From Desulfuromonas sp. (lineage in GTDB: Bacteria > Desulfobacterota > Desulfuromonadia > Desulfuromonadales > BM103), in assembly GCA_002869725.1 (NCBI GenBank), contig PKTY01000026.1, positions 1-39,819 of the forward strand: 39,819 nucleotides of DNA, written 5' to 3'. The notes beneath the pieces are model-generated. The model saw only the letters and a program-made list of their open reading frames with translations. It ran no database searches and had not been told where the DNA came from. A program made the translations under genes and the position numbers. Numbering within the stretch: the stretch's first letter is position 1; each line of letters begins with the position of its first letter. Shown piece after piece: positions 1-39,819 of this stretch.

Positions 1-2
1 CC

Positions 3-728
3 AGTGACCTGCTCCCCTCGGACATTACAGGACTGTCAATCTTTGACCGTGAGCAAAGTCAGTTTCGTTTCGTCAAGGGGCCGGTATTCAACAACCTGGT
101 CCTTGCTGACGAGATCAACCGGTCAATGCCGAAAACGCAAAGCGCGCTGCTTGAAGCGATGGAAGAAAGGAGGGTCACGGTCGAGGGGGTGACCTACCCG
201 CTACCCGATCCCTTCATGGTTATTGCCACCCAAAATCCGGTCGAACAGGTTGGGACCTACCCGCTGCCGGAATCACAACTCGACCGCTTTTTGATAACGA
301 CTGGCATCGGCTATCCGCCAGAGGCCATGGAGAAGACGATTATCCAGACCGGGAGTATTCGCGATGGGATCCGTGACATAAAGCCGTTGGTCAGCAGGGA
401 GCAGCTTCTCGAAGCCCGCAGGCTGGCAGCTGAAAATGTCTGCTTGTCTGCAAAAATTGTTGACTACATCTACAGTCTCTGCGCCGCTACGCGCAGTCAT
501 GAACTGTTGCTGGTCGGAGTTTCCACGCGTGGCGCCATCAGCCTTGCCGAAGCGGCCAAAGCTCACGCATTTCTCTCCGGTCGCGACTATGTTCTGCCAG
601 AAGACGTCAAACACCTCTTCCCTTCGGTCTGCGCCCATCGCACAATTGCCCGCAATGAACACCAATCGATCGATCGTAAGGAGATCCTCCAATCACTGCT
701 CGACAGCATCCCCGTTCCTTTGGACTGA
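3..728 (+). CDS. MoxR-family AAA+ ATPase (5' truncated by window edge)
   Basis: Open frame from the window edge reads ...FNNLVLADEINRSMPKTQSALLEAMEERRVTVEG...FMVIATQNPVEQVGTYPLPESQLDRFL, typical MoxR Walker B/sensor motifs; followed by DUF58 and transglutaminase genes as in known MoxR clusters. Confidence 0.93.
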   Translation, partial: SDLLPSDITGLSIFDREQSQFRFVKGPVFNNLVLADEINRSMPKTQSALLEAMEERRVTVEGVTYPLPDPFMVIATQNPVEQVGTYPLPESQLDRFLITTGIGYPPEAMEKTIIQTGSIRDGIRDIKPLVSREQLLEARRLAAENVCLSAKIVDYIYSLCAATRSHELLLVGVSTRGAISLAEAAKAHAFLSGRDYVLPEDVKHLFPSVCAHRTIARNEHQSIDRKEILQSLLDSIPVPLD

Positions 729-1603
729 AACTGACCAAGGCAGGAGTCGTCTATATCCTGCTGACTCTTCTGCTCGGTTTTGCTGCGGTCAATACCGGCA
801 ACAACCTGCTCTATCTGATGGTTTCAGCGCTGCTTGGTTTCATGGCGGTTTCCGGTGTGCTTGGCAAATGGAATCTTGCCCGTCTCAGAGTCGAACTTGT
901 CCCCCCTGATGAAATCTATGACGGTGTGGCAACGCTTGTGAAGGTGACGCTGATCAATGAGCGGAGATGGTTGCCTGCCTTTTTCATGGAGATTTGGCTT
1001 GATAGCCAAAAGACATTCTTTCCTCTTGTTGAGGCAGGGTATGGCCAGGGCAAGAACCTTACGATGACCTTCAATGGTCGGGGAGAGCATGCACCGGCTC
1101 AGTCGGTTGTGAGGTCGAGGTTTCCCGTCAATTTTTTTATTCGCGAACTGGGAGTCGAGATCAGTGGTCCGATCCTGGTCTTTCCGAGGCCGGTTGCGTG
1201 CCAGATGCCTCTGCAAGCCGATCCCGGAGGCTATCGAGGTGCCCGTCACAGCCAACACAAAGGGGAGAGTGGCGACATCACCAGGATACGAGACTATCAG
1301 GGGGGGGAACCGCTCAAGCAGATACATTGGAAGCTGACGGCGAGGCACGACCAACTAAAAATCAAAGAACTCTCGGCCGCCAGTCGAGCCCCTGTCGTTC
1401 TCGATTTGCAGAGCCTGGCAGGAGCAACCCTGGAGCAACGGTTGAGCAGCGCGACATGGTTGGTGAACGAATTGACCCGCAACGGTCGAGCGGTCGGGTT
1501 GAAAGGGCGGGATATGGAAATCAGCCCCGATCTTGGACAGCGGCACCGGCTGTTGTTGTTGCAGATATTGGCTTGCTATGGTCAGGATAAAGACGCTTCT
1601 TAA
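725..1603 (+). CDS. DUF58 domain-containing protein (probable CTG start overlapping the moxR stop)
   Basis: GESGDITRIRDYQGGEPLKQIHWKLTARHDQLKIKE motif of DUF58. The frame is open upstream of ATG 818 and encodes KLTKAGVVYILLTLLLGFAAVNTGNNLLYLM; no ATG/GTG/TTG before 818, CTG at 725. Confidence 0.85.
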   Translation: MKLTKAGVVYILLTLLLGFAAVNTGNNLLYLMVSALLGFMAVSGVLGKWNLARLRVELVPPDEIYDGVATLVKVTLINERRWLPAFFMEIWLDSQKTFFPLVEAGYGQGKNLTMTFNGRGEHAPAQSVVRSRFPVNFFIRELGVEISGPILVFPRPVACQMPLQADPGGYRGARHSQHKGESGDITRIRDYQGGEPLKQIHWKLTARHDQLKIKELSAASRAPVVLDLQSLAGATLEQRLSSATWLVNELTRNGRAVGLKGRDMEISPDLGQRHRLLLLQILACYGQDKDAS

Positions 1604-3479
1604 TCTCCTCAGTGGCGCCGTTGCGTTACTTGGCATGGCGCCAGTGATCAATGCTCTGGATCGTCCATTGGCGATTGTCGGCCCTGTCGCGATCATTTTC
1701 GGTCTGTGGTGTGATCACCGCAACCGCTACTACCTCACCCCATGGCTGGCAACCCTGGTTGGCCTGGCTAGCGTTGCCTTCTATGGGATGCAGTTAACGC
1801 GGGAGGACGTGGCGACTCCTGTGGTCAATGCCCTGATGCTGTTGCTGGTGATCAGACTGGTCTCGGCCAAGCAAGGCCGAGACTATCTGCAGATCTTTGT
1901 CCTCGCTCTGTTCATGCTTGCCGGGTCAACCCTGATCAGTCTGGAATTCGGATATTTGACCTATCTGGTGCTGCTGGTCTTCTCCATTACCATCGGATTG
2001 GTTATGTTGACGGCGTATGTCAGCGATAGTGAGCTGACACTGAGATGGCAACAAGCAGGCAAGCTGTTGCGAATTTCTACCCTGCTGCCAGTGTTTTCTC
2101 TGTTGCTGATGGTCCTGTTCTTTTTTGTGCTCCCCCGGACCCGGCATCCGTTGTGGAACTTTTTGAACCCGAGAAGCGCCGCTCAGGTTGGATTGTCGGA
2201 AAAAGTGCAACCTGGATCCTTCTCCAGGATTTCAGCGATCAAGGCTTTGGCCTTCAGGGTGGAAGCAGCGGAGATGGCCCCTGAAGACCTCTACTGGCGA
2301 GCTTTGGTCCTGAATTGGCCTGAAGGGGACCAGTGGGTGCGCAAAACGCCTCCAAAGCAAGGCGCTACGCACCTGCTCGGAGGGCGACCTTCCCGCTTGA
2401 TATTTTATACGGAGCCGCGTAATGACCGCTACCTGGTGACTCTCGATCGTCCCAACCTGCTCACCGGCGTCCGTTACAATATGGCATCCGACCAAACCTA
2501 TCTGAGCCGGAGCAGGATAGATCGGCGGATGCGCTATGAAGCCATGGTTCAAGTTGGCGCCTCGCAACGGATCACCGGGATGGTCAACGAATCCTTCTAC
2601 CTGGAACTCCCCTCTAAAATATCGGACAGAATCAGGCAAGTTGCCGACAGGATCCGGGTCCAAAACAAGACTGTCGAGGGCCGATCGGCAGCTCTGGCCG
2701 ACTTTTTCCGAACGCAGCAACTCAGTTATGCAGAGGATGATTTGCCGACAGGCGAAGATGTCATCGGTCAGTTTCTGTTCGAGAAAAAAAGAGGATATTG
2801 TGAGTTTTTTGCCTCTGCCTATGTCACCCTGGCGCGCCTGTCCGGCATCCCGGCACGATTGGTTGGCGGCTATCTTGGTGGTGACTATAACCCCTTTGGC
2901 GGATATTACCTGGTCACGGAAGATCGCGCACACGTCTGGGCCGAGATCCTCAACGAGGAGCGGGACTGGACCAGAGTCGATCCGAGCACCTGGGCCGTCA
3001 ATGCGGAATCGATGGTTGGCGGTGTTCAGAGACGTGAACTCAATCAGCTGCAGCAGTTGATTGACAGCTTGAACTACTACTGGGTGCAGGCGGTCGTTGT
3101 CTTCGACTTTGACCAACAGCTGGAATTCCTGCGAGATGCCAAAAAAAACCTGGGTCAGCTACAAAAGCCCGATATTGCTGGGCCCCAGCTGGCAAGAAGT
3201 TTGCTGCTGGTGGTTTCAGCCCTGGGGCTGTACCTCGGATGGAGGTGGCGGCGCCAAAGCGTCGAGTCGCGAATTATGGCAAGGTTTCGAAGCAAAGTCA
3301 GGAAGAAGTATGGGGAGACCTCTTTCCCGGCCAGTTGTGGCTTGCAGGAACTGGCTGAACGGCTGGGAGATGAGCGGTGTCGCGAGTTCGCAAGGGTCTA
3401 TCAGTCGGCTGTTTTCAGCGACCGGCCACTTTCGGCTGAAGAGCTGAAACGCTTGCGTGAACTGCTGCAGGAGCTTTAG
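1578..3479 (+). CDS. DUF3488/transglutaminase-like (TgpA-type) membrane protein
   Basis: N-terminal multi-TM region, transglutaminase core KKRGYCEFFASAYVTLARLSGIPARLVGGYLGG...HVWAEI...WTRVDPS; follows MoxR and DUF58. Confidence 0.92.
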   Translation: MVRIKTLLNLLSGAVALLGMAPVINALDRPLAIVGPVAIIFGLWCDHRNRYYLTPWLATLVGLASVAFYGMQLTREDVATPVVNALMLLLVIRLVSAKQGRDYLQIFVLALFMLAGSTLISLEFGYLTYLVLLVFSITIGLVMLTAYVSDSELTLRWQQAGKLLRISTLLPVFSLLLMVLFFFVLPRTRHPLWNFLNPRSAAQVGLSEKVQPGSFSRISAIKALAFRVEAAEMAPEDLYWRALVLNWPEGDQWVRKTPPKQGATHLLGGRPSRLIFYTEPRNDRYLVTLDRPNLLTGVRYNMASDQTYLSRSRIDRRMRYEAMVQVGASQRITGMVNESFYLELPSKISDRIRQVADRIRVQNKTVEGRSAALADFFRTQQLSYAEDDLPTGEDVIGQFLFEKKRGYCEFFASAYVTLARLSGIPARLVGGYLGGDYNPFGGYYLVTEDRAHVWAEILNEERDWTRVDPSTWAVNAESMVGGVQRRELNQLQQLIDSLNYYWVQAVVVFDFDQQLEFLRDAKKNLGQLQKPDIAGPQLARSLLLVVSALGLYLGWRWRRQSVESRIMARFRSKVRKKYGETSFPASCGLQELAERLGDERCREFARVYQSAVFSDRPLSAEELKRLRELLQEL

Positions 3480-4786
3480 GATGGCTGGCGCTGTGTGGCG
3501 CGTCGGGGCCTGCTTGGTCTCGATGAGCGGCGCCTCGGGCGGCGTGCTGGAGAGTTGACCTCCTGCTTGGGCGCAGATTGTCTGTTGTCCTGGGCCAATT
3601 CAATGGCCTGCTGCCATTGTTGCGCAAGTTGCTGATCTCCACCGTGAATCGGCAGCCACAGTTTGAAGAGCTGCAGCGCTTTGGGAGTTGACGGATGATG
3701 CAAAAATCGCCTCTCCCCTTTGCGGCCAGTGCCGCGACTGAGGCGATAGCTGCCGACCAGCAGTTCACGGGCCTGATGGCGCAGTCCGTGAGCAATGCGA
3801 AAGTGGTTGCAGTATGGCCCGATCAGCAGCCCGGAAAGTTCGAGGACCTCACTGATCGGTATCTGGCCTGCTGCGTCGAGCCGGCGCCACAACCTGCTGA
3901 CAAACAGAGCGGCGATGATCAGCGCCTCGTCGGCTTCGCCGGTTTCTTTGGTCAGTCGGTCAACCTGCTCAAGGAGAGTGAAGGTCTGGTCATCCCCCTC
4001 ATACCCGGCCATCAACGGAGCAAGCAGTCCCATGGCCTGGGCACGGCGCAGCACCTGGCTGCCGACCCCGTTTCGGAACAGACCGAGGACTTCCTCGCGC
4101 AGACGGGCCGGGGCGGCCTCAGCAATGAGGGGGGCGCGGGCGTAGATGCCTTCGCGAGCCGGTTCGTCGATGGCAAAGCCGAGTCGGGCCGCAAATTCAA
4201 GAGCGCGCAGCATGCGGACCGGGTCTTCGGTGAAACGAATCAACGGGTTGCCGATAACCCGCAGGCGACGGGCGGTCAGATCGGCGAGTCCCCCCACATA
4301 ATCGATGATTGAAAAGCTGGCAATATCGTAGAATAGCGCATTGATGGTGAAGTCACGACGAAAGGCATCTTGACGAGGGGTGCCGAACTGATTTTGCACG
4401 AAGAAGGCATGCTCGGAGGGGTCTTCCGGTAGCTCTTCCGGGCCAGGATGGCGCCGGAAAGTCGCCACCTCAACCACATGGTCCGCGCCAAAACGGATAT
4501 GAGCGAGTCGGAAGCGACGGCCAACCAGAAAACAGTTGCGAAAAAGTTTTTTGATCTGTTGCGGCGTGGCATCCGTTCCGACATCAAAGTCTTTGGGCCT
4601 CTGGCCAAGCAGCAGGTCGCGAACTCCACCGCCGACCAGATAAGCCCGGTAACCATTGCGGCTCAAGCGATAGAGCACCTTGAGGGTATTGTCATCAATG
4701 CGGGTTCGGGAGATATGGTGCTCTGCCCTTGGCAGGACAAGCGGCTGGTCTGAAGACGCTGCTTGAGAAGCAAGATCGGTGTTCAT
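3476..4786 (-). CDS. pcnB: Poly(A) polymerase I / polynucleotide adenylyltransferase
   Basis: Nucleotidyltransferase motif AYLVGGGVRDLLLGQRPKDFDVGTDATPQQIKKLF and PAP signature VGRRFRLAHIRF; Arg-rich C-terminal tail. Start taken at MNTDLAS. Confidence 0.88.
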   Translation of the reverse strand: MNTDLASQAASSDQPLVLPRAEHHISRTRIDDNTLKVLYRLSRNGYRAYLVGGGVRDLLLGQRPKDFDVGTDATPQQIKKLFRNCFLVGRRFRLAHIRFGADHVVEVATFRRHPGPEELPEDPSEHAFFVQNQFGTPRQDAFRRDFTINALFYDIASFSIIDYVGGLADLTARRLRVIGNPLIRFTEDPVRMLRALEFAARLGFAIDEPAREGIYARAPLIAEAAPARLREEVLGLFRNGVGSQVLRRAQAMGLLAPLMAGYEGDDQTFTLLEQVDRLTKETGEADEALIIAALFVSRLWRRLDAAGQIPISEVLELSGLLIGPYCNHFRIAHGLRHQARELLVGSYRLSRGTGRKGERRFLHHPSTPKALQLFKLWLPIHGGDQQLAQQWQQAIELAQDNRQSAPKQEVNSPARRPRRRSSRPSRPRRATQRQPS

Positions 4787-4938
4787 GAATGACTGTCTGG
4801 AATTGTCAGGTGACCGCATGGCTCTGTATAACAGATTCTGGTGGTTGGGGAAAGACTGCTGGCTTGACCAAAGATCGAGCCGATTGTAACTGTCGAAGCA
4901 TAAACGTAAGCAAGTTTTTAGTGAAGTAAAGATAAACG

Positions 4939-5868
4939 ATGACAGCAGCAAAGATATCGCAAGCTGATGGCTATACGCTGGTTATCCTCGGGCCGACGGC
5001 ATCAGGCAAAACGCGTCTGGCGGTGGCGGTGGCGCGGATCCTGGGCGGAGAGATCCTCTCGGCCGATTCCAGACAGGTCTACACGGGGCTGGATATCGGT
5101 AGCGGCAAGGATCGTCAAGAATATGGCGAGATTCCCTGTCACCTGCTCGACCTGGTCGGTCCGGAGCAGGAGTTCAGCCTGTTTGATTTTATCAGGGAGT
5201 ATTGCGGGGCGCTCAAACGGGTCTGTGAGGCGGGTCGGTTGCCGGTTGTTGTCGGCGGGACCGGCCTTTACCTGGATGCCGTCCTGCGAGGCTACTCCCT
5301 GGTCGAAGCAGTTCACAACCAGGAGTTGCGCAGCACGCTTAAAGGAAAGAGCCTCGAGGCGTTGCGCAAGCAGCTGCTGGAGTTGCGCCCAGATCAACAC
5401 AACCGCACCGACCTGGACGAGCGGGAGCGGTTGGTGCGGGCGATTGAGATCGCCACAGCTAACATCAATGGAACATCGACCAGAATCGAAGTTCCGACAA
5501 TGTCATCGCGTGTCTACGGCCTGCATTGGCCGCGGGAGCAACTTCGCAAAAGGATTGTCGGGCGCCTCAAGGAACGTCTTGAAGCTGGATTGATCGACGA
5601 GGTCGCTGGCCTTCATGCGGCAGGAGTGACCTGGCAGCGTCTCGATCTGTTTGGTTTGGAGTATCGCTTCGTTGCCCGGTTTCTTCAGGGAGAACTTAAC
5701 CGCAACGACCTGTTTCAGAAGCTGGCGACAGCCATTCAGCAGTTTGCCAAGCGGCAGGAGACCTGGTTTCGTCGCATGGAGCGGCAAGGGGTGAGTATCC
5801 ACTGGCTCGACGCCACCGGCGATCCTTTGGGAAAGCTGCTTGATGACTGGCGTGGGGAGCCGTTGTGA
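4939..5868 (+). CDS. miaA: tRNA dimethylallyltransferase
   Basis: VILGPTASGKTRLAVAVARILGGEILSADSRQVYTGLDIGSGK and VVVGGTGLYLDAVLRGY motifs. Confidence 0.96.
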   Translation: MTAAKISQADGYTLVILGPTASGKTRLAVAVARILGGEILSADSRQVYTGLDIGSGKDRQEYGEIPCHLLDLVGPEQEFSLFDFIREYCGALKRVCEAGRLPVVVGGTGLYLDAVLRGYSLVEAVHNQELRSTLKGKSLEALRKQLLELRPDQHNRTDLDERERLVRAIEIATANINGTSTRIEVPTMSSRVYGLHWPREQLRKRIVGRLKERLEAGLIDEVAGLHAAGVTWQRLDLFGLEYRFVARFLQGELNRNDLFQKLATAIQQFAKRQETWFRRMERQGVSIHWLDATGDPLGKLLDDWRGEPL

Positions 5869-7133
5869 AGCCTTTGCCGCCGTTGGTAAAGAGATACCTG
5901 GACCGTCAGGGATCGGGAGGCCACTGGGCTCTCTCCGGGAGTCGAAGAGAAGGTCTGCGCGGTGCTGTGGTGATCCCCGCTCTGGCAGAGGGGGAGAGCC
6001 TTTTTGCCACCTTGAAAAGCCTCGATGATAACCCAGAGGAGACTTGCCTTGACTGGCTGGTGCTGGTCGTAATTAACCAGAGGACGGATGCCTTGGCCGT
6101 CGAGCAGCAACAGAACCTTGATGATCTTGAAAAGTTGGCCGACTTTGCCGAAAATTATCGCTACCCTCTGGCATGGGTAGATGCCGTATCGCCTGGTTTC
6201 GAGCTACCGACCCGCCACGGGGGGGTCGGCCTGGCGCGTAAAATCGGCATGGACCTGGCTTTGCCACGGCTCGACTGGGGCCGACGACCCCTGCTTGCCT
6301 GCCTGGACGCCGATACTCTGGTCGAGCCGACCTATTTGCCGGCCCTGGAAGCTCACTTTCAGGACCGTTGCGGTGGAGCAGTCCTCCCCTTTCGCCATCA
6401 GCCGGCCGGCGAGGCTTCCCAGCAGGAGGCGATTGACCGTTACGAGCTCTTCCTTCGTGCTTATGTTCTCGGTCTCTCTCTCGCATGTTCGCCCTATGCT
6501 TATGCCAGCGTGGGTAGCGCCATGGCCTGTACGGCCCACGCCTATGCTCAGTGCAGTGGCATGAACCGCCGCAGGGCAGCCGAGGATTTTCACTTTCTCA
6601 ACAAGCTGGCCAAAACCGCCGGCGTTGCACCGCTTCAAGGAACCAAAGTTCATCCCGCACCAAGAATTTCCTCCCGGGTTCCGTTCGGTACCGGGCGCAG
6701 TATGGCCAGACAGCTTGCGGGGGAGGTCGGTGTTGTCCGGTTTTACCCGCTAGGGGCTTTTGAGATTGTTGGCAGCTGGCTGCAGCTGGTGACCAAGGAC
6801 CCCTCTCTGGATGCGGCTTTTTTGTGGCGGCAAGCGGCACAGCTCAGCCCAACTCTTGGCCAATACCTCAACGATTGTGGCTGGCACGAGGCGTGGTCCT
6901 CTCTGCAGGCCAACCACCCCTCGTCAGCACCCAGACTGCGTGCTTTCCATGCCTGGTTCGATGGGCTGCGAACCTTGCGGCTGGTGCATGCTCTGTGCGA
7001 TAGTCTGTTTCAGCGCAGCGAAAATCCGCAAATCCTTGGGCCTCTGCTGGCGGCCTGCGGTCTTCAAAGCCCGTCAAACTTATCGGTTCCATTGGCTCTT
7101 GAGCAGCTCAGGAGGGTGCAGGGCGAGGCTTAA
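5865..7133 (+). CDS. Glycosyltransferase family 2-like protein
   Basis: AVVIPALAEGESLFATLKSL start and LLACLDADTLVEPTYL (DxD-like) motif; GTGA overlap with the miaA stop. Confidence 0.6.
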   Translation: MKPLPPLVKRYLDRQGSGGHWALSGSRREGLRGAVVIPALAEGESLFATLKSLDDNPEETCLDWLVLVVINQRTDALAVEQQQNLDDLEKLADFAENYRYPLAWVDAVSPGFELPTRHGGVGLARKIGMDLALPRLDWGRRPLLACLDADTLVEPTYLPALEAHFQDRCGGAVLPFRHQPAGEASQQEAIDRYELFLRAYVLGLSLACSPYAYASVGSAMACTAHAYAQCSGMNRRRAAEDFHFLNKLAKTAGVAPLQGTKVHPAPRISSRVPFGTGRSMARQLAGEVGVVRFYPLGAFEIVGSWLQLVTKDPSLDAAFLWRQAAQLSPTLGQYLNDCGWHEAWSSLQANHPSSAPRLRAFHAWFDGLRTLRLVHALCDSLFQRSENPQILGPLLAACGLQSPSNLSVPLALEQLRRVQGEA

Positions 7134-7178
7134 GCGGCCGAAGCGGCAACAGCAGCGATACCCAGAACGGATATCAAC

Positions 7179-7559
7179 ATGCCTGACAAGAAAATTCCCC
7201 CCTATGAGGTCGAGCAGGCTGACAAACGCTTGACCCTTCGAGCACCTCTGATCATTGAAAAAGTCCCCTGCGAGGACACGGGCAAAACGTTCTTCGGCTA
7301 TGCCAAGAATGTCAGCCGTGGCGGCCTGTTTGTGGCAACCATCAAACCACGCAAACCCGGTGACCGGTTTGTGCTGGAGATGGTGCTGCCGTTGCCGGAG
7401 CCTGCTCCACTCAGGTGTAGCTGTGAGGTGGTTTGGGCCCGGGCCTACCAGAGAAGGTCGAGTTATGAGCCTGGCATGGGGCTTAAATTTGTCGACCTGC
7501 CGGAGGAGGTCGGCGAACAGCTTGAAGCCTGGATTCATCAGTGTCTGGCCAGGTCCTGA
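7179..7559 (+). CDS. PilZ domain-containing protein
   Basis: RLTLRAPLIIEK...GYAKNVSRGGLFVAT resembles the PilZ RxxxR...[D/N]xSxxG pattern. Confidence 0.75.
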   Translation: MPDKKIPPYEVEQADKRLTLRAPLIIEKVPCEDTGKTFFGYAKNVSRGGLFVATIKPRKPGDRFVLEMVLPLPEPAPLRCSCEVVWARAYQRRSSYEPGMGLKFVDLPEEVGEQLEAWIHQCLARS

Positions 7560-7567
7560 CCGCGGAG

Positions 7568-7602
7568 AAGACGCCTCGGGCTTGTTCAGAGGCGTCTTCC
7601 TT
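7568..7602 (+). terminator. Hairpin terminator-like element downstream of the PilZ gene
   Basis: Perfect 10-bp inverted repeat AAGACGCCTC (7568-7577) / GAGGCGTCTT (7589-7598); short T-containing tail. Confidence 0.6.
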
Positions 7603-7665
7603 CCGGGTAGGGAGTCGCTATTCTCGTAATGTCGCGAGCGCAGGGGCTGGCGAAGGCCGAGTGAA

Positions 7666-7694
7666 TTGACAGCTATTAACCTTCGGTGTTATTT
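7666..7694 (+). promoter_or_regulatory. Possible sigma70-type promoter for the ferritin-like gene
   Basis: TTGACA (7666-7671), 17-nt spacer, TTATTT (7689-7694) upstream of the CDS at 7761. Confidence 0.4.
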
Positions 7695-7760
7695 ATACGC
7701 AGCCGTTCGCGCGGCTTTTACGTCATCAAATACAATCAGACATGCTAAGGAGCGAGTAAA

Positions 7761-8258
7761 ATGACCCAGGAATTCAACCTCAAGGATGCAGTCAGACAGG
7801 CCATCCAGACTGAAAAAGATGTCATGGACTTCTATAACAAAGCGGCGGCTTTGACCTCTAACGAACGGGGCAAAAAGGTGTTCGCGCAGTTGGCTAAAGA
7901 AGAGCGCGAGCACGCCAGTCATTTCTTCCAGATTTACACCGGAAATGACCTCGGAACCTTCGACGAGTTCATGGCTCGTCCACCGCAGATTGAGCATGTC
8001 ATGCTCAAGCAGTTGGAAAAAGCCCTCGATGAGAATGTTCACGAGCGCAAGGCGATGGAACTCGCGCTTAAGGAGGAAGAAGATCTGGCCAAGCGGTTGC
8101 GCCAGACTGCTGCCAACATCGTCGATACTGCGGTGCGGGGAATTTTCGAACGGATGGCGGTTGAAACCGAGCATCACTTCGCGCTGATCGAATCCGAATA
8201 TGCCCATCTGATGGGGATGGTTCACGAGACGGATATTGATACCTATGTACGCGAATAG
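7761..8258 (+). CDS. Ferritin-like/rubrerythrin-fold protein
   Basis: MTQEFNLKDAVRQAIQTEKDVMDFYNKAA...EEREHASHFFQIYTG with ExxH-type repeats of ferritin-like four-helix bundles. Confidence 0.8.
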   Translation: MTQEFNLKDAVRQAIQTEKDVMDFYNKAAALTSNERGKKVFAQLAKEEREHASHFFQIYTGNDLGTFDEFMARPPQIEHVMLKQLEKALDENVHERKAMELALKEEEDLAKRLRQTAANIVDTAVRGIFERMAVETEHHFALIESEYAHLMGMVHETDIDTYVRE

Positions 8259-8262
8259 GCTT

Positions 8263-8565
8263 ATGACAAGGGTGCTTTTGGTTGTCGCCTGCGTGCTGTT
8301 TTTGCCGTGGGCGACATGGGCGGTGCAGGCTGATGACCCGCACCGGATCATCGGTAACGACGAGTTCCAGGAGACCATCGAGGGACGCTGCACCTCTTGC
8401 CACAGCCGTGATCGCGTTGACAAGGCCCTTGGCAAGGGGGAGGAGCTTGACTCTCTGCTGCAACGGATGATCGAACGTGGCGCCGTTTTCAACGAGCGGG
8501 ATCGCAGTGTGCTTGGCACCTTCTGGGGATCGCCCAGTAAAGGGGATAAGCAGCCGGTCAAATAA
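8263..8565 (+). CDS. Small exported c-type cytochrome-like protein (one CxxCH)
   Basis: Signal-peptide-like MTRVLLVVACVLFLPWATWAVQA and CTSCH heme motif. Start at 8236, 8245 or 8263 is uncertain. Confidence 0.7.
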   Translation: MTRVLLVVACVLFLPWATWAVQADDPHRIIGNDEFQETIEGRCTSCHSRDRVDKALGKGEELDSLLQRMIERGAVFNERDRSVLGTFWGSPSKGDKQPVK

Positions 8566-8590
8566 GCGCCGTTGCTAAAATGAGCTACAA

Positions 8591-8626
8591 AAAAAGAGCG
8601 CCCCCAAAAATGAGGGCGCTCTTTTT
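8591..8626. terminator. Bidirectional intrinsic terminator between convergent cytochrome and sucD genes
   Basis: AAAAAGAGCGCCC (8591-8603) / GGGCGCTCTTTTT (8614-8626), A-tract and T-tract on either side. Confidence 0.9.
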
Positions 8627-8649
8627 CGTGGCAGATAAACGGTTCAGCT

Positions 8650-9522
8650 TCAGGGCGTCCAGACAGCAAGAAGCGCTTCGGCCATTTCAGCCGGGCTGTC
8701 GGCGACATTGACCCCGCATTCGCGCAAATAACTGATCTTGCTGGCGGCGTCCCCCTTGCCGCCAGAGATGATCGCTCCGGCGTGCCCCATGCGCTTTCCC
8801 TGGGGAGCGGTGCCACCGGCAATGAAGGCTGCGACCGGCTTACTCATTTTGTCCCTGACAAAGCTTGCCGCCTGCTCCTCGGCGTCGCCACCGATCTCGC
8901 CGATCATGATGACCGCTTCGGTTTGCGGATCACGCTCGAAGAGGTCGAGGCAATCGATAAAACTTGTTCCGTTGACGGGGTCGCCGCCGATGCCGACGCA
9001 GGTGGACTGGCCGATATTTCGCGACGTCAGCTGCCAGACGGCTTCATAGGTGAGGGTTCCGGAACGGGAAACGATGCCGACCGGGCCGGGAGTGTGAATA
9101 TAACCGGGCATGATGCCGATCTTGCACTGGCCGGGGGTAATGACCCCCGGGCAGTTGGGGCCGATCAGTCGGGATGGTTTGTCTTCCATGAACCGCTTGA
9201 CCTTGATCATGTCGAGCACTGGCACCCCTTCGGTGATGCAGATCACCAGCTCAATACCGGCATCGACCGCTTCGAGGATAGCGTCGGCAGCACCTGCCGG
9301 CGGAACGTAGATCACCGAAGCGTTGGCGCCGGTTTGTGCCACGGCCTGCTCCACGGTATCGAACACCGGGAAGCCATCAATTGTCGTCCCTCCTTTGCCG
9401 GGAGTCACTCCACCCACCATCTGCGTCCCGTAGTCACGGCACTGCTGGGCGTGAAACAGCCCGGTCGCCCCGGTGATCCCCTGGGTAATCACCCGGGTGT
9501 TGCTATCGACCATGATACTCAT
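8650..9522 (-). CDS. sucD: Succinate-CoA ligase (ADP-forming) subunit alpha
   Basis: [36 protein letters not shown]...[11 protein letters not shown]...[24 protein letters not shown]. Confidence 0.97.
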
Positions 9523-9534
9523 CGTCTTCTCCTC

Positions 9535-10701
9535 CTAGCTACCATGAACCGCTGAGACAATTTTCCGGGCAGCATCAGCCATGCCGTCGGCACTGACAAT
9601 GTCGAGTCCCGATTCGGCCAGCATTCTTTTGCCTCTCTCGACATTGGTCCCCTCCAGGCGTACTACCAGCGGGACCTTGACGCCCACCTGGCGGGCTGCT
9701 TCGATGACGCCGGTGGCGATTACATCGCACTTCATGATGCCGCCAAAGATGTTCACCAGGATCCCTTTGACCTTGCTGTCGGAGAGGATGATTTTGAAAG
9801 CTTCTGTGACCCGCTCGATGGTGGCTCCGCCCCCGACATCGAGGAAGTTGGCCGGTTCGCCGCCATAGTGCTTGATAATGTCCATGGTCGCCATGGCCAG
9901 TCCGGCACCGTTAACCAGACAGCCGATATTGCCGTCGAGGGCAATGTAGGAGAGGTCGTACTGGGAGGCTTCGATCTCCATCGGATCCTCTTCGTCATAG
10001 TCGCGCAGGTCACGGATGCGCGGGTGACGGAACAGGGCGTTGTCATCGAAGTTAAGTTTGGCATCGAGACAGAGCAGCTTGCCTTCGGCGGTTAGCACCA
10101 GCGGGTTGATCTCCAGCAGTGAGCAGTCGGCTTCGGCGAAAACCCGGTAAAGATTTTGGAACAGTGGGATGGCCTGTTTGACCTGTGCCGCTTCGAAGCC
10201 GAGCTTGAAGGCGATCTTCCGCGACTGAAAGGATGTCATGCCAAGCGTCGGGTCAATGGTCTCGAAAAAGATTTTCTCCGGGGTCGCCGCAGCCACCTCC
10301 TCGATGGCCATTCCTCCTTCGGCCGATGCCATGAAGGTCACGCAGCCGGTCGCTCGGTCAACCAGCAGCGAGAGATAGAATTCGGCCTTGATCTGGCACC
10401 CCTTTTCGATGAGCACGCGCTTGACGACCTTCCCCTCGGGGCCGGTCTGCGGGGTGACCAGGGTCATACCGAACAGATCCCGAGCGAACTGTCTGGCTTC
10501 GTCGGCGTTGCGGGCAATCTTGATCCCCCCCCCTTTGCCCCGACCGCCAGCATGAATCTGGGCCTTGACGGCGTATGGCCCGTCGCCGAGGCGCTTGGCC
10601 CAGTCGCGCGCCGAGTTGCTGTTGTAGACAACATGTCCTTCGGGAACCGGGACGTCGAAGTTGCGCAAGATCGCCTTGGCCTGATACTCGTGAATGTTCA
10701 T
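9535..10701 (-). CDS. sucC: Succinate-CoA ligase (ADP-forming) subunit beta
   Basis: [24 protein letters not shown]...[17 protein letters not shown]...[14 protein letters not shown]. Confidence 0.97.
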
Positions 10702-10833
10702 AATATCCCCTTTGTGGAAGAATAATGGTCAGACCACCGACCGCCGGAAAGAGTAGCGCAACAGAATGTTTTTGTCTAAGTAAAAAGTTTTATTAAAAAT
10801 AAAATTCGGGACACACTTAAACCAAACAAGCCC

Positions 10834-10863
10834 CAGCTGGAGGGATAATTGAGCGTCCAGCTG
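10834..10863 (-). terminator. Hairpin between the Gfo/Idh gene and sucC (possible weak terminator, minus-strand reading)
   Basis: 8-bp inverted repeat CAGCTGGA (10834-10841) / TCCAGCTG (10856-10863); on the minus strand followed by GGGCTTGTTTGGTTT. Confidence 0.4.
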
Positions 10864-10900
10864 CTTCTAGCGCCGCCTTCGACGCAAGTCTCCTCAGGTC

Positions 10901-11875
10901 TCAGCTCCTCATGGCGGCGAACAGCAAGCGGTGCAGAACCTCCGTCAACTCCTTGTTGTCCTCTCCCTGGGCATGCATCTCGGTGAGGTTGGCAAAGACC
11001 CCGCAGTAGTGGTTGACCAGTCGCGGCTTGTCAGTCGCCAGGTTGAAGACCAACTCCTCCTGTCCGGCCAGCCGCAGCCGCCCATACTCCTTGGCATGGT
11101 CGAGTTCGATGACGCCGTTTTCATACCACAGCCGGGTGGTCTTGTAATTTTTGCCGAGGGTCCAGTTGGTGTCGACCATGCCGTAGCCGTTATGCCCCCC
11201 GGCTTTGAAACGGTAGATACCGAGGCCCTGAACCTGAGCACACTTGAGGTCGGGGATGGCGGTCATCCTGCCATCGACCAGCGCCAGGGTGTCCGGATCG
11301 ATCAAGCAGGAGCCAGGGTTGATCAGGCGGGCGAGGATACTGAGGCTGCTGGCGCCGCTGTCGATCCAGGCCCCGGCTTTGCCGACCGCGCCGAGGGTCA
11401 GCTTGCCATCCATGAAGTAGGGGTCGGCAAAGCACGATTCAAAACCGATCAACCGACCGACATCGAAATTTTGCGCCTCCCGCTGCTCCCGCCACCAATC
11501 GACCTCCCGCCCATAGGAGGGGTGAAAGGCCGTATAAAGGGGGAGCTTTCGGGTTCGTGCCGCCGTCATCAGGGCATCCATCTGTTCCTGGTTGGTGCAA
11601 AGAGGCTTCTCGACAATGGCCACGCGATCGGCTTCAATCACCTTCATGGCCACCTCAAAGTGGCTGTTTGTCGGTGTTGAAATCAGGAAGGCATCGGCTT
11701 TCGATCGTTTGAGCAGAATGTCCAGGTTGTCGTAGAATGTCACGCTCCCCGGCAACTCCTCGGCCTTGACCGGGTCGAGGTCATGGGCATCGACCAGTTG
11801 GATTCCTTCGGTGTGAGTGATGGCCTGCATCTGGTAGTTGGCAATCTTGCCGATTCCGATTAACGCAATTCGCAT
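10901..11875 (-). CDS. Gfo/Idh/MocA family oxidoreductase
   Basis: MRIALIGIGKIANYQMQAI Rossmann start, ...AFLISTPTNSHFEVAMKVIEADRVAIVEKPLCTN motif. Confidence 0.88.
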   Translation of the reverse strand: MRIALIGIGKIANYQMQAITHTEGIQLVDAHDLDPVKAEELPGSVTFYDNLDILLKRSKADAFLISTPTNSHFEVAMKVIEADRVAIVEKPLCTNQEQMDALMTAARTRKLPLYTAFHPSYGREVDWWREQREAQNFDVGRLIGFESCFADPYFMDGKLTLGAVGKAGAWIDSGASSLSILARLINPGSCLIDPDTLALVDGRMTAIPDLKCAQVQGLGIYRFKAGGHNGYGMVDTNWTLGKNYKTTRLWYENGVIELDHAKEYGRLRLAGQEELVFNLATDKPRLVNHYCGVFANLTEMHAQGEDNKELTEVLHRLLFAAMRS

Positions 11876-12009
11876 GGGTAAACTCCGAAAATGATAGAGT
11901 TAAGAACAGTGTTATAGCCTAACAGAAACAACTGGCGATTCCAGAGAAATTTAGCGGCTGGATTCGGGCGCGCTGCCAAGCTTGTTTTCTTCTGCGAGGG
12001 CAAGAGTTA

Positions 12010-12879
12010 TCAGCCAAACCTCAACAGGAAGACCCCCGCCAGGATCAGCAAAGCAGCAAAAAAGCGGATTCTGCCGCACTCTTCGCCGAGGAACAGGACA
12101 CCGATCAGGACGCCGATCAGCAGGCTGACCTGGCGGGCCGGGACCGCATAGCTCATCGGCGCCATTTGCAACCCATAACGAAAGGTGAAGAAAGAGCCCA
12201 TCATCACCGGTCCGGAGAGCAAAACCAGTTGACGGCTGCGACGAAACTCGGCCAGGATGCGGCTGCGATACTTAGGCCGCGCAATATTGATGGTCATGAA
12301 CAGCAGCATGAAACAGACCAGTAGGTAGGTAAAGTGAAAGGGTTCATAGCGCATGACCCCGGATTTGTCGATGACCGAGCCGATGGAATAGATGAAGCCG
12401 GCGGCCAGTGCCGCCAGCACGGATGGGTCGCTCAGGTTGTGAAACGGGCGAAAAATCGCTTTCAGGTTGAGGCTGCGCAACTGTACGCAGTAGGCGCCGC
12501 TCAGAATCAGGGCGATCCCTGCCAGCCCGCTATTGCTGATCTGTTCATTGAGCAGCAGCACCCCCCACAACGGAACCCAGACCATGGATGTCTGGGAGAT
12601 GGGGTAGGTCAGGGAGAGGTCTCCGCTGCGATAAGCACGGCCATTGAACAGATGGTAGAACATGAAGCAGGCAGCTCCGGCGGCCGCCAGACCGACCACC
12701 TGCCAGGAGGTTTCCGGAAACGGGCCGGCCAGGGGCAGCCCGAGATTCATCATCGACCCGGAGGAGACGAACATCCACCAGATGAAAACGGTCTTGTCCT
12801 GGCTGCGCTTGACCAGCAGGTTCCAGAGCGCGTGCATCAGGGCGGAGATCAGGATCAGAATCAAGGCCAGAGTCGACAT
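12010..12879 (-). CDS. EamA/DMT-family membrane transporter
   Basis: Multi-TM protein with repeated EamA-like halves (SALMHALWNLLVKRSQDK..., LAGIALILSGAYCVQL, ...FFAALLILAGVFLLRFG). Confidence 0.8.
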   Translation of the reverse strand: MSTLALILILISALMHALWNLLVKRSQDKTVFIWWMFVSSGSMMNLGLPLAGPFPETSWQVVGLAAAGAACFMFYHLFNGRAYRSGDLSLTYPISQTSMVWVPLWGVLLLNEQISNSGLAGIALILSGAYCVQLRSLNLKAIFRPFHNLSDPSVLAALAAGFIYSIGSVIDKSGVMRYEPFHFTYLLVCFMLLFMTINIARPKYRSRILAEFRRSRQLVLLSGPVMMGSFFTFRYGLQMAPMSYAVPARQVSLLIGVLIGVLFLGEECGRIRFFAALLILAGVFLLRFG

Positions 12880-12960
12880 GGGAGGACCATTCTAGCCAAG
12901 AGTTCTTTTTAGTAAAACTGAAATATTTTCGAGAGAGTAAAGTCGGGCTCTTTCTGACCA

Positions 12961-12988
12961 TTGACAGGGGCTTGACGGTTGCTATTCT
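12961..12988 (+). promoter_or_regulatory. Possible sigma70-type promoter for fumC
   Basis: TTGACA (12961-12966), 16-nt spacer, TATTCT (12983-12988), 55 nt before the fumC ATG. Confidence 0.45.
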
Positions 12989-13043
12989 GTTAACGGATGA
13001 ATTCTTGATTGCAGAATAATTTTAGACGATTAGGAGCAAAGCC

Positions 13044-14450
13044 ATGTCACAGTTTCGAATTGAACAGGACTCCATGGGAGAGATGAGCGTTGCGGCTGAC
13101 GCTCTCTATGGCGCTCAGACGGCTCGCGCCCTGGAAAACTTCCAGGTCTCCGGCGTCCCCTTTCCGCGCCCTTTCCTGCGAGCTCTCGGACTGATCAAGG
13201 AACATGCTGCCAGGGTCAATCGCGAGCTTGGCCTGCTTGACGAGCGTCGCGCACTGGCCATTATGGATGCCGCCGAGGAGCTGGTCACCGGTGAACTCGA
13301 CCGGCACTTCCCTCTCGATATTTTCCAGACCGGTTCCGGCACCAGTACCAACATGAATGCCAACGAGGTTTTGGCCAATCGGGCCGGACAGCTGCTCGAC
13401 GAACCCCTCGGCAGCCGCAGCGTGCATCCCAACGATCACGTCAATCTTGGCCAGTCGAGCAACGACGTGATACCGACCGCCATGCACCTGGCCGCACTGA
13501 TCGAGACCCACAACCGGCTGCTGCCGGCCCTGCGCGAGATGCAGAAAGTTCTCGGCGAAAAAGCCCGCGCCTTCGACGCGATCGTCACCATTGCTCGCAC
13601 CCATCTGCAGGATGCCACGCCGATTCGTCTTGGTCAGATCTTCGGCGGTTATTTCCGGCAGGTGGCGATTGCCGCCGGTGAGCTGGAACGCAGCATGGAC
13701 GGACTGTGCGAGCTCCCGCTGGGGGGGACAGCGGTCGGCACCGGTCTCAACACCCACCCCGAATTCGCCCAGAGGGTTATCGCCGGGCTGGCCGAAGTGA
13801 CCAGTTTGCCGTTGCGCGAGGCCAAAGACCACTTCGCCGCTCAGTCTGGAAAAGAGCAGGTGGTTGCCGTCAGTGGTGCCCTCAAGACGACGGCGACCGC
13901 CCTGTTCAAGATCGCCAACGACATTCGCTTTCTCGGTAGTGGTCCGCGCTGCGGTCTGGGTGAGTTGCGCCTGCCGGCGGTTCAGCCGGGGAGCTCGATC
14001 ATGCCAGGAAAGGTCAATCCGGTGATGGCCGAGAGCCTGATGCAGGTCTGCGCCCAGTCGATCGGCAACGATGCCGCCATCACCCTTGGTGGATTGGCGG
14101 GCAACTTTGAGCTGAACGTGATGATGCCGATGATGACCCACAACCTGCTGCAATCGATTGCCTTGCTGGCCAACGGAGTCGCCGGTTTCACAAGCCGCTG
14201 CCTGCGTGGGCTCGATGCAGATCAGCAGCGCTGCGAGGCGCTGATCGAAGAGAGCCTGGCCATGTGCACGGCCCTGGCCCCTGTGGTTGGATACGACCAG
14301 GCGGCCGCTATCGCCAAGCAGGCCTATCAATCGGGTCGAACCGTGCGTGAAGTGGCGCGGGACAGTGGAGTGCTGAAAGAGCAGGAACTCGATCGACTGC
14401 TTGATCCCCGGCCCATGACTGAGCCAGGGATTCCAGGGCGTACGCGGTGA
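13044..14450 (+). CDS. fumC: Class II fumarate hydratase (fumarase C)
   Basis: DSMGEMSVAADALYGAQTARALENF...TGSGTSTNMNANEV...GSSIMPGKVNPVMAE superfamily signature. Confidence 0.92.
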   Translation: MSQFRIEQDSMGEMSVAADALYGAQTARALENFQVSGVPFPRPFLRALGLIKEHAARVNRELGLLDERRALAIMDAAEELVTGELDRHFPLDIFQTGSGTSTNMNANEVLANRAGQLLDEPLGSRSVHPNDHVNLGQSSNDVIPTAMHLAALIETHNRLLPALREMQKVLGEKARAFDAIVTIARTHLQDATPIRLGQIFGGYFRQVAIAAGELERSMDGLCELPLGGTAVGTGLNTHPEFAQRVIAGLAEVTSLPLREAKDHFAAQSGKEQVVAVSGALKTTATALFKIANDIRFLGSGPRCGLGELRLPAVQPGSSIMPGKVNPVMAESLMQVCAQSIGNDAAITLGGLAGNFELNVMMPMMTHNLLQSIALLANGVAGFTSRCLRGLDADQQRCEALIEESLAMCTALAPVVGYDQAAAIAKQAYQSGRTVREVARDSGVLKEQELDRLLDPRPMTEPGIPGRTR

Positions 14451-14578
14451 CCTACGATCTGGCCCGGAGGTCAGCAGCACAGACCTGCAACTGGTTTCGC
14501 AATGCTGTGAGAGAGGGCTATCGTTGTGCTTGAACCGGTTGCAGCAGCGATGTAGACTGCGCTTTCTATTGAGGCCCC

Positions 14579-15463
14579 ATGAACGGTTTAACCACCCACA
14601 ATATCTGGATCAAGCTCACTGCGTTGCTGGAGATGATCAAGTTCTCGCACACGGTGTTCGCCTTCCCCTTCGCCCTGATGGGGATGATCCTCGCCTCTCT
14701 GGTCAGTCAAAAGTCACCGACCGGGCTGCAGGTGATGTGGATCTGCCTGGCCATGGTCGGGGCCCGCACCGGAGCCATGGGTTTGAACCGGCTGATCGAT
14801 GCCCGGATCGATGCAACCAATCCGCGAACGGCGCAGCGCCACATTCCGGCTGGCAAGGTTAGCACCACAGAAGGCTGGCTGCTGGTCGGCGCAGCCTTTG
14901 CCCTCTTGCTGGTGGCGGCCTGGCGGCTCAACACCCTCTGTCTGCAACTGGCGCCGGTCGCGATCTTTTTCCTGGTTCTATACAGTTACTGCAAGCGTTT
15001 TACCCCTCTGGCCCATCTGGTTCTGGGCCTTTGTCTGGCAGCGGCCCCCCTTGGAGCCTGGATCGCCCTGCGTGGTGATGTCGGCTGGCCGGTCGTCGTT
15101 CTGAGTTCAGCGGTCCTGTTCTGGGTTGCCGGCTTCGATATCTTCTACGCCTTGCAAGATCTCGACTTTGATCGCGAGCGGGGGCTGTTCTCCATCCCCT
15201 CGCGCTTCGGTGTGGAGCGCTCTTTTCAGATTGCGCGGCTGTTTCACCTGCTGATGGTCTTGCTGCTGATGATGCTGGTTTTTGTTCCGGGGCTCGGTGC
15301 CATCTACCTGGCTGGTGTGGCCACAGTGACAGGTCTGCTCTATTATGAGCACAGACTGGTTTGTCCGGAAGATCTGAGCCGCCTCGACGCGGCTTTCTTC
15401 AATATGAACGGCTATATCAGCGTTACCATTTTTCTGTTCACCCTGGCAGATGCCCTGCTCTGA
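14579..15463 (+). CDS. mqnP: UbiA-family prenyltransferase, probable menaquinone (futalosine pathway) MqnP
   Basis: NRLIDARIDATNPRTAQRHIPAGKVS and DIFYALQDLDFDRERGLFSIPSRFG motifs; adjacent to ubiX, mqnE and mqnC. Confidence 0.88.
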   Translation: MNGLTTHNIWIKLTALLEMIKFSHTVFAFPFALMGMILASLVSQKSPTGLQVMWICLAMVGARTGAMGLNRLIDARIDATNPRTAQRHIPAGKVSTTEGWLLVGAAFALLLVAAWRLNTLCLQLAPVAIFFLVLYSYCKRFTPLAHLVLGLCLAAAPLGAWIALRGDVGWPVVVLSSAVLFWVAGFDIFYALQDLDFDRERGLFSIPSRFGVERSFQIARLFHLLMVLLLMMLVFVPGLGAIYLAGVATVTGLLYYEHRLVCPEDLSRLDAAFFNMNGYISVTIFLFTLADALL

Positions 15464-15483
15464 ACGGCTTTTTGAGGAGTTTT

Positions 15484-16116
15484 GTGTTGCCGGAAAATCA
15501 ACCAGCTGCCCATGGTGTCGTTGCCCTAACCGGGGCCTCAGGATCGATTTATGGCTTGCGGCTCACCGAAGAGCTGCTCAAGGCCGGCTGGCGGATCAGT
15601 CTGTTGCTGAGTGATGCGGGGCGCCAGGTCCTGCAGCACGAAACCGGACTGAACTGGAGCGCAGAGGTCGCCGCGTGTCGGGGGCAGGTGCAGGAGTATT
15701 TTGCCAGCCGGGCCATCGACTGTGTCGCTCTCGACGACTTTAGTGCGGCGATGGCCAGCGGCACGGCCGCCCCTCAGATGATGGTCATCGCCCCCTGCTC
15801 CATGGGGACTGTAGGACGTATCGCCGCCGGCCTGAGTGGCAACCTGCTGGAACGGACTGCCGACGTGATGCTCAAGGAGCGCCGGCCATTGATACTGGTG
15901 CCACGGGAAACGCCGCTGAACAGCATCCATCTCGAGAACCTGCTGCGCCTCAGCCGGGCCGGGGCGGTGATCCTTCCGGCGATGCCGGCTTTTTACCACC
16001 ATCCGCAATCAACCCAGGCCCTGATCGATTTTGTGGTCGGCAAGATCCTTGACCAGATGGAGATCAGCCACGACCTGTTTACGCGCTGGGGAGACTCCCC
16101 GGCCGGTAAGGATTGA
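15484..16116 (+). CDS. ubiX: UbiX family flavin prenyltransferase (GTG start)
   Basis: VVALTGASGSIYGLRLTEELL...MVIAPCSMGTVGRIAAGLSGNLLERTADVMLKERRPLILVPRETPLNSIHLENLLRLSRAGAVILPAMPAFY. Confidence 0.93.
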   Translation: MLPENQPAAHGVVALTGASGSIYGLRLTEELLKAGWRISLLLSDAGRQVLQHETGLNWSAEVAACRGQVQEYFASRAIDCVALDDFSAAMASGTAAPQMMVIAPCSMGTVGRIAAGLSGNLLERTADVMLKERRPLILVPRETPLNSIHLENLLRLSRAGAVILPAMPAFYHHPQSTQALIDFVVGKILDQMEISHDLFTRWGDSPAGKD

Positions 16117-16125
16117 TCTTTTACC

Positions 16126-17211
16126 ATGACTCTGTTGCTGCGCGATCTGCGCGCCAGGATAGAGAGCGCCCAGCGGCTCAGCGATGCCGACGCCCGGGCG
16201 CTGTTTGCCAGCGACGATCTGCTCAGTATTGGCGAGCTGGCGGCAGAGTCCAATCGTCAGCGCAACGGCCAACGGGTCTTTTTCAACGTCAACCGGCACA
16301 TCAACTACACCAATATCTGTGTCAACCGCTGTACTTTCTGCGCCTTCAGTCGCGAAAGTGCCGAAGAGTCCGACAGCTACACCATGGGTTTGGAGGAGAT
16401 CCTGTCTCGGGCCAAACAGGCCCAGGACGCCGGGGCCACGGAAATTCACATGGTCGGCGGCCTGCATCCGGACCTCCCCTTCGAGTACTATCTCGACGTT
16501 CTGGAGGCTCTCAAGGCCTGCTGTCCGGATCTGTCCATCAAGGCGTTCACCGCCGTTGAGATCGATTATTTCACGCGCCTGACCGGATTCTCTGTGGAGC
16601 GGGTGCTCGATTCCCTGAAGAAAGCCGGACTCGACTCCCTGCCCGGCGGCGGTGCGGAGATTTTCGCCCCGTCCGTCCGCGCACAGATCTGTCCGGAGAA
16701 GATCACCGGAGCGCGCTGGCTGGAGGTGATCGCGGCGGTGCACCGCTGCGGTCTGAAGAGCAATGCCACTATGCTGTTCGGCCACATCGAGAGCCATGCC
16801 GACCGGGTCGATCATCTGCGGCAGCTGCGCGAACTGCAGGATCGCACCGGCGGCTTCCAGGCGTTTATCCCGCTCCCCTTCCAGACCGAGAACACGCGGA
16901 TTGCCGGCGCCCGAGGCGTCAGCGGCGTCGATGCCCTGAAGACCCTGGCCATCAGCCGTCTGTATCTGGATAATTTTCAGCACATCAAGGCGTATTGGGT
17001 GATGCTCGGGCTCAAGCTGGCCCAGACCGCCCTCTGCTTTGGGGTCAACGACCTCGACGGCACCGTGGTCGAAGAGAAGATCGGTCATCAAGCCGGCGCC
17101 GATTCGCCGCAGGAGATCGGCAAGGAGCAGCTGGTCAATCTGATCCGAAAGGCGGGGAAGGTGCCGGTGGAACGGGATACGCTCTACAATGTGCTGGCAA
17201 GTTACGAGTGA
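16126..17211 (+). CDS. mqnE: Aminofutalosine synthase MqnE (radical SAM)
   Basis: Radical [35 protein letters not shown] and FIPLPFQTENT motifs distinguish it from MqnC. Confidence 0.92.
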   Translation: MTLLLRDLRARIESAQRLSDADARALFASDDLLSIGELAAESNRQRNGQRVFFNVNRHINYTNICVNRCTFCAFSRESAEESDSYTMGLEEILSRAKQAQDAGATEIHMVGGLHPDLPFEYYLDVLEALKACCPDLSIKAFTAVEIDYFTRLTGFSVERVLDSLKKAGLDSLPGGGAEIFAPSVRAQICPEKITGARWLEVIAAVHRCGLKSNATMLFGHIESHADRVDHLRQLRELQDRTGGFQAFIPLPFQTENTRIAGARGVSGVDALKTLAISRLYLDNFQHIKAYWVMLGLKLAQTALCFGVNDLDGTVVEEKIGHQAGADSPQEIGKEQLVNLIRKAGKVPVERDTLYNVLASYE

Positions 17212-17245
17212 CTTTTAGGAACCAGAAGTTTGAGAATGTGCTGAC

Positions 17246-18310
17246 GTGCTCGACCTGATCCGACATAAAGTCGCCAACCGCCTGCCGTTGCAGCCGAACG
17301 AGGCGCTCTGGCTGCTGACCGATGCCGACCTGTTCGTTCTGGCGCGACTGGCCGACGGCGTGCGTCGTCGGCTGCATCCGCAGCGGCAGGTCGGTTTCGT
17401 CGTCGACCGCAACATCAACTACACCAACGTCTGTTCGACCCGCTGCCGCTTCTGCGCCTTCTACCGCGAACCGGATGCCGCCGACGCCTACCTGCTGAGT
17501 TACCAGGAGATCTTCGTCAAGATCGCCGAGCTGGTCGATCATGGCGGAACCCAACTGCTGATGCAGGGGGGATTGCACCCGGAGCTTCCCATCGAATGGT
17601 TCGAGGGCCTTTTCCGCGAGATCCAGCAGCGCTTCCCGACGGTGCGCATCCACTCCTTGTCCCCGGCGGAAATCGTGCATATCGCCGGACTCTCCGGCCT
17701 GCCGGTGCCCGATTGTCTGCGACGTCTGCAGCAGGCCGGGCTGCAGTCGCTCCCGGGCGGCGGCGCTGAGATCCTGGTCGACGAGGTCCGCCGAAAACTG
17801 TCACCGAACAAGATCGGCTGGCAGCAGTGGGCCGAGGTGATGCGCGCGGCCCACACCCTGGGGATGCCGACCACGGCAACCATGATGTTCGGCGCCGGCG
17901 AGCGCCCGGACGACATTGTTGAGCATCTCCTGCGCATCCGCCAGCTGCAGGCCGAGAGCGGCGGCTTTACTGCTTTCATCCCCTGGAACTACCAGCCTGG
18001 CAACACCGAACTCGGTGGCGAGCAGGCCAGTGGACTCGAATACCTGCGGGTGTTGGCGCTCTCCCGGATCGTGCTCGACAATCTGCCGAATCTGCAGGCG
18101 AGCTGGGTCACCCAGGGAGCACGCATGGCCCAGGTTGCCCTGTTCTTCGGTGCCAACGACATGGGCGGAACCATGCTCGAAGAGAACGTGGTCGCCGCCG
18201 CCGGCTGCACATTTCGTATGTCGCAGGAGGAAATCATCAACCTGGTCCGCGACGCCGGCTTCACCCCGGTGCGGCGGACGACGGGCTATGAGGTTTTGGA
18301 GGAATACTGA
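17246..18310 (+). CDS. mqnC: Cyclic dehypoxanthinyl futalosine synthase MqnC (radical SAM)
   Basis: [51 protein letters not shown]. Confidence 0.92.
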
Positions 18311-18312
18311 TC

Positions 18313-19365
18313 ATGACCCTGCTCCGCCCCGACATTGCCGCCATGGCCGGCTACGTTCCCGGTTTCCAGCCCCCCGACAACGAGGCCTGGATCAAGCTGA
18401 ACACCAACGAAAATCCTTATCCGCCCTCACCGAAGGTGCTTGAGGCGATCATGGCGGAACTCGGCTCCGACGCCGAGAGCCTGCGCAAGTACCCCGATCC
18501 CGCCAGCCGGGCCATGCGTCAGACCGCCGCCGGGCTGTACGGTTTCCCAGTCGACTGGCTGATCACCGCCAACGGCTCCGACGAACTGCTCAACAACCTG
18601 ATTCGCGCCTGCGCCGAGTCCGGAGAGGAGATCGGCTATGTGCACCCCTCCTATTCCTACTATGCGACTCTGGCCGAGATCCAGGGGGCAAAGGTTCGGA
18701 CGTTCGGGCTCGATGAGAACTTCCGCCTACTCGATTTCCCAACCCGCTATGCCGGGAAGCTGTTCTTTCTGACCACCCCCAACGCACCTCTGGGTTTCGC
18801 CTTCCCGTTGGATTATATCGACGAGCTGGCCGAGCGCTGTGCCGGCCTGCTGGTGATCGACGAGGCCTATGTCGATTTCGCCGAATTCTCGGCCTTGGAA
18901 CTGGTGCGCAAACAGGCCAACGTCGTCGTTACTCGAACCTTCTCCAAGAGCTACTCCCTGGCCGGCATGCGCCTTGGACTGGCCGTGGCCCGGCCGGAGA
19001 TCATTAGGGCGCTGGACAAGATCCGCGACCATTACCATCTCGACCGCCTGGCGCTGGCCGCAGGGAACGCCGCGTTGAACGACCAGACACACCTGACAAA
19101 GACCGTGGCGCGGATACGGGCAACCCGAGAGACGTTTGTCGCCGGTCTGGAAAGACTCGGTTACTGCGTCATCCCTTCCCAGGCCAATTTCGTCTTCGCC
19201 TCCCCCCCGGACCGCAACGGCAAACGGGTCTATGATGCCCTGTTTGACCGCAAGATCCTGGTTCGCTACTTCAGCGACCCGATCCTTGCCCACGGCCTGC
19301 GCATGACCATCGGTACCGACCTTGAGATGGAACAGACCCTGGCGGCGCTCAAGGACATTGGGTAA
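18313..19365 (+). CDS. hisC: Histidinol-phosphate aminotransferase
   Basis: [20 protein letters not shown]...[16 protein letters not shown]...[13 protein letters not shown]...[19 protein letters not shown]. Confidence 0.94.
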
Positions 19366-20483
19366 TGACCAACGATTGTAGGGGCACAACGCGCTGTGCC
19401 CCTACGGAATTTCCCTTCGAGCCCGCTGCTGTCGCCCCCTCGCTTCTCGCCTGGTACGGCCGCCAGGGGCGTGACCTCCCATGGCGTGGCACCCGCGACC
19501 CCTACCGGATCTGGCTCTCCGAGATCATGCTGCAGCAGACCACCGTCGCGGCGGTGATCCCCTACTACCAGACGTTTCTGGCCAGCTTTCCGACCATTGA
19601 GAAACTGGCCGCCGCCGGGATCGACGAGGTCCTCGAACTCTGGGCGGGCCTTGGCTACTATTCCCGGGCCCGCAATCTGCACAAGGCTGCGTGTCAGGTC
19701 ATCGAAGTCCACGGCGGAAAGTTTCCCGGCAGCCTGGACGGGCTGCTGGCTCTGCCGGGGGTCGGCCGCTCGACCGCCGGTGCCATTCTCAGTATCGCCT
19801 TCGATCAGCCGGCGCCGATTCTCGACGGCAACGTCCGCCGGGTGCTGGTGCGGCTGTTTGCCTGGCAGCAGGATCCGCGCAGTCGCGAGGCCGAACACCG
19901 GCTCTGGCAATGGGCCGACGAGCTGACCTCGCGGGAGTCCCCCCACGACTATGCCCAGGCGATCATGGACCTCGGCGCCCTGGTCTGCACTCCTCGCCAG
20001 CCCCTCTGCCCGCAATGTCCGTTTCAGGAAATTTGTCAGGCGCAGCAGCTGGGCCTTGTCGAGCATCTGCCGGTCAAACGCCGCAAAAAGGCGGTGCCGA
20101 CCCGCCATCAGGTCGCCCTGTTGCTCAAGGACGGTCAAGGGCGGCTTCTGGTTCGGCAGCGCCCCCTGAGTGGGCTGCTGGGTGGCATGTGGGAGTTCCC
20201 CGGAGTTGAAATCGGCGGGACAGAGACCGCCGAAGCCGCTGCGCTTAGATGCCTCAGAGAACTCGGCCTGTCGGCCGCGCTGCAGCAAATGGCCTGTCTC
20301 CCTCAGCTCTACAGCCACTTCAAGCTCGAGCTGACGGTATTTTATGGCAGGATCGCAGAAACCGGGCGGGTGGCCGAAACAGAAGCGCAATGGCTCGATG
20401 ATTTCGCCCTGGGCTCTCTGCCGCTACACGGCGTGCAGCGCAAGGCTTATCAGCAGCTGTCCAAGGCACAGCCTGTCACGTGA
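19365..20483 (+). CDS. mutY: A/G-specific adenine glycosylase
   Basis: HhH-GPD SEIMLQQTTVAAVIPYY, LPGVGRSTAGAILSIAFDQPAPILDGNVRRVL; Fe-S CTPRQPLCPQCPFQEIC; C-terminal NUDIX-like domain. Confidence 0.96.
   Translation: MTNDCRGTTRCAPTEFPFEPAAVAPSLLAWYGRQGRDLPWRGTRDPYRIWLSEIMLQQTTVAAVIPYYQTFLASFPTIEKLAAAGIDEVLELWAGLGYYSRARNLHKAACQVIEVHGGKFPGSLDGLLALPGVGRSTAGAILSIAFDQPAPILDGNVRRVLVRLFAWQQDPRSREAEHRLWQWADELTSRESPHDYAQAIMDLGALVCTPRQPLCPQCPFQEICQAQQLGLVEHLPVKRRKKAVPTRHQVALLLKDGQGRLLVRQRPLSGLLGGMWEFPGVEIGGTETAEAAALRCLRELGLSAALQQMACLPQLYSHFKLELTVFYGRIAETGRVAETEAQWLDDFALGSLPLHGVQRKAYQQLSKAQPVT
19378..19405. repeat. REP-like perfect palindrome in the 5' end of mutY
   Basis: GTAGGGGCACA (19378-19388) - ACGCGC - TGTGCCCCTAC (19395-19405). 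Confidence 0.85.
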
Positions 20484-20542
20484 AGGCTTTGGGACCTTTG
20501 GGCTTGTCGTGCTGTGCTTTGCCCCCTAGAATGTAACGCGTC

Positions 20543-22639
20543 ATGTCTGATCAGGAAAAGCGCTACCAGCTGATAGCCAGGCAACTCCCCGCAGCCACCG
20601 AAAGTCTGGAGGAGTTGCTCAGGGTGCTAAAGGGCGAATATGGCCTCGATGCCTATACCGCCCGTCAGCGCCTGCTCGGTCCGGGACTGGCCATGTTCGG
20701 GCGTGGCGGACTGAAAAAAACCAGCAAGATCGCCGAACTGCTACATAAATATGGGTTGGCCTGTTGGCTGATCGAGGAGAGCCGGCCCTCTTTTGCTCCC
20801 GACCGGCTGCGCAGCCTCGAGATCAGTCCCGAACGGATTCGGTTCACCTGCAGCAAAAGCCAGGTCGTGCTCGAGAAGGGTGCGGCGGTCGTTGCGGTTC
20901 TCGGCGATATTTCAGGGGAGCTTGGCCACCGCTACTTCAAACGCGCCATGGCCCAGAACACCTACCGGGGGCATGTCTCGGCCGCGGCTCTGCCCCTCAA
21001 GGAGACGCTGCGCGCCATCTACCAGGGGAAGCCGGTCTTCGATTTCTACCTGCGCGATGACGATGGCAAGCTCGCCTGCGGGGTGCGGGTCTTCCCCGGC
21101 AAATTCAACCACACCGGCCTTGGCGAACGGGCCGGCTTGAGCGCGATGCAGAACATCGACACCATGCGCCGCCTTGTTGAAGAATATGCCGGCGACTATC
21201 GGCTCCATACCGACTTCGGCCTCGGTTATCTTCCAGACTGTCCAGTTGATAAAACCGAAGAGCTGAGCCGCCGGGCTAAACCGATTCAGTTCGGTACCAC
21301 CACGACTGCCGGTGCCGCCGAAACCGAGACCTTTCTGCGTGACAACCCCTCGCTGCTTGGCGACAATATCAACAGCCTCACCCGCTATGGTTGGCTGGTG
21401 GCCCAACTGCAAGGGGAAGGCCGCCCGGCAACGACCGGCGAGCCCAGTCCGGTCAGCGTTGCTGCCGGGATAGCCGCGACCGCCTTGGTCGGCCAGCCGG
21501 CGGTGGGGGCGGTTTTGGGCGGAGAGGGCGCCAGGACTCTGCCCGGGGTCGGCGAAGTGGCGGCCGAGATCGAGAGAGCTATCGGTGATGAGCCGCCTCA
21601 AAGCTCGAGCGCCTCTTGCCAAGCCCCCCTTTCGCCATCAGACCTCCCCGCCCCTCCCGATCGTCCACCCAAGCAATTTTCCCTGAAACAACCCCTGGCA
21701 TTTATCGGCAGCGTCGTTGCCGGTCTGTCGGTCTCTTTGCTCGGTGATGGCAGCCAGCTGCTGAGGCTGGCCGGCAAGGGGATCGACAGCGGGTTGGTGC
21801 CGGGAGCGATTGCCATTGCCTGTCTGTGGGGCGGCTTCCATTTCTTTGCCTTGAGGCGACGGGTCGAGAACACCCCGACCAGCAGGATTCGCTCGATCGC
21901 CATGGGTCTGGTCGAAGTGCATGGCCAGGCACGTCGCCAGTACGCCCTGGTTGCCCCCATGACCCAGTCGGCCTGTGTCTGGTTCCGCCTGCGCAAGTAT
22001 CGCAAGGACCATCGCAACAACTGGCGCAAAACTAAAGAGGTCGACAGCAGCCATGTGCCGTTTCTGATCGATGACGGCACCGGCAAAGTGACGGTGGCTC
22101 CGAGCCGGGCTTCGGTCAAGGCCAAGATTCGTCGGACCGGTTACCCGGGAGATGGGGCACTGACCTTCACAGCCTTTAGCGGACGGACCGGTGAAAACGA
22201 GAAGTGGATCGAAGACCTGATCTACGAGGGAACTTCCCTCTATGTGCTCGGTTATGCGCAACCCCTGCGCAGCGACCGGCCAAGCCTGCGCCAACGGACC
22301 ATGGAGCGGCTGCGGCAACTCAAGCTTGACCGCAATGCCCTGCATCGCTACGATGCCAATGGTGACGGTCGGATCGACGAGGATGAGTGGGAGACGGCAC
22401 GGGCCGACGCCGAGCAGCAGGCCTTGCGCGAGCACCTGGGTGCAAACCGTGAGCGCCGTCGTCAGGAGGAGCATGTGGTGATCAGCCACGCTCCACAGCG
22501 CGGTCTTCCCTTCGTGATTGCCGAAACGGTCTCCGAGGCCGACCTGGTTCGCAAGTACGCATGGATCAGTTTGCCGCTGCTGGTTATCGGTGCCGGAGCG
22601 GCAGCTTTGGCGCTTTACCGGTTCCTGCAACTTCTGTAA
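20543..22639 (+). CDS. Large membrane protein with GIDE (E3 ubiquitin ligase-like) domain and an EF-hand
   Basis: Region RSIAMGLVEVHGQARRQYALVAPMTQSACVWFRLRKYRK...VDSSHVPFLIDDGTGKVTVAPSRA resembles the bacterial GIDE domain; DANGDGRIDEDE EF-hand loop; hydrophobic segments in mid region and at the C-terminus; next to lemA. Confidence 0.7.
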   Translation: MSDQEKRYQLIARQLPAATESLEELLRVLKGEYGLDAYTARQRLLGPGLAMFGRGGLKKTSKIAELLHKYGLACWLIEESRPSFAPDRLRSLEISPERIRFTCSKSQVVLEKGAAVVAVLGDISGELGHRYFKRAMAQNTYRGHVSAAALPLKETLRAIYQGKPVFDFYLRDDDGKLACGVRVFPGKFNHTGLGERAGLSAMQNIDTMRRLVEEYAGDYRLHTDFGLGYLPDCPVDKTEELSRRAKPIQFGTTTTAGAAETETFLRDNPSLLGDNINSLTRYGWLVAQLQGEGRPATTGEPSPVSVAAGIAATALVGQPAVGAVLGGEGARTLPGVGEVAAEIERAIGDEPPQSSSASCQAPLSPSDLPAPPDRPPKQFSLKQPLAFIGSVVAGLSVSLLGDGSQLLRLAGKGIDSGLVPGAIAIACLWGGFHFFALRRRVENTPTSRIRSIAMGLVEVHGQARRQYALVAPMTQSACVWFRLRKYRKDHRNNWRKTKEVDSSHVPFLIDDGTGKVTVAPSRASVKAKIRRTGYPGDGALTFTAFSGRTGENEKWIEDLIYEGTSLYVLGYAQPLRSDRPSLRQRTMERLRQLKLDRNALHRYDANGDGRIDEDEWETARADAEQQALREHLGANRERRRQEEHVVISHAPQRGLPFVIAETVSEADLVRKYAWISLPLLVIGAGAAALALYRFLQLL

Positions 22640-22673
22640 GAGTTGCACTCACCAACATTGGAGGAGCTCTATC

Positions 22674-23243
22674 ATGACGGGATGGATTGTTCTCGGAGTG
22701 CTGGTCCTGATTATGGCCGTTCTGACCATCTATGTGATCGTCGTCTACAACGGTCTGGTTGCACTCAAAAACAACATCGAGCGCAACTGGAGCAATATCG
22801 ACGTGCTGCTCAAGCAGCGCTTCGATGAACTGCCCAAGCTGATCAAGGTCTGTGAAGGCTACATGCAGCATGAACAAAAGACCCTCGAAGCGGTGATCAA
22901 GGCGCGCTCGATGGTCAACCAGGCTCGCAGCGACGAACAGAAGATGCAGGCCCAGAACATGCTCACCGACACCCTCAAGTCTCTGTTTATGGTGGTAGAG
23001 CGCTATCCGGAACTCAAGGCCGACAAGGGCTTCCAGCAGCTCAGCTACCGGATTACCGAACTGGAGGACCAGATCGCCGACCGTCGCGAGTTCCTCAACG
23101 AATCGGTCAACATCTACAATATCCGTATCGAGCAGTTCCCCGACGTAATTATCGCCCGCCTCTTTAACTTCATGCACCGTACCCTTTGGCAGATAGAACC
23201 CGAGCATCGCCAGGACGTCAAGGTCGAGTTTCAGCATACCTGA
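22674..23243 (+). CDS. lemA: LemA family protein
   Basis: VVYNGLVALKNNIERNWSNIDVLLKQRFDELPKLIKVCEGYMQHEQKTLEAVIKARS...NIYNIRIEQFPDVIIARLFNF. Confidence 0.94.
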   Translation: MTGWIVLGVLVLIMAVLTIYVIVVYNGLVALKNNIERNWSNIDVLLKQRFDELPKLIKVCEGYMQHEQKTLEAVIKARSMVNQARSDEQKMQAQNMLTDTLKSLFMVVERYPELKADKGFQQLSYRITELEDQIADRREFLNESVNIYNIRIEQFPDVIIARLFNFMHRTLWQIEPEHRQDVKVEFQHT

Positions 23244-23270
23244 AGCCTTGTGACGGAAGTTTAGCAGTTG

Positions 23271-23310
23271 GCAAAGCCTCGCGGGATACGTTAACCTCAC
23301 GGGGCTTTGC
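23271..23310 (+). terminator. Hairpin between lemA and livH
   Basis: GCAAAGCCTCGCGGG ... CCTCACGGGGCTTTGC imperfect 15-bp stem with wobble pairs, followed by TTTGCC. Confidence 0.6.
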
Positions 23311-23354
23311 TTTGCCGACCAGGATGGGACAATGTCCTGTCCGATCATGGGACG

Positions 23355-24224
23355 ATGTCGACTCAGGATCTTCTACAATTCATCTTTGCCGGGCTGACTG
23401 GAGGAGCGATCTATGCCTTGATCGCTCTCGGTTTCTGTGTGGTGCACAACACCATGGGGATCGTTAATTTCGCTCAGGTCGACTTCGTCTCCCTCGGTGG
23501 GATGCTCCTCTATTCGGCGCTGTTCAGCCTCGGACTGGCAATGCCGTTGGCTCTGTTGGGGGCTGTCCTTGGCGTGGTGATGGTGGCGATGCTGGTCGAG
23601 CGCATCGGCATCCGCCCGGCACGTAGCAGCGACCCGCTGGTGCTGATTTTTCTGACCATCGGTCTGTCGATCATCCTGCGAGGGATGATGGCACTGATTT
23701 GGGGGAAGACCCGCATGGGTGTGCCGCCGCTGGCCGGAGAGGAGCCGCTGCGCCTGCTCGGGGCAGCGCTGATGCCTCAAACGGTGTGGATTCTGATGCT
23801 GACCGGATTGGCCATCGGCGTACTGGCCTGGTTCTATCGCAAGACCCGACTCGGTCTGTCGATGCGGGCGGTGGCGACCAACCCGGCGGCGGCGGCGGTG
23901 GTCGGTCTGCCGGTCGGGCGGGTACGGATGTGGACCTTCGGTCTTGCCGGTGGCCTCGGTGGTCTGGCCGGGGTGCTGGTGACGCCGATCACCACCCTCA
24001 GTCACGACGTCGGGGTTCTGCTCGGACTCAAGGGCTTTGCCGCTGCCATTCTCGGCGGATTCGGCTCCCTGCCCGGGGCGATCCTCGGCGGGCTTGGGCT
24101 GGGGCTGCTGGAATCTTTATCGGCCGGTTATATCAGCAGTGCCTACAAGGATGTCTGTGCCTTTGTGGTTCTGCTGCTGGTGCTGTTTGTGCGTCCCCAG
24201 GGGTTGCTGGGGAAATCGACCTGA
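23355..24224 (+). CDS. livH: Branched-chain amino acid-type ABC transporter permease (LivH)
   Basis: LLQFIFAGLTGGAIYALIALGFCVVHNTMGIVNFAQVDFVSLGGML; ...ILGGFGSLPGAILGGLGLGLLES. Confidence 0.92.
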   Translation: MSTQDLLQFIFAGLTGGAIYALIALGFCVVHNTMGIVNFAQVDFVSLGGMLLYSALFSLGLAMPLALLGAVLGVVMVAMLVERIGIRPARSSDPLVLIFLTIGLSIILRGMMALIWGKTRMGVPPLAGEEPLRLLGAALMPQTVWILMLTGLAIGVLAWFYRKTRLGLSMRAVATNPAAAAVVGLPVGRVRMWTFGLAGGLGGLAGVLVTPITTLSHDVGVLLGLKGFAAAILGGFGSLPGAILGGLGLGLLESLSAGYISSAYKDVCAFVVLLLVLFVRPQGLLGKST

Positions 24225-24261
24225 AATTGGGAATATTTGCTGACAAGTGAAGAACGAGACG

Positions 24262-26079
24262 ATGAATAAGAAGCTGCTGATGGGGAACGAGGCGATTGCC
24301 CAAGGTTTGATAGAGGCCGGCTGTCAGCTGGCCACCGCCTACCCGGGAACGCCTTCTACCGAAGTTCTGCAAGCGGTGATCGACAATCGTGATGAAGCCG
24401 TTGATCCCCTGCATATTGAGTGGTCGGTCAACGAAAAGGTTGCCTTCGAGGTCGCTTTGGCCGGCAGTTACACCGGCAAGCGTGCCGCCACGGTTATGAA
24501 GCAGGTCGGACTCAATGTAGCGGCCGATCCCTTCATGCGCACCGCCTATCTCGGCGTCAAGGGGGGGATGCTGACCATTGTCGCCGACGATCCGGGACCG
24601 CACAGCTCTCAGAACGAGCAGGATACCCGGCTGTTCTGTCTGCAGGGGAGGGTGCCGATCCTCGATCCGGCCAGTCCGGCCGAAGCCCGCCAGCTGGTCC
24701 CTCTGGCTTTCGAGCTGTCGGAAAAATATGAGTTAAACATGGTGCTGCGGCCGACCACCCGCATCTGCCACTCGCGGCAGAATGTGGTGCCGGCCCAGCC
24801 TGAGACCCACGGACGTACCGCGGATTTTCAGAGAGACCCGACCCGCTGGGCGGCCACCCCGGCCTTTTTGCCGGCCCTCCATCGCAAGCTCAACGAAAAA
24901 CTGGCACAGATTGCCAGGGAGCCGGCCGTTCAACCGCGGCTGATTGCCGGAAACGGCAGCAAGCCGCGCACCGCTCTGGTCGCTTCCGGGATCGTCTATG
25001 GTCATCTCGTCGATCTGCTGACTGATCTCGACCTGCATGGCAAGGTCGATCTTTTTCAGGTGGTGATGCCCTACCCCCTGAACCCGGAGTTCATCGCCAG
25101 GCTTCAGGCCGACTACGATCGGCTGCTGATCCTTGAAGAGACCTACCCGGTGATCGAGCTGCAGCTGGGCCACCCCGGCGCGGTCGGCAAGCAGAGTGGT
25201 CTGGTGCCACGCGAGGGGGAGCTGACTCCGGACGTGGTCCACCAGGCACTGGCCCTCTTCCTTGGTCTGGAGCCTCCCGCCGAGAGTCCTGCAGAACGAC
25301 GGGGCCAGCGGCCTTCCCTCTGCCCGGGCTGCCCCCACCGGGCGGCCTTCTACAGCATCAAGCAGACCTTTCCCCAGGGGATTTTCCCCTCCGACATCGG
25401 CTGCTACACTCTCGGGATGAACCTCGGAGCGGTCAACACCGTGCACTGCATGGGGGCCTGCATCAGCCAGGGGGCCGGTTTTTACCAGGCTTATCTGCAG
25501 GATGGCGAAGTGCCGCCGATTGTGGTTACCATCGGCGATTCGACTTTTTTCCATTCAGGGATTCCGGCCCTGATCAACGCGGTGATTCAGCAGGCGCGAA
25601 TCATCGTGGTGATCCTCGACAATGCCACCACCGCCATGACCGGTGGTCAGCCGGTCCCCCACATGGGAGTGGCTGCCGGCGGCGCGGCAACCCGGGCGGT
25701 GGCTATCGAACCGTTGGTCAAGGCCTGCGGTGTCGATTTTGTCGAGGTCTGTGATCCCTATGATCAGCAACGCTTCATGACGCTTCTGCGACAGGCTGAC
25801 CAACATGCCCGCAGCCCGGAGGGTGGCGTTGCCGTGCTGATTTCGCGCCATGGCTGTATCATGGAGCCGGCCGTCCGCCAGGGACAAACACGATGGAAGG
25901 TGTCGATCGACGAGCGCTGTGTCGGTTGCCGCAAATGTGTTGATGCCTTCGAGTGCCCGGCGCTGAAGATGGACGACCAAAACAGTGTGGCTGTGGTCGA
26001 TCAGGACCGTTGCGTCGGCTGCGGCACCTGCCTGCCGGTCTGTCCGGTCGCAGCCATTGTCAAGGAGGAGAGCCGGTGA
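24262..26079 (+). CDS. iorA: Indolepyruvate ferredoxin oxidoreductase subunit alpha
   Basis: LLMGNEAIAQGLIEAGCQLATAYPGTPSTEVL; LCPGCPHRAAFYSIKQ; TPP-binding GDSTFFHSGIPAL; C-terminal CVGCRKC...CVGCGTCLPVCPV ferredoxin domain. Confidence 0.95.
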   Translation: MNKKLLMGNEAIAQGLIEAGCQLATAYPGTPSTEVLQAVIDNRDEAVDPLHIEWSVNEKVAFEVALAGSYTGKRAATVMKQVGLNVAADPFMRTAYLGVKGGMLTIVADDPGPHSSQNEQDTRLFCLQGRVPILDPASPAEARQLVPLAFELSEKYELNMVLRPTTRICHSRQNVVPAQPETHGRTADFQRDPTRWAATPAFLPALHRKLNEKLAQIAREPAVQPRLIAGNGSKPRTALVASGIVYGHLVDLLTDLDLHGKVDLFQVVMPYPLNPEFIARLQADYDRLLILEETYPVIELQLGHPGAVGKQSGLVPREGELTPDVVHQALALFLGLEPPAESPAERRGQRPSLCPGCPHRAAFYSIKQTFPQGIFPSDIGCYTLGMNLGAVNTVHCMGACISQGAGFYQAYLQDGEVPPIVVTIGDSTFFHSGIPALINAVIQQARIIVVILDNATTAMTGGQPVPHMGVAAGGAATRAVAIEPLVKACGVDFVEVCDPYDQQRFMTLLRQADQHARSPEGGVAVLISRHGCIMEPAVRQGQTRWKVSIDERCVGCRKCVDAFECPALKMDDQNSVAVVDQDRCVGCGTCLPVCPVAAIVKEESR

Positions 26080-26615
26080 AGCAGCAAATTATCGTTAGCG
26101 GTATCGGTGGCCAGGGGGTGCTGTTTCTGACCCGGGTCGTCGCCCAGGCCGGTGTGTTGCGCGGTCTGCCGGTGCTGACCGCCGAAACCCACGGCATGGC
26201 TCAGCGTGGCGGCACCGTGTTGTCGACCATCAAGGTCGGCAATTTTGCCAGCCCGTTGATCCGTACCGGGCAGGCCGATGTCGGCCTGCTGTTGTGGGAG
26301 GCCAACCTGTCGGTGCATCGCCCCCTGCTCAAGGAGAATGGGCGATTGCTGATCAATGCCGCTCAGGACGGTGAGGGGGAGAGGATCGATGCGGCCGGGC
26401 TGGCCAGAGATCTGGGGAATGCAGTCCTTGCCAACCTGGTCCTGCTCGGGTTGGCGGTGCACAAGCAGGCGCTGTTCTGTCTGGCTGAGGAGTGCGAGGC
26501 AGCGATCAGGGAGCTGGCTCCCGCCAGGTTTGTCGACCAGAACCTGGCGGCCTTCCGGCTCGGTCTCGACCCTTGCCATTCAAGCCATTGCCAGGAGCTT
26601 GCGGAGCGCGAATGA
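26076..26615 (+). CDS. iorB: Indolepyruvate ferredoxin oxidoreductase subunit beta (GTG start)
   Basis: KQQIIVSGIGGQGVLFLTRVVAQAGVLRGLPVLTAETHGMAQRGGTVLSTIKVG; GTGA overlap with iorA. Confidence 0.94.
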   Translation: MKQQIIVSGIGGQGVLFLTRVVAQAGVLRGLPVLTAETHGMAQRGGTVLSTIKVGNFASPLIRTGQADVGLLLWEANLSVHRPLLKENGRLLINAAQDGEGERIDAAGLARDLGNAVLANLVLLGLAVHKQALFCLAEECEAAIRELAPARFVDQNLAAFRLGLDPCHSSHCQELAERE

Positions 26616-27604
26616 CGGCCGGGGAAAAGCTTCTTTATTTTATCGATCTGCACCGGACCGGGTTGACCCTGCTCGGGCTCTCTCTGGTGCTGGCGATCTA
26701 CCCCTGGGTCTACGGCAACCCCTATATCCTCGGTCTGACCAACCTGATCGGCATCTACACCATCGTCGTTCTCGGGCTCAATCTGTTTATCGGCTACGCG
26801 GGCCAGATTTCTCTGGGCCATGCTGCCTTTTTTGCCATCGGTGCCTACGGTTCGGCGCTGCTCTCGACCGGGGTGGGGCTCTGGCCCTGGCCGGCCATGG
26901 GGTTGACCGCTTTGGTCTCGGCCCTGATTGCCCTGCTGGTTGGGATCCCGGCTCTGCGTCTGCACGGCCACTATCTGGCGATGGCAACCCTCGGCTTCAA
27001 TATCGTCATCTACACCATCCTCGTGCAGTGGGACAGCCTGACCGGTGGCCCGAGCGGCTTTGCCGGCATCCCCTCTTTGAGTCTCGGCCCCTGGCGGCTG
27101 GCCAGTGACCTGCAACTGCATTACCTGGTCTGGAGCAGCGCCCTGATCTGCCTGATGCTCGGCCTCAACCTGGTGCGCAGCGGTGTTGGTCGTGGTCTGG
27201 CGGCCCTGGCTGGTGACGAGGTCGCCGCCCGTTGTCTGGGGGTCGATACCCGCAGTGCCAAGATCAAGGTCTTCGTCCTCTCCGCTGTTCTCGCCTCCCT
27301 GGCCGGCAGCCTCTATGCCCACACTTTCGGCTTTGTGAGCCCGGACACCTTCAGCATCTTCGCCTCGGTCGACTTTGTAACCATGGTGGTGGTCGGCGGG
27401 CTCGGTTCGGTCTGGGGGAGCCTGTTCGGGGCTGCCCTGCTGACCTGGCTGCCGGAGTTTGTCGACCTTTTCGAAACCTACAAGGAGATGATCCACGGGT
27501 TGATTCTGGTGCTGGTGTTGCTGTTCCTGCCGCAGGGCCTGGTGACCGGGCTGCTCGACCTGGCCCGGATGCGGCTGGTTCGCTGGAGGCAGAACCGTGC
27601 TTGA
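26612..27604 (+). CDS. livM: Branched-chain amino acid-type ABC transporter permease (LivM)
   Basis: LTNLIGIYTIVVLGLNLFIGYAGQISLGHAAFFAIGAYGSALL; GGLGSVWGSLFGAALLTWLPE. Confidence 0.92.
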   Translation: MTAGEKLLYFIDLHRTGLTLLGLSLVLAIYPWVYGNPYILGLTNLIGIYTIVVLGLNLFIGYAGQISLGHAAFFAIGAYGSALLSTGVGLWPWPAMGLTALVSALIALLVGIPALRLHGHYLAMATLGFNIVIYTILVQWDSLTGGPSGFAGIPSLSLGPWRLASDLQLHYLVWSSALICLMLGLNLVRSGVGRGLAALAGDEVAARCLGVDTRSAKIKVFVLSAVLASLAGSLYAHTFGFVSPDTFSIFASVDFVTMVVVGGLGSVWGSLFGAALLTWLPEFVDLFETYKEMIHGLILVLVLLFLPQGLVTGLLDLARMRLVRWRQNRA

Positions 27605-28361
27605 GGTCAACAGCCTCTGCCGCAACTTCGGTGGCCTGCCGGCGTTGAGCGAGGTCAGTTTTACGGTGCCGAAGGGGTGTGTCACCGCTCTGATCGGCCC
27701 CAACGGGGCGGGCAAGACCACCCTGATCAACTGCATCACCGGCGTCGACCAGGCGGATTCCGGGCGGGTACGGTTTGTCGGAGAGGAGATTTCCAGGTTT
27801 GCCGCCCACCGCGTTGCCAGCCTCGGAATCTCGAGAACATTTCAGAATCTAAGGCTTTTTCCGCGGCTGTCGGTGCTCGACAATGTCCTGTGCGGGTTGA
27901 CCATCGAAGGGGGGCGCAGCATGATTGGCGCCTTGCTGCGCCCCCCCTCCCTGCGTAACCGCGAGAGACGGCTGCGCCTCAAGGCCCTTGCGGCCCTCGA
28001 CCGCTTCAACCTGCTCGAGCTTGCCGACTGGCCGGTGGGGGTTCTGGCCTATGGTGACCGCAAGCGGGTCGAGCTGGCGCGAGCCGTGATCAGTGAACCG
28101 CAGCTGCTGTTGCTCGACGAGCCGGTGGCTGGACTCAACCATCAGGAGACGGCTGCAGTCGCCCGGGAAATCAGGGCGCTGCGGGCCCAAGGTTTCACCC
28201 TGTTGCTGGTCGAGCACGACATGGATCTGGTCATGGGGGTTTCGGACCAGGTGGTGGTCCTCGATGGCGGCCGTTGCATCGCCCGGGGGACGCCGCAGCA
28301 GGTACGTATCAACCCGCTGGTTCTGGAAGCCTATCTTGGGCGGACCAGCGCCACGGCTTGA
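27597..28361 (+). CDS. livG: Branched-chain amino acid-type ABC transporter ATP-binding protein (LivG)
   Basis: Walker A IGPNGAGKTTLINCITG; ISRTFQNLRLFPRLSVLDNV; Walker B QLLLLDEPVAGLN. Confidence 0.93.
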   Translation: MLEVNSLCRNFGGLPALSEVSFTVPKGCVTALIGPNGAGKTTLINCITGVDQADSGRVRFVGEEISRFAAHRVASLGISRTFQNLRLFPRLSVLDNVLCGLTIEGGRSMIGALLRPPSLRNRERRLRLKALAALDRFNLLELADWPVGVLAYGDRKRVELARAVISEPQLLLLDEPVAGLNHQETAAVAREIRALRAQGFTLLLVEHDMDLVMGVSDQVVVLDGGRCIARGTPQQVRINPLVLEAYLGRTSATA

Positions 28362-28368
28362 GGGTCAT

Positions 28369-30456
28369 ATGCTCAAGATTGAAAATCTGCATGTTCATTA
28401 TGGAAGCGCCGAAGCGTTGCGCGGAATCGACCTGGAGATCGCCGGCGGCGCAACCATCGCCTTGGTCGGTGCCAACGGTGCCGGCAAGTCGACGCTGCTC
28501 AAGGCGGTCATGGGGCTGGTCAAGCCGAGTCGGGGGCGGATTCTGCTTGATGGCAAGGAGGTCACAGGGAACTCTCCGCGACGCATGGTGCAGCTTGGCC
28601 TGGCCCTCTCCCCGGAGGGGCGGGAGCTATTTGGCGACCTGACGGTTCTGGACAACCTGCGCCTTGGCGGGCTGGCTCTCGGAGTCTCCGGAGTCCAGTT
28701 TGAGGAACGGCTGGCTGAAGTTTGCGACCGTTTTCCCAAACTGGCCGAACGACTGGAGCAACGGGCCGCCACCATGTCCGGTGGTGAGCAGCAGATGGTG
28801 GCCATGGGCCGCGCACTGATCGCCCGGCCGAAACTGCTACTTCTCGACGAGCCGAGCCTCGGCCTGGCCCCCTTGGTCACCGACGAAATCTTTGCTATCA
28901 TCCATCAGCTGAGCCGTTCAGGGACCACGATCCTGCTGGTCGAGCAGAATGCTGCCCGTGCTCTGTCGGCCTCAAGCTACGCCTATCTGCTTGCCAACGG
29001 TCGATTGGTCGAGCAGGGGGAGAGTGCGGCCCTGCTTTCCAACCCGAGCCTGCGCCGGGCTTTTTTGGGAGCGGCGTCGGAACAGAACCCTGCAGCCAGC
29101 CGCCTTGGTGCCGCCGGCCTGACCAATATTCGCCTGGAGAAACCTGACATGCAGCAGAATTTCATGCCAAGCTTTACCTCACCGGAGCAGCTCCAGAGCC
29201 ATCAACTGAGGGGGTTGCAGTGGACGGTCAGACATGCCTACCAGGGTTCAAGCTTCTACCGGCAGTCCTTCGAGGGCGCCGGCATCGACCCGGAACAGAT
29301 CAACTCCCTCGATGACCTCAGCCGCCTGCCGTTGACCAGCGCCGACGATCTGCGCGATGGTTACCCCTTCCCTTTGCGCGCCGTCCCCTACGAACAGATT
29401 GTTCGCATTCATGCCAGTTCCGGGACTACCGGCAAGCGCAAGGTGCTGGCCTATACCCAGAAAGATATCGACGATTGGGTGCACTTCTTTGCCCGCTGTT
29501 ACCAGATGGCCGGGGTCAACGTCCTCGACCGGGTGCAGATTGCGGTCGGTTACGGCATCTGGACGGCCGGCATGGGGTTTCAGCTCGGCGCCGAAAAGCT
29601 CGGCGCCCTGGCGGTGCCGACCGGACCGGGCAATATCGACCTGCAGATCCAGTTCCTGCTCGATTTCCAGTCGACGGTCTTCTGCTCGACAGCTTCTATG
29701 GCCTTGCTGATGGCCGAGGAGATCCACCGTCGCGGGATTGCCGAGCGGATCAATGTGCAGAAGGTCATCTACGGCTCCGAGCGCTCCTCGAAATCGATGC
29801 GCCACAAGATCTCGGAGCTGTTTGGCGGCGCCGAACTGTTCGATATCACAGGCTTGACCGAACTGTACGGGCCCGGAACCGGCATCGAGTGCTCGCACCA
29901 CGACTGTATCCACTACTGGGGAGACTACTACCTGATGGAGATCATCGACCCTGAGACCCTCCAGGTCCTCCCGGAGGGGGAGTGGGGAGAGATGGTGGTC
30001 ACCTCGCTGTGCAAGGAGGCGGCGCCGCTGATTCGCTACCGGACCCGCGACATCACCCGGATCATCCCCGGGCATTGCAGCTGCGGCTCAATTCTGCCAC
30101 GGCACTCAAGGATCAAGGGGCGCTCCGACGATACCTTCAAATTCCGCGGGGTCAATATCTATCCGTCGAGTATCGACACCCTGTTGTCGAACATCCCTGG
30201 TCTCGGTTCCGAATTTCAGGTCTACCTGTTGCGGGACGGGGCCAGCGGACGGGATCAGATGCGCCTGGTGGTCGAGCGCGGCCAGGGGGTTGAGTCCGGC
30301 CGCACCCCGCAACTGCTCCACGAAATGATTCACCAGTTCAAAAAGCAGCTGCTGGTGACCCCCGACGTCGAGCTGGTCGATTACGGTCAGCTGCCTCGTT
30401 CGGAGCGCAAAAGCCAGCGGATCTTCGATGAGCGGATTCAGGATGAGATTGTGTGA
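28369..30456 (+). CDS. In-frame fusion: LivF ABC ATPase (codons 1 to about 233) plus phenylacetate-CoA ligase (PaaK)-like domain (from about codon 261)
   Basis: LivF motifs VGANGAGKSTLLKAVMG, MSGGEQQMVAMGRALIARPKLLLLDEPSLGLAP; no stop; then MQQNFMPSFTS...HASSGTTGKRKVLAYTQKD...ITGLTELYGPGTGIEC...LPRHSRIKGRSDDTFKFRGVNIYPSSID of PaaK. Internal ATG at 29149 with GGAG upstream could also start a free PaaK. Confidence 0.85.
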   Translation: MLKIENLHVHYGSAEALRGIDLEIAGGATIALVGANGAGKSTLLKAVMGLVKPSRGRILLDGKEVTGNSPRRMVQLGLALSPEGRELFGDLTVLDNLRLGGLALGVSGVQFEERLAEVCDRFPKLAERLEQRAATMSGGEQQMVAMGRALIARPKLLLLDEPSLGLAPLVTDEIFAIIHQLSRSGTTILLVEQNAARALSASSYAYLLANGRLVEQGESAALLSNPSLRRAFLGAASEQNPAASRLGAAGLTNIRLEKPDMQQNFMPSFTSPEQLQSHQLRGLQWTVRHAYQGSSFYRQSFEGAGIDPEQINSLDDLSRLPLTSADDLRDGYPFPLRAVPYEQIVRIHASSGTTGKRKVLAYTQKDIDDWVHFFARCYQMAGVNVLDRVQIAVGYGIWTAGMGFQLGAEKLGALAVPTGPGNIDLQIQFLLDFQSTVFCSTASMALLMAEEIHRRGIAERINVQKVIYGSERSSKSMRHKISELFGGAELFDITGLTELYGPGTGIECSHHDCIHYWGDYYLMEIIDPETLQVLPEGEWGEMVVTSLCKEAAPLIRYRTRDITRIIPGHCSCGSILPRHSRIKGRSDDTFKFRGVNIYPSSIDTLLSNIPGLGSEFQVYLLRDGASGRDQMRLVVERGQGVESGRTPQLLHEMIHQFKKQLLVTPDVELVDYGQLPRSERKSQRIFDERIQDEIV

Positions 30457-30538
30457 GGAAGGAAGGATCGAATTGCCACTTGCGCTGTGTCACTGAACTC
30501 TTGTTGCATAGCGTTTCACCGCGAGAAGGAGGAGTGAA

Positions 30539-31696
30539 ATGAAGCGAGGATTGTTGATGCTAGCGTTGATCGGATTGTGTGCCGGGAGCGCGATGGCCAA
30601 GGAGCCGATCAAGATCGGGGCGTTTTTTGATCTGTCCGGGCCGGCCAGTTTTATCGGTACGCCGACCAAGCTGGTGGCGGAGATGGTGGTCGACAGGATA
30701 AACAAGCAGGGGGGGGTGAACGGCGTGCCCATCGAACTGGTGATCGGTGATACCGAGGGGGATCCGGCCAAGGCGACCACCATCGCCAAGAAGTTCATCT
30801 ACAAGGAGAAGGTGGCGGCCATGATCGGCCCGACCCGCACCGGAACCGGCATGGCGGTCAAGAAACTGGTCGAAGAGGCAGGGATGCCGACCTTCATGAC
30901 GGTCGGCGGCGATCCGGTGATCATGGGCGGCGACAAGTTCGGCTCCTTCGAATATGTCTTCAAGTCTCCCCAGCGCTCGTCGGTGGCGGTCAAGCGGCTC
31001 TATATGTTTCTCCAGCAAAAGGGGCTCAAGAAAGTGGCCCTGCTGACGGCTGCTGATGGTTTCGGCAAGGACGGCGCCCGCTGGCTGACCAAGCTGGCCG
31101 CCGACTACGGTCTTGAGATTGTCGCCGAGGAATCGTTCGGCCCCAAGGATACCGACATGACCGCGCAGCTGACCAAGCTTAAGAACGCCGGTCCGCAGGC
31201 GATCGTCTGCTGGACCATTGGTCCGGCCGGGGCCATTGTCAGCAAGAACAAGGCCCAGCTCGGGCTCGACCTGCCGCTGTTCCAATGTCACGGCCTACCC
31301 GATCCCAAGTACATCGAGCTGGCTGGGGCGGCCAGCGAGGGGGACCGGATGCCGGCTACCAAACTGATGGTTGCGGGCGAACTTCCCGACGGCGATGTTC
31401 AGAAACCGGTGATCGACGAGTTCGTCAAGCTCTATAACGAGACCTATAATTACGACGAGCAGTTCCCGATCAACACCCACTCAGGTTACGCCTGGGATGC
31501 CATCACCATGGTCGCCAATGCCATGAAGCAGGTCGGAACCGAAGCCAAGGCGTTGCGTCAGGCCATCGAGCAGACCAAAAACTATGTGGGAATCTCAGGA
31601 GTCTACAACCTGACGGCCGAGGATCACAACGGCCTCGATGTCGACTCCATGGTGATCGTCGAAGTTAAGGATGGCAGGTTTGTGATGGCGCAATAA
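30539..31696 (+). CDS. livK: Branched-chain amino acid-type ABC transporter substrate-binding protein
   Basis: Signal peptide MKRGLLMLALIGLCAGSAMA; EPIKIGAFFDLSGPASFIGTPTK...KVAAMIGPTRTGTGMAV periplasmic-binding fold type I. Confidence 0.9.
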   Translation: MKRGLLMLALIGLCAGSAMAKEPIKIGAFFDLSGPASFIGTPTKLVAEMVVDRINKQGGVNGVPIELVIGDTEGDPAKATTIAKKFIYKEKVAAMIGPTRTGTGMAVKKLVEEAGMPTFMTVGGDPVIMGGDKFGSFEYVFKSPQRSSVAVKRLYMFLQQKGLKKVALLTAADGFGKDGARWLTKLAADYGLEIVAEESFGPKDTDMTAQLTKLKNAGPQAIVCWTIGPAGAIVSKNKAQLGLDLPLFQCHGLPDPKYIELAGAASEGDRMPATKLMVAGELPDGDVQKPVIDEFVKLYNETYNYDEQFPINTHSGYAWDAITMVANAMKQVGTEAKALRQAIEQTKNYVGISGVYNLTAEDHNGLDVDSMVIVEVKDGRFVMAQ

Positions 31697-31721
31697 CAGC
31701 CTGTTTCTCTGTAGGTTTTGA

Positions 31722-31758
31722 GGGGTCGGAGCGATCAAGCTCCGGCCCTGTCTCTTTT
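31722..31758. terminator. Terminator hairpin between convergent livK and the NAD-binding protein gene
   Basis: GGGGTCGGAGC (31722-31732) GATCAA GCTCCGGCCCT (31739-31749), one G-T wobble, then TGTCTCTTTT. Confidence 0.7.
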
Positions 31759-32663
31759 CAGGCGTGTTGTTCTGAAAAGCAGGCGCCGATCCCCTCAGCG
31801 TATGAGAGCGGGACGATGCCAAACGTCTCTGCCCAGACGCTTGGATCGCAAACATTTCCAGCCAAAAGCATGGTCAGCTGATCGCTTGTGATTGGGAAAC
31901 AGGATGCGTTCTGCATCAGTTGGACGACCGGCTTCATCAGTAGAACTGGCTGGTGGATTTTGCGCACCGGCTGGACGCCGATGGTCGCTCCGGTCAGGTC
32001 GAGAATCTCGTTGTAGCTGTAATCCCCTCCTCCACCAAGCAGATAGGTTTGTGAAATGGTCTGAGGCATCTGCAAACTCTTGACCAAGCTCTCCGCAACC
32101 TGCTCAACAGCGACTGGTTGCATCCGGTAGCGGCCGTCACCGATGACCGGTACCAGCGGCAGGCTGCGAATCATCCCGGCGAGCATCTCGACGAACTCCC
32201 CCCCGCGGCCGAAGATCAACGACGGCCGGAAGATGGTCCAGTCGAGATCTGAGTCACGAACGGCCTGTTCGGCCTGCCATTTCGTGCGGTGGTAGCCGGT
32301 TTTGGCCTCCGGCCCTGTGCCGTTGGCACTCATTTGCACCAAGCGCTGGACCCCCTGCTGCTTGGCGGCGGCCAGCAGGTTGCCGTTCGCTTCGACATGC
32401 AGACGCTGATAAGTGATGCGCCGACCCGGGAACTCACGGATGATGCCGACCAGATGAATGACCGCGTCGCAGCCGTCGAGAGCGTCGGCCAGACGCGCTG
32501 CTTCGGTGACATCCCCGTGACGGATTTCGATGGGGAGCGATGGGGGAAGCTTGTCTTCCGACCCTTTGCGTACCAGTGCCAGCACAGCGTGGCCGGCGGC
32601 AGCCAGTTGCCGTACAACCTCTCGGCCGACAAACCCTGTCGCCCCAGTAACCAGAACTTTCAT
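31758..32663 (-). CDS. NAD(P)-binding SDR/NDUFA9-like epimerase family protein
   Basis: MKVLVTGATGFVGREVVRQLAAAGHAVLALVR; DAVIHLVGIIRE; YHRTKWQAEQAVRDSDLDWTIFRPSLIFG. Confidence 0.88.
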   Translation of the reverse strand: MKVLVTGATGFVGREVVRQLAAAGHAVLALVRKGSEDKLPPSLPIEIRHGDVTEAARLADALDGCDAVIHLVGIIREFPGRRITYQRLHVEANGNLLAAAKQQGVQRLVQMSANGTGPEAKTGYHRTKWQAEQAVRDSDLDWTIFRPSLIFGRGGEFVEMLAGMIRSLPLVPVIGDGRYRMQPVAVEQVAESLVKSLQMPQTISQTYLLGGGGDYSYNEILDLTGATIGVQPVRKIHQPVLLMKPVVQLMQNASCFPITSDQLTMLLAGNVCDPSVWAETFGIVPLSYAEGIGACFSEQHA

Positions 32664-32716
32664 GGTCAGTGTCCTCCTCGCTGTCGTAACATCTACTCTC
32701 CTGTTTCCTCGCCGGA

Positions 32717-34159
32717 TTACCCCTTGATCACCGCCAGCGGCTTGAGGCGGGCGACGATCTTGCCGATCCCGGCTTGTTCCACCACATCAACCACTTCGGA
32801 GACATCCTTGTAGGCAGCAGGGATCTCTTCGGCCACCGTGGCGCGTCCGGCGGCCCGCACCATGATCCCCTGCCTGGCGAGTTCGGCGATAATGTCGCGA
32901 CCGCGCGCCGCCTTTTTGGCAGCATGTCGTGACAGCACGCGTCCGGCGCCGTGACAGGTCGAACCGAAGGTCTCGGCGAGAGCGCCGGCGGTGCCGACCA
33001 GCACATAGGAGTAGCGCCCCATGTCGCCGGGGATCAGCACCGGCTGGCCGATGCCGCGATAAGCGGCTGGAGTCTCGGGGTGCCCGGGGGGGAAGGCGCG
33101 GGTCGCCCCCTTGCGGTGGACACAGAGGCGCCGTTTCCGCCCTTCTCGCTCATGCTCCTCCCACTTGGCGATGTTGTGACAGACATCGTAGATGACACTG
33201 AGGCGCAGGTCGGCGGATTTCTTGCCGAGAACCGTTTCGAAGGTTTCGCGCACCCAGGAGGTGATCAGCTGACGGTTGGCAAAGGCGAAGTTTGCGGCGC
33301 AGGCCATGGCTGCCAGGTAGTCCTTCGCTTCGCGGCTGGTGAGGGGTGCGCAGCAGAGCTGGCGATCGGGGAGTTCGATACCGTAGCGGCGGGCCGCCTT
33401 GAGCATGGCCTTCAGGGAATCGTCGCACACCTGATAGCCGAGCCCACGGCTGCCGGTGTGGATACTGACCGTAACCTGGCCGGGGAACAGGCCTAGAGTT
33501 TCGGCGGCCTGCTGATCGAAGAGCTGTTCGACCTTCTGAACCTCGATGAAGTGATTGCCAGAACCGAGGGTGCCAAGTTGAGCCCGGCCGCGCTCCAGAG
33601 CTCGTGCGGACACGGCCTCCGGGTCGGCACCGGCGATGCAGCCAAAGGCTTCAGTGTGGTCGAGGTCGGCGCGGGTGCCAAAGCCTTGTTCGACGGCCCA
33701 GCCAGCGCCGCGGCTTAGCACCTTCTTCTCTTCGGCAATGCTCAGTTTCAGGTCGTGGCGTTGTGAACCGACGCCGGAGGGGATGTTCTGGAACAGGGTG
33801 TCGGCCAGCCGGGCAAGAGTCGGCTCGATTGCGGCGGCTTCGAGGTCAGAGCGCAGCAGGCGCACTCCGCAATTGATGTCATAGCCGACCCCGCCCGGGG
33901 AGACCACCCCCTCTTCGGCATCGAAGGCTGCCACCCCGCCGATGGGAAAGCCGTAGCCCCAGTGGATGTCCGGCATGGCCATGGCCGGTCCGACGATCCC
34001 GGGGAGACAGGCGACATTGCAGACCTGTTCGAGAGCCTGCTCTCTGCGTAGCTGGTCAATCATGCCGGCGCTGGCAAAAACCAGACCCTCGGTGCGCATG
34101 CCGCCCTGGCGGGGGATCCGCCAGCGGCAGGGGTCGATCTGTTCAAGTTTAATGCTCAT
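32717..34159 (-). CDS. rtcB: RtcB family tRNA-splicing/RNA-repair ligase
   Basis: AMAMPDIHWGYGFPIGGVAAFD...SPGGVGYDINCGVRLL...LGTLGSGNHFIEVQ...STCHGAGRVLSRHAAKKAARG. Confidence 0.97.
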   Translation of the reverse strand: MSIKLEQIDPCRWRIPRQGGMRTEGLVFASAGMIDQLRREQALEQVCNVACLPGIVGPAMAMPDIHWGYGFPIGGVAAFDAEEGVVSPGGVGYDINCGVRLLRSDLEAAAIEPTLARLADTLFQNIPSGVGSQRHDLKLSIAEEKKVLSRGAGWAVEQGFGTRADLDHTEAFGCIAGADPEAVSARALERGRAQLGTLGSGNHFIEVQKVEQLFDQQAAETLGLFPGQVTVSIHTGSRGLGYQVCDDSLKAMLKAARRYGIELPDRQLCCAPLTSREAKDYLAAMACAANFAFANRQLITSWVRETFETVLGKKSADLRLSVIYDVCHNIAKWEEHEREGRKRRLCVHRKGATRAFPPGHPETPAAYRGIGQPVLIPGDMGRYSYVLVGTAGALAETFGSTCHGAGRVLSRHAAKKAARGRDIIAELARQGIMVRAAGRATVAEEIPAAYKDVSEVVDVVEQAGIGKIVARLKPLAVIKG

Positions 34160-34171
34160 GGTTCTCCGTGG

Positions 34172-34597
34172 TTACAGGTCGAGGTAGACTCTGGCTTGCC
34201 ATCCTCCTGGCTGCCCGGTCAGTTCAGCCTGGTGGTAGGTGACGGCTTTTACCTGGTGCTCCACCGGGTGATCGTCAGGACAAAACTGCTCGCCGCAAAT
34301 CCGGGCGCACAGGCGAGTGTCATCCAGTTGTTCGATCCTGAATGCGACGGGAACCAGCCGGTCAACGTCAAACAGATAGACCAACTCATTGAGCCAGGCA
34401 ACCAGCAGCTCGGTCAGCTCTTCGGCCTCGACGCTGACCAGCTTCGACTCCTGGCAGCAGGCTTCAACCTCACCGAACAAAACCTCTCTCAGTCCCAGTG
34501 CAGCCTCGACGAACAGCCCCTCGAGGCTCACGGCCCAGGCTTCAATCCCGATGTCGGCGGTATGTGGCAGCAGGCGATGGCCGGCTGCCGCCCTCAC
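34172..34597 (-). CDS. Archease (GTG start)
   Basis: HTADIGIEAWAVSLEGLFVEAALGLREVLFGEVE...LVAWLNELVYLFDVDRLV...EHQVKAVTYHQAEL; next to rtcB. Confidence 0.93.
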   Translation of the reverse strand: MRAAAGHRLLPHTADIGIEAWAVSLEGLFVEAALGLREVLFGEVEACCQESKLVSVEAEELTELLVAWLNELVYLFDVDRLVPVAFRIEQLDDTRLCARICGEQFCPDDHPVEHQVKAVTYHQAELTGQPGGWQARVYLDL

Positions 34598-35112
34598 TGC
34601 CAGCGTTCCCAGTTGACCCGGCAGATTCGTGGTGAACCGCTCCAGTCGACCTGCAGCTCGCCACGATGGGCGCGATTGAGAACGCGTCCGAGGTGCTCGG
34701 CCAGCTTCTGCTCGGTGGTTTCGATCACCAGCGATTGATCCTCGGCAGTCATTTGCATGATCCGGGCGGTTGGGTTTTTCGCCAATACTCGCTCCGCTTC
34801 GTTGTCGAGAATATTGCGAATCTCCTGTTCATGGTTCCACAGGTAGTCACCACTCAGGGTGAGTATACCTTCTGGATAGTGCTCGGCAATCTTTTGACAG
34901 GCCGGGCAGGTCACCCATTGAACGTCGGGCCGGTTCTGCATCGCTTCGACAGTATGGGGATCAAGAAGCCAGCGTTTCTGCTGATAGAGGGCATGGCAGC
35001 TTTTGCAGATCGCCGGTTCTTTGTGGCCGCCTTCCGGCAGGTAGGGATCGTTGCTGGTGCGGGTACGGCCACGTTTGCTGCTGATTCCGAATTTTGCAAC
35101 ACTCCTCTGCAT
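34594..35112 (-). CDS. Zinc-ribbon-like protein, possibly BCAM0308 family
   Basis: Two CxxC pairs (CKSC...CPAC) spaced about 35 aa; stop overlaps the archease start (GTGA). Confidence 0.65.
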   Translation of the reverse strand: MQRSVAKFGISSKRGRTRTSNDPYLPEGGHKEPAICKSCHALYQQKRWLLDPHTVEAMQNRPDVQWVTCPACQKIAEHYPEGILTLSGDYLWNHEQEIRNILDNEAERVLAKNPTARIMQMTAEDQSLVIETTEQKLAEHLGRVLNRAHRGELQVDWSGSPRICRVNWERWQ

Positions 35113-35162
35113 GATGGCTCACCTCCAGGTAGGTCGTAAAAAGTTGCTCCCTTATGCTGTAA

Positions 35163-35171
35163 AGTATAACA
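35163..35171 (-). promoter_or_regulatory. Possible extended -10 for the zinc-ribbon/archease/rtcB operon
   Basis: Minus strand TGTTATACT (TGnTATACT extended -10) about 50 nt upstream of the CDS start; no clear -35. Confidence 0.35.
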
Positions 35172-35326
35172 GCCCAGGAGAATAATGGGTGGGATGCTGT
35201 GCTGGCTTCTGGCCAAAAATGAGCTATATTTCATAAAGCCAAGAATACTGCTGCCATCGCAGAAAGTCTCAAAGCCAAAAGGGTCAGCTCTTATTCCGAC
35301 AGGCCAAAGATTTTAAAAGATTTTAG

Positions 35327-35355
35327 TTGACAAAACACCGTTTTGATTCTAACAA
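35327..35355 (+). promoter_or_regulatory. Possible sigma70-type promoter for the hydrogenase operon
   Basis: TTGACA (35327-35332), 17-nt spacer, TAACAA (35350-35355), AT-rich repeat immediately upstream. Confidence 0.4.
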
Positions 35356-35465
35356 GTGGCGGGAGTGTTTTCCGAAAGACGAGTCAAAACAAGCTGTTAA
35401 TATATTCGTATATTTGAACATCTGGGTTGTCCGATTAATCATTGGGTCTCGAAAGGAGGTTCCGC

Positions 35466-36584
35466 ATGAAACCCGAGAAGGCTGCACCATCTGCCACAAT
35501 CCCCGAGGAGATTCTGGCGCGCATAGAGGCCAGGGGCATTAGCCGCCGAGATTTCATCAAGTTCTGTACAGCGACCACCGCTGCACTGGCTTTGCCGATG
35601 AGCTTTGTGCCGAAAGTCGCGGCGGCGATCGAAGACAAGCGCCCGCCGGTGATCTGGGTCGAGTACCAGAGCTGCTCGGGTGACTCGGAGGCTTTCCTGC
35701 GGGCCAACCAGCCGACGGCGGGAGAGATTATTCTCGACCTGATTTCGCTTGAGTATTCGGATGTGGTCATGGCGGCCGCCGGTCATCAGGCGGAAAAGTC
35801 CAAGTACGATGCCATGGAAAAGTACAAGGGCAAGTATATCCTGATTGTCGAGGGCTCAGTTCCCACAGGGGCCGACGGTGCTTATTGCACCATTGGCGGT
35901 AAAAGTGCCGTCGACGATTGCAAGAAGTTGGTGCAGAATGCTGCCGCAACCATCTGTGTCGGCTCCTGTGCCACTTTCGGCGGTCTCCCGGCGGCCGCTC
36001 CCAATCCGACCAACGCGGTTTCGGTTGGCGAACTGGTGCCGGGTGCGGCCATCGTCAATCTGCCCGGCTGCCCGGTCAATGCCGAGAATCTCACCGCCAC
36101 CATCGTTCATTTCCTGACCTTTGGCCGACTGCCTGCCACCGACCGCCTGGGAAGGCCGCTGTTTGGCTACGGCAAGCGAATTCATGACAACTGCGAGCGA
36201 CGTGGTCATTTCGATGCCGGTCAGTATGCCGAAGCCTTCGGCGATGGTGCCCATCGTCAGGGGCACTGCCTCTACAAACTCGGCTGTAAAGGTCCGGAGA
36301 CCTTCCATAACTGCCCGACGATCCGCTACAACGAGGGCACGTCCTGGCCGGTGATGGCAGGCCATGGCTGCATTGGCTGCTCGGAGCCCGGCTTCTGGGA
36401 TACCATGACCCCCTTCTACCGGCGGCTCCCCAAAGTGCCGGGGTTCGGTATCGAGGACACCGCCGACAAGATCGGCATCGGCTTGGCTGCAGCGACAGCA
36501 GTGGCCTTCGGTCTCCACGGGGTGGCAAGCTGTTTCCGCAAAGGCGATGCCATGGAAGAAGACAAGGTTGTCAAGGAGGACTAA
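35466..36584 (+). CDS. hyaS: [NiFe] hydrogenase small subunit, Tat-exported
   Basis: AAAGGAGGT SD before ATG 35466; Tat motif SRRDFIKF; IVEGSVPTGADGAYC, VGSCATFGG, LPGCPVN, CKGPETFHNCP, GHGCIGCSEPGFWD; C-terminal TM. Confidence 0.95.
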   Translation: MKPEKAAPSATIPEEILARIEARGISRRDFIKFCTATTAALALPMSFVPKVAAAIEDKRPPVIWVEYQSCSGDSEAFLRANQPTAGEIILDLISLEYSDVVMAAAGHQAEKSKYDAMEKYKGKYILIVEGSVPTGADGAYCTIGGKSAVDDCKKLVQNAAATICVGSCATFGGLPAAAPNPTNAVSVGELVPGAAIVNLPGCPVNAENLTATIVHFLTFGRLPATDRLGRPLFGYGKRIHDNCERRGHFDAGQYAEAFGDGAHRQGHCLYKLGCKGPETFHNCPTIRYNEGTSWPVMAGHGCIGCSEPGFWDTMTPFYRRLPKVPGFGIEDTADKIGIGLAAATAVAFGLHGVASCFRKGDAMEEDKVVKED

Positions 36585-36587
36585 ACG

Positions 36588-38300
36588 ATGGCTAAAAAGA
36601 TTGCCGTTGATCCCATTACCCGCATTGAAGGACATCTGCGCATTGAGGCTGAACTCGATGGAGGCAAGATTGCCAATGCCTGGAGCTCATCGACCGCCTT
36701 TCGCGGCATAGAGACCATCCTCAAAGGGCGCGACCCGCGCGACGCCCATCACTTCACCCAGCGCTTCTGCGGGGTCTGCACCACCGTGCATTCCATGGCC
36801 AGCATCCGCGCTGTAGAGGATGCTCTCAACATTCAGATCCCTGATAACGCCCGGTTGATTCGCAACCTGATCATGGGGATTCAGAATGTCCAGGACCATG
36901 TGATTCACTTCTACCATCTGCATGCCCTCGACTGGGTCGATATCGTCAGTGCTCTTTCGGCCGATCCGGCCAAGACATCGCAGATCGCCCAATCGATCTC
37001 CGACTGGCCGAAGTCGAGTACCGACTATTTCAAGGCAGTCCAGGACAAGGTGGCCGCTTTTGCCGGCACCGGCCGGCTTGGTCCCTTCCAGAACGCCTAC
37101 TGGGGGCACTCGGCCTACAAACTGCCGCCGGAAGTCAACCTGATCGGGGTTGCCCATTACCTGGAAGCTCTGGAGTGGCAGAAGGATGTGATCAAGATCC
37201 ACGCCATCCTCGGTTCCAAGAACCCCCACCCCCAGACCTTTCTGGTCGGTGGCATGTCGATCCCGGTCGACCCGGACAGTCAGAATGCCCTCAACGCCGA
37301 CAAGATCGCCTACATCCGCAAGCTGCTGCGCAAGGCGCGTACCTTCGTCGAGCAGGTCTATATCCCCGACCTGCTGGCGGTGGCTCCAGCCTATCTCGAC
37401 TGGGCCGGGATCGGCGGCGGGGTCGGCAACTATCTCTCCTATGGTGATTTTCCCATGGACAACTCGCCAGGAACCGGGAGCCTGTTCTTCCCGCGCGGCG
37501 TGATCATGGGCAAGGATCTCGCCAATGTCATGGAGATGGACGAGAAGAAGATCACCGAATACGTGACTCACTCCTGGTACAGCTACTCCGGTGGCGACGG
37601 CAAAGGACTACACCCCTACCAGGGTGAAACCAGCCATAACTACACAGGGCCCAAGCCTCCTTACGACTTCCTCGATACCGACGGCAAGTATTCCTGGGTG
37701 AAAGCACCGCGCTATATGGATCAGCCGATGGAAGTCGGGCCGTTGGCCAGGGTGCTGGTCGCCTATGCCAAGGGGGTTCCTGAGGTCAAGGCGACGGTCG
37801 ACTTTGTCCTCAAGACGCTGGGGGCTCCGGCGACAGCCCTCTTTTCGACCCTCGGCCGCACCGCCGCCCGTGGCGTCGACTGCCTGCTGCTGGCCCAGAA
37901 GAACGAGCTGTGGCTCGACCAGCTGGCCGACAACATGGGGCGCGGCATCTACGAGACCTTCAACAAGGAGAAGTGGGATCCGGCAACCTGGCCGCGGGAG
38001 GCTCAGGGCTTCGGTTACCATGAAGCGCCGCGCGGGGCGCTCGGCCATTTCATCCGCATCGAGAACCAGAAGATCGCCAATTACCAGGCGGTGGTCCCCT
38101 CGACCTGGAATGCCGGGCCGCGCGACGCCGCCGGCCAGATGGGCCCCTACGAGTCAGCCCTGATCGGAACGCCGATTGCCGATCCCGAGAAGCCCCTGGA
38201 GATTTTGCGCACCATTCACTCCTTCGACCCCTGCCTGGCCTGCGCGGTTCACGTCATGGACGGCAAAGGGACGGAGATTGTCAGGGTGAAGGCCCTCTAA
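36588..38300 (+). CDS. hyaL: [NiFe] hydrogenase large subunit
   Basis: N-terminal RFCGVCTTVHS (RxCGxC) and C-terminal DPCLACAVHVMDGKGTEIVRVKAL with a cleavable tail after His. Confidence 0.97.
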   Translation: MAKKIAVDPITRIEGHLRIEAELDGGKIANAWSSSTAFRGIETILKGRDPRDAHHFTQRFCGVCTTVHSMASIRAVEDALNIQIPDNARLIRNLIMGIQNVQDHVIHFYHLHALDWVDIVSALSADPAKTSQIAQSISDWPKSSTDYFKAVQDKVAAFAGTGRLGPFQNAYWGHSAYKLPPEVNLIGVAHYLEALEWQKDVIKIHAILGSKNPHPQTFLVGGMSIPVDPDSQNALNADKIAYIRKLLRKARTFVEQVYIPDLLAVAPAYLDWAGIGGGVGNYLSYGDFPMDNSPGTGSLFFPRGVIMGKDLANVMEMDEKKITEYVTHSWYSYSGGDGKGLHPYQGETSHNYTGPKPPYDFLDTDGKYSWVKAPRYMDQPMEVGPLARVLVAYAKGVPEVKATVDFVLKTLGAPATALFSTLGRTAARGVDCLLLAQKNELWLDQLADNMGRGIYETFNKEKWDPATWPREAQGFGYHEAPRGALGHFIRIENQKIANYQAVVPSTWNAGPRDAAGQMGPYESALIGTPIADPEKPLEILRTIHSFDPCLACAVHVMDGKGTEIVRVKAL

Positions 38301-38318
38301 CGGAAGGAGGCGCACACC

Positions 38319-38972
38319 ATGCTGAAAATCTACTATGTCTGGCAATGGCCGGTACGGATCACTCATTGGATTAACGTGCTATCGATGATCATGCTGTCGG
38401 TCACCGGGTTCTACATTGGCAGCCCATTCATGACCGCTCCCGATTCGTCGATGTTCATCATGGGCTGGATGCGGTTTTTACATTTCGCCTTTGCCTATTT
38501 GTTCACGGTTTCGGTTGCCTCGCGCATTCTCTGGATGTTCATCGGTAACCACCATGCCTCATGGAAAGCTTTTATCCCCTGGATCACCCCCGAGGGGCGC
38601 AAAAGTTTTATAAAAATGTTCCGCTACTACACCTTCACCGGCAAGAAGATCTCCTACGAGGCCGGCCACAACCCGGTGGCGGCGACCGCTTATCTGGGTA
38701 TTTTTGCGCTCTTTCTGTTCCAGATCGCTTCCGGGTTCGCCATGTATGGGCAGTTTGCCCCGGGCGGTTTCTGGGACGGTATTTTCGGTTGGATGAGCCT
38801 GCTGATTGGAAACCAGTGGCTGCGCCTGCTGCACCACGGTGTGATGTGGCTGCTGGTCGGTTTCATCATCAACCATGTCTACAGCGGCTGGCTGATGGAC
38901 GTGAAGGAGCGCAACGGCACCATGAGCGGCATCTTCAGCGGTTACCGCTTTATCGAGCCGGAGGATCTCTGA
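38319..38972 (+). CDS. hyaB: Hydrogenase cytochrome b subunit
   Basis: YYVWQWPVRITHWINVLSMIMLSVTGFYIG; multi-TM with conserved His, directly after the large subunit. Confidence 0.92.
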   Translation: MLKIYYVWQWPVRITHWINVLSMIMLSVTGFYIGSPFMTAPDSSMFIMGWMRFLHFAFAYLFTVSVASRILWMFIGNHHASWKAFIPWITPEGRKSFIKMFRYYTFTGKKISYEAGHNPVAATAYLGIFALFLFQIASGFAMYGQFAPGGFWDGIFGWMSLLIGNQWLRLLHHGVMWLLVGFIINHVYSGWLMDVKERNGTMSGIFSGYRFIEPEDL

Positions 38973-39445
38973 TGTCAATCCTGGTCCTCGGGCTGGGCAA
39001 CACGATCATGACGGATGACGGTTTCGGGGTGAAGGTGGTCAATGCACTTTCATCCCGTTACCGTTTTGAGGGCCCAGTCACACTCCTCGACGGCGGCACT
39101 CTCGGTCTCGACCTGTTGCCCTATTTGGAAAACCTCGAAAAGCTGCTGATCGTCGATGCCCTCGACATGCGCGCCGCGCCGGGCACCATCTCCCGCATCG
39201 AAGGTGAGGAGGTTCCGCGGGCCTTTGCCAGCAAGCTGTCGGTTCATCAGATGGGGTTGCAAGACCTGTTGGCGGTTGCCGAACTGCAGGGGCATGTGCC
39301 GAAGGAGCTGGTGGTCTGGGGGGTGCAGCCGGAATCGATCGAGATGGGAACCGAATTGACCGCCAGAGTCGAGGCTGCCGTGGACCCGGTGATGGCTGCG
39401 GTGATCGACGAGTTGGGGAGGTGGGGCGTTGCATGTCTGGCGTAG
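38972..39445 (+). CDS. hyaP: [NiFe] hydrogenase maturation protease
   Basis: ILVLGLGNTIMTDDGFGVKVVNAL; LLDGGTLGLDLLPYL; VHQMGLQDLLAVAEL. Confidence 0.94.
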   Translation: MSILVLGLGNTIMTDDGFGVKVVNALSSRYRFEGPVTLLDGGTLGLDLLPYLENLEKLLIVDALDMRAAPGTISRIEGEEVPRAFASKLSVHQMGLQDLLAVAELQGHVPKELVVWGVQPESIEMGTELTARVEAAVDPVMAAVIDELGRWGVACLA

Positions 39446-39819
39446 GGGTGGACAGCGGCCGCCCTGGATTCCAACCCTGGGCCCAGCCCTCGTGCTGACT
39501 TTTACCTGGCTTGCTCTCGCCGCCTGTGGTGATCAGCAGGTCGACTACCCCGCGCGTCAGATTCCTGATGGTCTTCTCGGCAACCCGGCCCAGATTGAAG
39601 CGGGAGAGACCATCTTCAAGGCCAAATGTGCCAGTTGCCACGGCAAGCCGAGTGAAGGGCGCTCCGGCCGGGCGGCCTTCTTCGAGCCGCCCGCTCCCGA
39701 TTTCACGGAAGAGCGCTACCGCAGTGCCAAACCCGCCTATCTTTACTGGCGCATCGAAGTTGGCAAGACCGTCGAACCCTACCTCTCCCAGGGGTCGGTG
39801 ATGCCCGCCTGGAGCGGTC
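39429..39819 (+). CDS. Lipoprotein c-type cytochrome (3' truncated by window edge; TTG start proposed)
   Basis: Frame reads (M)HVWRRGGQRPPWIPTLGPALVLTFTWLALAAC-GDQ lipobox then GETIFKAKCASCHGKPSEG (CxxCH). Alternative start GTG 39492. Confidence 0.75.
   Translation, partial: MHVWRRGGQRPPWIPTLGPALVLTFTWLALAACGDQQVDYPARQIPDGLLGNPAQIEAGETIFKAKCASCHGKPSEGRSGRAAFFEPPAPDFTEERYRSAKPAYLYWRIEVGKTVEPYLSQGSVMPAWSG

Follow-up and report, generated by a model that had tools for sequence, protein, structure and literature searches.

A conserved fusion of a LivF-type importer ATPase with a PaaK-type CoA ligase in Desulfuromonas and related anaerobic bacteria

Peroxisomal ABC transporters of the Comatose/ABCD group carry acyl-CoA chemistry within the transporter itself (PMC6642094). 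A second kind of precedent is provided by genes that yield two products from one frame, as in SctQ/YscQ (PMC4295842) and Cas8b/Cas11b (PMC11899642), where translation also begins at an in-frame internal start and the C-terminal part is thereby made on its own. Here we describe a locus of Desulfuromonas sp. that invites comparison with both. The window, by which we mean the whole stretch of 39,819 nucleotides that was analyzed (contig PKTY01000026.1 of assembly GCA_002869725.1), contains a gene in which the ATPase of a Liv-type importer is continuous with an AMP-forming CoA ligase. Our searches of the open-access literature, with most subscription journals outside their reach, found no published description of a LivF-PaaK fusion, and we provisionally regard it as not described before.

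The livF::paaK frame occupies positions 28369 to 30456 of the forward strand and, with no stop inside these bounds, translates into a single chain of 695 amino acids followed by a stop codon. Pfam places ABC_tran at residues 17 to 163, AMP-binding at 335 to 545 and AMP-binding_C_2 at 594 to 689 of the fused protein. Together with 59 distinct full-length fused orthologues (689 to 698 amino acids, some from single-contig genomes), these matches bear out the first-pass annotation, which had read the locus as one 695-codon frame encoding an ATPase and a CoA ligase. A longer mechanical open reading frame (787 amino acids) could start at a GTG at 28093; homology, however, begins at the ATG at 28369. 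The ATPase domain (residues 1 to 234, positions 28369 to 29070), a solved relative of which is 1ji0, has intact Walker A, signature and Walker B motifs, whose core residues are invariant among the 59 orthologues. The ligase domain (positions 29149 to 30456) finds its best solved match in 4r1l, which it covers across the full domain with the catalytic lysine aligned, and has 2y4o and 2y27 as further solved relatives; it shows the AMP-binding fold with an SSGTTGK loop, and the catalytic lysine is present in 58 of the 59 orthologues. The motifs of both domains are kept in all or nearly all of this set. The first reading had spoken of a complete LivF and a complete PaaK-like enzyme, and the names call for one refinement: the ATPase domain reaches 231.8 bits, missing the NCBIfam equivalog cut-off for LivF (NF008626, 441 bits) and so not ranking as an E. 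coli-type LivF equivalog, and the ligase domain reaches 391.6 bits, missing that for PaaK (TIGR02155, 646 bits). Because of these scores, LivF-type and PaaK-type are the safer names, and phenylacetate is not established as the substrate of the ligase.

In a genome of 426 contigs with 7.3% contamination, a fused frame could reflect an assembly or sequencing error that masks a stop, yet the probability of such an artefact is negligible here, and the reading is refuted by a frame that is open in independent genomes, including the single-contig genomes G040, G065 and G066, and by conserved linker residues. The full fusion is present in many of the nearest 58 genomes. A survey of 277 genomes of the class found the frame open across both domains in 47 and cut by contig ends in 5 more, and all fused genomes of this survey belong to the window's order. 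Outside that order, a phylum sample of 395 genomes yielded 12 further fusions (ten in family f31, one in f66, from G601, and one in f109, from G551), as well as an eleventh f31 match, in G504, that is partial. The fused relatives, mostly MAGs, fall in Desulfuromonadales, Geoalkalibacter and Syntrophales. The fusion is thus conserved among dozens of related anaerobic bacteria and is no local accident. The ortholog survey that had been suggested for this frame therefore shows it kept across the window's order and beyond, contradicting the possibility, also raised in the first-pass annotation, that all relatives encode separate genes.

With respect to origin, a quick tree of 120 PaaK domains places all 61 fused ones within one clade of 69 (support 100), in which eight unfused rows are also found, one of them (L175) cut by a contig end. 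PaaK relatives without a LivF fusion occur inside this clade in G024, G122 and G032, the last of which carries an apparent linker trace, RLEKPHM, upstream of the free PaaK. This distribution fits, but does not prove, a single origin of the fusion with later losses. Unfused genes are arranged as livH-livM-livG-livF-paaK-livK with iorAB adjoining in G328, and as iorB-paaK-livK-livK-livH-livM-livG-livF-paaK in other genomes of the class. Loci L141 to L147 show a second, unfused layout: a paaK of another branch, with about 40% identity, comes directly after livF, and livK occurs twice in succession. The livF-paaK neighborhood also recurs outside the phylum, in several alphaproteobacteria; at L030, L032, L033 and other Rhodobacterales loci, a distant PaaK-type gene lies in the same frame closely after livF, with a stop between them.

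The two domains are joined by a linker (residues 235 to 260, positions 29071 to 29148), the sequence of which had been quoted in agreement with our translation. Its motif P..SRLG..G.TN..L is invariant in 59/59 orthologues (P241, S244, R245, L246, G247, G250, T252, N253 and L256). Mean conservation across the orthologues is 0.95 for residues 240 to 258, compared with 0.80 for LivF and 0.85 for PaaK, and pN/pS for residues 240 to 254 is 0.13, compared with 0.31 and 0.22, a value by which the linker ranks 35th of 136 windows along the gene and is not its most constrained one. Synonymous codon identity across the whole linker is as expected, and this ordinary codon use rules out that the linker is kept merely as a DNA or RNA signal, the internal start site excepted. 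Selection at the protein level means in turn that the linker is translated in frame with LivF; this, together with the order-wide conservation of the frame, supports the earlier proposal that the gene is translated as one chain.

AlphaFold models both domains confidently and leaves residues 233 to 261 at a pLDDT below 50 (pTM 0.54); as a guide to docking, the model, which contained no partner, returned a disordered, low-confidence linker. A linker that is predicted to be disordered yet is this strongly conserved suggests a binding partner, so that it may act as a flexible tether with a docking motif. Outside fused genes, the motif had no significant match in 117 genomes of the class. A derivation of the linker from the tail of IorB was also considered, on the ground of a weak resemblance (IorB tail QNLAAFRLG). 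The same model, with independent folds joined by a disordered segment, and the occurrence of unfused PaaK in relatives of the same clade would also agree with a fusion that is translated but serves fixed co-production and assembly alone, leaving transport and activation uncoupled. We consider this explanation unlikely, as the conservation of the linker exceeds what a passive spacer needs and the fusion has been retained across many families.

The junction also appears to hold a second start site. The first-pass annotation had noted an ATG at 29149 with GGAG 9 nt upstream and had envisaged two isoforms. We locate this GGAG, the candidate Shine-Dalgarno sequence, at 29136 to 29139; the ATG (29149 to 29151, Met261) is the probable start of a free PaaK of 435 amino acids, and the starts of unfused PaaK orthologues align at about the same residue. 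In G328, where the genes are unfused, a Shine-Dalgarno sequence and a start come after the stop of livF, TAAGGAGCCCGCATG. Of the 59 orthologues, 53 have ATG and 4 have TTG at codon 261, and GGAG stands exactly 9 nt upstream in 49, compared with 17.5 ± 3.4 expected from the amino acids and each gene's own codon use; neither GGAG nor GGTG is found in 6. Codon choice within the site is equally skewed, with E257 encoded by GAG in 95% (mean at conserved Glu sites, 54%) and K258 by AAA in 88% (40% for its class), each the extreme of its class. In a tree-based analysis, codons 256, 257 and 258 show the slowest third-position change among comparable Leu, Glu and Lys sites. Predicted mRNA structure around the internal start is the weakest within the gene, but we dropped this as independent evidence, as base composition accounts for the effect.

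Because the internal Shine-Dalgarno sequence and start codon are kept far beyond amino-acid need, the gene probably makes two products, with all LivF as the fusion plus free PaaK, and the idea of two isoforms gains support at the nucleotide level. The fusion may accordingly be pictured as having arisen through loss of the livF stop while the paaK start signal was retained. In G551, there is no ATG at the junction and the internal start is lost, and PaaK is therefore seemingly made there solely as the fusion. A conserved and apparently disordered motif between two domains might also be a protease site, such that the chain is cut after translation and mainly separate proteins act; this seems improbable to us, given that free PaaK would already be supplied by the internal start, making cleavage unnecessary, and that the conserved operon has no protease gene.

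The fused ATPase gene shares its operon with livH, livM, livG and livK, all on the forward strand. Upstream lie the livH permease gene (23352 to 24224; LivH-like by NCBIfam and by synteny, with the start as used in our searches), iorA and iorB for the alpha and beta subunits of a probable indolepyruvate:ferredoxin oxidoreductase (IOR; 24247 to 26079 and 26076 to 26615), the livM permease gene (26612 to 27604) and the livG ATPase gene (27597 to 28361), with iorB, livM and livG assigned by NCBIfam. IorA matches nearly the full TIGR03336 profile with 627.3 bits, just under the cut-off of 650.9 bits. Downstream, a livK-type substrate-binding protein gene (30539 to 31696; NCBIfam and solved relatives) is followed by a terminator-like hairpin at 31722 to 31749. 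Gene overlaps suggest coupled translation. The order livH-iorA-iorB-livM-livG-livF::paaK-livK is kept in most members of the order, while iorAB is not beside the fusion in family f7 and in G551, and IOR is therefore not obligatory in the operon. At the f31-type loci L006 and L209, about 2 kb separate livG from the fusion downstream of it.

Several neighboring genes were recognized by eye. A MutY-like gene stands between livG and livF::paaK at L209 (5264 to 6304), and a MutY-like adenine glycosylase gene is located some 3 kb upstream of livH in the window (19365 to 20483, forward strand), a recurrence that may be due to chance. The window further holds an RtcB-like RNA ligase gene (32717 to 34159, reverse strand) and a [NiFe]-hydrogenase operon (35442 to 39445, forward strand) with small and large subunits, cytochrome b and a maturation protease.

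What the importer may carry is indicated by LivK, whose best solved matches are 3uk0, 3tx6, 4jb0, 3ukj, 3sg0 and 4dqd, which we take to be aromatic-acid binders of HAAT systems of the Rhodopseudomonas type. Open-access literature searches on aromatic-acid binding proteins and aryl-acid salvage gave nothing. The operon and these relatives of LivK make it plausible that import is coupled to trapping as the CoA ester, and we infer the substrate, the channelling and the direction of the pathway as follows. The LivF ATPase, a subunit of a Liv-type (HAAT) importer, would bear, at the end of a flexible and strongly conserved linker, an aryl-CoA ligase of the AMP-forming type; since the ATPase itself carries the ligase, each assembled importer would have a tethered ligase. 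An aryl acid delivered by LivK would be imported at the expense of ATP and converted to its CoA thioester at the cytoplasmic face by the tethered ligase, which might act as a pair with a free copy of PaaK. The neighboring IOR would then interconvert arylacetyl-CoA and arylpyruvate, most likely supplying aromatic amino acid synthesis. IOR enzymes convert arylpyruvates to arylacetyl-CoA, and the reverse direction has been proposed for biosynthesis in a methanogen (PMC13285125).

Oxidative use of IOR, as in phenylpyruvate degradation (PMC5109826) and in amino acid fermentation (PMC13285125), speaks for the catabolic direction, in which an aromatic amino acid or arylpyruvate would be imported, IOR would generate arylacetyl-CoA and the ligase would run in reverse or act on a by-product. 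We consider this rather unlikely: the tie between ligase and importer suggests that an acid is imported, and among 24 fused genomes screened for the benzoyl-CoA marker BamA only 4 exceed its cut-off, and the window's genome does not, which excludes complete aromatic ring degradation as the common role, and that alone. The reading we prefer is that an aryl acid is taken up, activated and then reductively carboxylated, giving precursors of aromatic amino acids. That the fused protein is a two-domain importer subunit, which links aryl-acid import to CoA activation at the importer and to IOR, we hold to be rather probable.

PaaK enzymes dimerize, which would account for the need of a free PaaK copy. 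We put forward, more tentatively, a transport-activation complex in which tethered and free PaaK pair and the linker docks onto the permease, LivG or the oxidoreductase, so that the ligase sits where the import channel opens into the cell. Since nature has joined an importer ATPase covalently to a probable substrate-trapping enzyme across a whole order, the coupling of uptake and activation becomes directly testable. The locus also offers a candidate two-product gene, whose fused frame seems to have retained an ancestral ribosome-binding site, and a strongly conserved, apparently disordered linker for which a candidate partner can be sought.

Compared with the LivFGHMK/HAAT importers of branched-chain amino acids and aromatic acids, the system has the same five component types and intact ATPase motifs, but its LivF subunit carries a covalently attached CoA ligase. 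PaaK phenylacetate-CoA ligases (4r1l, 2y4o and 2y27) match the ligase domain over its full length with the catalytic lysine aligned, whereas here an ABC ATPase is fused N-terminally and the score stays under the equivalog cut-off. The clusters of G328 and of the Geobacter type have the same gene content with livF beside paaK, but the two genes are separate, with a stop between them and without the linker motif. Like SctQ/YscQ and Cas8b/Cas11b, the gene has a putative internal start within the frame that would give the C-terminal part as a product of its own; in our case, a complete enzyme would be made in this way, and both products are predicted from sequence. Finally, Comatose/ABCD proteins likewise hold acyl-CoA chemistry within an ABC transporter, but they are eukaryotic and carry a thioesterase in the transmembrane part, whereas in the fusion described here a ligase domain sits on the ATPase.
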